DNA of 64,000 bases from Ferroplasma acidiphilum (GTDB lineage Archaea; Thermoplasmatota; Thermoplasmata; Thermoplasmatales; Thermoplasmataceae), in contig NZ_CP015363.1 of assembly GCF_002078355.1 (NCBI RefSeq), forward strand, positions 620,001 to 684,000. The letters are read 5' to 3'. This document shows, piece by piece, positions 1-64,000 of the stretch. Position 1 is the first letter of the stretch, and each line of letters begins with the position of its first letter. The position numbers and the translations under genes are program-made. Below the pieces are notes generated by a model. It searched no databases. It was not told the origin of the DNA and saw only the letters and a program-made list of their open reading frames with translations.

Positions 1-276
1 GAACTGCTAAAGTCCAGGATTGACATATATTTTGTTGTCAGGCTTTTAGGCCATGAGGATCTTTCTTCCACAGAAATCTATCTCCACCCTACCCAGGATG
101 ACGCAATAAATGCACCTAGAAAATTAAAAGAACAAACAGTCCAAAACTCAGTGGGACTGAACGGTGTGGACTCAAGGGGATTGAAATGGAGTTATACACT
201 TTTCCGGGGGTTTACACATGGCATCTTATGTAAATTCGAGATGTTATTACAATTTGAGAAAAAGATTTGGCCATAG
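1..276 (+). CDS. Tyrosine recombinase/integrase, C-terminal end (partial)
   Basis: The frame is open from base 1 to a TAG at 274-276. It contains the C-terminal box of the XerC/D-like integrase fold: LLGHEDLSSTEIY, with the conserved His of LGHED and the Tyr nucleophile of TEIY. The N-terminal part with the catalytic Arg and Lys lies outside the window. The att-like repeat at 167-182 falls inside the 3' part, so the last 30 or so codons after it are probably read-through into the neighbouring element. It is a different gene from the integrase at 5608-6463 but has the same layout: C terminus over the att site. I infer that it belongs to a second element inserted in tandem to the left. Confidence 0.75.
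   Translation, partial: ELLKSRIDIYFVVRLLGHEDLSSTEIYLHPTQDDAINAPRKLKEQTVQNSVGLNGVDSRGLKWSYTLFRGFTHGILCKFEMLLQFEKKIWP
167..182. repeat. att-like direct repeat (inner copy)
   Basis: Bases TGGACTCAAGGGGATT are identical to 6445-6460, which is the 3' end of the tRNA-Ala gene (discriminator base, acceptor strand and part of the T arm). After this block the two copies differ by one T (GAA here, TGAA at the tRNA). I read it as the junction left when an element integrated into the tRNA 3' end. Confidence 0.75.
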
Positions 277-382
277 CATTGCCGGAACCATTATGAATTA
301 CTGGTATTATTACAATGTAGACCCTCCAGAAGACCAGGATATAGCATTAGAATATTTTATTCTTAAAAGGGATGTTAAATGA
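218..382 (+). CDS. Small hypothetical protein, 54 aa, first gene of element operon
   Basis: The ATG at 218 is preceded by GGGGGT about five bases upstream, and the frame runs to a TGA at 380-382. The product is basic and aromatic at its N end (RCYYNLRKRFGH, then NYWYYYNV) with an acidic centre. Its stop overlaps the start of the next ORF as ATGA (379-382), the same coupling that links the next gene to the winged-helix gene. That coupling is the main support that this short frame is translated. I recognise no family. The Arg/Lys-rich N terminus would fit nucleic-acid binding, but that is a guess. Confidence 0.5.
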   Translation: MASYVNSRCYYNLRKRFGHSIAGTIMNYWYYYNVDPPEDQDIALEYFILKRDVK

Positions 383-615
383 TTTTTAGAATCAATGTAA
401 AAAATGAAAATTCGTTTCTTCAAGTCATATTATATGAGAATGGAAGTAAATACCTTGTTTTTCCGAAGTTAATTTTAATTCATAATTTTTTAGCCCAAAG
501 TGGAAGCAGTACAGAGAAGTTCCTATTTATAAAGGTTTTACATCAATTTATAGACAGTTTCTCATGCAAATATGGAAGCAGTAAAGTGGAAGCACATGTG
601 AGGTTGCATATATGA
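379..615 (+). CDS. Small hypothetical protein, 78 aa
   Basis: The ATG at 379 overlaps the previous stop (ATGA) and has AAAGGGATG just upstream as a possible ribosome binding site. The stop at 613-615 overlaps the ATG of the winged-helix gene in the same way. The composition is mixed, with hydrophobic strands, and no family is recognised. The reading frame contains three copies of the DNA word TGGAAGCA (501, 573, 587), so this stretch may serve as DNA sites as well as, or instead of, coding sequence. The double ATGA coupling is why I list it. Confidence 0.45.
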   Translation: MIFRINVKNENSFLQVILYENGSKYLVFPKLILIHNFLAQSGSSTEKFLFIKVLHQFIDSFSCKYGSSKVEAHVRLHI

Positions 616-1679
616 GGATATTTAATCCTGGACCTGAATATTCCCAGATCATTTCTTATCTATTAACAGGCAAATCAGCAAGGGAAATTGGAAGGATTAT
701 GGGATACAAGTCGGGAGGTACAGTATCCAAGAAAATTAAAAGGCTTATCAACCATGGATATTTAATAAACCATACGGGTCCTGACAACCGGTTTTATTCA
801 ATAACACTGAAAGGCTATTCTATAATAGGCAATAAAAGGGAAGATAACTCCCCCACACAGTCAGGCAAAGTGGAAGCACTTACAGAAAACTCTGATAAGT
901 TCTACCGGCTCCATGCACTTCAAATTAAGTACTGGCTAAAAACACCACTTCCGGCAGAGAATATACACATAATTTCATTCAAGGACCATCCAACGCATTT
1001 AAGGAATCTAAGAAACCATTCCGATTTAATAGTCGAATTTAAGGATTTCAACGTAACTGTTTCCACAAGGGCAATAAAGTTTACAAACCTCGAGGTAAGG
1101 ATGCCCTATAAAGAGGTTAACGATCCTCAAATCCTGTTAACAAAAGCCATGGCTCTAATTGAACCGGAAGTTGAGCATATAGAGTCACTTCTGTCAAAGC
1201 ACATTCCAGGATTAAAATTACAAAGGCTGGCAAACAATGTCCTTGATGCTGTAGTAACCAGGGGTGAAATAGCAATTGAAAACGATGAACTGGCCATTAA
1301 TGTGGGCAAAATCCAGAAAGATACCGGGGAAAAGTTAAGAATTTATGATCCGGATGATGGCAAAATTTCCGAAATAGTTGACTTCAGCAAAGGCCCGGCA
1401 GAGTTTGAATCAGTACATCCAAAGAAATTAATTGAAAATCTGGAAATATATAAGCAATTTTTAGATGATTTGAATTCCGGAAAATTCTATGACAGAATCA
1501 ATAAGATAGTAGAGGTGCAGGAGAAAACGATGCAAATCCAGGAAAAGCAGGAAGAAATCCAGAAGAACGCTTTTAGCCAGTTTGACGAAAGGATAAATGA
1601 GCACTTGAATTTAGTGAACAATTTAGCAACCCAATTTTTCCATGCACTGGACGAATTAAAAAATTATATGATGAGGTGA
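612..1679 (+). CDS. Winged-helix protein with C-terminal coiled coil
   Basis: The product has 355 aa. Residues 1-75 look like a winged-helix DNA-binding domain: the helix-turn-helix is around GKSAREIGRIMGYKS, the recognition helix GTVSKKIKRLINHGYL, and the wing ends in FYSITLKGYSIIG. The middle is a mixed region of unknown fold. From about residue 300 it is an amphipathic helix rich in Glu, Gln and Lys (VQEKTMQIQEKQEEIQKNA), probably a coiled coil. It sits ATGA-coupled behind two small genes and four bases before a serine recombinase. I infer an element maintenance role, either replication initiation, partition or regulation; no polymerase or primase motif is visible, so replication is not shown. 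Confidence 0.65.
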   Translation: MRIFNPGPEYSQIISYLLTGKSAREIGRIMGYKSGGTVSKKIKRLINHGYLINHTGPDNRFYSITLKGYSIIGNKREDNSPTQSGKVEALTENSDKFYRLHALQIKYWLKTPLPAENIHIISFKDHPTHLRNLRNHSDLIVEFKDFNVTVSTRAIKFTNLEVRMPYKEVNDPQILLTKAMALIEPEVEHIESLLSKHIPGLKLQRLANNVLDAVVTRGEIAIENDELAINVGKIQKDTGEKLRIYDPDDGKISEIVDFSKGPAEFESVHPKKLIENLEIYKQFLDDLNSGKFYDRINKIVEVQEKTMQIQEKQEEIQKNAFSQFDERINEHLNLVNNLATQFFHALDELKNYMMR

Positions 1680-1683
1680 AGAT

Positions 1684-2286
1684 ATGATTGTAGGTTTATA
1701 TGCAAGGGTAAGCACAAAGGATAAGGAGCAGAATCCTGAAAACCAGCTGATCAGGTTAAGGGAATACTGCAATGCAAGGAAATGGAATTATAAAGAATAT
1801 ATCGATTTTGCATCCGGTTCAAAGAAAGACAGGCCAGGATTAAAGCAAATACTGGATGATCTGGACAAGCTTGATGGGATACTGGTTTTAAGATTGGATC
1901 GATTCGGAAGGTCCTTGCAAAACCTGCTTGAATGCTTCAATATTATTAGATCTCAAGGAAAGTTCTTTGAAGCCATCGACCAGGGATTGAAAATCTCGGA
2001 GAAAAAGGATCCAATGAATGATTTTATGCTTGCCATTTTAGGTGCAGCTGCGGAATTTGAAAGGGAATTAATATCTGAAAGGGTAAAAGATGGCATGGCA
2101 AGGGCCATGAAGGAAAACAAAAAGATTGGACGGCCACGCATTTTAGACAAAAAGAATATAAGTGCTTCAAATATTATTAAATTAAGGGAAAGCGGAAAAT
2201 CAATAAGGGAAATATCCCAAATTGTAGGGATAAAGAGGTCAACGGTATATGACATAATAAAATCGTCCGAAAAACCTATACGTTAA
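1684..2286 (+). CDS. Serine recombinase (resolvase/invertase family)
   Basis: The 200-aa product has the size and order of a small serine recombinase. The catalytic N-terminal domain has Ser10 in YARVSTKDKEQNPENQ, followed by the LRLDRFGRS arginine motif and the EFERELISERVKDGMARA helix E region. A C-terminal Hin-like helix-turn-helix follows (SIREISQIVGIKRSTVYDII). GAGGTGA precedes the ATG at a good distance. These enzymes cut and rejoin DNA through a 5' phosphoserine. It may resolve multimers or invert DNA within the element. It is separate from the tyrosine integrase that presumably handled entry into the tRNA gene. Confidence 0.9.
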   Translation: MIVGLYARVSTKDKEQNPENQLIRLREYCNARKWNYKEYIDFASGSKKDRPGLKQILDDLDKLDGILVLRLDRFGRSLQNLLECFNIIRSQGKFFEAIDQGLKISEKKDPMNDFMLAILGAAAEFERELISERVKDGMARAMKENKKIGRPRILDKKNISASNIIKLRESGKSIREISQIVGIKRSTVYDIIKSSEKPIR

Positions 2287-2328
2287 AATCAATGATTTCT
2301 TTATATATACCCTGGTACTTTTTTTACT

Positions 2329-2355
2329 GTCCGGAAAAGAAATCTTTAACGGACA
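2329..2355. other. Short inverted repeat after the recombinase operon
   Basis: TGTCCG (2329-2334) and CGGACA (2350-2355) form a perfect 6-bp inverted repeat with a 15-base AT-rich loop, 43 bases after the recombinase stop and downstream of a T-run. It could be a transcript end or a recombinase-associated site; the sequence does not decide. Confidence 0.3.
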
Positions 2356-2399
2356 CATCTAAGAATGTTTTCTACTCTAATTCATACAACTTTACATTT

Positions 2400-2612
2400 T
2401 CTATATCTATACCAGTTAGTGTCTGTGGTAAAGCCGGCAACATTAGATAGAGGGACCGATATATTATTTCCTTCAGGCTCGCTCAGAGTAACTTCATTTT
2501 GGGAAACACGTACAATAGTTACGTACCTATTTTTTTCGCCTTTTAGCTGAAGCTTTATATCCTCCCCTTGTTTTCTATTAATTTTTTTTAAATCCGGATT
2601 TCTGCTTCAAGG
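2400..2612 (-). pseudogene. Broken copy of the 88-aa gene at 4639-4905
   Basis: Read on the minus strand, this stretch encodes LQLKGEKNRYVTIVRVSQNE, SVPLSNVAGFTT and a WYR end, matching the intact copy at 4639-4905. In the equivalent of LIENQGKDIKL one base is missing (29 instead of 30 nucleotides over TTAATAG to ATAAAG), so the two halves are in different frames. Upstream of that the similarity fades (only a PDLKKK-like trace of SEFKTK remains) and no start codon is kept. The 61-bp core at 2485-2545 is identical to the intact copy, whereas the stretch to its left differs at many positions. The rest of the gap to 2823 shows nothing I can name. Confidence 0.75.
2485..2545. repeat. 61-bp perfect direct repeat, copy 1
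   Basis: This stretch is identical base for base to 4733-4793. It lies in the broken copy of the 88-aa gene. The neighbouring sequence to 2410 is only moderately similar, so identity is concentrated here. Confidence 0.85.
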
Positions 2613-2823
2613 TTCGTTGGCAATCTTGGCAGCATGAATACTGCATTCGATTCCAGATATCCTTGTATGCATGTGCATCTCATACTCCGAGAAATTAATA
2701 TATACCCCCAATTCTCCACGAAATCTTAATCCAAGTATGTAATAGACATACAGGGTATGGCAATAGTTTTGATGTCCACCCTATATATCAAGTCTTTTCT
2801 GAACGAATGAAACTTAATATCAT

Positions 2824-3285
2824 TCACTGCATATAAGTTCTAACTCTGCCTCTACTATTTACTAATAAATATATAGGTATAGCAAGTGAAACGATAAACG
2901 GGATAATAGTAATAATGAAAATCATAGAATACGAGAATATTTTAAAAATGTTTGGTTCAATATTAGGTGGAAAAAACGGTAAAATGAATACATAAAGCGA
3001 TAACATAACAACTAAAAGTATCCATAATGCAAGATTAGATTTCATATGTTTATGAGTGATTTTACTTTTTAAATAGTCTAAATAGAAAAAAATATCTAAC
3101 GCTGCAAGTGCTACAAGTATAGCAGGCAGGATGCCGGTATAATAATTATATGAGAAGCTTATAATATTGCCTATAGAGCCAAGATAAAGTAATCTATAAC
3201 TCACTATACTAATCATAAATACCCAAATTATTGCAAAAATTCTTAGGTAATTGTTTATCTTTTTTATATTTTCTGACCTGTTCAT
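2824..3285 (-). CDS. Four-helix membrane protein, candidate immunity partner
   Basis: The start ATG at 3285 (MNRSENIKK) is preceded by GGTGAT at good spacing, five bases after the stop of the upstream gene. A longer frame with an upstream Met overlaps that gene and is less likely. The 153-aa product has four hydrophobic segments, roughly residues 15-32, 45-65, 80-105 and 115-140, short loops and a basic C terminus (NSRGRVRTYMQ). I recognise no family. Tight coupling behind an exported protein with a membrane-active-looking segment suggests either immunity or an export/anchoring role; both are inference. Confidence 0.6.
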   Translation of the reverse strand: MNRSENIKKINNYLRIFAIIWVFMISIVSYRLLYLGSIGNIISFSYNYYTGILPAILVALAALDIFFYLDYLKSKITHKHMKSNLALWILLVVMLSLYVFILPFFPPNIEPNIFKIFSYSMIFIITIIPFIVSLAIPIYLLVNSRGRVRTYMQ

Positions 3286-3289
3286 AATA

Positions 3290-4300
3290 TCACCATGGTG
3301 GAGATACGCTTGGCCAAACACTGGCATGCGGTGCTAAACTTGTGATTTGCAGACCAGTACCCAGGGGTTCAGTTGTTAAAAATGGAAAATATAGCCATCC
3401 TCCTGAATATACCAGTTGACCATTAAAATTATATGCCTGATTTGAGTGCGCGCCAAGTTCTCCATAGGCTCCTGTATCCCAAAAATCCCACCAATATCCC
3501 TCAGAGACGGCTATCTCGACATATGGAACAGTAGTATCCTGACTGGTGGTATGTAAATTTACAAAACTTGCCCACGAAAACGCAACAACCGCCCCCAATA
3601 TTCCTGCAACGGCCGCTATGGCTGCAGAAGCAGCAAAAACAGCTCCTACTGCCAGTCCTGTAACACCCCCTATGAGTGTCATAAGATTGGTAAAGTCACC
3701 TGTTCCTATAGGACCCTGAAAAGTATCAGACGCATAGAATACCCATGCATTTCCCCATCCATATGATTGATGGTATGTCTCTGGGTCCACAGAGATTAAT
3801 TTAGCGTTCTTGCCATTAATTATATAAACCGATTTGTTCCCTATATTCTTATTCACATTTTCACGATAAATTATCGATTTTATATTAAGGCTATTATCTG
3901 TTGTTTCGATATATTCTATATAGTTGGCTCCTACTAATGTTGTATTTTGATTTCTAGCACCTCGCGGCATTTTGCTGTTATTTATTGTCAATTGTAAATA
4001 TATCTGATTATTGATTACAGCATATTTTTCTGTGAAGTTTTTAATTGAGCTTCTATTTAATAATGAGGATTTCGACAAATTAACTGGCTTCCAATTTAAA
4101 TTCCTGTTTTCAAAATTATTCTGTGCAAACCTGCTATTTATATTATTTATGGTACTGGCGTTCATTTCAAATTGTGGTAATATGTTATTAGTTGCTGTAT
4201 TGTTTTGAGCTGTATGCATATTGTCCGTTGCAGGGACAAAGGCTATCATTACAAATACTGCTGCCATTAATACACCTGTTATTACCCTCTTTTTATTCAC
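3290..4300 (-). CDS. Exported protein with Gly/Ala-rich hydrophobic core segment
   Basis: I prefer the GTG at 4300 (V-NKKRVITGV) because the basic NKKR then directly precedes a signal-peptide core (LMAAVFVMIAFVPA); a frame from ATG 4330 adds ten residues. The product has 336 aa. After the signal come a long Asn-rich region and a Tyr/Trp-rich stretch (QSYGWGNAWVFYA). Residues 205-247 form a hydrophobic segment dense in small residues (LIGGVTGLAVGAVF, then AVAGILGAVVAF), like glycine-zipper pore or membrane-insertion segments. The C-terminal tail is aromatic (YWWDFWDTGAYGELG). No known family is recognised. It is followed after four bases by a four-helix membrane protein. A secreted toxin or archaeocin is a possibility, not shown. 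Confidence 0.6.
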   Translation of the reverse strand: MNKKRVITGVLMAAVFVMIAFVPATDNMHTAQNNTATNNILPQFEMNASTINNINSRFAQNNFENRNLNWKPVNLSKSSLLNRSSIKNFTEKYAVINNQIYLQLTINNSKMPRGARNQNTTLVGANYIEYIETTDNSLNIKSIIYRENVNKNIGNKSVYIINGKNAKLISVDPETYHQSYGWGNAWVFYASDTFQGPIGTGDFTNLMTLIGGVTGLAVGAVFAASAAIAAVAGILGAVVAFSWASFVNLHTTSQDTTVPYVEIAVSEGYWWDFWDTGAYGELGAHSNQAYNFNGQLVYSGGWLYFPFLTTEPLGTGLQITSLAPHASVWPSVSPPW

Positions 4301-4638
4301 AACGAAATTAACACATGAATATATATACATATTTCTGTAATAATACTAGTGAATAATTTATTATTTAATAATTTATCGGTTAATTTTTGTAATACAAACT
4401 ATCCGTGCATCAGTATTTACTGGATTCGAATTCATATGAGAATTAAATGTTATAAAAACAGAGCAATTAATTTTGTGGTTTTACACAATATCTAGGTAAT
4501 TTTTTTTTAATTATATTGTTCTGGTGCATTGCATTCTTTAAATATTGTAAAATGTGGTATTCAGGAAGGACTTCATTTCAAATTGTTAAACTTTTACCAT
4601 ATTTTAGAATATTTTTCTATTATAATTCTATCAAAAAT
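4301..4638. other. AT-rich intergenic stretch within the element
   Basis: There are about 340 very AT-rich bases between the exported-protein gene and the 88-aa gene. The part next to 4301 should hold the promoter of the leftward cassette. I see no gene, tRNA or clear hairpin in the rest. Confidence 0.5.
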
Positions 4639-4905
4639 TTACATTTTCTTTTGTCTATACCAGTCAGTTTCGGTGGTAAAACCGGCTACATTTGATAGAG
4701 GAACTGAAATAACTTCTCCCCCTGGTTCACTTAGAGTAACTTCATTTTGGGAAACACGTACAATAGTTACGTACCTATTTTTTTCGCCTTTTAACTGAAG
4801 CTTTATATCTTTTCCCTGATTCTCTATTAATTTTGTTTTGAATTCAGATGGAGTGATCCAGGCACTTTTCTGAATTTCCCCAAATTTATTTCTATCAATT
4901 AACAT
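4639..4905 (-). CDS. Hypothetical protein, 88 aa (intact copy of a duplicated gene)
   Basis: The frame runs from ATG 4905 (MLIDRNKFGEIQKSAW) to 4639. It alternates hydrophobic and polar residues in the centre (DIKLQLKGEKNRYVTIVRVS, then EVTLSEPGGEVISVPLSNV), which predicts a small beta-barrel or beta-sheet domain, with a charged end WYRQKKM. I do not recognise a family; an Sm/SH3-like fold is conceivable. A broken copy lies at 2400-2612, and the exported-protein cassette sits exactly between the two copies. Retention of one intact copy suggests that the protein is still used. Confidence 0.6.
   Translation of the reverse strand: MLIDRNKFGEIQKSAWITPSEFKTKLIENQGKDIKLQLKGEKNRYVTIVRVSQNEVTLSEPGGEVISVPLSNVAGFTTETDWYRQKKM
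4733..4793. repeat. 61-bp perfect direct repeat, copy 2
   Basis: This stretch is identical to 2485-2545, in the same orientation. It is inside the intact 88-aa gene. The two copies lie 2.25 kb apart and flank the exported/membrane gene pair. Confidence 0.85.
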
Positions 4906-4992
4906 ATACGAATATAGACATTTTCACTATTTAATTATTGGTATATAGAATTTTAAAAGATAACCACAAAGTTACAATAAGTTTTAAAATTT

Positions 4993-5346
4993 TTATTTAT
5001 CTAATTTGCTTCCACAATTTTTGCAATACTTTGCATCCTCATCATTTTTAGTACCGCATACAGGGCATATTTTGTATTGTCCACTGGACTTACTGTTTGT
5101 TATTTCATTGATATTTTTAAATTGCCCAGCTATGGCATGTCCGTATTCTGTCAGGGAAATATAAATAATCCTTCTACCAATATATTTCTTCTCTGTACGA
5201 ATGACGCCTTGTTCTTCCAATCTTTTCACAGTGCTTTCCATAGTGCCTGTAGATGGGACTACTTTCAACAAATCAGTTTTCTTGACTTTATCATGATCTA
5301 ATAAAAATATTAGTATTGATGGTGCGTACTTTCCAAGATTAGACAT
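4993..5346 (-). CDS. MarR-like winged-helix regulator with C-terminal zinc ribbon
   Basis: The product has 117 aa from ATG 5346, which has AAAGGTGAT about nine bases upstream; a GTG five codons earlier overlaps that site and is rejected. Residues 1-80 are a winged helix: HDKVKKTDLLKVVPSTGTME then STVKRLEEQGVIRTE and a wing at RRIIYISLTEYG. Residues 92-112 are a zinc ribbon with CPVCG and CKNCG. Such fusions are common small transcription regulators in archaea. It is divergent from the ribbon-helix-helix/integrase pair, so it may control that promoter or the leftward accessory genes. Confidence 0.75.
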   Translation of the reverse strand: MSNLGKYAPSILIFLLDHDKVKKTDLLKVVPSTGTMESTVKRLEEQGVIRTEKKYIGRRIIYISLTEYGHAIAGQFKNINEITNSKSSGQYKICPVCGTKNDEDAKYCKNCGSKLDK

Positions 5347-5439
5347 ATCGATAAATATCACCTTTCATATATCTAAAATAGGAAACGGTATTTAAGTTAA
5401 ACATATATTTCATATTTCAGCTTTCGAAAATAGAAATCA

Positions 5440-5447
5440 TTTATATG
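5440..5447 (+). promoter_or_regulatory. TATA box of the ribbon-helix-helix/integrase operon
   Basis: TTTATATG is centred about 25 bases before the ATG at 5469, the spacing expected for a leaderless archaeal transcript. It sits in the divergent gap shared with the zinc-ribbon regulator. Confidence 0.5.
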
Positions 5448-5468
5448 CAATTATATACTGTCTTTATC

Positions 5469-5600
5469 ATGAGAATTAAAAAAATGATAACCATAAGCCA
5501 GGAGAACTATGATTTTTTGAAACAGCACCCTGAGATTAAACTTAGCGCGTTAGTAGAGAATGGCATAAATGAGTACCGTACTGTTATTAAGAACAGGTGA
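5469..5600 (+). CDS. Ribbon-helix-helix (CopG/Arc-like) protein, 43 aa
   Basis: The short frame begins MRIKKMITISQENYDFLKQ and ends EYRTVIKNR. A basic beta-strand (KKMITIS), then helix ENYDFLKQHP, then helix KLSALVENGINEYRTVI match the beta-alpha-alpha order of ribbon-helix-helix DNA-binding proteins. It starts leaderless behind a TATA box, and its last codons contain the AGGTGAT that serves as ribosome binding site for the integrase ATG at 5608. The two are therefore translationally coupled, and this protein probably regulates the integrase. Confidence 0.65.
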   Translation: MRIKKMITISQENYDFLKQHPEIKLSALVENGINEYRTVIKNR

Positions 5601-5607
5601 TAAATTC

Positions 5608-6463
5608 ATGGTAAACTATACTGATTTTGAAGATTGGATGTATGAACGCTTTTCAAAAAGCACAATAATAGACACTTTAAGGAAAATACGATACCGGGGA
5701 AAGCATTTAGATTTGTCTTCGAGGGAATCAATGCTTGAATTTTTAAGGAAAGAAAGGAGAAATGGGTCACCTAAACAGAAAGTAAATGGATATATAAAAT
5801 ATTTAAATCGCCTGCTCACATTCGAAGGACTTGATAAAATAGATTATATTCCCGAATTAAGAAATAATTCTTTCAGAAAAAGGGCATTTGCCACTGACCA
5901 GATCCAAACATTAATTGTGAAAAGTAAGGGGAAAACAATAGAAGACAAACGTAACCATGCAATGATACTGCTTGCCCTTAATACAGGTTTAAGAAGATCC
6001 GAAATATGCAATATAAAAGTAGAAGACAGACATAATAATTTTTTAACTGTAAATTATGGAAAAGGTGAAAAGAGCAGGGATGTGTTTTTAGATGACAATA
6101 CTAGGAAGGTAATAATGGATTACTCATTCATTAGAAATAACAACGATATGCCATACCTATTCACAACCAAGAAAGGAAAGGTAACTCCAGGATATTAAGA
6201 AAAAGACAGGTATAAATGAGTTCAGCTGGCATAAATGCAGGCATACATATGCACATAATATGATTAAAAATGACATAGATTTAGAAAGCCTCCGCCAAAT
6301 GCTGGGCCATGAAGATTTAGCCACTACTGGAATATATTCGAGGATGAACACAGAGGAAGCATTAGAAAGGATTAAAGGTAAATCTATAAAATTTTGCAAT
6401 GAATTTTCCATGTTCAAATCTTCCAAACCCTGTGACATTGCTAATGGACTCAAGGGGATTTGA
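5608..6463 (+). pseudogene. Tyrosine integrase with a frameshift near 6195
   Basis: The first frame (5608-6198, 196 aa) carries the SAM-like N-terminal domain and the catalytic Arg and Lys regions (NTGLRRSEICNIKVED, YGKGEKSRD) and stops at TAA 6196. From about 6194 the next forward frame continues the same protein: FSWHKCRHTYAHNMI gives the HxxR box, LGHEDLATTGIYSRM gives His and the Tyr nucleophile, and the frame ends at 6463 inside the tRNA 3' end. All catalytic residues exist but are split over two frames. ATG 5608 is preceded by AGGTGAT. The break is either an inactivating indel, a sequencing error or recoding. I favour inactivation. Confidence 0.8.
6445..6460. repeat. att repeat within the tRNA-Ala 3' end
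   Basis: The outer copy of the 16-bp repeat also found at 167-182. It encodes the discriminator A, the 3' acceptor strand and part of the T arm of the tRNA, and at the same time the last codons of the integrase. Confidence 0.75.
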
Positions 6464-6516
6464 ACCCCTGCCCTCTTCCATGCCAAGGAAGCGATCTACC
6501 GCTGATCTATGAGCCC
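6445..6516 (-). tRNA. tRNA-Ala (anticodon GGC)
   Basis: The 72-nt cloverleaf has acceptor GGGCTCA paired with TGAGTCC and discriminator A, including the G3:U70 pair that identifies alanine tRNA. The D arm is GATC/GATC, the anticodon stem CTTCC/GGAAG with loop TTGGCAT, and the T arm AGGGG TTCAAAT CCCCT. CCA is not encoded. A TTTATA box lies about 25 bases upstream on the minus strand. Its 3' end is the integration target of the element to the left. Confidence 0.97.
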
Positions 6517-6556
6517 TGATTGCTGTATTGCCATATCCAGTATAAATTTTATCCTA

Positions 6557-7843
6557 TTAATGTTTTCTTTCTCCCAGAAGCAGCCTGCCGGCATAGGGGA
6601 CATAAATGGTCTGCAATATTATTGATATAAGGACGACGAATGAAACAGAGGCATAAATTATTGTTCCATATTCTATTAAAAGTGGGATATGGTTTGCCTG
6701 CCCAAGTACAAATGGGACTGTTGAAAGAACCACAGGAACAACACCTCTTGGCCCTACCAGCAACATAAACGCCTTTGTCCTGGTATCAAATTTTATTGTA
6801 TTCTTTCCCATATTTGCCAACCCTATTGAAATGAATACGGCAACAGGCCTTACCACAAATATTACTATGAGTGAAATAATAAATCCGAATATAATATAAT
6901 TGAATATCTGGGTTCTGGTAAGTATGCTCCCGAGCAGGATAAATATTATAGATTGTGCCATAAATGATAGGTTTTCATTAAAATTTGTTTCCCTGTTCCA
7001 GAATATGCTTTTATCAGAAAAATTTCCGACTATTGCCCCCGTGGCAATTATTGCGGGGAACGGTGTTATTCCAACTGCTTCAAGGGATGTGAATTCGAAC
7101 AATACTATACCAAGCGTGAGGGCTATTAACAATGATTCAAAATTAAAATATTTGTTGAGGTAAATTATGAAAAATCCAAAGGCAATTCCAACAGCTGCGG
7201 GGATTGCAATTTCAAGCAACAGGAAAGAGCTAGAACCCAGTACAAGACCAACATGGGATGTAAGCAATGTGAAAAAGGATGAATAAGAAACATTTGGGGC
7301 AAGAATGCCTATGCCGATGCTTAAAAGTATGATGCCAAGTGGGTCGTTAAAAAGGCTTTCACCTATCAGTGTCCCGGATATATCGTCCCTTATATTGAGT
7401 TTTTTGAATGTTGGAATAAGTGATGCAGGGTCTGTTGGAGATATTATAGCTCCAAATATAAAGCCTATAATCATAGGTGCCCCCGTCAACAATGAGAAAA
7501 ATATTCCCGCACCCACAGCTGTAACAACCATGCCTATTGTATCCAGGGCTGCAATTTTGTAAAAATATTTTCTCAGGATACGTGGGCTGAAATTATGTGA
7601 CTCATAATATAGGATAATCACCAACCCCAGCATTCCTACACCTATGGTTGCAAAGGATGATAACATGTATATTGCAAAACTATGCTTTATGAATCCCAGC
7701 AAAGGGCCGAAAATTAATCCCATTACTATGAGTATTGGTATATAAACCATTGAAGCTTTTCTAGATATGGGTATAGAAAAAGCCGCAACAATCAATATGA
7801 AGCTTATCTCGTAATAATCATATGTGACCGGGGAAATAATCAT
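6557..7843 (-). CDS. Na+/H+ antiporter, CPA1/NhaP family
   Basis: A 428-aa polytopic membrane protein with about 12 hydrophobic segments. Family marks are SPTDPASLIPTF, GESLFNDPLGIILLSIGIG with the Asn-Asp pair of the ion site, and GPRGVVPVVLSTVPF near the C end. It exchanges monovalent cations for protons across the cytoplasmic membrane; in an acidophile this would serve pH and sodium balance. It starts one base after the stop of nadE (TGAGATG), so the two form an operon. The product lacks the long cytoplasmic C-terminal domain of some NhaP proteins. Substrate ion and direction are inferred from the family. Confidence 0.9.
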   Translation of the reverse strand: MIISPVTYDYYEISFILIVAAFSIPISRKASMVYIPILIVMGLIFGPLLGFIKHSFAIYMLSSFATIGVGMLGLVIILYYESHNFSPRILRKYFYKIAALDTIGMVVTAVGAGIFFSLLTGAPMIIGFIFGAIISPTDPASLIPTFKKLNIRDDISGTLIGESLFNDPLGIILLSIGIGILAPNVSYSSFFTLLTSHVGLVLGSSSFLLLEIAIPAAVGIAFGFFIIYLNKYFNFESLLIALTLGIVLFEFTSLEAVGITPFPAIIATGAIVGNFSDKSIFWNRETNFNENLSFMAQSIIFILLGSILTRTQIFNYIIFGFIISLIVIFVVRPVAVFISIGLANMGKNTIKFDTRTKAFMLLVGPRGVVPVVLSTVPFVLGQANHIPLLIEYGTIIYASVSFVVLISIILQTIYVPYAGRLLLGERKH

Positions 7844-7844
7844 C

Positions 7845-8564
7845 TCAGTTCATAGCCTTTGGGAGTTCTCTCTTGTGCATTGATTTCAGGTATAGTTCCA
7901 TGAGTTTTTCATATTTTCCATTAAGTGTGTGATTATCAAATATATCCGAAAGTATCTTATCTATTTCATGATAATCCATTTTGAGTTCATCCTCATCGTA
8001 TTGATTTTCCCACAGGCCTGCTGAGGGCTTTTTGTCTATTATGGATTGCGGAACTTTTAGAATCGATGCAATTTTCCAAACATCTGTTTTAAACACATCT
8101 TCAATAGGCTCAATATCGCACGCACCATCACCATACTTTGTGTAGTAACCGAGCAGGTATTCTGTCCTGTTTGTTGTTCCTATTACAAGTCCTCCCAGCA
8201 AATTAGCGTGGTAATAAAGTATGTTTGCCCTGATTCTAGACCTTATATTTCCTTCGAGTTTTTTATCCGAGGTATTCAGCAATGCCCGGTATGATTCAAA
8301 TACGTTTTCTATATTTATAGTAATAATATCTAAACCGGTTGAATCTGAAAGTTTTTTAATATCTTCATAATCATCCTGTTTTGTGTATTTATCAGGCATG
8401 AATATTGCCTTTATTTTATTCCTGTCAATGGAGGTTGCGAGCAATGTAAGCACAAGAGAACTGTCTATCCCGGAACTTATTCCAAGAACTGCATGCTTTT
8501 CTCCTATTTTTTCTTTTAAAAATTCGCGTATTACCTGAATTTTATCGACATATATATCTTTCAC
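7845..8564 (-). CDS. nadE: NAD synthetase
   Basis: It makes NAD from deamido-NAD, ATP and ammonia or glutamine. The PP-loop GISSGIDSSLVLTLL is near the N end, followed by KAIFMPDKYT, the NxxRxxR-like region GNIRSRIRANILYYHAN, GTTNRTEYLLGYYTKYGDGA and DVWKIASILKVP. There is no glutaminase domain, so it is the short ammonia-dependent form (239 aa from this start). I chose GTG 8564 because the frame upstream to GTG 8606 runs through the TATTTATTTAA promoter-like sequence; a start at 8606 would add 14 residues. It is co-transcribed with the antiporter. Confidence 0.9.
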   Translation of the reverse strand: MKDIYVDKIQVIREFLKEKIGEKHAVLGISSGIDSSLVLTLLATSIDRNKIKAIFMPDKYTKQDDYEDIKKLSDSTGLDIITINIENVFESYRALLNTSDKKLEGNIRSRIRANILYYHANLLGGLVIGTTNRTEYLLGYYTKYGDGACDIEPIEDVFKTDVWKIASILKVPQSIIDKKPSAGLWENQYDEDELKMDYHEIDKILSDIFDNHTLNGKYEKLMELYLKSMHKRELPKAMN

Positions 8565-8954
8565 ATTATGATAATAAAATAGAGTTAAATAAATATTTAC
8601 TTCCACTTTTTAAATTATATTTCAGCTAACAGGAGCTTTTCCTATTTACATTTATATGTTATATTGCCGTTAATTATATTTGGGAATGTAATCGCCTGAA
8701 ATGATCTGAATCAATGAATACAGTTTCCATGGTAAATGTTACCACTTATCCAGAAAATTATTAATATTTTGATAATTTTACTATTTAATAATATTTTTTG
8801 TAGTTATTTTTTTTATATTATATAAATTTAACAGCAATAAATATAATATTTTAAATAATATAAAAAAAATACATAATTTTTATTATTGAATAAATAAAGC
8901 TTTGTCGATGCATTAATCGAAATATTTATATATTATTGAATAGTAAACCCTTCA
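8565..8954. other. Divergent intergenic region, very AT-rich
   Basis: No gene is visible. It holds the promoter of nadE at its left end and the TATA box of the symporter operon at 8925-8932. The middle (about 8750-8900) is nearly all A and T. Confidence 0.6.
8925..8932 (+). promoter_or_regulatory. TATA box of the DUF3311/symporter operon
   Basis: TTTATATA is centred 26 bases before the ATG at 8955, consistent with a leaderless transcript. Confidence 0.6.
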
Positions 8955-9164
8955 ATGAATCCGATATTGAAATTTATACTATTGGCTTTACCATATATTT
9001 TTATGGTAGCCGGGGTAACTATATATACAAGGGTTAAACCGGAGCTTGGTGGGATACCATTCTTTTACTGGTATCAATTAGTATGGATATTTATAGCAGC
9101 AGCCCTGACGTCAACTGTTTATTTTATAGAGAACAGTGAAAAGAAAAGGAAGGTGGTGCACTGA
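8955..9164 (+). CDS. DUF3311-type small membrane protein
   Basis: A 69-aa protein with two hydrophobic helices (residues 5-23 and 38-58), the motif GGIPFFYWYQLVWIF between and into the second, and a charged end (ENSEKKRKVVH). This matches the DUF3311 pattern, whose members typically precede a sodium:solute symporter gene and are thought to be accessory subunits. Its TGA overlaps the next ATG (TGATG), so the two are translationally coupled. The role as a subunit is inferred from neighbourhood. Confidence 0.8.
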   Translation: MNPILKFILLALPYIFMVAGVTIYTRVKPELGGIPFFYWYQLVWIFIAAALTSTVYFIENSEKKRKVVH

Positions 9165-10681
9165 TGTTTACAGATCTTGACCTTGCCCTGTTCTTTGCTA
9201 TTATAATAATCGTGCTATTCGCCGGTTACATGGCATATTTCTGGAGGAAACCGGCAGATATGGATGCCAAGGGAGAATGGAGCCTTGGAGGAAGAAGATT
9301 TGGAACTGTGGTAATGTGGTTCCTGCTGGGCGGAGACCTCTACACAGCATATACATTAATAGCAGTTCCAGGCGCAGCAGCAACAGCCGGTGTTGGTGGA
9401 GGAGCATTTGCAATGTTCGCCATAGCATACGGTGTGATGATATATCCAATTGTATATGGAACAATGCCCAAATTATGGAATGTCTCAAAAAGGCGTGGAT
9501 ATATCACAGCTTCCGATTTTGTGAAGGACAGATTCTCTTCAAGGTCACTGGCAATGCTCATAGCCCTTACAGGAGTTCTTGCAGAATTGCCATATATAGC
9601 ATTGCAAATTACAGGAATTAAATATGTACTTGCCTCACTGTCACTTCCTATAACGATAAGCCTGATAATTGCTTTCATCCTTGTGGCAGGATTTACATTT
9701 GTAAGTGGTTTAAGAGGCCCTGCACTTACATCAATATTAAAGGATGCTATTATATGGGTAGCAGTTATAGTAATTATAATATATATACCTATTAAACTGG
9801 GAGGATTTGGTGCAATATTCGGGAAAGCAGCTACAATAAGCCCGCACCTCCTGAATATCTCTCCGGTTATAGATGTGGGATATACCACACTTGCTCTGGG
9901 CTCTGCCCTGGCATTATTCCTTTATCCACATGCAATTACCGGAACATTGGGGGCTAAAGACTCTAAAACCATACGAAGAAACGCTTCCTTACTACCACTT
10001 TACAATGTACTGCTAATGTTTGTAGCTATAGTAGGAATAATGGCAGTGGTCTATTTCAACAAATATCCAACGGTAAGCAGTGAAGCCCTGCCACGCCTGG
10101 TACTCGATCTGTTCCCAGCCTCCTTTACGGCTTTTGCTTTCGCAGCTGTAGTAGTAGGGAGTATTGTTCCAGCATCCATTATGGCCCTGGCGTCTGCCAA
10201 TCTGCTTACAAGAAATGTTTATCTGGAATACATAAATCCGAAGGCATCGGAAAGGACACAGACAAACCTATCGAGGGTACTGGTTATCGTTGTAATTCTA
10301 GCTGCCCTTGCATTCTCGCTTGTACCTGCAGCATCAGGAGAAATAGTATACCTGCAGACAATTGGCGGGGCTTTCATAATGCAAACCCTTCCGGCGGTAT
10401 ACCTGGCGCTCTTCACAAGAAAACTAAATAAGTACCCGGTAGCAGCAGGTTGGGCTGTGGGATTAACGACTACAATAGTTATGCTTGCACAGCTAGACTT
10501 CAAAAGTTCCCTGTACAAGGATTTCCATTTTGTCTATATAGGTGTATTTGCACTCCTGCTGAATCTTATAGTTGTTGGCATAGGAATGGCAATTATGAAA
10601 GGAATGAATAAAGTGAAGGATGAGGGAATAATAGACAACTCGGAATTTGAGGATATAGAGAATATGGAAGAAGTAGGATAA
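9164..10681 (+). CDS. Sodium:solute symporter (SSS family)
   Basis: A 505-aa protein with about 13 membrane helices. SSS-type features include the early WSLGGRRFGTVVMWFLLGGD segment, GYITASDFVKDRFSSRSLAM after helix 3, TFVSGLRGPALTSILKDAI in the middle, and SASANLL-like ASANLLTRNVY with the following cytoplasmic stretch. Members import organic acids, sugars, amino acids or pantothenate with Na+ or H+. The substrate cannot be told from sequence. It pairs with the DUF3311 gene upstream and is followed by a T-rich terminator-like run. Confidence 0.88.
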   Translation: MFTDLDLALFFAIIIIVLFAGYMAYFWRKPADMDAKGEWSLGGRRFGTVVMWFLLGGDLYTAYTLIAVPGAAATAGVGGGAFAMFAIAYGVMIYPIVYGTMPKLWNVSKRRGYITASDFVKDRFSSRSLAMLIALTGVLAELPYIALQITGIKYVLASLSLPITISLIIAFILVAGFTFVSGLRGPALTSILKDAIIWVAVIVIIIYIPIKLGGFGAIFGKAATISPHLLNISPVIDVGYTTLALGSALALFLYPHAITGTLGAKDSKTIRRNASLLPLYNVLLMFVAIVGIMAVVYFNKYPTVSSEALPRLVLDLFPASFTAFAFAAVVVGSIVPASIMALASANLLTRNVYLEYINPKASERTQTNLSRVLVIVVILAALAFSLVPAASGEIVYLQTIGGAFIMQTLPAVYLALFTRKLNKYPVAAGWAVGLTTTIVMLAQLDFKSSLYKDFHFVYIGVFALLLNLIVVGIGMAIMKGMNKVKDEGIIDNSEFEDIENMEEVG

Positions 10682-10699
10682 TTTTTATTTTTTGTTTTC
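10682..10699 (+). terminator. T-rich transcript end after the symporter gene
   Basis: Three T-runs follow the TAA of the symporter within 18 bases, the usual form of archaeal intrinsic termination. They overlap the end of the convergent gene. Confidence 0.4.
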
Positions 10700-11029
10700 A
10701 AGCATAATTTTTATTTTATACCTTATACAATCCATGAATCTGTCATGGTGGTCATTTCTTTTTTTTGCGATGTAATCCAGAATCCTTTTATCACTTAGTA
10801 GATCATCAGGAGCCATTTTAACAAGAAGTTTCATTTCATTAGCATCAGGTATGTTATTTACTTTTCTTTCCCCTACAAGTTTATTTATGTATGGGTCTGT
10901 ATCCATTATCCATTCCTTTATTATTTTTTCAATTGCATCTTTTTTTACCCCAAGTGTTTTTGCTATCTGCTTAACCGGTTTATTAACGCACCTCAGTCCG
11001 GCAATTGCTTCTTCAAGTTTCGGGTTCAT
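10685..11029 (-). CDS. Helix-turn-helix protein of unknown role, 114 aa
   Basis: The N-terminal third has a helix-turn-helix of the homeodomain-like kind (KPVKQIAKTLGVKKDAIEKI). The remainder is helical and charged, ending in RYKIKIMLENKK. It starts with ATG 11029 behind a TATA-like CTATATTATAAG on the minus strand, so it is probably leaderless. It is convergent with the symporter and divergent from the thermopsin gene. No family name is offered. A transcription factor acting on the shared intergenic region is a reasonable guess. Confidence 0.6.
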   Translation of the reverse strand: MNPKLEEAIAGLRCVNKPVKQIAKTLGVKKDAIEKIIKEWIMDTDPYINKLVGERKVNNIPDANEMKLLVKMAPDDLLSDKRILDYIAKKRNDHHDRFMDCIRYKIKIMLENKK

Positions 11030-11139
11030 AATATGATATACTTATAATATAGAAATAATTAAGGAAAATGCAATGTTGTTGAGGTTGTATTTCAACTTTT
11101 ATAATGATGATTATGGTTATAAATAGTTATTAAGTAAAA

Positions 11140-11147
11140 TTTTTATA
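11140..11147 (+). promoter_or_regulatory. TATA box of the thermopsin gene
   Basis: TTTTTATA is centred about 24 bases before ATG 11168. This spacing argues for a leaderless start at 11168 and against the TTG at 11150. Confidence 0.55.
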
Positions 11148-11167
11148 GTTTGAAACGTTTTATTTTT

Positions 11168-13414
11168 ATGAAGAAATTATTAGCGATTGTGGTAGCTATA
11201 ATATTTGTTGCTTTAGCTTTCGCTGTTGTTGCATCACAGGGAACAACAGTACCGTCAGCTACGGCTGATGTATCACATCAGAGTGTGCAGCAAAATAGCG
11301 ATTCGAGATTGCTTGCCATCGAGAAGAAACTTGAGGAAAAAGGGATACCTTTAAAATATGCCAGCATTCCGGCATTTTACAATAATATCACTCGGGATAA
11401 TGGTGTGGTTGCACCATCATATAGCAGTGCTCCAGCTCCCATGGGAATAGGATTCTACGGTACTAAAAACGTATCCGGGAAACTTGTAGGCTATAATTTA
11501 ACGACACCTAGTGTGATGGCTTCTATAGGTATAAAAAACATGAGCCAGTTTTATCTGCTCAATGATGGGCCAACAAGTGAAACTTTCCAGCTGAATTCAG
11601 TTTTAACTAATGTTACCCTTTTCGGCAATTCAACATATACTTTCTGGACACAGAACGTTGCATTCTATTCAGAGAGAACACAAACAATTCAGTTCCTAAC
11701 TAATATATGGAACTTCTCATCTCCTGCAGTTGCAATTAGCAGCAATGTGTTCCATTCATACGATGGAATACTCTGCGCACCAACGTTCTACTACGCCATA
11801 GGGCCGACGATCCATGTGACAACTCCATTCTCACTTAATTTATACCTGAACTCAACCGTTGTAGACAGGGACAGCGCAGTGTTTTTCAACTATTCGATAA
11901 TGAGCGATAACCATATCCAGTCCGGGTCATATGATTATGCTATATTTAATTCTACATACGGGCAGCCTTCCACATTTACTGCAAAGGCCCCAGAATACCT
12001 TGCAAGCGGTACACAGGTAACACCTACCGGATTTATACCCTATGATTTTGAAATCATGGTTGGTGGGCCAGGTGGAGGAAGCACAACATCTATATATAAC
12101 GTCAATGCAACAATGAACCTCATGTACAAGGGCAGCAAGGGCTATGTGAATGTACCCTCTGCATACGATGTTGGTTCTGAGACTGGAGAAACCTCAGAAG
12201 GTGTAGCAGTTTCATGGGCTAATGACACAGCATATTTAACACCAGGGCCTTCTTTTGTTTATGGCATGTGGAATATATCCGGCAGCAATGCAATGACGCA
12301 TTATAGTGGCATGGTGGCACCATCAAATGCATTTATGTTTATATCGGAAGGCAATACATTTAACGCATCAAATGCACAGTGGGCACCACTTTCACTATCA
12401 GGTAAATATAGCTTTACACTTCCAACCGGGCAGTATACAGCACAGGCATTGCTGAGCAATTACATGAATGCATACTTCATGCCGGGTCAGAATGTTTCCT
12501 TGATGCATGATTACAGTATGGGTATATACACTCCACTGTACGCATTTGACAACGCCCAGATTGCAAACATATCATTATACGGAAATGGTACCGCAGGAAA
12601 TCCATATGTAATGGACAACTACCAGGTGATGCCTATAAGCTCTTTATTCGAGGAATTCAATGATTACGCATTCCCTGTGTTTGCAGGAGTTCTATTGCAT
12701 AACACCAATGCAAGTGTTGTAATGCAAAATATGCCTTCGCTTTACATACCGTATACAAGCACGAACCCGACATATGAATCCTATGTGTCTTTTTACGACC
12801 TTCCCGGCTATAACTACCTGAACTATGAATTATACAATGCTTCTAACGTAACCCTATGGAAATCAAACGACATAAGCGGATACTTTGCTTCAGGAGTATC
12901 CGGATTCCCTGTAGCGAATCTTGTCATCTGGAACTCAACAAATGACCTTGTGGGCAGCAACATGTTTAATGTAATGGACAGCGGGATGTTAATATACAAA
13001 AGCCCCTATGTAACCGTATGGGGAAACTATGTTATAAACGCACCACAAACATATAAAAGCACATTTGAGCAGGTAACCGATATATGGGGTGCACCACTTG
13101 GAATAGCTGAATACAGCTCTGGAGACACAATATACAACAACTTCTTTGATACCGCAATAACTGCATACAGCCCGAATACGTCAATATACTCTGGAAATCC
13201 TGCTGTTTACATCAACATGTGGAATATAACAAAACAACCTGCATACATAACACATTATGTCAATGGGTTCGCGCTCAGCGGAAGCATAATAAACACACAC
13301 TACCAGGGAGGAAACTACTGGAACAACTTTAACGGCACAATACCATATAACAATAACGGGTTGATAGCATATGGCGGGGATTATGTACCTCTTTACCACG
13401 GTTTATTTTACTAA
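11168..13414 (+). CDS. Thermopsin-family acid protease (peptidase A5), secreted
   Basis: The 748-aa product begins MKKLLAIVVAIIFVALAF, a clear signal peptide. Thermopsin marks follow: PAPMGIGFYG near residue 95, then repeated FYLLNDGPTSETFQLNSV, TFWTQNVAFYSE and FLTNIWNFSSP, and GGPGGGSTTSIYNV in the middle. From about residue 500 the pattern becomes repetitive (LVIWNSTNDLVGSNMF, then YVTVWGNYVINA), resembling a right-handed beta-helix. Thermopsins are extracellular proteases active at acid pH. It would feed the peptide transporter at 20.4-30.3 kb. No membrane anchor is seen at the C end. Confidence 0.9.
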   Translation: MKKLLAIVVAIIFVALAFAVVASQGTTVPSATADVSHQSVQQNSDSRLLAIEKKLEEKGIPLKYASIPAFYNNITRDNGVVAPSYSSAPAPMGIGFYGTKNVSGKLVGYNLTTPSVMASIGIKNMSQFYLLNDGPTSETFQLNSVLTNVTLFGNSTYTFWTQNVAFYSERTQTIQFLTNIWNFSSPAVAISSNVFHSYDGILCAPTFYYAIGPTIHVTTPFSLNLYLNSTVVDRDSAVFFNYSIMSDNHIQSGSYDYAIFNSTYGQPSTFTAKAPEYLASGTQVTPTGFIPYDFEIMVGGPGGGSTTSIYNVNATMNLMYKGSKGYVNVPSAYDVGSETGETSEGVAVSWANDTAYLTPGPSFVYGMWNISGSNAMTHYSGMVAPSNAFMFISEGNTFNASNAQWAPLSLSGKYSFTLPTGQYTAQALLSNYMNAYFMPGQNVSLMHDYSMGIYTPLYAFDNAQIANISLYGNGTAGNPYVMDNYQVMPISSLFEEFNDYAFPVFAGVLLHNTNASVVMQNMPSLYIPYTSTNPTYESYVSFYDLPGYNYLNYELYNASNVTLWKSNDISGYFASGVSGFPVANLVIWNSTNDLVGSNMFNVMDSGMLIYKSPYVTVWGNYVINAPQTYKSTFEQVTDIWGAPLGIAEYSSGDTIYNNFFDTAITAYSPNTSIYSGNPAVYINMWNITKQPAYITHYVNGFALSGSIINTHYQGGNYWNNFNGTIPYNNNGLIAYGGDYVPLYHGLFY

Positions 13415-13493
13415 GGCATATTTTCCCATGAGGCCTGATCTAAAAATAAATTTTTTATTTTAAAATAATTTAGTTTTTTAAACAATGCATATT

Positions 13494-14702
13494 CTACTTT
13501 TTCCTGATCTCTGCTTTCTTTCCTTTTCTCATCATATTCCCGAGCATAGTATCATACTCTTCAAGAATATACGAATAGTTTTCATTGTTTTTGATAAAAT
13601 TCTTTATGGAATCTGTATATGGTGCAAGAAGTTTTTTTGTAAATGAATTCATCATTATGTCTATGATTTCCATCTGTGATTCTTTTATGTCTGTTTTCCT
13701 TGCCAGCTCTTCAAGCTCATCCTGTTTTATCTGGTTGGCAAATTTGTAAAATGCCGCAATAATATCATCGGACTTCATTTCATTGATTTTGGATGTGTAC
13801 AGTGTTAATTCATTCTCAACTATTTCTTCTGCCTTCTTAATTTCAAGTTTTCTGTGTTCCCTTGTTTCCTTGGAAATACTATATATCCTGTCCAGGTCAT
13901 AAAACGCAATGTATTCATTCATTGCCTGTTCTATATTTGGGGGGTTGGAAAGGTCAATCATGATTTTATTTCCATTAATATTGGAATAATCCTCTGCTCT
14001 TATTATATAATTCTTTGACGATGTTGCAACTATTATTATCTCGTTAGATTTTATTAGAGAAGGAATATTGCTGATATCAGAATAATTGGCTCCATACTTT
14101 ATTGCCAGCTCCCTTGCATGCTCCACACTCCTGCCAGCAACAGTTATAATTGTTTTTGAACCTGCAAGGTAATTTAGTAGTGCAGTAGCCATTTTCCCAG
14201 TACCTATTATGCATAATTTTTTCCCTGCCAATCCATACTGATTTTGTATAATATCCAGGCTTATGGATGATAAGGATGTTTTTCCATGCGAAATATCAGT
14301 AAGTGTCCTGACATCCTTTCCGACTGAAAGGGCTTTACGGAATGTATAGGATAAAAATTTGTCCAGCTTTCCCCTTTTGGAAGCAATGTCAAAGGATGAT
14401 TTTATCTGCCTCAAAATATCATTTTCGCCAATAGCCATAGATTCAAGGCCTGAAGCCACCATAAACAGGTGTTTTACCGACTCAGGGTATTCAAGATATA
14501 GCGATCCTTCAATGCTGCCCATTAAAATTTGTTCAGGCCGGAAATATATTTCAATTCTATTGCATGTAACGAGAATAACATAATTTTTGATGGATCTGGA
14601 TTCCATCATAGACTCAAAATACCGGTAATCATGTTTGATAATTTCACTGAATGTATCGGGTGTATCTTTATAATTCCATGACAATAATTCGATGTCTCCC
14701 AT
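13494..14702 (-). CDS. hemA: Glutamyl-tRNA reductase
   Basis: The first committed enzyme of tetrapyrrole synthesis by the C5 route: it reduces glutamyl-tRNA to glutamate-1-semialdehyde with NADPH. The 402-aa protein has the catalytic Cys47 in ILVTCNRIEIY, the signature SGLESMAIGENDILRQI, the Rossmann motif IGTGKMATALLNYL and the C-terminal dimerisation helices. No other hem gene lies beside it here. The nearest possibly related gene is the radical SAM/SPASM enzyme at 15586, beyond a tRNA gene. Confidence 0.95.
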   Translation of the reverse strand: MGDIELLSWNYKDTPDTFSEIIKHDYRYFESMMESRSIKNYVILVTCNRIEIYFRPEQILMGSIEGSLYLEYPESVKHLFMVASGLESMAIGENDILRQIKSSFDIASKRGKLDKFLSYTFRKALSVGKDVRTLTDISHGKTSLSSISLDIIQNQYGLAGKKLCIIGTGKMATALLNYLAGSKTIITVAGRSVEHARELAIKYGANYSDISNIPSLIKSNEIIIVATSSKNYIIRAEDYSNINGNKIMIDLSNPPNIEQAMNEYIAFYDLDRIYSISKETREHRKLEIKKAEEIVENELTLYTSKINEMKSDDIIAAFYKFANQIKQDELEELARKTDIKESQMEIIDIMMNSFTKKLLAPYTDSIKNFIKNNENYSYILEEYDTMLGNMMRKGKKAEIRKK

Positions 14703-14836
14703 AAGGCAACATACATTAATAGTAATTAATTATTTAAACAAATTGGTAATTAAACTATATTTCACTCAATAGTTTAGTAATAAACAATATTGGCATTATA
14801 CGTAAAATCGTAATAAACATAAACTGATTATACAGC

Positions 14837-15064
14837 ATGGATTCAATTGATAGTGATATCAGGGAACTGTATAAGCAGAATAAACGAATTCCTCCTGAAA
14901 AATTTATGATAATCTTATTAACTGTCATGAGCATTAACTCAGCAATCATTATAGTATCTTTATATCAAAAATCCCTGTTCATTCGGATTGTCCTGGAACT
15001 CGTGTCCGGTATTCTCATGGTATCGTATTTTCTCTGGTTTTTCCTCAGAATTTACAAAAAATAA
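14837..15064 (+). CDS. Small two-helix membrane protein, 75 aa
   Basis: The frame starts MDSIDSDIRELYKQNKRIPP, a soluble charged N end, followed by two hydrophobic helices (about residues 23-42 and 48-70) and a basic tail (RIYKK). It lies between hemA and tRNA-Asp. No family is recognised. The orderly charged/hydrophobic layout makes a real gene more likely than a chance frame, but I see no strong ribosome binding site. Confidence 0.45.
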   Translation: MDSIDSDIRELYKQNKRIPPEKFMIILLTVMSINSAIIIVSLYQKSLFIRIVLELVSGILMVSYFLWFFLRIYKK

Positions 15065-15107
15065 AAAATGTTTATATAAAACTATACAATTACGGGAATA
15101 CAAGGTT

Positions 15108-15180
15108 GCCCCGATAGTGTAGCGGCCTATCATACAGGCCTGTCGAGCCTGTGACACGGGTTCAAATCCCGTTCGGGGCG
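15108..15180 (+). tRNA. tRNA-Asp (anticodon GTC)
   Basis: The 73-nt cloverleaf has acceptor GCCCCGA/TCGGGGC, discriminator G (an Asp identity base), anticodon stem CAGGC/GCCTG with loop CTGTCGA, and T arm ACGGG TTCAAAT CCCGT. A TTTATATAA box lies about 35 bases upstream. CCA is not encoded and no intron is needed for folding. Confidence 0.97.
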
Positions 15181-15585
15181 CTTTCTAAAAACATGTAACT
15201 TTCTACATGGATTCAAATATTTTTATATCTCCAGTCATTTATGAAAATGAAAAAGCAAATTTGTGAGCTGAAATTCTCCCAAGGCTAAGGCATGCAGGCT
15301 TTCTGTTAAAGTAAATAATACAGTGTATATCAGGTTCGATATATATGATTATATTTTTATATATTCTCAACTAAAACCAACCAAAATTAAATGGGAGGCA
15401 TCATATATCATTGAGTTTCAATTATGGGTTGATATTTCCCGTTGATTACGTGTTGGAGGAAAGTTGAATACTCACATGCTGTTTTTAATTATCAACTCTC
15501 CTTTACTTATTTAATCTATCTGCTTTTTGAAAATATATTCACAATTTTTCATTATTTTATTATATCTATTGGCATCTGTTAAATT
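15181..15585. other. 405-base gene-free region after tRNA-Asp
   Basis: No open frame of useful length is present. It contains a GC-richer patch around 15265-15300 (CTCCCAAGGCTAAGGCATGC) and, at about 15450-15510, GGAG and AGTTGA on one side facing TCAACTCTCC on the other, which could form a bulged hairpin. A structured RNA or a decayed mobile element are both possible. The far end should hold the promoter of the radical SAM gene. Confidence 0.4.
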
Positions 15586-16683
15586 ATGATTAACTATAAT
15601 GAAAAGCCAATACTCATATTCTGGGAAACTACTAAAGCATGTGGCCTGGCATGCCGTCATTGCAGGGCATCTGCACTGGAGAAACCATTGCCAGATGAAA
15701 TGAACTTTGAAGAAGCAACTGCGTTTATAAAATCAATCCGTGATTTCGGAAAGCCATATCCTATACTTATCCTCACAGGTGGCGATATGATGCGCCGCAA
15801 TGATATAAATAAAATTATTGAAACTGCAAATGAATATGAAATTCCCGTATCAATAAGCCCTGCTGCTACTGATCTATTGACACCGGAAAGAATAGATTAT
15901 TTTAAGGCACACCATGTACTTTCTGCATCCCTATCACTGGACGGGAACCGTGAAATGCATGACTGGTTAAGAGGGGACGGCGTGTACAACAAAACAGTTG
16001 ATCTGATTAAACTTTTAAATGCAAAAAATATGAAATTACAGATAAATTCAGTGGTAATGAGAAAAAATATACATCAATTACCCTCTCTTCTGAAACTACT
16101 GATTGACAACAATGTTAAAACCTGGGAGGTATTTTTCCTTATACAGACAGGCAGGGCTATTGACTCGGAAGATTTAACCCCTGTAGAATTTGAGGATATA
16201 AACCACTGGCTGCTATTCGCAACAAAATATGGAATTGTTATAAGGACCGTGGAATCACCTATTTTCAGGCGCGTAATGGATGAAGGAAATGAAAACTATT
16301 CGGGAGACCTCTATTATGAACTTATGGACCAGACAGTTGACATCCTTGGATTGCCGGATTCCAGGAATCCTCCCCAGGGTACCTCCAATACCCGGGATGG
16401 AAAGGGAATAATTTTCGTTGGGCATAACGGGGATGTGGAGCCAAGTGGATTCCTTACATATAAACTTGGGAATGTGAAGCAGAATTCTATCGTTGATATA
16501 TACCGGAACAATGAAACACTTAAGATGTTAAGGAATAGCAAAAATTTTGGTGGAAGATGTGGTATCTGCAACTGGGGAGATTCATGTGGCGGGTCCAGGT
16601 CAAGGGCATATGCCCGTTACGGCGATATTTTCGCCAGAGACCCTGCATGTCTGTATTCTGAATTGCCGGAATCATTAAATTGA
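15586..16683 (+). CDS. Radical SAM/SPASM enzyme
   Basis: A 365-aa protein. The radical SAM cluster motif is CGLACRHC (Cys19, 23, 26), followed by ILILTGGDMMRR and a TIM-barrel core. The C-terminal SPASM-type region has CGICNWGDSCGGSRSRAYA and a last Cys in ARDPAC, ligands for an auxiliary 4Fe-4S cluster. Relatives include AhbD/NirJ-type heme enzymes, peptide-modifying enzymes and the TIGR04053 group; the full-length order fits the last best. No precursor peptide gene is visible nearby. With hemA 0.9 kb away a tetrapyrrole substrate is possible but unproven. Confidence 0.85.
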   Translation: MINYNEKPILIFWETTKACGLACRHCRASALEKPLPDEMNFEEATAFIKSIRDFGKPYPILILTGGDMMRRNDINKIIETANEYEIPVSISPAATDLLTPERIDYFKAHHVLSASLSLDGNREMHDWLRGDGVYNKTVDLIKLLNAKNMKLQINSVVMRKNIHQLPSLLKLLIDNNVKTWEVFFLIQTGRAIDSEDLTPVEFEDINHWLLFATKYGIVIRTVESPIFRRVMDEGNENYSGDLYYELMDQTVDILGLPDSRNPPQGTSNTRDGKGIIFVGHNGDVEPSGFLTYKLGNVKQNSIVDIYRNNETLKMLRNSKNFGGRCGICNWGDSCGGSRSRAYARYGDIFARDPACLYSELPESLN

Positions 16684-16950
16684 CCATTAGCAGCTAAAGA
16701 GGTAATGCCTCTCACTATTTATTGGGGGGTATTCCATAAAATTTATCCTGTATTACTCCTTAAACTTCCAGATTTGAAGGTGTATTAACCATGGAAATAA
16801 CATCCATGTTAATCCCAAAGATAGGGGTTATAACAGAAACTGCTTATTTATTAGAAAAAATCTTTAAAAATATGCAAAAAATCAATTTATTTCTATATTG
16901 CTACAGATACCGGTTGCAATTGCAGGTATATTATATTAAAATAAATAATA

Positions 16951-18249
16951 TTAATTCTCTATTGGATCTGAAGTGTTCTCCTGCTTTTTATAGAATATTA
17001 ATCCAAGAATTAAAATTATTCCTGCAATGTACACCTCAACGATCCAGAGTGTCCGTATATTTATTATATGTGCCGGAGCGGTTAGCAGGACAATGGCTGT
17101 CCCACCGAATATTGCACCCCCGTTATATATAAGCCCCACCGCAGTTGATCTGAATTTTTTGCTGAATGATTCTGCTAGGAATACAGGCAGGGCCGAGAAT
17201 ATAAGTGCCTCAAGGAATAACTGGATTGAGAATACAATGGTGAAATCCATAATATTCGTTGTATATCCAAATATCACAAAGAGTGCGGTTGGTACTGTAA
17301 ATATAATTGAAAATATAAGCATAGGGCGCCGTCTGTCCCTGAAGCTCCTTGCAAGTATTCCTCCGCTCCAGACTCCTATAAGTGAAAAGAAGTTTATAAC
17401 CAGCAAAGCATAGAGAAGCCCGGAACCTAGATTAAGAAAATCAACACTGCCTACAACCGGATAAAATGAAGCTGTGGCTGTATTCATGAAAAGCAAACCT
17501 GCGGTTATCATAAATCCGAACACTATACTGCTGCGATTTTTGAACATCTTCCTCACAGGGGATTTTTCAATGCTGTTTTCCGCTTTCATCCGGTCAAATA
17601 CCTCTGTTTCCTTTGAAAGCCGCCTGATTACAAGTGTTATAACTCCTGGGATTATGGCTGTGAGCATCAGTATCCTCCATCCATAGGAAGCAAATGCAGC
17701 AGACCCCATTGATCTGAGCAATAAAATCTCCACAAACACAATAAGAAAATATCCTGTGCCATAACCTGACTGTACGAATGCACCTGCCTGTTCCCTTTTC
17801 TCCGGACTGACACTTTCCATAGACAGCGCTGTACCGCCACCATACTCGGCACCTGCAAAAATCCCATCAAGGAAAAGCAGGGCATAGAGCAAAATTGGAG
17901 ACGCAATCCCCGCCTGCGAATAGGTTGGCAGCAGGCCTATGGCAGCAGAGAGCACAGAGAATCCAATAATTGAAATACTCAACAGGTTCTTTCTGCCCTT
18001 TCGATCTCCAATAAAATTGCCCAGTATTACTGAACCTACAGAACGTGCAGCCGCGCCAAAGGTGACAGGCAACAGGGTCAGTATAAGTGCAAGATATCCC
18101 AGATACTTGGGGAATATTAAAACACTTATGTATGAGAACACAAGAAGGTATGCTATTGATGTATAACCATCCAGTATCCATCCCCCCCATGCAGCCGAGA
18201 CCTGAAGCAGTTCATTCCGTGTAAATCCTATAAATTTATTCTCTGACAT
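16951..18249 (-). CDS. MFS transporter, metabolite:H+ symporter type
   Basis: A 432-aa protein with 12 predicted helices. The loop 2-3 motif is in VILGNFIGDRKGRKNLLSIS, the second half has the counterpart ARSFRDRRRPMLIFS, and the early AAWGGWILDGYTS is typical of the shikimate/sialate/benzoate branch of the sugar-porter-like MFS. It probably co-transports an organic acid with protons. ATG 18249 has a strong AGGAGGA eight bases upstream; a TTG seven codons earlier overlaps that site. Transcribed toward the radical SAM gene. The substrate is unknown. Confidence 0.88.
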   Translation of the reverse strand: MSENKFIGFTRNELLQVSAAWGGWILDGYTSIAYLLVFSYISVLIFPKYLGYLALILTLLPVTFGAAARSVGSVILGNFIGDRKGRKNLLSISIIGFSVLSAAIGLLPTYSQAGIASPILLYALLFLDGIFAGAEYGGGTALSMESVSPEKREQAGAFVQSGYGTGYFLIVFVEILLLRSMGSAAFASYGWRILMLTAIIPGVITLVIRRLSKETEVFDRMKAENSIEKSPVRKMFKNRSSIVFGFMITAGLLFMNTATASFYPVVGSVDFLNLGSGLLYALLVINFFSLIGVWSGGILARSFRDRRRPMLIFSIIFTVPTALFVIFGYTTNIMDFTIVFSIQLFLEALIFSALPVFLAESFSKKFRSTAVGLIYNGGAIFGGTAIVLLTAPAHIINIRTLWIVEVYIAGIILILGLIFYKKQENTSDPIEN

Positions 18250-18493
18250 AATATATTCCTCCTGGCTCAATTATACAGCATTAAACAGCTGCACTAAAAA
18301 TGAATTACTGCGATATAGGGTTAGATGAATATACTATATATAAATTTAACTAGAGCTACCTATATTTCTTTACCCCCTGCTAAAGTATTATTTGAGCCTG
18401 CTAAAATGATACACAGATATGCGGATAACACCTTTTAATGCCAGGATATATTGATTTAAAAATTTTCATAAAAATATTTATTAAAATTATAGT

Positions 18494-19930
18494 TTATTCC
18501 ACCTCAAAATCGGCATATTCAACTTTTTCAGAATAATGTTCCTTTGAATTTATATGGTTCTTTGAATATCCATAGTAGACAGCAACATATATTCCAAGCC
18601 CGATAAGTGATCCGAAGAGTGCCTGAGGGAAATAGTTGAATATGACATCGTATGGCCCGATTCCAAACATTGCGATTATCGTGCCTATAAGGGCAGGTAT
18701 GAGTGCATCCACACGTAAGTTCATGAAGATTGTTCTGGGAATATTGTAATAATCATCTATTTTTGTTGTATGCCTGAGGTGTACAAACCAGTCGAATATT
18801 AATATGAATGTAAACGGAAATATAATGGATGCAAGGTCATCTATGAATGTTTCTATATGTGCCAATATTCCTGCAATTGCCAGTATAATTCCCCCGGCAC
18901 CAAGCAATATTGTTGCTATGGGCTGTGCAAGCTTTTCATTGGGCTTTTTCCTGAATGCAGGCTGAAGTGCTGCCAGCAAATCAGCAGTTGCAGGATATAA
19001 ATTCATCGCATTCGTATGTATTATTGCCAGTGATACACCGAGAGCCGCTATGAACACCACTATGCCAAAAAGCCCGTGAAGCCCGGGGAATGATAATGTT
19101 GCTATATTCCACCCGCCAGTTGCTACGCTGTTGCCTACCAGCCCTATTAGCCCCATCAGGAGTACCGGTATCATTATGCCTACAGGGCTGGATATGAAAT
19201 ATTTCAGTTTTTTGCCACTGCTATCTTCTTTCGAATAAGGATACCCGAACCGGGTCTGTGTTGAAATTTTATATGACCATGCAAGGATGGAGAACCCGAG
19301 AAGGAAATTCAGTGCAGCACCCCATGTGAATGCGCCTATCGGATGCATTAGCATGGAAAAATTAATGGTATATGTTGTAAGAAGGAAATATGCAAGTATA
19401 ATATAGCTTACTATAAGCACAGGTGCACTGTACCTGAAAAAGTATTCCAGCCATTTTGCACCGAATAAAACCAGTACAACCTGAATTACACCCATGACAA
19501 CATACCATATTATAATGTTTGAATGTGTGAGCCCACTGATAATTGCAGCTCCCACAGTATCGTTGAGGCCGAAAAATCCCAGGTTAAGGAAAGTGAACAC
19601 CAGAGAATAAGCACCCGAAGTCATAAATCCATATGTTTTCCTGGAAACTACCAGTGAAGGCACTGGAATCTGCCTTCCCATTTCAGCAACAAGGCCAGCA
19701 GGTATAATTCCAATTAGTAAGGCAACAATTATAGCTATAGTTGCAAATGGAAGGCCCATATTATATAGTTCCAACCCTACTATAGGTGTTAATGCAGATG
19801 CACTTGCCATTGCCCAGAATATCATAATCTTACGGGACGACATTGTTCTCGCATGGTTTGGAATTGGATTTACACCCACTACTTCAAGCCTGTGCTCCAC
19901 AACATCGTTATCAAAACTCTTAACTACCAT
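18494..19930 (-). CDS. NCS1-family nucleobase/cation permease
   Basis: A 478-aa polytopic protein with about 12 helices. After a hydrophilic N end (VVGVNPIPNHARTMSSRK) it has the NCS1 order: helix 1 with WAMASASALTPIVG, GLVAEMGRQIPVPSLVVSRKTYG after helix 2, and long alternating helices to a charged C end. Members carry cytosine, purines, allantoin or thiamine-type substrates with H+ or Na+. It is a stand-alone gene. The nucleoside-metabolising enzymes at 35-37.5 kb make a nucleobase substrate plausible, but that is only an association. Confidence 0.85.
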   Translation of the reverse strand: MVVKSFDNDVVEHRLEVVGVNPIPNHARTMSSRKIMIFWAMASASALTPIVGLELYNMGLPFATIAIIVALLIGIIPAGLVAEMGRQIPVPSLVVSRKTYGFMTSGAYSLVFTFLNLGFFGLNDTVGAAIISGLTHSNIIIWYVVMGVIQVVLVLFGAKWLEYFFRYSAPVLIVSYIILAYFLLTTYTINFSMLMHPIGAFTWGAALNFLLGFSILAWSYKISTQTRFGYPYSKEDSSGKKLKYFISSPVGIMIPVLLMGLIGLVGNSVATGGWNIATLSFPGLHGLFGIVVFIAALGVSLAIIHTNAMNLYPATADLLAALQPAFRKKPNEKLAQPIATILLGAGGIILAIAGILAHIETFIDDLASIIFPFTFILIFDWFVHLRHTTKIDDYYNIPRTIFMNLRVDALIPALIGTIIAMFGIGPYDVIFNYFPQALFGSLIGLGIYVAVYYGYSKNHINSKEHYSEKVEYADFEVE

Positions 19931-20393
19931 ATTACGGTAAAAACATTATATATATAAATTAATCTATTTGAATATTCTCTAATGCCTGCTTAATATTTTA
20001 TTTATGAATACCCGATAAAAAATGGAACGAAATGATCATTATAAAAATATGATAACAATAGTATTTTTCTTCGTCATATAACCCCTTTATATTATAATTT
20101 TTAGCTGGTCAAATTATAAATGGAGAACGCGAGTACAAGTATTCTATCTAAAAAAATATTGCCCAAAATATTGGAGAAAAACTATTTAACTTTACTGGCA
20201 TTAAATCTGGATATGATATACTGTTTATCATAATACAAGATTTTTCCCTATAATTTGAATTTGCCATCCAGTTAATTTGGCTTTTAGCAAATAAATCATC
20301 TATTTTAACAAACCGGTGAAATTATATGGTAAAACATGTCCAGAATTTGTGCAATAAAAAAAATATAAATAGGTATATGGTGATACACGGTTA
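19931..20393. other. Divergent intergenic region before the peptide transporter operon
   Basis: Contains promoters for the NCS1 permease (left) and for dppB: AAATATAAATAG at 20361-20372, about 27 bases before the ATG at 20394. A 37-codon frame from ATG 20120 has no ribosome binding site and is not called. Nothing else is recognised. Confidence 0.5.
20361..20372 (+). promoter_or_regulatory. TATA box of the peptide ABC transporter operon
   Basis: AAATATAAATAG is centred about 27 bases before ATG 20394, giving a leaderless or nearly leaderless transcript. Confidence 0.5.
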
Positions 20394-21383
20394 ATGAATG
20401 TTTACCTCATTACACGAAAAGTAATACAGGCTATAGTTTTATTATTATTTGTGGTGGTTATATTATATATATTACTACGGCTGATGCCCGGTAACCCTGC
20501 AGAATTATATATACATAGTTTAAAACATCCGAATCCAACAACGATAAAGCACATTTATAAGGAATATGGCATTAATCCAAATAATAAATATAGTCTCACT
20601 GAATTTATAATATATTTTAAGGATATGTTTTCATTCCATTTCGGAGTCAGCTTTGCAAATATGAATGACAGTGTAATTTCTCTCATAGGTTCAGCCTTAC
20701 CTTATACACTCATAATTTTTGGTGTAGCAGCTGTGGCCTCATTTATAATAGGAATACCATTAGGCATACTGACTTCATTTTTAAGAGGTAAAAAATCAGA
20801 ATCACCAATATTAGTAACATCCACTATTTTAAATTCAATCCCATTTTTTGCTATGGCTATAATTGTATTTCTTATACTCGCAGTATATTATCCCATTTTT
20901 CCTTTGCAGGTCTCATTTTATCGTCTTACTCCACTTTTCTCACATCCTACCGTTTCACGTTTAATTACAATGTTCTATTATTTTGCGATGCCTATATTAA
21001 CACTTGTCGCAATAGAAGCAATGGGACATCTGTTAACTATGAGAAGTATAATGGTCTCTGTACTCGGTGAAGATTTTATAACAACAGCGAGGGCAAAGGG
21101 AGTTAAAAATTCATCTATAATGTTCCATCATGCGGCGCGCAATGCTATGGTACCGGAATCTACGAGAATGGCATTAGAATTTGCCCTTTTGATGAGTGGT
21201 GCTGTAGTAACAGAAATTATTTTTGGTGTGCCAGGGATGGGAAGATTGCTTTACACAAATACGCTGGATGAGAATTATCCCGTAATCCAGGCTGCTCTAT
21301 TTATTCTATCTATAGTAACAATTATTGCGTATTCTCTAGTTGATTTTATACATGCATGGTTAGACCCGAGGGTGAAGGTATGA
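20394..21383 (+). CDS. dppB: Peptide ABC transporter permease, DppB type
   Basis: A 329-aa membrane protein with six helices. It starts with the DppB-style first helix and RLMPGNPAELYI, and the EAA loop is in ITTARAKGVKNSSIMFHHAARNA (within GEDFITTARAKG), followed by GAVVTEIIFGVPGMGRLLY, typical of the oligopeptide/nickel permease family. It forms half of the membrane channel with the DppC-like protein encoded next; its TGA overlaps that gene's ATG. First gene of an operon for peptide uptake. Confidence 0.93.
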   Translation: MNVYLITRKVIQAIVLLLFVVVILYILLRLMPGNPAELYIHSLKHPNPTTIKHIYKEYGINPNNKYSLTEFIIYFKDMFSFHFGVSFANMNDSVISLIGSALPYTLIIFGVAAVASFIIGIPLGILTSFLRGKKSESPILVTSTILNSIPFFAMAIIVFLILAVYYPIFPLQVSFYRLTPLFSHPTVSRLITMFYYFAMPILTLVAIEAMGHLLTMRSIMVSVLGEDFITTARAKGVKNSSIMFHHAARNAMVPESTRMALEFALLMSGAVVTEIIFGVPGMGRLLYTNTLDENYPVIQAALFILSIVTIIAYSLVDFIHAWLDPRVKV

Positions 21384-23545
21384 ATAACAATAAAATTTTA
21401 ATTTTTAAGAATAATATGAAGTTCACGGCAAAAAACCTCCATAAACAGTGGAAAGTATTTTATAGATCACGTTATGGCAAGGTAGGGTTTTATATTTTAA
21501 TGGTTTTTATAGTAATTTCCTTGTTAGCACCGGTTTTAGTACATGGCAATCCATTTGCAGCTATACCTACAGAGGATTATTTCTCACCTATACAGGAGAT
21601 GAACCACCCACTGAATTTTACTGCAGTTAATTCCTCTTATGCTATAACTTCAAGTGAATATGGTACCAGTGCAGTTAGTTATTATTTATTTATGCCAGGA
21701 TTAGCAAATGGAACATATAGTATATATGCGATATCTCCAAAAAACGCTTCATCAACATATTTATTCCATATAGACGGTATCCCGGAAAATTTATATGCTT
21801 TTAGCGTTTTTAACTCCACAACAGGCATATCACAGGAAAATTTAATGGTTTCCACCAATAACACTATTTATATGGGGAATGTTGTATGCTCATATAATTC
21901 CTTAACTGACAGTTCTAGTGTACATATGAGTAATATGATAAAGACCAGATCCACCAACGGTGAGATATTATCAGACTATACAAGTTCTAAGACATATGCT
22001 TTATCTGACCCCTCAATTATATCTAGCCAGTTTCTTACTTCCTCTCCCCTTTCATATGTCTACACACTTTCTGAGAACAATAGTAAATATTATGTTAATA
22101 CATTTTACACCTCAAATTTAACTCATTATTGGAGCAGGGAAATTTCTGTAAAACCAACAAATCTGTATTTTTATGGTCAGGAATTTGAAAATCCGTCCGA
22201 AACAAGAATTATAATCACAGCCGGGGATAATATATATTCATATAACTATAATGGAACACTGGAGTACAACGAAAAATATAATTTTACATTATCAAATCTT
22301 ATTATTCCATCTGATTACCAGATATATCCTTCTCACAAGAACGATGCTTTCACTTTTGCCGGCAAAGATGTATATAGTATAAACATAGAAACCGGTGAAA
22401 ATAAAGTAATTTATAGTTCACCTCAAATGATTTCTGCATTAGGCACAAGTGCAGCAACAACGCCAACAGAGCCTCCTTCTATTTTTATGGTATCCACAGC
22501 CACCAATGTTTATTCATTAGGGATGAATAATGGAAACTTATCCGTTGCAAATACAATAAAAGTGCCTTTTGGAGTAAATAATATAAAATATTACACATCT
22601 GGCACATTTTTATTATCAAACACAACAAGTGGCGATATAATATATTTAATAAACCCGTCAATTCAGTATCCATTTTCCTGGCATGCTTCATTAAATAGGA
22701 AAATCACCGCTCCTGTTTTATTTAATAATCCGTATCCAGAAAATAAGAGTTTAGACAATGCACCTGCTATAGCAGTATTAAGTGGAAAAAATCTTATAGT
22801 ATATAGCTTTGAGGGGCAGGCTGCAGTATTACCACCAACATCAAAGACGTTGTCAGGTATTTCTTTGCCTCTCGGTGCAAATAATGCAGGAAATAATGTA
22901 TGGACTATATTTATTGATAGCTTCCCAACAGATCTTGAGGTAGGATTTGCCGCTGGAATAATAACTATAATAATATCTGTGGTGGTATCAATGGTTATAG
23001 GTTATTACTCCGGAATATTAAGTTCATTCTGGGAGACAGTATCTCTGGCAATTTTCCTTATTCCCGGACTTCCATTATTCATTGTATTGGCAACAATTTT
23101 AGGTCCGACATTAATTAACTTAATATTGATATTCTCCCTACTTGGTTGGCCATTTGTTACGTTTTCTTTAATTGGAGTTGTCAGAAGTATTAAAAGCCGT
23201 GTATTTGTTGAATCTGCAATAGTATCAAATTTGAGCACAACTAAAATATTACGTAGACATATATTACCTAATATGGGAACATTACTGGTATATTTGACGT
23301 CTATTAACATCGGTGGAGCAGTCGCAGCAGTATCAACATATGAAATATTGGGCTTAGCCCCTCTTACCATACCAACGTGGGGAGGCATGCTGAACGGGTT
23401 CCTTGGCGATTATTATGGCATTTCCAAATACCCATGGATATATGTTCCAGCATTGTTGGCATTAACATTGTTTATTCTTGCATTCATATTTATCTCCCGC
23501 GGTATCGATGAAGTTGCAAATCCAAGGCTTGGTGGTAGAAAATGA
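21380..23545 (+). CDS. dppC: DppC-type permease with a large extracytoplasmic insert
   Basis: The 721-aa protein is more than twice the usual 280-300 aa. Residues 36-60 are the first helix (YGKVGFYILMVFIVISLLAP). From about 60 to 500 is a non-membrane region outside the cell with repeated motifs such as DVYSINIETGENKVIY, NVYSLGMNNGNLSV and NLIVYSFEGQA, resembling PQQ-type beta-propeller blades. The permease resumes near residue 515 with five more helices, including the EAA-like loop VESAIVSNLSTTKILRRHIL. ATG 21380 overlaps the dppB stop. The insert could contact the binding protein or peptides directly. Confidence 0.85.
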   Translation: MNNNKILIFKNNMKFTAKNLHKQWKVFYRSRYGKVGFYILMVFIVISLLAPVLVHGNPFAAIPTEDYFSPIQEMNHPLNFTAVNSSYAITSSEYGTSAVSYYLFMPGLANGTYSIYAISPKNASSTYLFHIDGIPENLYAFSVFNSTTGISQENLMVSTNNTIYMGNVVCSYNSLTDSSSVHMSNMIKTRSTNGEILSDYTSSKTYALSDPSIISSQFLTSSPLSYVYTLSENNSKYYVNTFYTSNLTHYWSREISVKPTNLYFYGQEFENPSETRIIITAGDNIYSYNYNGTLEYNEKYNFTLSNLIIPSDYQIYPSHKNDAFTFAGKDVYSINIETGENKVIYSSPQMISALGTSAATTPTEPPSIFMVSTATNVYSLGMNNGNLSVANTIKVPFGVNNIKYYTSGTFLLSNTTSGDIIYLINPSIQYPFSWHASLNRKITAPVLFNNPYPENKSLDNAPAIAVLSGKNLIVYSFEGQAAVLPPTSKTLSGISLPLGANNAGNNVWTIFIDSFPTDLEVGFAAGIITIIISVVVSMVIGYYSGILSSFWETVSLAIFLIPGLPLFIVLATILGPTLINLILIFSLLGWPFVTFSLIGVVRSIKSRVFVESAIVSNLSTTKILRRHILPNMGTLLVYLTSINIGGAVAAVSTYEILGLAPLTIPTWGGMLNGFLGDYYGISKYPWIYVPALLALTLFILAFIFISRGIDEVANPRLGGRK

Positions 23546-25659
23546 TGGAAAATATTGAAAATGAATACAATTATACTGGAAATACAATATTAAAAGTTGA
23601 GAATTTAAATGTCAACTTTAAAACTTTTAATGGTACGGTTAAAGCTCTAAGAAACATTAATTTAGAGTTAAAAGATGGCGAAATACTTGGTATACTTGGC
23701 GAATCAGGTTCAGGTAAAAGTACACTGGCACTCGCTATAATGTCACTTTTGCCTGATAATGCTTTAATAGATGGTTCAATATTGTTTAAAGGTAATAATT
23801 ATATAAACGAATCAAAAAAATTGACCCGGAAACAACAGAAAGAAATTGATGCAAAGCTCAGAAATATGAGATGGAAGGACATCTCTATGATATTTCAAGG
23901 CGCTATGAATTCATTTAATCCGGTTTATACTATCGGGAAGCAGATTGGTGAAGTATTTAGAATCCATACAAATTTATCAAAAGAGGAAATAAATAAAAAA
24001 GTAATTGATGTATTAAAAATTGCTGGATTAACTCCCAATGTAATGAAATCCTACCCGCACGAATTGTCCGGAGGCATGAAGCAACGGGCAGTAATAGCAA
24101 TGGCACTTGCCTTAAATCCCAATATAGTTATTGCTGATGAACCGACCACTGGCCTGGATGTAATAACACAGGCCGAAATAATCTCTCAAATTAAAAAATT
24201 ACGGGATACTGGATTAATAAAATCCATGATAATAATATCCCATGACATTGGAGTTGTGTCGCAACTTGCAGATCATATAGCTGTTTTCTATGCCGGGCAA
24301 ATAATGGAATATGGGAAATCTAGAGATATATATCTTGAATCTAAAAATCCGTATACAATAGAACTCTTAAAAAGCTATCCCAGTATTTTACATGCAAAAA
24401 ATCATGTAGAAGGAATTCCCGGCAGATTGCCAGACCCAACAAATTTGCCTGCTGGTTGTAAATTTGCAGATCGCTGTTATATGGCCCAGGATATATGCAG
24501 AAAAATAGAACCGGAAAAAGCATATGTTTCCGGTGAACATTACAGTTATTGTCATTTTGTAAACAATATTCAGGCAAATTCATTAACTAGCAATATTGAC
24601 ACCAATTTTTCCCCCGGCTCATATAATATAATAACGGTACAGGATTTAACTAAATATTTCTATCTAAAAAACAATATGATGTCATCATTATATTCAAAGA
24701 ATAATGCACATGTGCGGGCTGTTGACCATGTAAGTTTGGATATAAAGAAAGGTGAAATTTTAGGGATAGTTGGTGAATCAGGTTCAGGTAAAAGCACACT
24801 TGCTAGGCTGTTAATAGGTATTTTAAAGCCAACATCCGGCGATATTGAGTTTTTCTTTGATGAAACTCAGCATGCGAATGTTAGTAAGCTAAAGAGGAAA
24901 CATGAAGATTATAAAGAATTTAGAAAAAATACACAAATGATATTTCAAGACCCATTCGATTCATTGAATCCAAAAATGACTGTTTTTAATATCGTTTCTG
25001 AACCTATAATAGGGCATAACGCGTTAAAAGATTATTCCGAAATGGAAGCTATGGTTAATGAAGCACTGGCTAAATCTGATCTATATCCGCCTGAAGCTTA
25101 TCTTGATAGATACCCATATGAATTATCAGGTGGCGAAAGACAAAGAGTTGGAATTGCAAGGGCAATTGTCTTGAAGTCAAATTTTATTATTGCAGATGAA
25201 CCCACATCCATGCTTGACGTTTCATTAAGAGCCTCATTTATGAATAAGTTAAATGAAATAAGAAAGAAAGATCAATTGACAATAGTATATATATCACACG
25301 ACATTGCATCAGTTTATTATTTATCTGATAGAATAGCAGTTATGTACCTGGGCGTAGTTGTTGAAATCGGAGATGCAAATGAAATAATAACAAATTCCTT
25401 ACATCCATATACAAAGGCATTAATAAAATCTGTTCCATCTCCCACACCTGAATGGGATCCCGGTAAAATTGATATAATTGGCGAGATCGGCAATTCAATA
25501 AATGTGCCAAAAGGTTGCAGATTTTTTAACCGCTGCGTTTACAGGAAGGATATATGTAAGGATACTCCACCACCGGTAAAAGGCGACAGTAATCATTGGT
25601 ACAGGTGCCATTTTACAGAAGATGAATTGGTGTCAATAAAAAATGAAAGAAATAAATAA
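23542..25659 (+). CDS. Fused peptide ABC transporter ATPase (DppD-DppF)
   Basis: A 705-aa protein with two complete ABC domains in one chain. The first has Walker A GESGSGKST (about residue 55), signature LSGGMKQRA and Walker B IVIADEPTTGLD. The second has Walker A GESGSGKST (about residue 412), signature LSGGERQRVGIA and Walker B FIIADEPTSMLD. Each is followed by the oligopeptide-type C-terminal domain with Cys residues (CKFADRCYMAQDIC; CRFFNRCVYRKDIC), which in relatives binds an iron-sulfur cluster. It powers the DppB/DppC channel. Its start overlaps the dppC stop (ATGATGG). Confidence 0.93.
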   Translation: MMENIENEYNYTGNTILKVENLNVNFKTFNGTVKALRNINLELKDGEILGILGESGSGKSTLALAIMSLLPDNALIDGSILFKGNNYINESKKLTRKQQKEIDAKLRNMRWKDISMIFQGAMNSFNPVYTIGKQIGEVFRIHTNLSKEEINKKVIDVLKIAGLTPNVMKSYPHELSGGMKQRAVIAMALALNPNIVIADEPTTGLDVITQAEIISQIKKLRDTGLIKSMIIISHDIGVVSQLADHIAVFYAGQIMEYGKSRDIYLESKNPYTIELLKSYPSILHAKNHVEGIPGRLPDPTNLPAGCKFADRCYMAQDICRKIEPEKAYVSGEHYSYCHFVNNIQANSLTSNIDTNFSPGSYNIITVQDLTKYFYLKNNMMSSLYSKNNAHVRAVDHVSLDIKKGEILGIVGESGSGKSTLARLLIGILKPTSGDIEFFFDETQHANVSKLKRKHEDYKEFRKNTQMIFQDPFDSLNPKMTVFNIVSEPIIGHNALKDYSEMEAMVNEALAKSDLYPPEAYLDRYPYELSGGERQRVGIARAIVLKSNFIIADEPTSMLDVSLRASFMNKLNEIRKKDQLTIVYISHDIASVYYLSDRIAVMYLGVVVEIGDANEIITNSLHPYTKALIKSVPSPTPEWDPGKIDIIGEIGNSINVPKGCRFFNRCVYRKDICKDTPPPVKGDSNHWYRCHFTEDELVSIKNERNK

Positions 25660-25984
25660 AATAAGACTAAAAATAAGTTTTATACCAATTGCTATACTTA
25701 TAATTTTAATATTTTTACCTTTGCCTTTTTATTTCGCTGGCCTATTTAGTTATTTTAAAATTATGCCATTGATAATATTAATTAGTGCATTTTTTATATT
25801 TTTTGTAGGGGCATGGTGGGATTTTGGGGCTAATGAATATATTAAAAATTTAATTGTTGGGCATGTGGAGCTATCTGAGAACGATTTAAAATATATTAAT
25901 AGGCAGCAACTAATTATAACATTAATCTACATTCTCATAGGATTGCTATATATCTCGATAGCATTTGTATTGAATTCCATTTAA
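25643..25984 (+). CDS. Small membrane protein in the peptide transporter operon, 113 aa
   Basis: Starts inside the end of the ATPase gene (17-base overlap). It has three hydrophobic helices: residues 10-32, 38-58 and 88-110, with a charged loop GHVELSENDLKYINRQQ between the last two. No family is recognised. The overlap shows co-translation with the transporter, so it may be an accessory or assembly subunit. The long AT-rich gap that follows separates it from the binding protein gene. Confidence 0.6.
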   Translation: MKEINKIRLKISFIPIAILIILIFLPLPFYFAGLFSYFKIMPLIILISAFFIFFVGAWWDFGANEYIKNLIVGHVELSENDLKYINRQQLIITLIYILIGLLYISIAFVLNSI

Positions 25985-26418
25985 TAGTTTTGGTTTATTT
26001 TAATATTTACGGGAACTAGGTATGTGTCTAATGGCTATGTGGAATAATACAAATTTATGAATGCTAATCGTGATGTTTTTATTCTAAACAAATATGTGAC
26101 AATGTTGCTACGTGAAATTCGATATACTACAACTTTCTTTTGTTGCATTTCTCAACAACCAAACAATATCCATATCCCATCATATGTATCTTTTTATTAT
26201 TATATTATATGGCTTATTATTCAGTTTTCGCAATATATATAATATCCTTCTATCATCATATCATCGAATTGTTATTGATAGATATTTTAGATTTGCGCAA
26301 AATTATGTATGCAATATTTTATTTTTACATTGCATTTGCGATAAGTTTTTAATAATAACGTATTAACTCTCAGAATTTAAGCGAAAGATTTATATTAAAT
26401 TACTTATTACTACTTTTA
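25985..26418. other. AT-rich gap before the binding-protein gene
   Basis: Several overlapping short frames exist in all phases but none has a ribosome binding site or recognisable protein. The only clear signal is the TATA box TTTATATTAAAT at 26389-26400, 25 bases before ATG 26419. Confidence 0.5.
26389..26400 (+). promoter_or_regulatory. TATA box of the peptide-binding protein gene
   Basis: TTTATATTAAAT lies about 25 bases before the ATG at 26419. The binding protein thus has its own promoter, allowing higher expression than the channel genes upstream. Confidence 0.6.
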
Positions 26419-29400
26419 ATGACTTATAATAAGAAACAAAAACTATTGATAGTGTTTGCTATTTTGGTAGCAGCAATATTTGTAATGGAACCGCTATATG
26501 GAAATATAGGCAATAATAACCAAGCCCCCTCAACATCTATTTCTTCTTCAATTCCGCTTATATCAGGAGCATCAGCATCTCCATCGTCATATACATATCC
26601 AACAAACACATCCGGAGAACCAGGATATACCGGTGGTACTTTTAAATTGGCCCAAATTGGAAATCCGAATAACTTAAATCCATTTGAAGCTGATACAGTT
26701 TGTGATTTATACATTTTGGATTCAATTTATAGTTCCGCCACAGATGAACTACCTAACGGAACAATAATACCCTGTTTAGCAACTTCATATAATGTCACTT
26801 TAGCTCCTGCTAATATGACTACTTTTGATCCAATGACAGGTGGTAATTCCTCCGTTGCTGAAATATGGACAGTACATATAAGGCCCGGTGTTCAGTGGGA
26901 TGACTGGACATCTGCTAATGCTGATTCCACATATGTATATAGCAACTCCACATCTTTCTACAATGAAACTGGTATACCATATACCCATACCTATAAGGAA
27001 GTGTATAACGCTAGTACAGGGAAGTTCCAGAAAGAGTCTAATATAGTAATGAAAACAAATTATGTTCAGGCAGCGGATTTTGTACTGTCCTGGAAAATAC
27101 TATCAGAATCCACTGAGTATGACGGTTCATATATTGGTGTCGTTAATGTAATGCCAGTTAACAATTTAACCGTCGATTTCTACTTATCTAAACCATCAGC
27201 GACTTTTGTACCATACACCCTTGAAACACCTATATTACCCTATCATATATGGGTAAGCCATGATTATGCAAGTGCAGGAAGCGGATACTGGAATGAAACA
27301 GCAGCTACAGCCGCAACACCCGCTAATGGTTCATATAACGAGTGGGATTTAGGCCACTCTGGACCTTTTGGAGGCACCAATGGAGAATATCCCGGGTTAG
27401 TTGGTTCTGGACCCTTCATGATGAACGGTGGATATGGAATGCCAGTAGGAAAAGTATTTACAAGTGATTATTGGCAAGTTTATGAGAACCCTAATTATTT
27501 CATGCAATATGTTACTGGTAAATATTTATGGACACATGAGTTTATTCCCAAAATATTTTCTGAAAAGGTGTATATATTCTCTAGTCCCTCATCAGCCGTA
27601 GGTGCTTTAAGTACAGGCAAGGTAGATGCAATAGAAAGTGATCTATCTTCAGAGTTTGTATCTACTGCAGACCAGATACCGAACGTACATGTATTTGAAA
27701 AACCATCTACTGGGTACGCATACTTTAAATTTAATTCGTATAGTGCGGATGCACCTTTCAATATAACTGCTTTCAGGCAGGCATTGAGATACGCATCGCC
27801 TTTAGCTTATATAGATTCATCAATATGCGATGGTTATGATGTGCCTGGATATTCTATATTGCCAACGATAGATAAACCATATTCAATTGCATCTTCCGTG
27901 CCGTCTTTCACTTTTAATCTAAAAACAGCAAATGCAACGATTGCGTCTATACCTGGAATGCATTATAAGAATGGCGAGTGGTATTATAATGGAGTACAGG
28001 TAACAGCAACAATACAATCTCCATCCTCTTCGCTGATACCACAGATATTCACAGGTTATGAGACAATAGCAAGTGACTGGTCATCCATTGGAATACACAC
28101 AACGGTAGAGTCAGAAAGCTTTTCAACAATAATATCTAAACTTCTGGCATATTCAAATAGTGCTTCCTCTCCCTCTGCATCTTATAATGTAATCACTTTG
28201 GGTGTATCAGGCTTACTAGGAGACCCAATTGGGGATTTAGTAGATGATTTTAACTATACAGCAGCATCAGGCTCTGGTGATTATGAAGGCCCATTTAGTG
28301 CAATGAATGTTTCAAATCCCTATTTATCAGATCTGGGAATAAAGGAGGAGTCAGCCTTAGGCGTAGTGGATACAACTACGTATAACCTTACAGGTAGCCA
28401 GATTGACTCTTTAATGACAAATTTAACAAACTACGCTAACACTAATACTTCACTTAAAGATACTGACGAGGCAATAGCAGCAATGCAATATATTGAGGAC
28501 GAAGAGTCAACAATGATGGAAATAGGGTATGGTCCTACAGATAGCATAGCATACAGTAATTCCACGTTTACCGGATTAACAGACGTTCCATCTGATATGA
28601 ATGGATTCTGGGAACAGAATTTATTTACCGTTCATCTCAGGGCAAAGGCTCTGGTAGTTGCAAAACCAACAGCAAAAATAATAGTTTCAGGAATTGCTAA
28701 TAAGCTTGTTTACTACAATGGGGAATATGGAAATATAACATTTACAGCAATTAATAATGTAACTCTTAAACCTGTTGCTAACCAAGCAATATCGATAACA
28801 GTTGAGCCATCATTAATCAACATTACAAGCTTATCAGGTACCACAAATAGCAAGGGACAATTTACATACGAATTCAAGGTTTATAATGCTAACACATTTA
28901 TCAACACAGTTGGTTATAATGGATTAGTAAGTGTAACTGCAACCGTAGTTTCAAGCATATCTGGAGTTGCTTCAGGTGTGGGGAGTGTACCAATAAACGA
29001 TTTGCCCGTGCCTGTAGCTTATAAAGTAAGCGGACCAACGGCGATCTCGGGAACTACTCCTACGTACTATAATATAACGATATATAATCCAGCAACGGGA
29101 GCTCCGATAAGCGGTTACTCTTATACCATACAAACGTTAACTGCTGCAATTACAATGTCAAATACTACATCAAACCAGAAAATATCGTATCTTAGCACAT
29201 ATGATGTAGACTGTAATTCAACCAGTATATCTGTACCGGTAAATTCGACTTACAGTAGCGATAACATCACATCCATATCCGGTGTTACTGGATCAAACGG
29301 GGTAATATCTGTAATGATTGCTGGGAATTCTACATTTAATTACACATTAAATGGGAATAATTATGAATCCTACATATTCTTTGGAAATTATGCAGATGCA

Positions 29401-30312
29401 GCACCTGGTGCCGGCGAAGCCCCATATATGGTACTTGGTGAAGTCACATCTTCAATGAACGTTAATGGCTACGGTGCTGGAGAACCGTTTGAAATTCCCA
29501 TAATGCTGGAGAAGAGCATGGACTATTATAATATATCAGTAGACAAAATAGCTATCAATGGAACAACAACCGAATTAATCTTCCATGTTACCAATAGTAC
29601 AGGTGCAGCGGTAAGTGGCTATAACTTAAATGTAACTTCACAAAATGTGCTAGGTGCAAACAGAGGTTACTTCATAGATTCTAGTAGCTCAGCAATAAAT
29701 CCTAATTATAACCTTACCACTTCTTGTGGAGCGGATACAGGTTCCCAGTATAGCCCGATGATAACATTGGTAACAAATAGCAATGGAATGGCATATGCTA
29801 ATTTCACCTCTTTGTTTTACAGTTATAATGCAACAACAGGGGCTATATCATCGATGGCAACACCATCTGGCGCTATACTACCATATGACGAATTCCAGAT
29901 TAGTGTAATTGGTGACGGTGCGCCTGCTGTAGCTTACGCTGTTGTATCTTCTAATACCTCTGCTTCTGTGTATAACCTAACATTTACAGAATCGGGATTG
30001 AAATCAGGAACGCTCTGGTATGTAACTGTAGGAACACAAACTGAATCCTCCAGTTCAAGCTCAATAGTATTCGAAGAAGTAAATGGAACATATGCATACA
30101 CTGTTGGAAACGTCACCGGCTATAAAATAACAAAAGATGCTTCCGGTAGCGCTAAACTCAGTGGCAAGAACGCTTCTGTTGATGTAACATTTGCAAAGAA
30201 AGTCAATTACACAGATTATTACATAATAGGAGGTATAGTTGCTGCAATAATAATTATCGGCGGTGTAGTATATGCATTAAAGAGGAAATCAAAAACGCCT
30301 AAGCAGAATTAA
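26419..30312 (+). CDS. Giant peptide-binding lipoprotein-like protein (SBP family 5)
   Basis: A 1297-aa surface protein. It has an N-terminal hydrophobic segment (LLIVFAILVAAIFVM), then a family 5 solute-binding domain to about residue 750 (GGTFKLAQIGNPNNLNPFEA; EIWTVHIRPGVQWDDW; ADFVLSWKIL; VGSGPFMM). Residues 760-1200 look like Ig-like beta domains (NITFTAINNVTLKPVANQAI; SGTTPTYYNITIYNPATGAP). Around 1200-1265 is a YNLTFTESGLKSGTLWYVTV domain, as seen in other Thermoplasmata surface proteins. It ends in one helix (IIGGIVAAIIIIGGVVYAL) and KRKSKTPKQN. It delivers peptides to the DppB/DppC channel while anchored at its C end. Confidence 0.88.
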   Translation: MTYNKKQKLLIVFAILVAAIFVMEPLYGNIGNNNQAPSTSISSSIPLISGASASPSSYTYPTNTSGEPGYTGGTFKLAQIGNPNNLNPFEADTVCDLYILDSIYSSATDELPNGTIIPCLATSYNVTLAPANMTTFDPMTGGNSSVAEIWTVHIRPGVQWDDWTSANADSTYVYSNSTSFYNETGIPYTHTYKEVYNASTGKFQKESNIVMKTNYVQAADFVLSWKILSESTEYDGSYIGVVNVMPVNNLTVDFYLSKPSATFVPYTLETPILPYHIWVSHDYASAGSGYWNETAATAATPANGSYNEWDLGHSGPFGGTNGEYPGLVGSGPFMMNGGYGMPVGKVFTSDYWQVYENPNYFMQYVTGKYLWTHEFIPKIFSEKVYIFSSPSSAVGALSTGKVDAIESDLSSEFVSTADQIPNVHVFEKPSTGYAYFKFNSYSADAPFNITAFRQALRYASPLAYIDSSICDGYDVPGYSILPTIDKPYSIASSVPSFTFNLKTANATIASIPGMHYKNGEWYYNGVQVTATIQSPSSSLIPQIFTGYETIASDWSSIGIHTTVESESFSTIISKLLAYSNSASSPSASYNVITLGVSGLLGDPIGDLVDDFNYTAASGSGDYEGPFSAMNVSNPYLSDLGIKEESALGVVDTTTYNLTGSQIDSLMTNLTNYANTNTSLKDTDEAIAAMQYIEDEESTMMEIGYGPTDSIAYSNSTFTGLTDVPSDMNGFWEQNLFTVHLRAKALVVAKPTAKIIVSGIANKLVYYNGEYGNITFTAINNVTLKPVANQAISITVEPSLINITSLSGTTNSKGQFTYEFKVYNANTFINTVGYNGLVSVTATVVSSISGVASGVGSVPINDLPVPVAYKVSGPTAISGTTPTYYNITIYNPATGAPISGYSYTIQTLTAAITMSNTTSNQKISYLSTYDVDCNSTSISVPVNSTYSSDNITSISGVTGSNGVISVMIAGNSTFNYTLNGNNYESYIFFGNYADAAPGAGEAPYMVLGEVTSSMNVNGYGAGEPFEIPIMLEKSMDYYNISVDKIAINGTTTELIFHVTNSTGAAVSGYNLNVTSQNVLGANRGYFIDSSSSAINPNYNLTTSCGADTGSQYSPMITLVTNSNGMAYANFTSLFYSYNATTGAISSMATPSGAILPYDEFQISVIGDGAPAVAYAVVSSNTSASVYNLTFTESGLKSGTLWYVTVGTQTESSSSSSIVFEEVNGTYAYTVGNVTGYKITKDASGSAKLSGKNASVDVTFAKKVNYTDYYIIGGIVAAIIIIGGVVYALKRKSKTPKQN

Positions 30313-30664
30313 ATAACTTTATTTTTTTACAAGAAAAATTTTTTACTACCCAATAATTTATAATCTGATTTTTATTTTCAATAATTTTTCATATTGTACC
30401 GGTTATTTTTAATATGTTTTGGTATTGCAATTCATACAGTGATAAATCTTCAGCATAGCTTTGCAGCTAGACTAAAAGACTCTACCCAAATATGCTTTTT
30501 ACACTGGATAAATGTACTGGACTATTATAGAAAGAAAGGAAATATTAACGACAGATTTAACGGGATTAATTCAAAACCATGTGAGCGTATGATTATGTAG
30601 TAATATAAAAAATAAGCATCAATACAGGTGCAATATAAAATGAAATTATTGTTAACATATTCAT
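30313..30664. other. Convergent intergenic region
   Basis: Begins with T-runs (30322-30328 and 30339-30345) that probably end the binding-protein transcript. A 68-codon frame from TTG 30394 lacks a ribosome binding site and recognisable content and is not called. Confidence 0.4.
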
Positions 30665-33600
30665 TTAAGTCAAATCGAGTTTTTTATAATCATTCATTTC
30701 CTTTAAAATATACTCTATTGCACTATCCAGTTGTACGTCTCTAGATTTTAGAAAATCCTGTGGCATATTTTCTATGTAAATATCAGGCTCCGTACCATAG
30801 TTCTCCATTCCATATTTGACATCTTTAAACCATGTGGCAAATTGAGGCTGGGTTACCGTTGTATTATCAAGTAATTTTATTTTAGGGTTAATACCAACAA
30901 CACCACCCCATGTTCTTGTACCTATAACTTTGCCAAGACCCATCAGTTTAAAAACATGCGTTCCTATATCACCGTCTGACCCTGCATATTCATTTGTTAA
31001 TCCAATCATCGGCCCATTGACAGAATCTATCGGGTATGGAGTTATAATGCCTCTACGTGGAACATCGTAACCGATCCTCTTTCTTGATAATTTCTCTAAT
31101 AATAACTGTGAAACGAAGCCACCGCCGTTAAATCTTAAATCCACTATAAGGCCACTCCTGTTAGCCTCCCGATCATAAATCCTGAAAAATTCATTGAAAC
31201 CATTCATTCCCATATCGGGTATATGAATATATCCAATCTTATCACCGGTTTTCTCATGAACATATTTTCTATTTCTTTCAACGAATTCTCTGTACCTCAA
31301 ATATTTTTCGTCAATCATTGTCTTAACGTAGTATTTCTTAGTTTCATTTCTGTTTACTATTTCAATTGTTATTATTTCGTTTGCATGACCTAATAGTAGT
31401 TTATCAGGATTATTAGTTGCGTCAAGAGTAACACCGTTTATGGACTTTATAATATCATTTTCCTTTATGCCTGTGTAAAGCAATGGTGATTTTTCATTTT
31501 CATTGGATGGGTCTCCGTTATAAATCTTGGTTATTATATAATTATTGTTTTTGAATTCATAGTCGATACCAAGTTTTCCAATACTTATTGACTCTACGTT
31601 TGAGAGGTCGCCACCTATTTCGTACGAATGCGATGTGCTGTATTCTCCCTGCATTTCTCTAATTAAATCCGATAACTCAAATCTTGTCCTCACTTTATTT
31701 AATAATTTCTTATATTTTAGATAAGGGTCATCGCCCAGTTTTTCAACTTTTTCCTTACTCCAGTAATTCTCTTTGATTAAATTAAAAGTGTCATATAACA
31801 TGTTTTTCCATTCATTCATAGGCTCTATTGTAATATTCAATCTTGTTAAATCTATATCCTCATCCTTTTTCGGTTCAATTTCCCTCTCTATGAATTTATT
31901 GCTGGATTTTCTAATTAGCAGGAATTTTTTATTGCCGGATATAAGGTAATTAACAACTTCACTTTCATATAATTCACTTTTTTTCTTTTTAAAGTCAAAT
32001 AGCTCAATATTCCCTGTTTTCTCGTCGTTGTTGAAGAGATAATATTTCATTGATCCCTCAACCGGATAATGTAGCAGGAGGACACCATTATTTACAGGAA
32101 TGATGTTAGCATAATCTTCTGCCGGTACTGGAAAAACTTCGCTTAATTGTATAATATTGTTAAGTTTGTATTTACCAGGAATATTTTCATGCAATTCTTC
32201 AGGTATATCCGAAAACAAAGGGAAAATATTTTCCTTTACCGGGATGGCATATGGCTTTGTTATTTTTGGATATCCTAAATTAAACACAAGCTGGTCTGCA
32301 ACCGGATCAAGAGACCGTTTTGACAGGTAAAATAGATAATTGTCGTCGTTACTGAAAACAGGTTTGAAGTCGATAGCTCCGGAAGTTGTTGCGTCATATT
32401 TTTTATTGGCTGTTAAATCAAATATCTTTATGGATGCACTTTCGTTATACCCGTAGTATTCGGATTCAGGATACGAATATGCAAGCAATATGGAATCATT
32501 TGACCACGAAAAATCGTCTATTGTTCCGGATTCGCTTTCATCTATCTTATTTATGTTTCCATTTTCAACATTTAAGATAAATAATTCAAATCTGTTATTC
32601 CCAATTGCAATGTATTTGCTATCAGGTGAAGCTTTCATTGAAAAAATTATGCCATTTTTGAAGTCAAAGAATTTTTTCAATGTTTTATCAACACTGTATA
32701 ATAATATTTTATTATTCTCTTCGTTATAATTATATATTATTATATCGTTGTTATTCATAAATTCAATTATCTGATTTTTTAATTTATTTATATTCATAAC
32801 AGGCCCATTTTTTATGCCTGTAAATAATGCCTGCCCCCTGCTTATCAAGCCGATTAAATTTCCAGTATAATTTATTTTATAATCGGTCAAATAATCTGTT
32901 GCCTTTACAATCCTGTTTTCAATATTCACTGATGGTATATTTATATTAATATCAAGTTTTTCTACCCTATCATTCTGGAATATAAACAAAGATCCGGATT
33001 TCTGAAAGATTATTTTTTTGCTGTCTGAATTGGCATTTCTCACATAGTAATCCTTAAAATCTGTATGTTTTTTGAGGTTGCCACCATTAAAATCGGCTGA
33101 GTATATATTCGCACTTCCCTCATGGTCCGAAATAAAATATAATTCATCGTTGTAAATCATAGGTGAATTTACATTTGATTCGAGGTCTATTATTATTTTA
33201 AAATCATCATTCTTGCATGACAATATTTTTCCTCTTGTTCCGCCTTTATATCGCTTCCAGTGGGGCATATCTATTGTATTTCTGCCAATTATGGTATAAT
33301 CTCCGTAATATATAATATTTAAAGCTGGCCCTAGATTTAAAGGCTCAGTATTTTCATTCACTATTCTGTATAACATAGGAGTTCCGAATGGATAATATGC
33401 ATCGGTTGAAATTATTAAATTGCCATTCTTATCAAAACCTGCAATGGATGTATACATTCTTCTGCTCGTGCTTTTACCACAAAGATATGTAACCCGGTTC
33501 AAATTACCTTTCTCAAGGTCTATTGAATATATATCAGAGGATTCGCCGGATTTTCCAGTCATCAATCTGAAATAGACATATTTTTTGTCAGGGCTAATTT

Positions 33601-33739
33601 TTGGATTTGTAACTATGCCTAAATTGTTTGTCAATCTTTCAATATGTTTTGTGTTAATATTGTATTTCCACAGATCGTTATCATTCACAAAAACAACTAA
33701 ATCATCATTTATATCTGGATACATAAAATATCTTTCCAT
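30665..33739 (-). CDS. tri: Tricorn protease
   Basis: A 1024-aa product with the whole tricorn layout: a six-bladed propeller (residues 1-300; DDLVVFVNDNDLWKYNI, SDHEGSANIYSADFNGGNLK), a seven-bladed propeller (to about 640), and a catalytic part with a PDZ-like domain (GIKENDIIKSINGVTLDA) and a C1/C2 core. The catalytic His is in STSHSYEIGG and the nucleophile Ser, about residue 920, in NEYAGSDGD. It cuts proteasome-derived and imported peptides to short products. I choose the ATG at 33739 because a TATTTAAA box lies 25 bases upstream; Met codons five earlier and five later are alternatives. Confidence 0.95.
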   Translation of the reverse strand: MERYFMYPDINDDLVVFVNDNDLWKYNINTKHIERLTNNLGIVTNPKISPDKKYVYFRLMTGKSGESSDIYSIDLEKGNLNRVTYLCGKSTSRRMYTSIAGFDKNGNLIISTDAYYPFGTPMLYRIVNENTEPLNLGPALNIIYYGDYTIIGRNTIDMPHWKRYKGGTRGKILSCKNDDFKIIIDLESNVNSPMIYNDELYFISDHEGSANIYSADFNGGNLKKHTDFKDYYVRNANSDSKKIIFQKSGSLFIFQNDRVEKLDININIPSVNIENRIVKATDYLTDYKINYTGNLIGLISRGQALFTGIKNGPVMNINKLKNQIIEFMNNNDIIIYNYNEENNKILLYSVDKTLKKFFDFKNGIIFSMKASPDSKYIAIGNNRFELFILNVENGNINKIDESESGTIDDFSWSNDSILLAYSYPESEYYGYNESASIKIFDLTANKKYDATTSGAIDFKPVFSNDDNYLFYLSKRSLDPVADQLVFNLGYPKITKPYAIPVKENIFPLFSDIPEELHENIPGKYKLNNIIQLSEVFPVPAEDYANIIPVNNGVLLLHYPVEGSMKYYLFNNDEKTGNIELFDFKKKKSELYESEVVNYLISGNKKFLLIRKSSNKFIEREIEPKKDEDIDLTRLNITIEPMNEWKNMLYDTFNLIKENYWSKEKVEKLGDDPYLKYKKLLNKVRTRFELSDLIREMQGEYSTSHSYEIGGDLSNVESISIGKLGIDYEFKNNNYIITKIYNGDPSNENEKSPLLYTGIKENDIIKSINGVTLDATNNPDKLLLGHANEIITIEIVNRNETKKYYVKTMIDEKYLRYREFVERNRKYVHEKTGDKIGYIHIPDMGMNGFNEFFRIYDREANRSGLIVDLRFNGGGFVSQLLLEKLSRKRIGYDVPRRGIITPYPIDSVNGPMIGLTNEYAGSDGDIGTHVFKLMGLGKVIGTRTWGGVVGINPKIKLLDNTTVTQPQFATWFKDVKYGMENYGTEPDIYIENMPQDFLKSRDVQLDSAIEYILKEMNDYKKLDLT

Positions 33740-34045
33740 ATACAAATTATACATAGTGTTTATTTAAAGGTTTGTTTGTGAAAAATATGAATTTGGGCAT
33801 TTAATTGTCTAAATAAGTATCAACATCGATTTTTGATATTTACACTGTACTATTTATTTCATAGGCCCTGGATCAGGTATTTGCTCAATCCCGTATTTTC
33901 ATCTATTTTTTATCAATGCATATTGCTATAGATAAATTTTACAGTCAGAAACATTTGGGAAATATAATAAAAGAACCTAGGCCATGAATGAATTTAACTA
34001 AAAAAATAAATGTTATTTGCCAGTATTCTTCTAGAGTAACAGGCT
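33740..34045. other. Intergenic region upstream of tricorn
   Basis: Holds the tricorn TATA box on the minus strand (TATTTAAA at 33761-33768). No gene or structured repeat is recognised in the remainder, which includes the 3' end region of the pantothenate kinase transcript. Confidence 0.5.
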
Positions 34046-35008
34046 TTATAGTTTTTTCATCATGACTTTTTCTATGTTATGTGTTTTCCCTTTCTCAATT
34101 ATTAATTCCGCACGGTATCTTGTTTTAACAATATTTTCTGAATAATTTTTGCCATTTATGTTATCCCATATCTTCGATGATAATTCCCTGGCTTCTTCCT
34201 TTGTGAGTTCTGAATACTTCTTGAAATAGGAGTCTTTGTCTTTAAATGCAGTTTCCATTAGCAGGAAAAACCGTTCCACAAACCATTCCTTAATATATTC
34301 CACCTTTGCATCTATAAATATTGAAAAATCAAGAAAATCGGAGACGTAAATCTCATCCTTCTTTCCCGGATTTTTTACCTGCAATATATTCAGCCCTTCC
34401 AGTATCAGTATATCTGGATCAACAAGGTCCTGTTTTTCCGGGAGTATGTCATATTTCAGGTGTGAATATACCGGTATCTGCGTGCGGGCTACACCGGATT
34501 TTATATCAACAAGAAAATTTATAAGGTCCTGGGTTTCATAACTTTCAGGGAAGCCCTTTCTTTCCATAATATTCTCTTCCATAAGCCTGGCATTGCTTTT
34601 AAGAAAATTATCCGTTGATACTATATAAATCCTCAAATCTGGATTTATTCTCTCTAATAGGGTTTTCAAAAGCCTCGAAGTAGTACTTTTACCCACAGCA
34701 ACACTTCCTGTCACCCCGATGATAAATGGCATTTTCTGGGGTTTAATTCCCATGAAATCATTCCTCTCCCTGTAAAGATTAATATTATTATTTATTGAGA
34801 GCTGCAATAGCCTTGTAATCGGGAAATAAAAGTCCTGTATTTCAGATGCAGTGATTTTATCATTTAATGCAAGTATCCCTTTAATATCACTTTCTGACAG
34901 AGTAATATTAAGATTTCCCCTTCTCTTTGCCCATTCATCTCTACTAAAGCTAAGATATAGATTTGAGCTGATAGTTCTCCGGGGCAGGTAGGTCTTATTC
35001 ATATCCAT
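34046..35008 (-). CDS. coaA: Pantothenate kinase, bacterial type I
   Basis: A 320-aa protein phosphorylating pantothenate in coenzyme A synthesis. It has the Walker A motif GVTGSVAVGKSTTSRLL (about residue 100), STDNFLKSN, RKGFPESYETQDLINFL, PVYSHLKYDILPEK and ILEGLNILQ, all in the order of bacterial CoaA. Most archaea use pantoate kinase and phosphopantothenate synthetase instead. A bacterial-type kinase has been described from Picrophilus torridus, which supports a Thermoplasmatales origin for this window. The gene stands alone with 38 bases to its upstream neighbour. Confidence 0.93.
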   Translation of the reverse strand: MDMNKTYLPRRTISSNLYLSFSRDEWAKRRGNLNITLSESDIKGILALNDKITASEIQDFYFPITRLLQLSINNNINLYRERNDFMGIKPQKMPFIIGVTGSVAVGKSTTSRLLKTLLERINPDLRIYIVSTDNFLKSNARLMEENIMERKGFPESYETQDLINFLVDIKSGVARTQIPVYSHLKYDILPEKQDLVDPDILILEGLNILQVKNPGKKDEIYVSDFLDFSIFIDAKVEYIKEWFVERFFLLMETAFKDKDSYFKKYSELTKEEARELSSKIWDNINGKNYSENIVKTRYRAELIIEKGKTHNIEKVMMKKL

Positions 35009-35046
35009 AAATAGTTAAATAGTATTTAAATTCTTAACCGGGGATA

Positions 35047-35499
35047 TTATCTGTTAATTTTTTCCTTTAATTGCCTTAAAAGTACTTCCAGGTCATTCCA
35101 GTCATGCACTATATCATACGACATGCAATAATCCAGCATCAGGTTATTCTGCCCTGATGCAAATCTCCTATTGTCGGTCTGAAACCCGATGCATATTTTT
35201 CCAAAGGCATAGGCCATTCCAAGTTCAACGCAGGCACCTTCATCAGGCACCCTGCCATCCATTACCATAATAAGTGCTGATGAGGATTTAAGAGCATCAA
35301 CGTCCCTGTTAAATACCCTTTTGCTCGTCTCCGGCCATAAATCAGGGTCCTTCAAAAGCATTTCATCCTCACCCCCATCCCTCTGTGGCAGATAGGTTGT
35401 AAATCCGCGTTTTTCCAGAAAGGCTGCCAGTTCCCTGTTAAATTTCAATTCCATCTCATTAAACAACGGGGCAGATATATAAAAATCATAAGATTTCAT
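35047..35499 (-). CDS. Nucleoside 2-deoxyribosyltransferase family protein
   Basis: A 150-aa protein with an N-terminal strand and motif FYISAPLFNEMELKFN, a DPDLWPETSKRVFNRDVDAL stretch and the catalytic Glu region PDEGACVELGMAYAFGK. Family members exchange bases between deoxynucleosides or hydrolyse 2'-deoxynucleoside 5'-monophosphates. It lies beside pantothenate kinase and the nucleoside hydrolase, all in the same orientation, suggesting nucleoside salvage. The sequence does not separate transferase from hydrolase activity. Confidence 0.85.
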   Translation of the reverse strand: MKSYDFYISAPLFNEMELKFNRELAAFLEKRGFTTYLPQRDGGEDEMLLKDPDLWPETSKRVFNRDVDALKSSSALIMVMDGRVPDEGACVELGMAYAFGKICIGFQTDNRRFASGQNNLMLDYCMSYDIVHDWNDLEVLLRQLKEKINR

Positions 35500-35880
35500 T
35501 ATGCTTTATATGAATAATAAATAAAGTTTTTTTGAAAAGTATTTAAATTCTATACATCATTATAATTTCAAATAATTATTTAGAAATTTATATACAGGAA
35601 AGTAATTATTTAGCTGGTACCGATGCATTGTTCCTGACTATGCCAAATTGCCATATATCCTGTTCACAAGCCCTTTCCGGTAAGCCTGTGGATTTATCCC
35701 GGTAGCTATTCTCTTTTTCCCATCACGCTTTTCTATAAATTCTGTACTCCCATCAGGTTTGACTGTAATTTCCCCATTCACAAACTTAAAAGCATCAGGT
35801 TCTATGAAGGAAAAAACTGCTATGGGGTCATGCATTTCAAAAGTGCCATGCTCTTCTATCATAAATTTTGTGGTTTTATG

Positions 35881-36920
35881 TAGTGTGTTGCATAATTAAT
35901 AGGCATGTGTCATCCCCCTCATAATATTGTAATTAACAACCTTAAGAGCTAATTCCTGTATAATATACTCTATTTTCTTAGCTTTAATAACCTCTGTCAT
36001 TACTCTTTTTAATCCTGAAAAATATATTTCTACAATCCACCTTTTACCATAGCTATTATTCTCCTTCCACTGTTCCATGGAATTCTTTTTTATAAATCTT
36101 ACAATCTTGGCCCTTGTGGATGAACCTCTGGATTTAGTAGAGGCATTTTTCCTGGGGGGTATTACTGCATTATATCCGAACATATTGTAGATATATTTTG
36201 AATCATATCCCCTATCCCCAAATATTCTTAGAATATTATTTTTCATTTTACTCAATAGTTTTCTAGCAGCTTTAGAATCATGTGTATGCTCATCTGTTAT
36301 AGTGAATGATAATACATTAACATCCTTCAATGATATTATTACATGTAATTTGAGCCACCCCTTCCTTTTCTTATGCCATTTATGGCCTAAGTAATCTCCC
36401 CTTATTGTTATTTTATATCCAGTAGAATCTATAATGCAATCCAGTTTATTGTTAATATTATTCAATTCAGGCTTAATTCTCCTTATCCTCCTGAATATTT
36501 CACTGTATGATATTGATTTTATTCCTGTTATAATCGCTAAGGATCTCAATATCCCTTCAAGTGACCTGAACGGTACATTAAATATAGATCTTAATCTCGC
36601 TAAATACATTATCAATGCATCGGGTACTTTGTATGGATGGCCTATTTTTCCACTATTCTTTTCCTCTAATAGAGTATCATAATCCTTTATAAATGACAGA
36701 TCTGTAAGGTATTCCACCCTGTCTACAAGTGATTCATTATACTTTTCCCATCTTCTGTTGGAACCAATCCAGTATCTTTTTATACTTCTATTTATTTTAT
36801 TATTGATTTGTGGTGTCAAAGCAAATCGCCCCTATATTTCACTATATAGGGGTTTACCTTTTAAGTTTTAAATTTATTATGGAATAATTATTAAATTAGA
36901 ATGAATTATGCAACACACTA
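35881..36920 (-). mobile_element. IS5-type insertion sequence, 1040 bp, complete
   Basis: Perfect 17-bp terminal inverted repeats: TAGTGTGTTGCATAATT at 35881-35897 and its complement at 36904-36920. Direct repeats GGTTTTATG flank it (35872-35880 and 36921-36929), a 9-bp duplication as in IS903-like members of the IS5 family. It carries a single intact transposase gene on the minus strand. Perfect ends and duplication indicate a recent insertion. Confidence 0.93.
35896..36819 (-). CDS. IS5-family DDE transposase
   Basis: A 307-aa protein. The DDE triad is visible as Asp in CIIDSTGYKITIRGDY, Asp in ILRIFGDRGYDSKYI and Glu in WIVEIYFSGLKRVM, with the Y-(2)-R-(3)-E-(6)-K-like arrangement in the last. 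An IS5 N-terminal region precedes (KVPDALIMYLARLRSIFNV). The start is TTG 36819; no good ATG is present upstream within the element. The frame is intact, so the element is probably active. Confidence 0.93.
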   Translation of the reverse strand: MTPQINNKINRSIKRYWIGSNRRWEKYNESLVDRVEYLTDLSFIKDYDTLLEEKNSGKIGHPYKVPDALIMYLARLRSIFNVPFRSLEGILRSLAIITGIKSISYSEIFRRIRRIKPELNNINNKLDCIIDSTGYKITIRGDYLGHKWHKKRKGWLKLHVIISLKDVNVLSFTITDEHTHDSKAARKLLSKMKNNILRIFGDRGYDSKYIYNMFGYNAVIPPRKNASTKSRGSSTRAKIVRFIKKNSMEQWKENNSYGKRWIVEIYFSGLKRVMTEVIKAKKIEYIIQELALKVVNYNIMRGMTHAY

Positions 36921-37730
36921 GGTTTTATGGATAAAATCTTCTAATGGGCTGCCAGAACTACTCGGCGGTATACTTTTTATTGCAAGTTCCCTGTTCATTG
37001 TAACGTCCAGTGGAACAATAGTTTCGTTGATATCCTCTTCCATGACTATTTTAGCCGCCTCCGGGTCGTAAAATATATTAAATTCAGCATTTCCCATATT
37101 TCCCTTTCCATATGGGGTAATGCCAAATGCGCCTCCCATGATTATTATCTGTTCTATGTTCTCTTTTATACTATTATCCAGTCTCATGAGGATTCCCAGG
37201 GAAGTTAAAGGAGATGTACAGATTATGGTATGTTTTTCCCGTTTTAATGCTTCATACATTTTAATTATTCCATTATGGTGATCTTTTTCCTGAACCGGAT
37301 CATTAAATTCGTATGTTCCAAGCCCCTTATCGCCATGAAAATTTTCATAATAATGGGGTTTTATAAGTGGCCTGGCAGATCCATGGTACACAGGGCAATC
37401 AAAATCAAGCAACTTTGCCACACCAGCTGTATTCCTGTAAGTATTCTCAAGCAATGAATTTCCTGAAGAAGCAACAATGAATTCTGGAGTAATATTGTAC
37501 TGTTTCAACAAAATCATTGCAAAAGCGTCATCGATTCCAGTATCCACATTAAGAATAACCCTGTTCATTTCTGATTATAACCTGCTTATAAAAATATTTT
37601 GCCATTGTAATTCATTTCAGCCTGTGCAGAAATAATAGCAAATATTGCCATATATAACAATTGAATTCCCAATTTAAATACATGTAAACGCTAAAATTAA
37701 TATCTGTATATATTATACTTTCATAGATGG

Positions 37731-37800
37731 CAGGAATTCGAGCCTATTTCCTATTCAATGGGTTCAACCCCATAATATATGTAAATAGCCGGCATTCCTG
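37731..37800 (+). other. Nested 70-base hairpin upstream of the SDR operon
   Basis: Three nested inverted repeats: CAGGAAT (37731-37737) with ATTCCTG (37794-37800); CTATTT (37744-37749) with AAATAG (37783-37788); and ATGGG (37758-37762) with CCCAT (37769-37773) around loop TTCAAC. A TATA-like stretch lies at about 37706-37717, so the structure would begin at the transcript start and end 27 bases before the ATG at 37828. A 5' UTR regulatory RNA, an operator or a mobile remnant are the alternatives. Confidence 0.5.
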
Positions 37801-37827
37801 TTATTCAATCTTGGAGAATGATAATTT

Positions 37828-38547
37828 ATGTCAGGCAAAATTGTAATAACCGGGTCTAACAGGGGAATAGGGCGATCAATAGCAGAAAAAATGGCATCAG
37901 AAAAATATGGAATTATTATGGTTGACTATGATAATGCCGTACTTGATTCGGCTAAGTCGCTGAATTCCCGATATGGCAATGTTGAAGGGATAAAATGTGA
38001 CGTATCAAGTTATGATGCCTGCGTTGAGGCTTTTTCAACAATAGATAAAAAAGAGATATACGGCATAGTAAACAATGCTGGCATAAACAGAGATGCCCTA
38101 TTCAAAAATATGTCATTTGATCAGTGGGACGCCGTAATAAAAACTGATCTTTACAGCATGTTCAACGTTACAAAGCAATTTGTTGATTCAATGATTGAAA
38201 ATCTAAGTGGAAGAATAGTAAATATTTCTTCTGCAAGCTGGAACGGAAACGTAGGGCAGGCCAATTACTCATCTGCGAAGGCAGGAGTTATCGGGTTTAC
38301 TAAAACGCTTTCACGTGAACTGGGCAGGTATAATATAACATCAAATGCCATTGTTCCGGGATTCATAAAAACTCCGATGACAGACCAGATGCCTGAAAAA
38401 ATAAAGGAAAAGTTTATTGAAAAAATTCCATTAAAACGTATGGGCTCCGGTGATGATGTGGCAAACGCTGTTTCATTCTTGATGAAAGAGGATAGCAATT
38501 ATGTCAACGGAATTTTACTTGAAGTAGGTGGAGGAATGTCCCTGTGA
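37828..38547 (+). CDS. Short-chain dehydrogenase/reductase (3-oxoacyl reductase type)
   Basis: A 239-aa protein with the classical SDR marks: NAD(P)-binding TGSNRGIG near the N end, NNAGINRDALF, the catalytic Ser in IVNISSASWNG, YSSAKAG with the Tyr-x3-Lys pair, and NAIVPGFIKTPM. Closest in pattern to FabG/acetoacetyl-CoA reductases. The ATG has GGAGAATG upstream. It opens an operon with a CoA ligase, a thiolase-like protein and a DUF35 protein, overlapping the ligase start by four bases, so a hydroxyacyl- or oxoacyl-CoA substrate is likely. Confidence 0.88.
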   Translation: MSGKIVITGSNRGIGRSIAEKMASEKYGIIMVDYDNAVLDSAKSLNSRYGNVEGIKCDVSSYDACVEAFSTIDKKEIYGIVNNAGINRDALFKNMSFDQWDAVIKTDLYSMFNVTKQFVDSMIENLSGRIVNISSASWNGNVGQANYSSAKAGVIGFTKTLSRELGRYNITSNAIVPGFIKTPMTDQMPEKIKEKFIEKIPLKRMGSGDDVANAVSFLMKEDSNYVNGILLEVGGGMSL

Positions 38548-40088
38548 AAACCATGGTCGAGGTACTTGAAGATTCAAAAAGAAGCGATCCATTTATCACA
38601 TATTTTAAGAATATTATGACCTATGGAGAATTTGAAGGATATTCAAATGCCGTTGCTGTAGAGTTTTCTATGTATTGCGATCCGGGTGACATTATAGCAA
38701 TAATAGCAGAAAATATACCTCAGTTCCCCATAGTGCAATACGCGTCATGGAAAAATTCCTGCATTTTTGTGCCATTGAGCCCTCTGGATTCTGAGAATGA
38801 AATTACAGGGAAAATTAAGTTCATAGATGCAAGGGTGGTAGTAATCAGCAGTGAATTCAGGGAGAAATTTTCCAGCTTGATGGAGATACAGAGCCTCCAT
38901 GTCTTATATACAGACCCACAGACTTTCGGGAAACTTCCGGATAATATGGCAGAAAAGTACATCACAGGAATAATGAAAGAAGAATTAAACCTTCGACTCA
39001 AGAAAGAATTCAAGGGATATTATCCGGAACCAGGGAGTATAGCAATGCTTGTATTTACCTCCGGTACATCAGGCAGGCAGAAGGCTGCTGAGATAACCCA
39101 TAGCAATATATATTCAGCTTCGTATATATACCGTGAATGGTATTCGGTACAACCACAGGACAAAAACCTGTGTATCGCTCCTTTCTTCCACATAACAGGG
39201 TTAATTTTTGGCATATCGTTGACAGTGCTTGCCCATTCATCCATGGCATTGACGTACCGGTTTAACGCGGAAAATGCACTGGAAACGGTAGAATCAGAAA
39301 AGACAACAATTACTATGTTCGTTGCCACAGCCTACCGGGCTATGATCAATTCATGGTCAAATGTTGATAAAATCAAAACCCGGCTCTCATCCATGAGGCT
39401 ATGGTCGGCAGGCGGAATGCCCATGCCCTATAAAACTGAAATAGAATGGAAAGAAATGTCAGGTAAGTGGATATATATGGCATATGGATTAACTGAGAGC
39501 ACTTCTCCAGTAGCACTATGGGAATACCCATATACAGACAATATCCCATTATATAATGGCATAGTTACAGCTGGCAAACCGGCAAACTATACACGCATAG
39601 TCAGGGCAAGGGGTGGTGAACTGGTAGTTTCAGGGCCACAGGTTATAAGAAGGTACTATAAGAATCCGGAAGACACGGAAAAGGCATCCGGGAAATACGG
39701 GCTGAAAACAGGTGACATATGCTATATTGATAGCAATGGATATATCTATATAATTGACCGGAAGAAAGACCTTATAGATGTATCCGGGTATAAGGTAGTT
39801 CCTGCTGAGGTTGAAAATGCAATAAGAACCTGTGATCAAGTTGAAGATGTTGTAGTTGTTGGAGAAAATGATGAATATAAAGGTGAAGTCCCTGTTGCGT
39901 ATGTTAAATTGTCTACAATCCCAGATAACTACGAAGAAATGAAGAAAAATATTTACGGCGTATGTAAAAAAGAACTGGCAAGATATAAGGTGCCTGCACG
40001 GATAATCTTTGTAAGGGACATGCCATTGAACGCATCTGGAAAGATTAAACGGTCAGGAATACATTCTGTAGAGGTGGTTTATCAATGA
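38544..40088 (+). CDS. AMP-forming acyl-CoA ligase
   Basis: A 514-aa member of the ANL family. Motifs in order: AMLVFTSGTSGRQKAAEITH (phosphate loop), MAYGLTESTSPVALWE (adenine site), TGDICYIDSNGYIYIIDRKK, DVSGYKVVPAEVE and the C-terminal catalytic Lys in MPLNASGKIKRSGI. It activates a carboxylic acid as acyl-AMP and then acyl-CoA. Overlaps both neighbours by four bases. The acyl chain cannot be told from sequence. It probably supplies the CoA ester used by the SDR and the thiolase-like/DUF35 pair. Confidence 0.92.
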   Translation: MKTMVEVLEDSKRSDPFITYFKNIMTYGEFEGYSNAVAVEFSMYCDPGDIIAIIAENIPQFPIVQYASWKNSCIFVPLSPLDSENEITGKIKFIDARVVVISSEFREKFSSLMEIQSLHVLYTDPQTFGKLPDNMAEKYITGIMKEELNLRLKKEFKGYYPEPGSIAMLVFTSGTSGRQKAAEITHSNIYSASYIYREWYSVQPQDKNLCIAPFFHITGLIFGISLTVLAHSSMALTYRFNAENALETVESEKTTITMFVATAYRAMINSWSNVDKIKTRLSSMRLWSAGGMPMPYKTEIEWKEMSGKWIYMAYGLTESTSPVALWEYPYTDNIPLYNGIVTAGKPANYTRIVRARGGELVVSGPQVIRRYYKNPEDTEKASGKYGLKTGDICYIDSNGYIYIIDRKKDLIDVSGYKVVPAEVENAIRTCDQVEDVVVVGENDEYKGEVPVAYVKLSTIPDNYEEMKKNIYGVCKKELARYKVPARIIFVRDMPLNASGKIKRSGIHSVEVVYQ

Positions 40089-41236
40089 TAAGGGGTTTTT
40101 CAGAAGCTATATACAAAAATTATGATGGGACAGCATATGAAATAATGAATGAGGCGCTAAATAAATCACTTTCCATGGCTGGATTGGAGAGAAAAGATAT
40201 TGATGGCTTTATGACAACATTTCTCCCAGGTGTCTTTGATGGAAATGTATACATGCATTTTTTTCCGGACCAGATATGCAATTATCTTGGAATTAAGCCA
40301 AAATATATAGATTCCATGGAGTATGGTGGGCCATCAGTGCTTTCCGCATTCTGGAGGGCTGAACACATTATAAAATCAGGGGTGGCTGAAAATATTCTGC
40401 TCCTGTTTGGGGGCAAAGGGTCAGCAGTAAGGAAAAAGAAACAGACAGTGGATTCCATTGAAAACCTTTATTCTGACATTACCAACACACCTTATAAGCC
40501 CCTGCTGTCAGGATATAATTATACAAATCCAGTTTCGGATTACGCATTGTTAGCTCAACGCCACATGAAAATATACGGGACAACAGATGAACAGAGGGCA
40601 TCACTCATAGTCAAACAGAGGGAAAATGCTAACAGGTCAGGGTATTCAATGTTTACCGGCTCCATTACTGTTGAGGATGTACTTGGCTCTCCTATTATCT
40701 CATCTCCACTGCACCTGCTGGAAATAGTTTATCCTGTAGATGGATTCCACGCATTTATTGTGTCAAAAAATTCAGGTAAGCTAAGGGAAATCAGTATACT
40801 AAAATATGGAGAAGCACACCAGTCGGCACTTCCTCCAGAAATAGATGATATAACTATCACTCCTGCAGCTGAAAGTTCATCCAGCTTCCGAGGCGACATT
40901 AAAAAATGCGATTTCTATGAACTTTACGATTCATTCAGCATTACGGTAATGATACAGCTTGAGAACACAGGCATTGTGCCTCCTGGTAAATCAGGTGAAT
41001 TTCTGGAAAAAAATTCCATATCTGTTAATGGAGATTTTCCATTGAACACCGGAGGCGGAAGCCTGAACCGTGGGCAACCTGCATATATGAGCGGGAGTGT
41101 ATTGCTTTATGAGGCACTATTGCAGATGAACGGAATGGCAGGGAGAAACCAGGTTAAAACTCCTGACAAAGCTTTCATAAATGGAATGGGCGGATGGGCA
41201 AGAAACCATTCAGTCTCAATGATACTGGGTGAGTAA
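40085..41236 (+). CDS. Thiolase-like protein lacking the thiolase Cys/His/Cys residues
   Basis: A 383-aa thiolase-fold protein of the SCP2/lipid-transfer branch. In place of the usual nucleophile Cys motif it has DSMEYGGPSVLSAFW. The NxxGGxxxxGHP box reads NTGGGSLNRGQPAYMSG (His changed to Gln), and the C-terminal CxGG region reads INGMGGWARNHS. With all three thiolase residues missing, ordinary thiolysis is unlikely. Its partner is the DUF35 gene starting at the next base. Ltp2-type proteins that pair with DUF35 subunits are retro-aldolases acting on acyl-CoA; this is the nearest analogy. Confidence 0.8.
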   Translation: MIRGFSEAIYKNYDGTAYEIMNEALNKSLSMAGLERKDIDGFMTTFLPGVFDGNVYMHFFPDQICNYLGIKPKYIDSMEYGGPSVLSAFWRAEHIIKSGVAENILLLFGGKGSAVRKKKQTVDSIENLYSDITNTPYKPLLSGYNYTNPVSDYALLAQRHMKIYGTTDEQRASLIVKQRENANRSGYSMFTGSITVEDVLGSPIISSPLHLLEIVYPVDGFHAFIVSKNSGKLREISILKYGEAHQSALPPEIDDITITPAAESSSSFRGDIKKCDFYELYDSFSITVMIQLENTGIVPPGKSGEFLEKNSISVNGDFPLNTGGGSLNRGQPAYMSGSVLLYEALLQMNGMAGRNQVKTPDKAFINGMGGWARNHSVSMILGE

Positions 41237-41575
41237 ATGAAATTGGATGAAATCTATGAGGAATATAATAAACATTTTTCCATAGGAATATTGCCATACA
41301 CTAAATGCATGAATTGTGGGAAGGTATACTATTATCCAAGGGACAGTTGCCCTGTATGTGGAAAAGGAGACCTGAAAATTATGCAGTCTACAGGACACGG
41401 CACAGTATACAGCTACACAAAATTCAATAATGGTTTCTATGGAATAATATCGTTCAGCGAGGGGTTCCGTGCATATATGGATATTTCCGGCAATAATCCC
41501 GGGATTGGAATGGAAGTAGAGATAAAATTTAAGAAAATAAAGGATAATTTACTGCCCTATGCGGAATTAAGATAA
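41237..41575 (+). CDS. DUF35 (zinc ribbon plus OB-fold) protein
   Basis: A 112-aa protein that starts immediately after the thiolase-like gene's stop. The rubredoxin-like zinc ribbon has CMNCGKVYYYPRDSCPVCG, followed by an OB-fold with GHGTVYSYTKFN and a final EIKFKK strand. DUF35 proteins are non-catalytic partners that bind acyl-CoA and complete the active site of thiolase-fold enzymes (HMG-CoA synthase/thiolase complexes in archaea, Ltp2 aldolase in actinobacteria). Here it almost certainly partners the preceding gene product. Confidence 0.9.
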   Translation: MKLDEIYEEYNKHFSIGILPYTKCMNCGKVYYYPRDSCPVCGKGDLKIMQSTGHGTVYSYTKFNNGFYGIISFSEGFRAYMDISGNNPGIGMEVEIKFKKIKDNLLPYAELR

Positions 41576-41578
41576 ATT

Positions 41579-42451
41579 TTAAGGTTTAAAATTATATTTT
41601 TTGAATGCTTCATTCATTTCCTTTTCCAGTGAATTCCTTTCCTCTTTGCTTAATTTGAAGAATGGCTCACGGGGGTTTCCAGCATCTATCCCTGTCATAA
41701 TTTCTACCATATCATAAATAGAAGAAATTGTTCCATATTTCCTTGATAGGTCTGCAAGCTCATTCAATAAGAACTGATACCTGTCGCCATCCTTATTATC
41801 ATAGTTTTCTATTATTTTATTTATTATTTTATATCCATAATTTGAGGCACCGGATACAAAGCCGTCGAGTCCGAGCCTGTATGCAGAAAGTATATACTGG
41901 TCAGGCCCCGTATACACTTTGAAATCCTGGACATACATTTTTGTATTGAGTATATCATTCATATTGAACGTTGTTTCTTTTATTCCTATTACATCTCCCC
42001 CGGCTTTCTTTATGTCGTTAACCATGTCATAGGTAATATTATATCCTGTTGTATCCGGATAGTTATATATTATTGTTGGATATTCTGAAGAGAGTTTTGT
42101 GTAATATTTTATGAGCCACTCCCTTTTCATTCCTGTGAAATAGTACGGTGGAAGTGCTGCAACTGCATGTATTTTATATTTTTTAGCCTCTCTTGCCAGA
42201 TATATTGAATCCTCCAGATTCAGGGAGCCAACCTGTAGTATAACATGGTCAGGAATATGGGCAAAGGCATCCAGGAGGTCATGTTTCTCACCTGAAGCCA
42301 TAGATGGGCCAAGCCCGGTGGTTCCTGCAGGAAATAAATATTTCATGCCGCCCTTGAGAACATCCTCCCCGTGCCTTACAGCTTTATCTTTATCTACCTT
42401 ATTATCCGTAAATGGAGTTATAATCGGTGTAATAGAATCCAATTTTTGCAT
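41579..42451 (-). CDS. kdgA: 2-keto-3-deoxygluconate aldolase (DapA superfamily)
   Basis: A 290-aa class I aldolase. PAGTTGLGPSMASGEK is the form typical of archaeal KDG aldolases, the catalytic Tyr is in IIYNYPDTTGYN (about 129) and the Schiff-base Lys158 is in VIGIKETTFNM. It splits 2-keto-3-deoxygluconate to pyruvate and glyceraldehyde in the non-phosphorylative Entner-Doudoroff route known from Thermoplasma and Picrophilus. Dihydrodipicolinate synthase is the main alternative from the same superfamily. It is convergent with the DUF35 gene, four bases apart. Confidence 0.85.
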   Translation of the reverse strand: MQKLDSITPIITPFTDNKVDKDKAVRHGEDVLKGGMKYLFPAGTTGLGPSMASGEKHDLLDAFAHIPDHVILQVGSLNLEDSIYLAREAKKYKIHAVAALPPYYFTGMKREWLIKYYTKLSSEYPTIIYNYPDTTGYNITYDMVNDIKKAGGDVIGIKETTFNMNDILNTKMYVQDFKVYTGPDQYILSAYRLGLDGFVSGASNYGYKIINKIIENYDNKDGDRYQFLLNELADLSRKYGTISSIYDMVEIMTGIDAGNPREPFFKLSKEERNSLEKEMNEAFKKYNFKP

Positions 42452-42575
42452 AATAATGTAAATCTATTTAGCTATATAACATTTCCACTGGCTACCTTTA
42501 TCGAAACAAAAAATTAAAAGTAAATGACTTACTCCCGGATAAAAATCTTAAAATATCATCTTGGCTTTACAATTC

Positions 42576-45089
42576 ATGGAAATACAATATAAGAATATGA
42601 ATATTAACGAGCGGAACCTGAAATATTTTCCGCTTGCACAACTTGCAGGTAAATATGATATTGAAAATCTGCCATATTCACTTAAAATTTTGCTTGAAAA
42701 CGTTTTGAGGAACTATGACGGTGTTGATATTGATGAACGTTCAATTGAAAACATAGCCAGGATGAAATCAGGGTCAGAGATGGCATTCAAGCCTTCTAGG
42801 GTTGTTTTTCAGGATTACACGGGTGTTCCAATACTGGTGGACCTGGCAGCTATGAGGGAATACTACAAAGAAAATAAATTAAATGCCGATGACGTAAACC
42901 CTGCAACAAAATCAGACCTCGTAATTGACCATTCCATAATTGTAGATTCTTTCAGGGGAGAGGAGCCTATAATATTAAACATGAAGGATGAATTTGAAAG
43001 AAATGTAGAACGCTACGATTTTCTTAAATGGTCCCAGCAATCATTCAAAAATGTGAGGATTGTTCCCCCGGGACATGGAATTGTACACCAGATTAATTTA
43101 GAGTATTTATCCTCTGTAGCCGTTATAGAAAAGGATGAAATATTCCCTGAAAGCCTTATCGGTGCAGATTCACATACAACCATGATAGGTGGCATTGGAG
43201 TCCTGGGATGGGGAGTAGGAGGGCTTGAAGCTGAAGCTTCCATGCTCAATGAACCCTACTTCATGAATGTGCCAGATGTTATTGGCGTTAACATAAAAGG
43301 ATCTATGCCGACAGGAGTTACACCCACAGATGTTGTATTGTATATCACAAAAACACTGAGGTCAAAAAACGTTGTCGGGAAATTCGTTGAATTCTATGGA
43401 AATATATCTGAACTCACTGCACAGGACAGGGCAACCATATCAAACATGGCTCCTGAATATGGCGCAACAATAGGTTATTTCCCCGTTGATTCCGAAACAC
43501 TTAAGTATTTAAAAGGGACAAACCGCAGCACTGAATCTGTTGAAAAATACTTTAAGGAGCAGGGATTATTTTATAATGGGCCAAAAAAATACACGGATAC
43601 TGTTGAAATTGACCTTTCAAAAATCAAAAGTGCAGTTGCCGGGCCGAAAAATCCTGATGAGCTTATCAATATAGAGGATTTAAAGGGAAAAATAGAAGAC
43701 CTGTTAAAGGAGGGCAATGATGGAAAACTTGTCAAAAACGGTGCTGTTGTGCTATCAGCAATTACCAGCTGTACAAACACATCAGACCCATTCGTGCTTC
43801 TTGGAGCCGGGCTGATCGCAAAGAAGGCTATTGAGCATAACCTTACCGTGGCTAACACAATAAAAATCAGCCTTGCACCAGGATCAAAGGTTGTAACAGA
43901 ATACCTGGAAAAAGCCGGGCTTATGAAATACCTGAACAGGCTTGGATTTGAACTTGTAGGATACGGATGCACAACATGCATAGGAAATGCAGGGCCTTTA
44001 ATTCCTGAAGTACAGGACGATATGCTGAAAAACAATGTCAAGACATTTGCAGTCCTGAGCGGAAACAGAAACTTCGAGGGAAGAATAAATCCCTATATAG
44101 CCGGTGCTTTTCTTGCATCACCCATGCTGGTAGTGGCATTTGCCATAGCAGGGAAAATGAATATTGACCTCATAAATGAACCGATAGGCAATGATAATGG
44201 AAAACCGGTATACCTGAAAGATTTATGGCCAACAAACGATGAAATAAAAGAATATTTCCACCTTGCCATGGACCCTGAAGTTTATAAGAAGGAATACGGA
44301 GATGTTTTCAAGGGGGACAATAACTGGGAATCCATGAAATCGAGCAAGGGGCTTCTATTCGATTTCAAAGAAGATTCCTCATACATTAAAATGCCACCAT
44401 GGATGTATATGGAGCCGGTTACTGACATTAAGAATGGAGGGATACTTGCAGTATTCGGCGATAAAATAACAACAGACCACATATCTCCGGCAGGGCCAAT
44501 AGCAAAGGACTCTGTTGCAGGAAAATACCTTGCATCAATGGGGATAACCGAAATGAATACATTCGGCGCCCGCCGTGGGAACCATGAGGTAATGCTACGT
44601 GGCGGTTTTTCCAATACAAAGATAAGAAACCTTATGGTTAGCCATACAGGTGGCAACACCATCTATTATCCGGATGGGCAGGAAATGAGCATATACGATG
44701 CAGCAATGAAATACATGAAAAATAAAACTCCCCTGGTTATATTCGCAGGCAAGCAATACGGGTCAGGAAGCTCCAGGGATTGGGCTGCCAAGGTAACTGC
44801 GCTTCTTGGAGTCAAGGCAGTGGTTGCGGAAAGCTTTGAAAGAATACACAGGAGCAATCTTGTGGATATGGGCATAGTTCCGGTTCAGGTTGATAAGCTG
44901 CCCGATCTGAAAGGAGATGAGGTAGTTAACATAGATGGAATAAATAATATTTCCATAGGAAAGGAATTGAATATTTCCATTAACGGAAAAACACTTAAGG
45001 GGAAAGCCCTGATAAACACAAATGCAGAATTGAACTACGTTAAAACCGGAAACATTCTGAAGTACATTGCCTTATCTGCAAAAAAGTAA
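42576..45089 (+). CDS. acn: Aconitate hydratase
   Basis: An 837-aa protein of the AcnA/IRP branch. The 4Fe-4S ligands are Cys in AITSCTNTSDPFVL (about residue 398) and the pair in GYGCTTCIGNAGPL (about 465 and 468). Other family blocks are SLIGADSHTTMIGGIGVLGW, TDHISPAGPIAKDS, FGARRGNHEVMLRGGFSN and GKQYGSGSSRDWAAKG-like GSGSSRDWAAKV. It interconverts citrate and isocitrate. ATG 42576 lies about 25 bases after TTAAAATATC, so it is leaderless; a TTG five codons upstream is rejected. First of the TCA-related genes in this part of the window. Confidence 0.96.
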   Translation: MEIQYKNMNINERNLKYFPLAQLAGKYDIENLPYSLKILLENVLRNYDGVDIDERSIENIARMKSGSEMAFKPSRVVFQDYTGVPILVDLAAMREYYKENKLNADDVNPATKSDLVIDHSIIVDSFRGEEPIILNMKDEFERNVERYDFLKWSQQSFKNVRIVPPGHGIVHQINLEYLSSVAVIEKDEIFPESLIGADSHTTMIGGIGVLGWGVGGLEAEASMLNEPYFMNVPDVIGVNIKGSMPTGVTPTDVVLYITKTLRSKNVVGKFVEFYGNISELTAQDRATISNMAPEYGATIGYFPVDSETLKYLKGTNRSTESVEKYFKEQGLFYNGPKKYTDTVEIDLSKIKSAVAGPKNPDELINIEDLKGKIEDLLKEGNDGKLVKNGAVVLSAITSCTNTSDPFVLLGAGLIAKKAIEHNLTVANTIKISLAPGSKVVTEYLEKAGLMKYLNRLGFELVGYGCTTCIGNAGPLIPEVQDDMLKNNVKTFAVLSGNRNFEGRINPYIAGAFLASPMLVVAFAIAGKMNIDLINEPIGNDNGKPVYLKDLWPTNDEIKEYFHLAMDPEVYKKEYGDVFKGDNNWESMKSSKGLLFDFKEDSSYIKMPPWMYMEPVTDIKNGGILAVFGDKITTDHISPAGPIAKDSVAGKYLASMGITEMNTFGARRGNHEVMLRGGFSNTKIRNLMVSHTGGNTIYYPDGQEMSIYDAAMKYMKNKTPLVIFAGKQYGSGSSRDWAAKVTALLGVKAVVAESFERIHRSNLVDMGIVPVQVDKLPDLKGDEVVNIDGINNISIGKELNISINGKTLKGKALINTNAELNYVKTGNILKYIALSAKK

Positions 45090-45090
45090 A

Positions 45091-45109
45091 AATTTTTTAA
45101 TTTATTTTT
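45091..45109 (+). terminator. T-rich transcript end after acn
   Basis: Three T-runs in 19 bases directly after the acn stop, overlapping the end of the convergent acetyltransferase gene. Confidence 0.4.
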
Positions 45110-45564
45110 GAGTATATTTTTATTAATTCCTTAAAATCAATGCTTTCATAGAATTTTGACGCCAGGAGGTTGAGTGACGGGAATTCGGCGCTGACCATTT
45201 TTATATTTCTCTGTGCAGCAACTTCCTTCAATTTCTCTATCAATTTCATCCCGATGCCCTTTGCCCTGAATTCAGGCATAACATAAAATTCCCTTATTCT
45301 GGCTTCGTACTTCGGGTCGTAATAGATTCTGAATATTATATCGGAAGTTATCATCCCGATAACCCTGTTTCCTTCCTCGGCCACGAGATTTATATGGTTA
45401 TCTTTATCTTCAATAATCCTGATTATTTTTTCAGATATTTCCTTCTCATTCCCCTCAGACACTTTTAGAAGAGGATCGAATTCCTCATTCAGATGTTTTA
45501 ATCTCAAAAGCTGCTCCATTACCATTTCCACATCCTTTTTCTCCATTAATCTTATATTTACCAT
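45097..45564 (-). CDS. GNAT-family N-acetyltransferase
   Basis: A 155-aa protein with the GNAT fold: MVNIRLMEKKDVEMVMEQL at the start, a central NLVAEEGNRVIGMI strand, and the acetyl-CoA binding motif EFRAKGIGMKLIEKLKEVA, followed by SLNLLASKFYESIDFKEL. It transfers an acetyl group from acetyl-CoA to an unknown amine. The gene follows the malic enzyme by ten bases with an AGGTGA site in that gap, so it is in that operon. There is no evidence for the substrate; protein acetylation is possible. Confidence 0.85.
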   Translation of the reverse strand: MVNIRLMEKKDVEMVMEQLLRLKHLNEEFDPLLKVSEGNEKEISEKIIRIIEDKDNHINLVAEEGNRVIGMITSDIIFRIYYDPKYEARIREFYVMPEFRAKGIGMKLIEKLKEVAAQRNIKMVSAEFPSLNLLASKFYESIDFKELIKIYSKIN

Positions 45565-45574
45565 ATTTAATCAC

Positions 45575-46882
45575 CTATAAATCGAATAATTTGTTATACA
45601 CCTTTCTATTGTTATTTATAATTTCAGACGCTTCCCTGTAAAAACCTTCTGTGGAGTCTGATTTCCTGGCAAGCCCCGATTCAACGCATTTTCTAGCTAC
45701 AATGGATGCAACCCTCGGAAACAGGTCAAAATCTTCCATAGATGGCACTATATGGTCTTCAGTGGGATTTTCTATGAAGTCAGCAATTGCATAGGAAGCA
45801 GCAACCATAATGCCGAAATTTACTCCTTTAGCCCTTGCATCAAGCACCCCACGGAAAACTCCAGGAAACACCATGCTATTATTTATCTGATTGGGGAAAT
45901 CACTTCTTCCAGTTGCCACAATCCTTGCGCCTGCTTTCTTTGCATCACCTGGCCATATTTCAGGTAATGGGTTAGCCAGTGCAAATATTACCGGGTCTCT
46001 GTTCATGGATTTGATCCATTCATCTTTTATAGTCCCTGGAACAGAAACTGAGGCAGATATAACCACGTCAGCCCCCTTAAATGCATTTGCAGGATCACCC
46101 TTCACCCTTTCCTTATTGGTTTCCAGGGCTATTTTATATTTCCACGGGTTTTTAAACATAAGGGCATCAATATCCTGCCTGTCAGGTTCTATAATTCCCT
46201 TTGAATCTATGGCTATTATATTTCCCTTGTCGAATCCAGCAGCACCGAATAAATAAATAGCGGCAATGTTGGCTGCTCCAGCTCCATTGAAAACTATTTT
46301 TACATCCTCTTTCTTCTTATTCAGTATTCTCAGTGCATTTATAACGCCTGCAAGGATGATTGATGCAGTTCCGAGCTGGTCATCATGCCATACCGGTATA
46401 TCCATTGATTTCTGCAGGCTTTCCAGAAGGAAAAAGCATCTTGGTGATTGTATATCTTCTAAATTGTACCCTCCAAAATATGGCTGTATTGCCTTTGCCG
46501 CTGTAATAAATTCTTCATTGTTATTTACAACCAGTGGTATGGGAATAGCGTTGACGCCGCCTAAATAATTGAAAAGCAGGGCTTTTCCTTCCATAACCGG
46601 AATGGATGCCTCAGGGCCGACATTGCCTATTCCAAGGACTCTCGTGCCATCTGTAAGAATAGCTACAGAATTCCATTTTCCTGTTAACTCATATACCAGT
46701 TCTTTATCGGCCTGTATTTTCTTGGATACTGCAGCAATACCCGGAGTGTATAAGGATGAAAAATCCCCCATTCCCGTGATTGGCACCTTTGACAGTGTCC
46801 TGATTTTACCCCTGTATTTTTTTGAGATTTCTATGGCAGTTTTGTCAAAGTATTCTGTTCTCTCAGAATCTTTCATTATCAT
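45575..46882 (-). CDS. Malic enzyme (malate dehydrogenase, decarboxylating)
   Basis: A 435-aa protein that converts malate to pyruvate and CO2 with NAD(P)+. The N-terminal catalytic domain has SSLYTPGIAAVSK with the catalytic Tyr, LTDGTRVLGIGNVGPEASIP and VMEGKALLF with the catalytic Lys, then PRCFFLLESLQ and VWHDDQLGTASIILAG with metal ligands. The Rossmann part starts at VFNGAGAANIAAIYLF. No phosphotransacetylase domain is fused. Met1 (46882) and Met3 are both possible starts. It links the TCA cycle to pyruvate metabolism beside aconitase. Confidence 0.94.
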   Translation of the reverse strand: MIMKDSERTEYFDKTAIEISKKYRGKIRTLSKVPITGMGDFSSLYTPGIAAVSKKIQADKELVYELTGKWNSVAILTDGTRVLGIGNVGPEASIPVMEGKALLFNYLGGVNAIPIPLVVNNNEEFITAAKAIQPYFGGYNLEDIQSPRCFFLLESLQKSMDIPVWHDDQLGTASIILAGVINALRILNKKKEDVKIVFNGAGAANIAAIYLFGAAGFDKGNIIAIDSKGIIEPDRQDIDALMFKNPWKYKIALETNKERVKGDPANAFKGADVVISASVSVPGTIKDEWIKSMNRDPVIFALANPLPEIWPGDAKKAGARIVATGRSDFPNQINNSMVFPGVFRGVLDARAKGVNFGIMVAASYAIADFIENPTEDHIVPSMEDFDLFPRVASIVARKCVESGLARKSDSTEGFYREASEIINNNRKVYNKLFDL

Positions 46883-47018
46883 AAAAATATATATAAGTTG
46901 GTTATTAAAACTTTACGCATAAATCAGAATTCATATTACTGCAATTGCCGATTATATTCTAATACACAGTAACTGCCTATACCGGTAAACTATTAATAAT
47001 AATGCTATATTGGCTATT

Positions 47019-47909
47019 ATGATAATCAGCCTTCAGGTTAAATTTGCAGCAATGGATATACCGGATGACTTTCTGAAGATGATGGAAGAGAAGACCGGTT
47101 GCAAAATAGTTAAGGGATTTTCGGATGATGCCGATATAGTTGTATTTGCCGGGAAACCAGAACCCGGGAAAAAAACTGTATTTATGCAGAGTATTTCTGC
47201 CGGGGTAAACCATCTGGATTTTAGAAATATAGATAAAAAAATTGTAATATGCAGCAACGCAGATGCATGGTCAATTCCGGTTGCCGAACATGCTATGGCA
47301 TTAATACTGGCTAAATATAAAAATATCTGTGAATCAAATACGGCTATAAGAAATGGAACTTATAACAGGAAACTATCAGAGTCAATATATGGACAGACTA
47401 TTGGAATAATGGGATATGGCGGCATAGGAAGGGAGGTTGCCATTCGCGCTAAGGCATTTGGGATGCATACCATCGGCTTCGGAAGGACAGAAAAGAAAGA
47501 CCCTGCACTGGATGTTTTTTCCATGGAAAGTGAATATGTTGCTAAAAATTCTGATGTAATACTCATAAGCCTGCCCTTGAATAAACATACAAGGGGAATG
47601 ATAGATTATAAATTCCTTTCATCGGTTAAGGGAAATATTATAGTCAACGTAGGCAGGTCTGAAATAGTAAACATGGATGATATGATTAAGTTCCTTGAGG
47701 AAAATAAAAATAAATGGTTCTTAACAGATGTATGGTGGGGCGAGCCGGAAATCAAAGGAGAAATTCCGGAAAATGTTATAATTACACCACATGTTGCTGG
47801 ACTTGCCAGAAATTTTATGCAGGTTCCTGTGGAAAAAGCATTTGAAAATGTTGTAGCATACATACATGGGAATCCCGGTAACATAGTTAACAGAAATGAC
47901 TACATTTGA
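47019..47909 (+). CDS. D-isomer 2-hydroxyacid dehydrogenase
   Basis: A 296-aa NAD(P)-dependent dehydrogenase. The cofactor motif is IGIMGYGGIGREVAIRAK, the catalytic Arg is in IIVNVGRSEIVN, the Glu lies in the following helix region and the His is in VIITPHVAG. The cofactor loop after the second strand reads GFGRTEKKD, with Arg at the place that often favours NADP. It may be a glyoxylate/hydroxypyruvate reductase or a phosphoglycerate dehydrogenase-like enzyme without the ACT domain. ATG 47019 is preferred over TTG 47010, three codons upstream. Confidence 0.88.
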   Translation: MIISLQVKFAAMDIPDDFLKMMEEKTGCKIVKGFSDDADIVVFAGKPEPGKKTVFMQSISAGVNHLDFRNIDKKIVICSNADAWSIPVAEHAMALILAKYKNICESNTAIRNGTYNRKLSESIYGQTIGIMGYGGIGREVAIRAKAFGMHTIGFGRTEKKDPALDVFSMESEYVAKNSDVILISLPLNKHTRGMIDYKFLSSVKGNIIVNVGRSEIVNMDDMIKFLEENKNKWFLTDVWWGEPEIKGEIPENVIITPHVAGLARNFMQVPVEKAFENVVAYIHGNPGNIVNRNDYI

Positions 47910-48250
47910 TGCTATATATTAAGGAAAAAATTTTCTATTTAAATAACTGTGATAGCACAACCAGGCCAGACCACAACTGCATATTTCTACGTTGAACATA
48001 ATATTATAAGCAAAGCCAATAAAGGTTCCGGATATATTATATACATCTGGAAAAGCACCTGTTGCCTGTGAAAAAGATGGCAATATCAAATATACTGTGT
48101 AACGGAAATACAGTACTATCTCAATGAGAAAGCTTCCATATGCGGGAGTCAATATGATTATATAGTTAAGTCGAACTATATCCTTACGGGATAAACCATT
48201 TTAAAAATTAAATAATTAAGTATATATCGTAATATACTATATCTTATAAA
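47910..48250. other. Intergenic region before the helicase gene
   Basis: No convincing gene. A 77-codon minus-strand frame (47919-48152) starts on TTG and has no supporting signal. Close to the helicase the sequence AGTATATATCG (about 48219-48229) can act as TATA box for the start at 48251. Confidence 0.4.
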
Positions 48251-49570
48251 GTGTTAAAATTGTCTAGTTTTGAAAATATGGATATATCAGAAAATTTAAG
48301 GAAATCATTAGGCTTAATGAAGTTTACGGAACCAACAGAAATCCAGGAAAAAGCAATTCCTGTAGTATTGACGGGAAAGGATGTTATTATACGTTCTAAA
48401 ACAGGTTCAGGTAAAACAGCGGCATATCTACTGCCTGTGTTGAACTCGGTAGAAAAGTTAAAGGGTAAAGGTGTAAAAGCAATAATTATATTGCCAACAA
48501 GGGAACTGGCGCTTCAGACCCACAGGGTTGCCTCAAGGCTCGGAAAAATTTCAGGAATAAAATCAACAATTGTATATGGTGGAGCATCCATAATAAGGCA
48601 GGTTGAGGAACTTCCTGGTTCAGATATCGTGATCGGGACACCCGGAAGAATACTGGATTTATACAACCAGAAATACCTTAAACTTGACCATGTCAAGTAT
48701 CTGGTACTTGATGAAGCGGACCTTATGCTTGATATGGGATTCATAGATGACATAAAGAAAATTATCTCATTTACCCCGGAAGGCAGGCAAACTATATTGC
48801 TATCTGCAACATTGCCTGCAGAGGTTAAAACAATAGCAAACCATTTCATGAATAACCCTGAGTTTGTAGATGCAGGTGGGGATGAAGCTATACCATCATC
48901 AATAAAACACCTTTACACTGTATCTGAGAAGTTTGACAAATTCTCAACTCTTATGTCCTACATACACAGTTATAATTCCAGAAAAGCTATAGTATTTGTG
49001 AAGACACAGAGATCCGGTGACCTTTTAAATCTAATACTCTCAAGATCAGGATTCAATAATGTGCTGATCCATGGTGGAATGAAGCAGCATGCCCGTGAGA
49101 GGTCTATAGCGGATTTCAGGCACATAGATTCAGGGATACTTGTTGCAACAAACGTGGCTGCAAGGGGGCTTGACATTCCAAATATTACAGATATAATCAA
49201 CTTTGATGCGCCGGAGAGTACTGAAACATACGCACACCGTGTTGGCAGGTCAGGAAGAATGGGCAAGGATGGAAGGGCAATGACAATATTCGATCCCAGC
49301 CAGAAAAGCCTTATCCAGAGCATACAGAGAAGAAACAGGATAAAAATGGAGAAAATAAACATAGACCTTGAAACAGAGTACACCGATATCAATTACGGCA
49401 AATTAATCGCACAGTTCCGTGATAATGAAGAAAACGCCCCTGAACCGGATTACCATAGCCGTGGCAGAAGGCCATCAGGCGGCAGGGATAGGAGGCCATC
49501 TTCCCGCAGGGAAACAGGAAGCAGGCCAGGAAGAAGCAGTGGAAACTACCGCAGAAGAGAACATCAATAA
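48251..49570 (+). CDS. DEAD-box ATP-dependent RNA helicase
   Basis: A 439-aa protein with all helicase motifs: Q motif region FTEPTEIQEKAIP, motif I SKTGSGKTAAYL, Ia PTRELALQT, motif II VLDEADLMLDMGF, motif III LLSATLPAEV, motif IV IVFVKTQRSGDLL, V VAARGLDIPNI and VI YAHRVGRSGRMG. The last 60 residues are basic and rich in Arg, Gly and Ser (SRGRRPSGGRDRRPSSRRE), an RNA-binding tail. It probably acts in RNA unwinding, for example ribosome assembly. GTG 48251 or TTG 48260 may be the start. Confidence 0.95.
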   Translation: MLKLSSFENMDISENLRKSLGLMKFTEPTEIQEKAIPVVLTGKDVIIRSKTGSGKTAAYLLPVLNSVEKLKGKGVKAIIILPTRELALQTHRVASRLGKISGIKSTIVYGGASIIRQVEELPGSDIVIGTPGRILDLYNQKYLKLDHVKYLVLDEADLMLDMGFIDDIKKIISFTPEGRQTILLSATLPAEVKTIANHFMNNPEFVDAGGDEAIPSSIKHLYTVSEKFDKFSTLMSYIHSYNSRKAIVFVKTQRSGDLLNLILSRSGFNNVLIHGGMKQHARERSIADFRHIDSGILVATNVAARGLDIPNITDIINFDAPESTETYAHRVGRSGRMGKDGRAMTIFDPSQKSLIQSIQRRNRIKMEKINIDLETEYTDINYGKLIAQFRDNEENAPEPDYHSRGRRPSGGRDRRPSSRRETGSRPGRSSGNYRRREHQ

Positions 49571-49617
49571 TTAATGCAGCCAATGGCATATTCCATTGCC
49601 CTGATTTAATATTATTT

Positions 49618-49941
49618 TCAATAAATTGACTTTTCAGGGTCTTTTTCTATATTTACATTAACATTGCGTATTTCTCTCCATGAAAAATTTTTTCTTACCC
49701 TTAAGTTGTTATGCAAATAAACTCCTGAGAAAAACAGGTTTCCTTTATCGTTATATTTTATGGACATTATGGATAGAAATTTATATTCTTCCCGATCTGT
49801 GTAAACGTTGACGGTAAAATCATAAAGAAATGCATATGCGAGTGTCTTTTTTATATCTTCCAACTCCATGCTGGACCGGCTGTCAGATTCTTCAAGCTTT
49901 CCTTCCCTGAAGGATATGGATGCAATTATCATTTCGGTCAA
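49618..49941 (-). CDS. Hypothetical protein, 107 aa
   Basis: Soluble, charged, with alternating hydrophobic strands (DFTVNVYTDREEYKFLSIMS, NLFFSGVYLHNNLRVRK) after an N-terminal strand and helix, suggesting a small alpha/beta domain. Met4 (49932) is an alternative start. No family is recognised. It is convergent with the helicase and lies next to the IS at 50029. A TATATATATTTA-like box on the minus strand just upstream supports expression. Confidence 0.55.
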   Translation of the reverse strand: MTEMIIASISFREGKLEESDSRSSMELEDIKKTLAYAFLYDFTVNVYTDREEYKFLSIMSIKYNDKGNLFFSGVYLHNNLRVRKNFSWREIRNVNVNIEKDPEKSIY

Positions 49942-49985
49942 TTTATTGATTGAAACATATTATATATATTTATTTTAACCTGAAA

Positions 49986-50028
49986 TCATAGATTCTTTTC
50001 CAGGTATTTTATATCATCTTCATTTAAA
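49986..50028 (-). pseudogene. Original 3' tail of the aldo-keto reductase gene, cut off by IS
   Basis: Read on the minus strand from the TTTAAA target copy, this stretch continues the reductase reading frame as N-EDDIKYLEKNL followed by TGA (49986-49988). It is separated from the body of the gene (51541-52353) by the insertion sequence. The join across the 6-bp target copy is in frame. Confidence 0.85.
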
Positions 50029-51553
50029 CCTTAACTCTTCATTTTTTACGTAATATGTCCAGGTCTACCCCTAATTTTGATATGAGTTCCTTTGCCTTCT
50101 TCGGTATTTCGCTTACCATCTCAGTTTTCCCTGTACTGTATATTTTTATCCTGGAAAGAATGAGTAGAATATCCCTCACACTGTATTTTCCATCTATCGT
50201 GTTAAGTACCTGGAAATGCAGGTAAAGTGAGAGTAAATTCAAAAACATGTAGGATGAAAGCATGTGATCATCTCGGATATATGATCTATCTGCTTCAAGG
50301 TCATTCTTGTATACATTGAAAGCGTATTCAACATATTCACGTTCTTTGTACAATCTGTATATCCGTTCCGGTTCATCAATAATATCGGATAAAAGGTAAA
50401 GCTTTCCAAAATCACCGGAATGATCGTAGTATGATGATTTTGACCTGATATTGTCATGGATTCTTATGAGGTAGTCCCTCTCCTCCTCTGATTTCAGGAC
50501 AGGGTCTTCGAATACATATACACCATTCTCAGGCTTCCAGTACTTCACAGGCTTTCCATTGTACATGAAAACATTAAGGAAATCACCGCTTTCCGGTATA
50601 ATGGAAGAATTCCTCCTCAATGGTATGATGTAGCTAAGATGCCTCCTCTTCAGCTTTTTAATATTGTCTGCGGAGAAGAAGCCCTTATCTGCTACTATAA
50701 CGCATCTTTCCACGCCTGCTATGTCTATTGTATTTGCCATAGCTGATACATCCCTTATTGAGCCTGGAAGTATCCTTATGAATGTGGGTACAGTCCTTGT
50801 TGATGAGAACAGCATCATTACATTGATCTGTGGAAGGTGTATCTCCTTTGAATTATGGCCAGGCTCAAGGAATGATATGTTCTCTGACCTGGAGAATATT
50901 GCTGTTGAATCCATTAAAACATACTCGCCCTTTTCTGTGAGCTTTCTCATTACTGCTACCATGCCTTCCTGTGGCAGTGATGACAGCATTCCTGAAATGG
51001 ACCCGGGAGACATGGATTCATTATACATTCTTGAAAGGTATGTTTTCTCATATAGATACCTTAAGGACTTCATTGGTAGCGGCTGTATATCCCTGAGTAT
51101 TACATATATTATTATCCTCTCATACATATATGGAAATACCTGCTTCAGTACCGGGAGTATTGTCTTCCCTGCTATTCCATACAACAATGCAATATTTCCA
51201 TATTCATAGTCCCCACTTATGCCTGAAACATCGCTTTTCTTTATTATTCCAGCAGGTGTTACAACCCCAAGGTATTTCCCTGTCACTTTCTTTGCCCTTT
51301 TTAGATCCTTATCATACCTGCTTGATGATTCATATGCATAATACCTGTCACCGAACCTCCTTATCTCTATCCCCTTCCCCTTATGTTTCAATACCCAATC
51401 TGGCATATTATTCATATAACGTATATATACGTAATATGTATATAAATATTTCTCTAATCAAATGTGGTAATAAACCCGGTAAAACACTAACTTACTATTA
51501 CATAGATGGAGAGAGAAAATGTGACATATAACGTAAAAAACTAAGAGTTAAGG
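50029..51553 (-). mobile_element. IS4/IS1634-type insertion sequence, about 1.5 kb, complete
   Basis: The ends are imperfect inverted repeats of about 31 bp beginning CCTTAACTCTT (left, 50029) and the same reading inward from 51553; the inner parts match as ATTTTTTACGT and its close variant. TTTAAA flanks both sides (50023-50028 and 51554-51559), a 6-bp target duplication that is supported independently by the reading frame of the interrupted reductase gene. It carries one intact transposase gene on the minus strand. Confidence 0.88.
50039..51415 (-). CDS. DDE transposase, IS4/IS1634-like
   Basis: A 458-aa protein. The DDE residues are probably Asp in GEYVLMDSTAIFSRS, Asp in RCVIVADKGFFSADN and Glu in YVEYAFNVYKNDLEADRSY, the last in the Y-x2-R/K-like block of the IS4 superfamily. 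The N-terminal part carries IEIRRFGDRYYAYESSSRYD, often seen in IS1634-type transposases with a Lys-Lys-Val-Thr-Gly-Lys stretch after it. The frame is open throughout, so the element may be active. Confidence 0.9.
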   Translation of the reverse strand: MNNMPDWVLKHKGKGIEIRRFGDRYYAYESSSRYDKDLKRAKKVTGKYLGVVTPAGIIKKSDVSGISGDYEYGNIALLYGIAGKTILPVLKQVFPYMYERIIIYVILRDIQPLPMKSLRYLYEKTYLSRMYNESMSPGSISGMLSSLPQEGMVAVMRKLTEKGEYVLMDSTAIFSRSENISFLEPGHNSKEIHLPQINVMMLFSSTRTVPTFIRILPGSIRDVSAMANTIDIAGVERCVIVADKGFFSADNIKKLKRRHLSYIIPLRRNSSIIPESGDFLNVFMYNGKPVKYWKPENGVYVFEDPVLKSEEERDYLIRIHDNIRSKSSYYDHSGDFGKLYLLSDIIDEPERIYRLYKEREYVEYAFNVYKNDLEADRSYIRDDHMLSSYMFLNLLSLYLHFQVLNTIDGKYSVRDILLILSRIKIYSTGKTEMVSEIPKKAKELISKLGVDLDILRKK

Positions 51554-52353
51554 TTTAAAAGAATATCTGAATTCTTTGCATTCTGCAAAACGTGGGCCCT
51601 GTTCGAAGCCCTTGGAATAGGAAATACATTCTGATTCCTGCTTATGAGGTATGCAAGCGCTATATTGGCATTGGGAACGTCCCCTATAGTTTTTCTTACA
51701 TGGTCAAAATACTTATTAAATTGTGGTTGCGTTACCTTCCCATGCCCCAGGGGAAAATATGCCATTACAGCTATATGATTTTTATTGCAATAATCTATCA
51801 TGGCTTTCTGGCTGTTTCTATGGAAGACATTATAATTTATCTGGATCGATGTTATTTCATATTTTGAGAGTATTCCCTGTGCACGCTTTAAAAGGTTTAG
51901 TGTGAAATTGCTTACGCCTATATGCCTCATCTTTCCTGTATCTATCATCTTCTCCATGGTACGCATAGTTTTTTTAAGGTCTACTGCAGGATTTGGAAAA
52001 TGTATCTGGTATAAATCAATATAATCTGTATCAAGATTTTTAAGGCTACGGTTCAGGGCCTTTTCAAGGGATTTCGGTGATAGGTGTGTGGGGAATACCT
52101 TTGTAGCTATGAATAATTCATCCCTTTTGTACGATTTTATTGCTGTTCCAACAAGTTTCTCTGTACGGTACAACTCTGCTGTATCAATGAGGTTAATCCC
52201 GTTGTCTATTCCTGCCCTGTATGCATCTATTTTCTGATCTTTGCCAGAATATATGCCCAGGTATGTTTTGAATATCCATCGCATATCGTAGTATGTGCCC
52301 ATGCCGATCGTTGAGGTTTTGAACGACGTGTTGCCGAATTCCCTGTATATCAT
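51541..52353 (-). CDS. Aldo-keto reductase, C-terminus altered by IS insertion
   Basis: A 270-aa AKR. TIGMGTYYDMRW replaces the usual first motif, followed by IDNGINLIDTAELYRTEKLVG with catalytic Asp and Tyr, FIATKVFP with Lys and DLYQIHFPNP with His. HIGVSNFTLNLLKRA and IPIPRASNRAHVLQNA form the cofactor site. The last codons, LNS and TAG, come from the inverted repeat of the IS. The original tail EDDIKYLEKNL still exists beyond the IS (49986-50028). Only about 11 residues are lost, so the enzyme may remain active. The substrate is unknown. Confidence 0.9.
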   Translation of the reverse strand: MIYREFGNTSFKTSTIGMGTYYDMRWIFKTYLGIYSGKDQKIDAYRAGIDNGINLIDTAELYRTEKLVGTAIKSYKRDELFIATKVFPTHLSPKSLEKALNRSLKNLDTDYIDLYQIHFPNPAVDLKKTMRTMEKMIDTGKMRHIGVSNFTLNLLKRAQGILSKYEITSIQINYNVFHRNSQKAMIDYCNKNHIAVMAYFPLGHGKVTQPQFNKYFDHVRKTIGDVPNANIALAYLISRNQNVFPIPRASNRAHVLQNAKNSDILLNLNS

Positions 52354-52543
52354 CGTTCTCCTAATGCTAATTCTTATTTAAATATGTTATCATTTAAAAT
52401 ATTACATACTTTGAAAATAAAGTCGGGTAGCTGTTGAATGGCATAAAAATAAAAAAATTTAGAAAATCCGGCTATAATTGCCATTAAACTTATTCCCTGA
52501 AAAATAATATTATATATCCTTTATTAATGTATAATAGATTTCA

Positions 52544-53644
52544 ATGAATCTTTATGAATACATGGGTAAGGAAATATTCAAAAAATACGGAATACCGGTA
52601 CCCGACGGATATGTAATAGAAAATGTTGGAGAGTTAAGAAAGTTCGAATATCCTGTGGCTATTAAATCACAGATTCTTTCAGGGAAAAGAGGCAAAGCAG
52701 GCGGTATTAAATTCGCCAGGAACAGCAATGAATTATCAGAGTTTTCGGACAAGCTGTTGAATTCTACCATAAATAATCTTACGGTAAAGAAATTGCTCAT
52801 AGAGCGTATGCTTAACATTAAAAAGGAAATATACCTGAGCATTACACTAGATCGTGCAACAAAAGAGCCTGTCATAATTCTATCGGCAGATGGTGGAATG
52901 GAAATAGAGAGCGTTCCGGAAGAAAACATCCATAAAATACACATAGACCCGATGGTAGGGTATTCTGATTATATAGCAAGGGAAGCCCTTTCCTATATTC
53001 CTGTTGAGAATAAAAAACAGTTCAGCAACCTTCTCTCTTCACTATACAAAGCTTTTGTGGGTGAGGATGCACTGCTTACCGAGATAAATCCGCTGGTAAT
53101 AGATTCAGAAAATAACATAATAGCAGGAGATTCAAAAGTAATAATAGATGACAATGCCCTGTACAGGCATAAGGATTATATGATAACAGATCCGGACAAA
53201 ACTGCTCTGGAAAATGAAGCAGCATCAAAGAGCTTTACCTTTATAGAAATGGATGGTGACATAGGCGTTATAGCAAACGGTGCAGGATTAACAATGGCAA
53301 CCATGGACTCTTTAACGCTGCACAAACTTAAGCCAAGAAACTTCCTTGATCTTGGGGGTACAGACAATATTGAAATTGTTGAAGATGCATTTTCATTTGT
53401 AATGCGTGCCAGGCCGAAATTGATATTTGTCAATATATTTGGCGGTGTAACAAAGGCAGATACGGTAGCAAATGGAATAGTTTCATCAAAAAAGAAATTT
53501 GATATAAAGCAGCCTATAGTTGTCAGGCTCAGCGGTGTGCATGAAGAGGAAGGGCAGAAAATTCTTCTTGAAAGCGGTATAAAAGCTTTCACCAACATGA
53601 CAGATGCTGTAAAAGAATTATCCCGTATACAGGGGGTTGAATAA
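52544..53644 (+). CDS. sucC: Succinyl-CoA synthetase, beta subunit
   Basis: A 366-aa protein with an N-terminal ATP-grasp domain (MNLYEYMGKEIFKKYGIPVP, QILSGKRGKAGGIKFA) and the C-terminal CoA-ligase domain (GDIGVIANGAGLTMATMDSL, ARPKLIFVNIFGGVTKADTV). It forms the nucleotide-binding half of the enzyme converting succinyl-CoA, ADP and phosphate to succinate, CoA and ATP. sucD follows at once: the stop (53642-53644) is directly followed by its ATG. A TTATATATCC box lies about 30 bases upstream of the start. Confidence 0.95.
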   Translation: MNLYEYMGKEIFKKYGIPVPDGYVIENVGELRKFEYPVAIKSQILSGKRGKAGGIKFARNSNELSEFSDKLLNSTINNLTVKKLLIERMLNIKKEIYLSITLDRATKEPVIILSADGGMEIESVPEENIHKIHIDPMVGYSDYIAREALSYIPVENKKQFSNLLSSLYKAFVGEDALLTEINPLVIDSENNIIAGDSKVIIDDNALYRHKDYMITDPDKTALENEAASKSFTFIEMDGDIGVIANGAGLTMATMDSLTLHKLKPRNFLDLGGTDNIEIVEDAFSFVMRARPKLIFVNIFGGVTKADTVANGIVSSKKKFDIKQPIVVRLSGVHEEEGQKILLESGIKAFTNMTDAVKELSRIQGVE

Positions 53645-53645
53645 A

Positions 53646-54500
53646 ATGGTTATAATAAGCAAGGAAACAAAGGTAATAGTCCAGGGAATGACAGGACATC
53701 AGGGAGCATTCCATTCAGGCGAAATGATAAAGTTCGGCACAAATGTTGTAGCCGGCGTTTCTCCGGGAAAAGCCGGAACAAAAGTCAACGGTGTAGATGT
53801 TTACAATAATGTGGCAGACACACTGGATCTGAAGCCAGATGCTTCGATGATATCTGTTCCGGCTCCATTTGTAAAGGATGCTGCCCTGGAAGCAATAGAA
53901 AATGGCATAAAATTAATATACATACTTACAGAACATGTGCCGGTACACGATACAATGGAACTTTACCATGAGGCAAGGAGAAAGGGTGTTTTCATGATAG
54001 GGCCAAATAGCCCAGGAATAACAGTTGCCGGGCAGGCTAAAATAGGGATCATGCCAAATAATATATTCCGCGTAGGGGATGTAGCTGTAGCTTCAAGAAG
54101 CGGGACGCTTACATATGAAATAGTTAAGGCGGTTACAGATGCAGGATTCGGTGAAAGCACAGTAATAGGCCTTGGAGGAGACCCGATAATTGGAACAACT
54201 TTCTCAGATATAATTAAAATATTCAACGAAGACCCGCAGACAAAGCAGATTGTCCTTGTTGGTGAAATCGGGGGAAGCGAGGAGGAAAAGGCAGCAGAAT
54301 ATATCAAAAAATATGTAAAGAAACCGGTAACAGGGTATATAACAGGAATCAGCGCCCCACCAGGAAAGAAGATGGGCCATGCAGGTGCAATTATAGAGAA
54401 AGGCACAGGAACTGCAGATTCTAAAATCAAAGCATTTAAAGATGCCGGAATAAAAGTTGCCAATTATCCTGATGACATACCATCATTGTTGCAGAAATAA
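53646..54500 (+). CDS. sucD: Succinyl-CoA synthetase, alpha subunit
   Basis: A 284-aa protein. The CoA-binding domain has IVQGMTGHQGAFHSGEMIKF and GPNSPGITVAGQAKIGIMP; the phosphorylated His is in KKMGHAGAIIEKGTGTADSK (about residue 243). It carries the phosphohistidine intermediate of the succinyl-CoA synthetase reaction. The ATG at 53646 begins one base after the sucC stop; a TTG three codons upstream overlaps sucC and is rejected. In this cluster it takes succinyl-CoA from the 2-oxoacid oxidoreductase and hands succinate to Sdh. Confidence 0.96.
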   Translation: MVIISKETKVIVQGMTGHQGAFHSGEMIKFGTNVVAGVSPGKAGTKVNGVDVYNNVADTLDLKPDASMISVPAPFVKDAALEAIENGIKLIYILTEHVPVHDTMELYHEARRKGVFMIGPNSPGITVAGQAKIGIMPNNIFRVGDVAVASRSGTLTYEIVKAVTDAGFGESTVIGLGGDPIIGTTFSDIIKIFNEDPQTKQIVLVGEIGGSEEEKAAEYIKKYVKKPVTGYITGISAPPGKKMGHAGAIIEKGTGTADSKIKAFKDAGIKVANYPDDIPSLLQK

Positions 54501-54516
54501 TTGGAAATATGTTATA

Positions 54517-54524
54517 TTTATATA
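54517..54524 (+). promoter_or_regulatory. TATA box of the 94-aa gene
   Basis: TTTATATA is centred 25 bases before ATG 54545, indicating a leaderless transcript separate from sucCD. Confidence 0.55.
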
Positions 54525-54544
54525 TTTTGATTTAATTTCATTTT

Positions 54545-54829
54545 ATGAAACCAAATATTAATTTTGAAACACTGAAAAATTATGTAATGGAAAATTCATC
54601 ATACAGGCTTTACACCGATGGAGATAAATTCGACCTTCATTTTGTACCGAATGCACCTGAAGCTGAAGCGCATTTTCCGGAAGGAGAATCTGTAGAGCAC
54701 GTAATGTATGGATACATAGAAGATGGTGTAGCTTATTTTACTAAATTCGTAACCATATCTGCATTTGGCAAGACAGAAATGGACATGATAGACGACGATC
54801 CCGTCATGGAATGGTTAAAATATATATAA
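54545..54829 (+). CDS. Hypothetical acidic protein, 94 aa
   Basis: Has its own TATA box, so it is a real transcription unit. The sequence is acidic with alternating strands (SYRLYTDGDKFDLHFVPNAP, YGYIEDGVAYFTKFVTIS) and an acidic C end (EMDMIDDDPVMEWLKYI). No Cys, no membrane segment, no signal. I do not recognise a family. It lies between succinyl-CoA synthetase and the 2-oxoacid oxidoreductase, both TCA enzymes, which is suggestive only. Confidence 0.6.
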   Translation: MKPNINFETLKNYVMENSSYRLYTDGDKFDLHFVPNAPEAEAHFPEGESVEHVMYGYIEDGVAYFTKFVTISAFGKTEMDMIDDDPVMEWLKYI

Positions 54830-54952
54830 AAAATTCAATTTATCTACAGAAAAATCAGATTTTTGTAATAAAAAAAGTACCTATTTAAAATTTCATACTT
54901 ATAATCCGATGATAAAGTTTTTAAATTAAATTAGGCTTATCATAGGATAACA

Positions 54953-56851
54953 ATGCAGGAAACTGATATCAATCTTCTTGTGGGAGGTCCACAAGGCGGA
55001 GGAATAGATAGTGCTGCAAATATGATTAGTATGGCATTTTCATTGGCCGGCTATAATATTTACGGGATAAGGGAATTCCATTCCAATATTAAAGGAAGGC
55101 ATAGCTACATACATTTTAGAATAAAGCACGAAAGGCCAAAATCACTGAAATATCCGGTGGATATAATGGTGGCTCTTGATCCGGATACATTATTTGAACA
55201 CATGTTCGATGTTGCAAAGGGATCAAGAGTGGTATATGATTCAGCTTTTAACGGATTTAATCTGAAAAATGCCAGAATGATCACATCTGATACACTTGGC
55301 AGAATTGAGGAAGAACTTTCATCAAGAAATCTTACCTATGATGTACAGGGAGTTCTGGATTATTTTAAAAAGACAGGCATTGATGTAATTGCAATACCAT
55401 TCGATAAACTCATAAATGAGAATGTCCACGGTGGGCCGGCAAACCGGTATTATAATACTTTGGGAGCCGGGACAACACTTGCATTGCTTGGACTTGACAT
55501 ATACCATGCAAATGATGGTATTAAATTCGCTTTTAAGAAGAAGCCGAAAGTAATTGAGTCCAATATAAATGTAATAAAGGCTGCATATGATTATGTGGAG
55601 AATTCATCAATTAAGGTTGAAACACTTCCAACATATCCAGCACCTCCAAGAATGCTGTTAACCGGCAACGATTCAACAGCTCTTGGCAAGTTGATGGGTG
55701 GATTAAGATTCCAGACATATTACCCGATTACACCTGCCAGTGATGAAAGCACATTGCTGGAAAGCCATGAAGAGATGAAATTCCTTGAAACCGCTGGAAA
55801 AGACCTGAAAAAAGCAGGTTTAGTAGTAGTACAGTGCGAAGATGAACTTTCAGCAATAAACATGGCAAATGGTGCAGCATTAACAGGCACCAGAACTGCA
55901 ACAGCAACATCCGGGCCAGGTTTCTCATTGATGGCAGAGGGTATAGGCTATGCAGGAATGACAGAAATACCTGTTGTGATTACATTTTACCAGCGTGGCG
56001 GGCCATCAACCGGTTTGCCAACCAGGAACGGGCAGGCAGATTTACTGTTCGCGTTGAACACAGGCCATGGTGAATTCCCGAAGATAGTCATGTCATCCGG
56101 CGATATGGAAGAATGCATATACGATGGGATGAAGTCTTTAAATTATGCACAGAGGTACCAGATGCCGGTTATACATATGATAGACAAAACCCTTGCAAAT
56201 ACAATGGATCTTGTGCCAGAAATAGATGTTAAAAAGGTAAAGATTGTAAAATACAATGAAAACACAGACCATGAAAACTTTAAAAGGTATTCCTTAAATA
56301 CTGAGGACGGCATATCTCCATACGGAGTATTCGGAAAGGATATATTCTGGATGACTGGCGATGAGCATGATGAGCTTGGCCATGTTACAGAGGATACAAA
56401 AATGAGAGATAGAATGATGGAAAAGAGGATGCAGAAACTCATTACAGCAGACAATGAGATACCTCTTGAAGACAAGGTCGTACTTTACGGTGATAAAAAT
56501 GCAGATATAACATATATTACATGGGGAAGCCAGAAAAGCTTGCTGCTTGACGCAATAGACGAGCTCAAGAAGCAGGGCGTATCAGCTAACCTCTTATACC
56601 TGAGAATGTTCGAGCCTTTCCCTGCAGAATATGTTGAGAAGGTACTGAAAAATTCCCATCTTATAATAGATGTTGAAAGCAATATGACTGCACAGGCTGC
56701 AAAGGTAATAAGAATGAATACCGGCATAAAAATAGAAAATTTCATTTTGAAATATAATGGCAGGCATATGACCCTGGACGAAATTTTAAGGTCAACAAAG
56801 AATATAATGGAAAAGAAACCAGCCCTGGAAGTACTCCAGGAAGGTTCATAA
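54953..56851 (+). CDS. korA: 2-oxoacid:ferredoxin oxidoreductase, alpha (gamma-alpha fusion) subunit
   Basis: A 632-aa protein. Residues 1-190 are the gamma domain (NLLVGGPQGGGIDSAANMIS), and the alpha domain follows with the signature YPITPASDEST (about 257-267), TATATSGPGFSLMAEGIGYA and RGGPSTGLPTRNGQADLLFA. The fusion and this YPITP motif are characteristic of archaeal two-subunit enzymes that oxidise 2-oxoglutarate, pyruvate and other 2-oxoacids to acyl-CoA with ferredoxin. It is the start of a two-gene operon. With sucCD upstream, 2-oxoglutarate is a likely main substrate, although these enzymes have broad range. Confidence 0.94.
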   Translation: MQETDINLLVGGPQGGGIDSAANMISMAFSLAGYNIYGIREFHSNIKGRHSYIHFRIKHERPKSLKYPVDIMVALDPDTLFEHMFDVAKGSRVVYDSAFNGFNLKNARMITSDTLGRIEEELSSRNLTYDVQGVLDYFKKTGIDVIAIPFDKLINENVHGGPANRYYNTLGAGTTLALLGLDIYHANDGIKFAFKKKPKVIESNINVIKAAYDYVENSSIKVETLPTYPAPPRMLLTGNDSTALGKLMGGLRFQTYYPITPASDESTLLESHEEMKFLETAGKDLKKAGLVVVQCEDELSAINMANGAALTGTRTATATSGPGFSLMAEGIGYAGMTEIPVVITFYQRGGPSTGLPTRNGQADLLFALNTGHGEFPKIVMSSGDMEECIYDGMKSLNYAQRYQMPVIHMIDKTLANTMDLVPEIDVKKVKIVKYNENTDHENFKRYSLNTEDGISPYGVFGKDIFWMTGDEHDELGHVTEDTKMRDRMMEKRMQKLITADNEIPLEDKVVLYGDKNADITYITWGSQKSLLLDAIDELKKQGVSANLLYLRMFEPFPAEYVEKVLKNSHLIIDVESNMTAQAAKVIRMNTGIKIENFILKYNGRHMTLDEILRSTKNIMEKKPALEVLQEGS

Positions 56852-56861
56852 GGTGGTAAAA

Positions 56862-57812
56862 ATGCAAAAAAGCGTATCAGATAAGGGTAGTGGTTACAAC
56901 TTCAGGAACAATATAACAATAGATTGGTGCCCTGGATGTGGTGACTTTGGTATAGTAAGTGCGGTAACACAGGCTTTGTCAGCTATGAAAATGGATCCTC
57001 AAGATGTTGTAGCAGTATCCGGTATAGGATGCTCTGGAAAAACACCCCACTATCTAAACATAGCCGGAACACATACCCTTCACGGAAGGGCAATTCCATA
57101 TGCAGTGGGTGTAAAACTCGCCAATCCAAACCTTAACGTACTCGTTATGGGCGGCGATGGAGACCTGCTCAGTATCGGAGCCGGCCATTTTGTAGGTGAA
57201 GGAAGGAGAAACTCAGGAGTAAAAGTCTTACTGTACAATAATTCAGTATACGGATTAACAAAAGGACAGGCAGCACCAACACTCCCGCTGGGAGAAAAGG
57301 TAAAAAGCCTTCCAAGGCCAAACATATTGGGAAAAATTAATCCTATTACGCTTGCAATGGCATCAGGATACTCATTTGTTGCAAGGGCGTTCTCATCAGA
57401 GATAAAGCAGCTTTCAGAATTAATCCAGAGAGCAATAAAACACGAGGGTTCAGCAGTAATAGAAGTGCTTCAGCCATGCCCTACATACAATGATGTTAAC
57501 ACACTTGACTGGTACAGGCAGAGAGTGTACAAACTTGAGGATGACAAATCATGGGACCCTGTTGTTAACAGCAAGGAAGAGGATGAGGCAAAATTCGACA
57601 GAGGCTACAGGAAATCTCTGGAATGGGGAGACCACATACCCATTGGAATATTCTATGAGAACAATACAATACCGAGCTATACCAAAAGGCTTGCAGGTGT
57701 AATTCCAGATTACCTGAAATACCCGCCCGCATTGCAGGATGTTTCCGATAGGGATGGGTATACAATAGTAGACCCCATAAAGACATTCTCTGAAAACGAT
57801 ATAGAATTATAA
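56862..57812 (+). CDS. korB: 2-oxoacid:ferredoxin oxidoreductase, beta subunit
   Basis: A 316-aa thiamine-diphosphate subunit: WCPGCGDFGIVSAV and VSGIGCSGKTPHYLN supply the cluster cysteines with the later EVLQPCPTYN, and VMGGDGDLLSIGAGHF is the ThDP/Mg motif with NNSVYGLTKGQAAPT after it. It carries the active site and the 4Fe-4S cluster. The ATG at 56862 is preceded by AAGGTGG; a GTG three codons upstream is less likely. The gap to korA is 10 bases. Confidence 0.95.
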   Translation: MQKSVSDKGSGYNFRNNITIDWCPGCGDFGIVSAVTQALSAMKMDPQDVVAVSGIGCSGKTPHYLNIAGTHTLHGRAIPYAVGVKLANPNLNVLVMGGDGDLLSIGAGHFVGEGRRNSGVKVLLYNNSVYGLTKGQAAPTLPLGEKVKSLPRPNILGKINPITLAMASGYSFVARAFSSEIKQLSELIQRAIKHEGSAVIEVLQPCPTYNDVNTLDWYRQRVYKLEDDKSWDPVVNSKEEDEAKFDRGYRKSLEWGDHIPIGIFYENNTIPSYTKRLAGVIPDYLKYPPALQDVSDRDGYTIVDPIKTFSENDIEL

Positions 57813-57813
57813 A

Positions 57814-57826
57814 ATTAATTTTTTTA
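57814..57826 (+). terminator. T-run after korB
   Basis: AATTAATTTTTTT directly after the korB stop, between convergent operons. Confidence 0.4.
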
Positions 57827-57897
57827 ATTCCATAAATAAATTTTTTAGAGTGTAAATAAAATTACTGTTTCATAATTAAAAAAATATTATTAATAGC

Positions 57898-58260
57898 CTA
57901 TTTCTTAGAGTCTTTGTTTTTAGCATCCTTGTTTTTCATATCTGTAAGATATTGCTCAATGTAAGCAAGATCCTGGGCAAGTGTTTTCTCACTTTCCTTT
58001 AGCCATAGGAGTCCTCCGGCGGAGTCAACCATAGTGCCGGAGAATTTCATATCTCCTACAAGCTGTTTCCAGTTAAATGGAATTTTAGAAATTACTGACA
58101 GGTACATAGCATTGTTTAATTTTCGTACATGGAGTTTCCCATAGAAAAGGTCATCTTTTTTATAATAAATTTCAGTGGCAAATGGGGCTTCACCCGGTCT
58201 GGGTGGAATTTCCGATTTGCCTGTTATTTCAGTACCTTTTAGAAGGTCGTCGTAGTTCAT
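57898..58260 (-). CDS. sdhD: Succinate dehydrogenase fourth subunit (SdhD-like, soluble)
   Basis: A 120-aa protein, last in the sdh operon, overlapping sdhC by four bases (ATGA). It is hydrophilic with strands in the middle ([36 protein letters not shown]) and a Lys/Asp-rich tail ([13 protein letters not shown]); there is no transmembrane helix. Size and operon place match the small, non-membrane SdhD described from Sulfolobus, where the complex has no classical membrane anchors. Homology itself I cannot verify; the call rests on position and size. Confidence 0.65.
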
Positions 58261-59132
58261 GATATGCCTCTTGAACTAAGATATTCCATTGACATTTTTG
58301 ACAATCCCAGTTCCTTTGGCGAATAACCGAATGAAAGCCCGATAAGCTGTGTTATGTATAGTGCAGGGAGCCTCCAGTCCTGTTTAAACTCCCTCTGTAT
58401 CTTAGTCTGTGTAACATCAAGCTGCAGGTGGCAAAGTGAGCATGGGTGGACAAGCATTTCCGAACCATTGTCCCTTGCACTGCTGAGTACGTTGTTCGCC
58501 ATTTTCAGTGCCACAGTTGGGTTTGATCCCATCAGGGGAAAACCACAGCATGCTGACTTCATCGGGAAAGCTACGGGTGTTGCACCGGTTGCGGCTACAA
58601 GGTCCATTACACTGTGTGGATTGAATGCAGATTCGAATCCCATTACATTTGAAGGCCTCAGCAACTGGCATCCGTAATACGTTCCAACCTTGATATTTGT
58701 TAAGGGTCTTTTAACATGTTTCCTGATGTTTTCTATTCCAACGTCCCTTATTAATACCCATATAAAGTGTTCAGATTCAACCCCGTTATCGTATTCCTCC
58801 ATATTGGCGTTTTTTAATCTCTGGTCAACATCTTCTTTTAGAACAGGGTCGTTTTCATATTTGTCAACTGCCATTTTGTGTGAATTAAGGCAGACACTGC
58901 ACGGAGTTGCCATTTTGTCATACCCCATTTTTTCTACCTTCTCAAGGTTTCTAAGATTCAAGGATGTATGTGATGATTCATTTTTATCATCCATAAATCC
59001 TCCACCACAGCAGTTCCAGTCGTCAACCTCCATTAACTCAAGGTCAAGATCCTTTGCTATTAACTGTGTGGCTATATCAACATCTTTCGCTATTCCGTGG
59101 GATGCACATCCCGGATAATATGCTACCTTCAT
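58257..59132 (-). CDS. sdhC: Succinate dehydrogenase CCG-domain subunit
   Basis: A 291-aa protein of the heterodisulfide reductase B/SdhE type. It has two cysteine-rich CCG repeats: YYPGCASHG with [13 protein letters not shown] and [10 protein letters not shown] in the first half, and [14 protein letters not shown] with [11 protein letters not shown] and HPCSLCHLQ in the second. These bind iron-sulfur centres, including a zinc or unusual 4Fe-4S site in related enzymes, and replace the heme-bearing membrane subunits of ordinary complex II. It overlaps sdhB and sdhD by four bases. It probably links the soluble part to the membrane peripherally and passes electrons to quinone. Confidence 0.92.
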
Positions 59133-60070
59133 TTCTTTTCACCCATTAATTTTTTTATTTCATCCATATTTTTAACTTTGGAATCTTTCTCGAATGCGTA
59201 TTTGAATTTGCCTGCTTTCAGCATGTCTACCGCATCCCTCATTGCTTCACCAAATCCGAAACTTTTCAAAAATAGTGTTGATTCTTTTATTTTTCCTGTT
59301 GACGATATAAGATTTTCTATGGCATCGTCATGCTTTCTTGCCGCAACTGTTATCGCAGTATTTCCTTTGTATTCGTCAAGATAGTTCTTTGTTTTCTTTA
59401 TTGCAATTACTGGCTGTACATCCTGGGGGCACACCTCATAGCACATATAACATGAAGTACATCTGTATGCACTGTCCATTAAAAGGTCTAACCTTTCCTG
59501 CTTCTTTGTGTCCCTTTCATCATCCACGAACCTGAATCCCTTTGCGTGGGCAGCAGGACCCAGGAACTGTTCATCTTCCTTTACAGACGGGCATGCAGAG
59601 ACGCAAAGGCCACAGTAAATACATTCTTCAAATTTCCATACTTCAGTCTGGTCTTCAGGGGTCATCCTCTGTTCATTTTCCCCTGAAAGTACGGAATTAT
59701 CGGCTACCAGTCTCGGCATTACCTTGTACATCTTGTCGTAAAACACGTCTATATCTGTTATAAGATCTCTGACTCCTGGATAATAGTCCATGCTCTCCAG
59801 ATTAATTTCATTCTTATCATCTGTAGCCTGCAAAGCTATTGTCCTGCATGCCAGAGATGGAACACCATTTATTTTCATTGAACAGCTTCCACAAACAGCC
59901 ATATGGCAGGATGCACGGTAAGCCAGTGAAGGATCCTGTTCGGACTTTATCCTTCTAAGAACCTCCGTCATCTGTGTATATTTATCCACACTAAGTTTGT
60001 AGGACTTCCAGAATGCACCGTCTTTCTCATTATATTTTTTAACATTCACGGTTATTTCTTTTTCTTCCAT
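59129..60070 (-). CDS. sdhB: Succinate dehydrogenase iron-sulfur subunit
   Basis: A 313-aa protein. The [2Fe-2S] ligands are Cys55, Cys60, Cys63 and Cys75 ([13 protein letters not shown] ... LAC). The second cluster has [12 protein letters not shown] (Cys150, 153, 156, 160). The third reads [12 protein letters not shown] (Cys204, 207, 210, 214), a full four-Cys motif where classical SdhB has three Cys and a 3Fe-4S centre. A C-terminal extension of about 80 residues is longer than in bacterial SdhB. The start is one base from the sdhA stop. It conducts electrons from the flavin toward the CCG subunit. Confidence 0.95.
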
Positions 60071-61765
60071 TTAATACACCCTCGCTTCAGGTTTCCACCT
60101 TGTATACGTAACAGGCTTGTACGTTATTTTTATTTCATCTCCGGCAAGATATGTTATGGTATGCTTCATCCAGTCCTTATCATTCCTTTCAGGGAAATCG
60201 TCCCTGAAGTGTGCACCCCTTGTTTCTGTCCTGTTCAATGCTCCAGTAGCCATAGCATATGCAACATCGATCATATTCCTTGTTTCCAGCGCGTTGAATA
60301 GTTCTGTGTTGTAATTTGTTGATTTGTCCGTGACATACATGGACCTTGATCTTGTTCTCAGATCTTTTATTTTCGAAATAGCCTGTGATAACCTGTCCTT
60401 GTCCCTGAATATGCCAACGTTGTCCCACATGATATCCCTGAGTTCCTCTGTCAGGACACCGAAATGCTCGCCGCTTTCTCTCTTTATGTAGGCATAGGCA
60501 TTATCTACCAGCTTTTCCACGTCACTGTTTGACTCTATTTTTTTATGGGATTTAAGGTATTCTACCATGGCATTCCCGGTCTCCCTTCCATATACAAGGG
60601 TTTCCAGAAGTGAATTTGAACCCAGCCTGTTAGCACCATGCACAGAAACACATGCGGCTTCTCCGGCTGCAAATACGCCTTTCAGGTCATGGTTAGTTCC
60701 TGTTATGTCAACATCTATGCCACCCATGAAGTAATGCTGTGCCGGCCTTACCGGTATCATCTCTTCAGCAGCATCCACGCCTGAGAAGTTCTTTGCTGCA
60801 TCGTATGCCAGTGTCAATCTTTCCAGAATGTATTTCTTTCCCAGATGCCTGAGGTCAAGGCCTAAATATCCGCCTTCGAATCCTCTGCCCTCACGGATTT
60901 CAATTGCCATGGACCTGGAAACAATATCCCTGGGTGCAAGGTCAAACTTATGTGGTGCATAGCGTGCCATGAATCTTTCTCCCTTGTTATTTTTTAATAT
61001 TGCACCCTCAGCCCTTGCCGCTTCGCTGATCAGTATATCGGATGGATAAAGCCCGGTTGGGTGGAACTGTACAAATTCCGGGTCCTTAAGTGCCACACCG
61101 GACCTCAATGCTATGCCATGCCCATCACCAGTGTTGATGTAACTGTTTGTTGAATGTTTGTACATCATGCCTATTCCACCTGATGCTATGAGCAATGCCC
61201 TTGATTTCAGGTATATGGGATCAAGTGTTTTCATTTCCATTGCTACAAGCCCATTTACACTATCGCCTTCTCTTGCAATGTCAAGGACGTAATATTCATT
61301 GTAAAAATCAATATTCTTAAATCCCGTTGAATGCTCGAAAAGGGTATGCAACAATGCCATTCCGGTTTTATCCGCAATAAATCTTGTCCTTGGATAGGTT
61401 TGCCCTCCAAAATACCTTAATGCTATCCTTCCATCGGGTTGCCTGTTAAAAGGGGCTCCCCACGCATCCAGCAAATTAACTATCTCACCAGACTTTTTGG
61501 ACAGCAATTCAGCAGCGTCCTGATCTACCAGATAATCTCCTCCCTTGACCTCGTCATAGGACATAAAATCAGGATCATCATTCGGGTCAGAATTACCCAT
61601 AATGTAGGCTGCTATGCCTCCTTCTGCAGCTGAAGAATGCGAACGTGTTGGAAAAACCTTCGAAACTACAGCAACAGTAAAACCAGCTGCCGCAACCATA
61701 TTGGCAGCCATTAATCCGGCTAGCCCACCTCCTAAAATAACTGCATCATATTCTTTTTTTTCCAT
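60071..61765 (-). CDS. sdhA: Succinate dehydrogenase flavoprotein subunit
   Basis: A 564-aa protein. FAD-binding [18 protein letters not shown] at the N end, the likely covalent flavin His43 in [15 protein letters not shown], substrate region [20 protein letters not shown], and [13 protein letters not shown]-like [13 protein letters not shown] near the C end. It oxidises succinate to fumarate. The promoter and GGTGAT site lie in the 77-base gap to mdh, so it may be made from its own promoter or together with mdh. Confidence 0.96.
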
Positions 61766-61842
61766 GAAATTATCACCAGTATATATTTTTTATGTAATGT
61801 TATAATGAAATAAAATATAATATTTTTGTTTTATACGAATTA

Positions 61843-62811
61843 TCAGTGTGATGCGAAGTAATCATCTGCAAGTTTGTTGTTTTTCTTTACAGATTCCACG
61901 CTCTTCATCCATTCCTTTGCATCCGCTTCACTGAATTTTAAATCATATATTTCCTCAACACCATTCTTTCCAATTTTTATTGGAACTCCGATAAAGGCGT
62001 TGCTGACTTTATAATTTTCTGCATGTTTTCCTGTAAGGTATGCTGCGCATGGAATCACCCTGTGCTGATCGTTAATTACAGATTCAACCATTACAGAAAT
62101 GGATATTGATGGTGCATAGAACGCTGTTCCTGTTTTGTAAAGGTTAAGTATCTCGCCTCCTCCAAATCTGGTTCTTTTAATGATTTCCTGTATTTTCTCT
62201 TCGCTAAGAAGATCGGATATGGGTATTCCTGAAACGCTGGAGTAATGTATAAACGGAACCATATCGTCACCATGGCCACCTATTACGAAGGCATTTACAT
62301 CTTTTACAGATACATTAAGTGCTTCAGCCAAGAAAGTCCTGAATCTGGAACTGTCCAGTGATCCGCCCAATCCTATTATTCTCTCGGGGCTAATTCCGGA
62401 TGCCTTCTGCAATGCGTATGCCATTATATCTGCTGGATTTGTTACAGCAACTATTATTGAATCCGGTGAATATTTCTTAATCTGTTCCCCAACATCCTTC
62501 ATTATTCCTATATTCTTTACCAGAAGATCGTCCCTGCTCATTCCTGGCCTTCTTGCAAGCCCGGCTGTAACTACTATTACATCTGAACCTTTTAAATTTG
62601 CATATTCCTTAGGGTCCTGGGTGCAAAATCCATGCAATTTGCAATCAAAGCCAAAATGTGGTGCTCCTTCCTGTATATCCAGTGCTTTTCCCTCTGCAAC
62701 GCCCTCAACAATATCAAAAATGTTTATATCTGCGATATTCTTGATAGCCAGAACCTGTGCTACACTTGCACCTACTGCTCCTGCGCCAATAATAGAAATC
62801 TTCTTGTCCAT
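61843..62811 (-). CDS. mdh: Malate dehydrogenase (NAD, LDH-like)
   Basis: A 322-aa protein of the LDH-like malate dehydrogenase group. Rossmann motif IIGAGAVGASVAQVLA with Asp33 in INIFDIVEG, which favours NAD over NADP; substrate Args in LARRPGMSRDDL (Arg87/88 and Arg93) fitting a dicarboxylate; catalytic His180 in FVIGGHGDDMVPF. It oxidises malate to oxaloacetate. It lies upstream of sdhABCD in the same direction, so consecutive TCA steps are neighbours, with fumarase missing from the series. Confidence 0.95.
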   Translation of the reverse strand: MDKKISIIGAGAVGASVAQVLAIKNIADINIFDIVEGVAEGKALDIQEGAPHFGFDCKLHGFCTQDPKEYANLKGSDVIVVTAGLARRPGMSRDDLLVKNIGIMKDVGEQIKKYSPDSIIVAVTNPADIMAYALQKASGISPERIIGLGGSLDSSRFRTFLAEALNVSVKDVNAFVIGGHGDDMVPFIHYSSVSGIPISDLLSEEKIQEIIKRTRFGGGEILNLYKTGTAFYAPSISISVMVESVINDQHRVIPCAAYLTGKHAENYKVSNAFIGVPIKIGKNGVEEIYDLKFSEADAKEWMKSVESVKKNNKLADDYFASH

Positions 62812-62919
62812 AGATTGGTATAGCCTTTCAAATTAAATATTTTTGTATTATCCCGAAAGTATTCAAAGATATAGATACATCGGGAAAGTGTAAATATGTA
62901 ATTATTATATAGTTTTATT

Positions 62920-63912
62920 ATGCTGGACTTACAGAAGTTAAAATATGGGGATGAATTATTAAAACGCGGATTTGCTAAAATGACAAAGGGAGGTGTTGTT
63001 ATGGATGTTACCAATGCTGAACAGGCAAAAATCGCCGAAAAAGCAGGTGCAGTTTCCGTAATGGCACTGGAAAGGGTTCCTTCAGATATACGTGCCCAGG
63101 GTGGAGTTGCAAGGATGTCAGATCCACTTAAGGTTAAAGAAATCCTTGATTCTGTTTCTATACCTGTTATGGCTAAAGTCAGGATAGGGCATTTAAGCGA
63201 AGCTTCAATACTGGAATCACTGGGTGTTGATATGCTTGATGAGAGCGAAGTGCTCACTCCTGCAGATCCATTTTACCATATAAATAAAAAAATGTATAAA
63301 GTTCCGGTTGTATGCGGTGCAAGGACTTTTCCAGAAGCAGTGAGGAGGATATTTGAAGGCGCAGCAATGATAAGGACAAAGGGAGAAGCGGGAACAGGAA
63401 ATATAATAGAAGCAGTCAGGCATATTCGCACTGTTAACGATGGTATATACATATTGAATTCCATCACATCAGACGAAATGTACGCGGTTGCCGAAAACAT
63501 ATCGAAAAGCTACACCACTTTGAGAAACCTGACAGCATCAGACCTTTACGGTGCAGATAAGGAAATGCCATATGATAATGTATATTATGGAATGGATTTC
63601 AGGGAAATATCCAATCAGATATTTAAGGTATTAAAGGAGATAAAGCATATGAAGAGGCTGCCACTGGTTAACTTTGCTGCCGGTGGAATTGCTACACCTG
63701 CCGATGCTGCACTGATGATGAAAATGGGCATGGATGGAGTATTTGTGGGAAGCGGAATATTCAAATCCAAAAATCCACAGAAGATGGCCGAAGCAATAGT
63801 TGAAGCAACTGAAAATTATGAGGACTATAAATTGCTTTCAGATGTTTCATCCGGGCTTGAGGGCATGCATGGGCTTGACATATCTGAGATAGAAAAACTT
63901 CAAAACAGATAA
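62920..63912 (+). CDS. pdxS: Pyridoxal 5'-phosphate synthase, PdxS subunit
   Basis: A 330-aa protein that joins ribose 5-phosphate, glyceraldehyde 3-phosphate and ammonia into [23 protein letters not shown] at the start, [20 protein letters not shown], Schiff-base Lys86 in [15 protein letters not shown] and the phosphate loop in [11 protein letters not shown] and [16 protein letters not shown]. It is some 30-40 residues longer than bacterial PdxS, with extra sequence around [17 protein letters not shown], as in several archaea. The pdxT glutaminase gene starts 17 bases after its stop. Confidence 0.96.
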
Positions 63913-63929
63913 ATTATTTTTGAATATTT

Positions 63930-64000
63930 ATGAAAATCGGAATACTGGATATACAGGGAGATGTGTCTGAGCATTTCCAGATGATAAAACGATTGCCCGG
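63930..64000 (+). CDS. pdxT: Pyridoxal 5'-phosphate synthase glutaminase subunit (5' end only)
   Basis: The frame from ATG 63930 begins MKIGILDIQGDVSEHFQM and continues past the window end. This is the typical PdxT N terminus (glutamine amidotransferase class I, oxyanion region GDVSEH). Its ammonia feeds PdxS, whose gene is directly upstream. Only 23 codons are visible. Confidence 0.85.
   Translation, partial: MKIGILDIQGDVSEHFQMIKRLP

Follow-up and report, generated by a model that had tools for sequence, protein, structure and literature searches.

Why would the permease of a peptide importer carry a domain of more than 400 residues in the loop that follows its first transmembrane helix? 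The question is raised by a DppC-type permease encoded in a 64,000-nucleotide stretch of the Ferroplasma acidiphilum genome (NZ_CP015363.1, positions 620,001 to 684,000; hereafter the window, whose numbering is used throughout).

Architecture of the permease

The permease gene spans 21380..23545 on the forward strand and encodes 721 aa from the ATG at 21380; an in-frame upstream ATG at 21356 would give an alternative protein of 729 aa. Its start overlaps the stop codon of the preceding DppB gene by 4 nt (ATGA), and the start of the following ATPase gene overlaps the DppC stop at 23545. The sole Pfam matches in the protein are OppC_N (residues 24–60) and BPD_transp_1 (residues 534–717). BPD_transp_1 was matched well above threshold (1e-11, 45 bits against a cut-off of 26.4), and its core was found in 36/36 members of the family of insert-bearing DppC proteins. 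OppC_N scored 20.3 bits, slightly below its cut-off of 23.9, with matches at E<=1 in 34 of the 36 members. The NCBIfam equivalog models for OppC/DppC, about 300 aa long, matched the 721-aa protein from residue 469 onward only and far below cut-off.

Hydropathy and the OppC_N match place transmembrane helix 1 at residues 35–53 (21482..21538, forward strand), where the structural model has a helix at residues 31–53. It is preceded by a basic N-terminus, indicating the cytoplasmic side. The BPD_transp_1 membrane core (22979..23530, forward strand) was matched by Foldseek to DppC/OppC of Escherichia coli and Mycobacterium tuberculosis. No helix was detected by hydropathy between residues 53 and 522. 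The sequence-only reading had proposed an expansion of some 440 residues after helix 1, and hydropathy and Pfam bear this out, giving about 450 residues between helices 1 and 2 and an insert of about 434–453. A second DppC of normal length, 309 aa, is encoded in the same genome.

Operon and neighboring genes

The insert-bearing DppC is paired in one operon with a DppB-type permease of normal length (329 aa; 20394..21383, forward strand) that retains its N-terminal BPD_transp_1_N region by Pfam and NCBIfam; DppB is conserved 5' of DppC at loci with sufficient flank. Downstream lies a fused DppD-DppF ATPase of 705 aa (23542..25659, forward strand) with two ABC_tran and two oligo_HPY domains (Pfam), likewise a single long frame in relatives of the operon. 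An oversized SBP_bac_5 binding protein of 1297 aa follows (26419..30312, forward strand), with an N-terminal signal or anchor and, by hydropathy, a C-terminal transmembrane anchor at about residues 1262–1289. By Pfam, the set of a type I peptide ABC importer is complete, with two permeases, two oligo_HPY ATPases and a family 5 binding protein.

Between the ATPase and the binding protein is a gene for a 113-aa membrane protein (25643..25984, forward strand) with about three transmembrane helices by hydropathy and no Pfam or NCBIfam match. It is a constant partner of the operon, mostly 113–147 aa across the fetched loci, and occurs in 22/22 genomes with a near-complete propeller as against 1/59 others (G286; Fisher p 6e-19), a co-occurrence that reflects co-inheritance in one operon and is not by itself proof of contact. 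DppB, insert-bearing DppC, fused DppDF, the small membrane protein and the big binding protein are kept together across the fetched loci, where the binding-protein gene varies in position (upstream, downstream or on the opposite strand).

A tricorn protease gene lies next to the operon on the reverse strand (30665..33754; Pfam). Tricorn recurs beside the operon across Thermoplasmata, in 12/41 fetched loci (L045, L048, L052, L053, L060, L062, L063, L065–L068 and L070), several of them near-duplicates, so that a fair estimate is about seven independent cases; it also does so in the F. acidiphilum window and in genome G113. The protein families and the tricorn neighbor point to peptides as the probable substrate. 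Family 5 importers serve nickel and sugars as well.

Fold and location of the insert

When folded alone with AlphaFold2, the insert (residues 54–501; 21539..22882, forward strand) gave a confident, nearly helix-free model with about 32 strands (pLDDT 84.4, pTM 0.84), which excludes a disordered region. The full-length protein was modeled at pLDDT 82 and pTM 0.65, at which the placement of the propeller relative to the membrane core is uncertain. In a Foldseek search of the insert against the PDB, propellers were the top matches (E 2e-9 to 4e-7, probability 1.00; TM-score on the query at most 0.53), including BBS9, BBS1, RACK1, DDB1 complexes, BamB (4imm) and tetrathionate hydrolase (7cqy). The insert is thus well supported, on modeling grounds, as an all-beta propeller of four-stranded antiparallel blades, as the sequence-only reading had supposed. 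The propeller body covers about residues 68–481 (21581–22822, forward strand). Grouping of strands and motifs, rather than coordinates, suggests about eight blades, one of them apparently closed by the first strand together with the last.

Sequence comparison adds fainter signals. Self-comparison of the insert profile gave a weak repeat at an offset of about 50 columns (E 0.007). PQQ_2 was matched by 10/36 homologues (best E 0.006, under the cut-off) and Beta-prop_ACSF4 by 7/36 (best E 2e-6; 26 bits in L062 against a cut-off of 133), and across the 36 members no Pfam match of the insert to a PQQ/BamB-like propeller family rose above its curated cut-off. A full-profile sequence search of the PDB returned permease matches only, none of them within the insert.

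Because helix 1 follows a basic N-terminus and the membrane core matches DppC structures, the insert is placed outside the cell. Its composition leads to the same placement, since it is low in charge and rich in sequons. The charged fraction is 11%, equal to that of the binding-protein ectodomain (11%), as compared with 24% and 26% in two cytosolic proteins, DppDF and tricorn, and N-glycosylation sequons exceed the shuffled expectation in 34/36 members; the F. acidiphilum insert by itself has 13 sequons against 9.6 expected, which is not significant (p 0.13). An extracellular position, also part of the sequence-only reading, is therefore well supported by predicted topology and composition.

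Conservation of the insert

Among 243 genomes of the phylum, a search at the protein level recovered 13 full-length homologues of the insert-bearing DppC, and a scan of GTDB genome contigs yielded 41 loci, among them Ferroplasma acidarmanus Fer1 and metagenome-assembled genomes named Cuniculiplasma, Sysuiplasma and Thermoplasmata. About 38 homologues in independent assemblies carry the insert, that of Fer1 among them. It is present in every subfamily homologue recovered over most of its length, and measures 421–490 residues in all 36 members aligned full-length. That an assembly or annotation artefact fused two genes has a negligible probability: nothing was seen to speak for it, and the same architecture recurs in dozens of independent assemblies, complete genomes too; recurrence in the 13 full-length homologues and the GTDB loci excludes such a join.

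A profile built from the insert alone was run against 81 genomes of the order. Near-complete copies turned up in 22 genomes, and 21 of these sit in open frames of 708–771 aa, the size of DppC; all other matches were short and weak. In the remaining genome, G246, the match to the propeller DppC falls in two pieces with a stop (G246:C4:554732-556148), possibly a pseudogene or a sequencing error. Pairwise distances of insert and permease are strongly correlated (Mantel r 0.90), although mean identity is 28% in the insert and 57% in the permease, so that the insert diverges faster. On the strength of this correlation and the confinement of intact near-complete copies to DppC-sized frames across the 81 genomes, we conclude that the propeller belongs integrally to the permease. 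In the genomes searched, the domain is confined to this operon. One old insertion, inherited together with the permease, is the simplest reading.

Open-access literature dealing with propellers or extracellular loops in ABC permeases yielded no description of this architecture, and the excerpt of a paper on F. acidiphilum Y(T) that was available (PMC5473848) does not mention a permease insert. The combination of DppC and propeller in a known importer class is real, conserved and apparently undescribed.

Other enlarged permeases and strain variation

Elsewhere in the phylum, further oversized DppC proteins (L080–L087, L091) carry an insertion at the same site between helices 1 and 2. Only the insert of about 330 residues in L085–L087, whose DppC proteins are 611–618 aa, resembles that of Ferroplasma (hhalign probability 90, E 2e-6); the remaining ones in this group have no profile similarity to it. 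In Thermoplasmatota the site thus seems open to large domains and to have been occupied by them on more than one occasion. One family, which includes genome G034, has DppC proteins of 817–825 and 611–618 aa with inserts in the same place and partner DppB proteins that are enlarged too, at 467–535 aa.

In the G034 family, DppB (467–535 aa) and DppC (611–825 aa) are both enlarged at L100, L101 and L106–L109, and the other Dpp operons of G034 are normal-sized. Several further variants were seen. At the helix 1–2 site, DppC of L088 and L091 has a different insert, of about 200–340 residues, that appears unrelated. In L098 and L099 (family f30), the DppC membrane core is split by about 160 extra, partly hydrophobic residues, and in L094 and L095 DppC has an added N-terminal domain of extracellular appearance (PKD-like by eye in L095) together with an extra helix. 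DppB and DppC appear to form one fused frame of 720–752 aa in L036 and L089; a similar fusion at L040 was rejected, as it arises artificially from a stretch of N.

The close relative Fer1 (L112), which is labeled as the same species and has flanks about 93% identical, lacks the whole operon at the syntenic site (window about 20000–30445) and has there a 303-aa ORF that is transposase-like by eye. A divergent version of the operon, with a DppC 37% identical, adjoins a second tricorn gene at a distance of about 33 kb.

Size of the binding protein

Where found complete, binding proteins that accompany the insert-bearing DppC measure 872–1848 aa overall and 980–1848 aa in the fetched loci. In 17 genomes, with binding proteins and DppC paired by hand from listed positions, those beside an insert-bearing DppC were 872–1440 aa (n=7, median 1296) and those beside a normal DppC had a median of 625 aa (n=30), a difference with a Mann-Whitney p of 1e-4 that is uncorrected for relatedness. 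In the examined cases, the propeller is always accompanied by a large receptor. A strict tie between insert and receptor size was rejected as a rule: genomes G156 (1351 aa), G227 (1266 aa), G093 (976 aa) and G125 (966 aa) pair a large binding protein with a normal DppC, showing that a large receptor does not need the propeller. Docking of the oversized binding protein by the propeller, as the sequence-only reading had suggested, is plausible and circumstantial.

Possible roles of the propeller

We give a roughly even chance to the following reading of this peptide importer of acidophilic Thermoplasmata. Standing outside the cell, the propeller would sit beside or above the mouth of the channel on its DppC half and would contact the large, membrane-anchored binding protein, keeping the receptor in register and/or walling off released peptide. 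Cleavage of the imported peptides would follow in the cytosol, through tricorn and its aminopeptidase factors. In favor of this reading count the presence of the insert throughout the recovered subfamily, its confident propeller-like fold, its outside-type composition, its joint divergence with the permease, the greater length of the binding proteins beside it, and the conserved operon with tricorn as a recurrent neighbor. Two importers provide the analogy on which we favor docking and/or enclosure on the side of DppC. In E. coli DppABCDF, DppA is contacted by a scoop motif of DppB, for which a role in sealing the cavity has been proposed (PMC12136057), and in the maltose importer the P2 region of MalF is in direct contact with MalE (PMC3150292). 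Counted against docking is the N-terminal region of F. acidiphilum DppB, the expected site of the scoop, which is of normal length, so that the usual DppB seal may be intact. Large binding proteins with normal DppC count against it as well, in that size alone needs no propeller, as does the uncertain placement of the propeller relative to the membrane core. The insert also diverges faster than one would expect of a conserved docking face.

Other roles can be weighed against the same evidence. The propeller might serve as a structural shield for the channel mouth and loops, protecting them where a cell with little wall faces very low pH, and make no specific contact with the binding protein. 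This fits its occurrence in acidophilic Thermoplasmata, the low charge and sequon richness of the domain, and the description of Ferroplasma as cell wall-deficient (PMC10354927). We nevertheless find it unlikely, as the normal-length DppC of the same cells and of many relatives in the order indicates that acid does not require a propeller. Propellers commonly bind peptides in or above their central channel, and the insert could act as a second receptor or filter that binds or size-selects peptides ahead of the transport channel, as propellers do in tricorn and prolyl oligopeptidases. Its quick divergence would suit changing ligands. However, the operon already has a dedicated binding protein, the insert has no conserved polar ligand-binding residues, and it has no detectable sequence link to the neighboring tricorn propeller (hhalign probability 0.3), which leaves a filter less likely still than a shield.

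Fast divergence is also what would be expected of an exposed domain turning over under pressure from viruses or grazers, and the arrangement in Fer1, with a transposase-like ORF in place of the operon and a 37%-identical version elsewhere, agrees with such diversification. Within the subfamily, however, no permease has lost the domain, whose framework residues are conserved, and we regard this explanation as improbable. An extracellular peptidase that trims peptides at the mouth is highly improbable. The tricorn gene that adjoins in the genome speaks for it, but the only invariant residues in 36 inserts are Pro, Gly and Trp, and Ser, His, Asp, Glu and Cys are invariant at no position; no catalytic Ser-Asp-His or partner hydrolase domain of the POP, DPPIV or tricorn type was found in the insert-bearing DppC, nor any alpha/beta-hydrolase or other catalytic domain by Pfam. 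Tricorn itself is named among cytoplasmic and membrane-associated proteases (PMC5473848). The suggestion of peptide processing made in the sequence-only reading is thus not supported.

Docking and/or enclosure on the DppC side, our preferred reading, may extend further. Somewhat unlikely, and offered tentatively, is a closed extracellular chamber over the channel, built from the permease-borne propeller, the small membrane protein and the giant tethered receptor, which would mark a distinct importer class of acidophilic Thermoplasmata. If so, neither a periplasm nor an S-layer would be needed for peptides to be caught and passed on. The usual description of type I importers has a mobile receptor and a permease mouth that is almost bare; the conserved propeller of over 400 residues on DppC, together with a giant tethered receptor and a small membrane subunit, shows that such importers can have their extracellular face rebuilt. 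It also offers a concrete system in which to ask how wall-poor cells at very low pH avoid losing captured peptides.

Comparison with known systems

In predicted fold and weak profile matches, the insert is like PQQ/BamB-like and WD40-like propellers. It differs from them in its low identity (6–14%), in scores below the Pfam cut-offs, in the absence of conserved cofactor or catalytic residues and in being housed in a membrane permease.

The closest known importers are E. coli DppABCDF (PDB 8z1v-8z1z) and M. tuberculosis OppABCD/DppABCD (8j5q, 8wd9), with which the DppC core aligns by sequence (E 2e-12) and by Foldseek (TMt 0.63–0.71 to E. coli DppC/OppC and M. tuberculosis OppC/DppC). The Ferroplasma operon has the same subunit set and the gene order BCDF. 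Whereas DppC and OppC of E. coli and M. tuberculosis are 287–302 aa with a short loop between helices 1 and 2, Ferroplasma DppC has about 450 residues there; in addition, its DppD and DppF are fused, and its binding protein, which is anchored C-terminally in the membrane, has about double the length.

The P2 region of MalF is an Ig-like domain between helices 3 and 4. Like the insert, it forms a globular domain inserted on the extracellular side of one permease in a type I importer (MalFGK2E), and it contacts the binding protein (PMC3150292). P2 is smaller, at about 180 residues (91–271 of MalF), and lies elsewhere in the chain than the Ferroplasma propeller, which falls between helices 1 and 2. 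For MalF-P2, contact with the binding protein has been shown; for the propeller of Ferroplasma DppC, it is what we infer.
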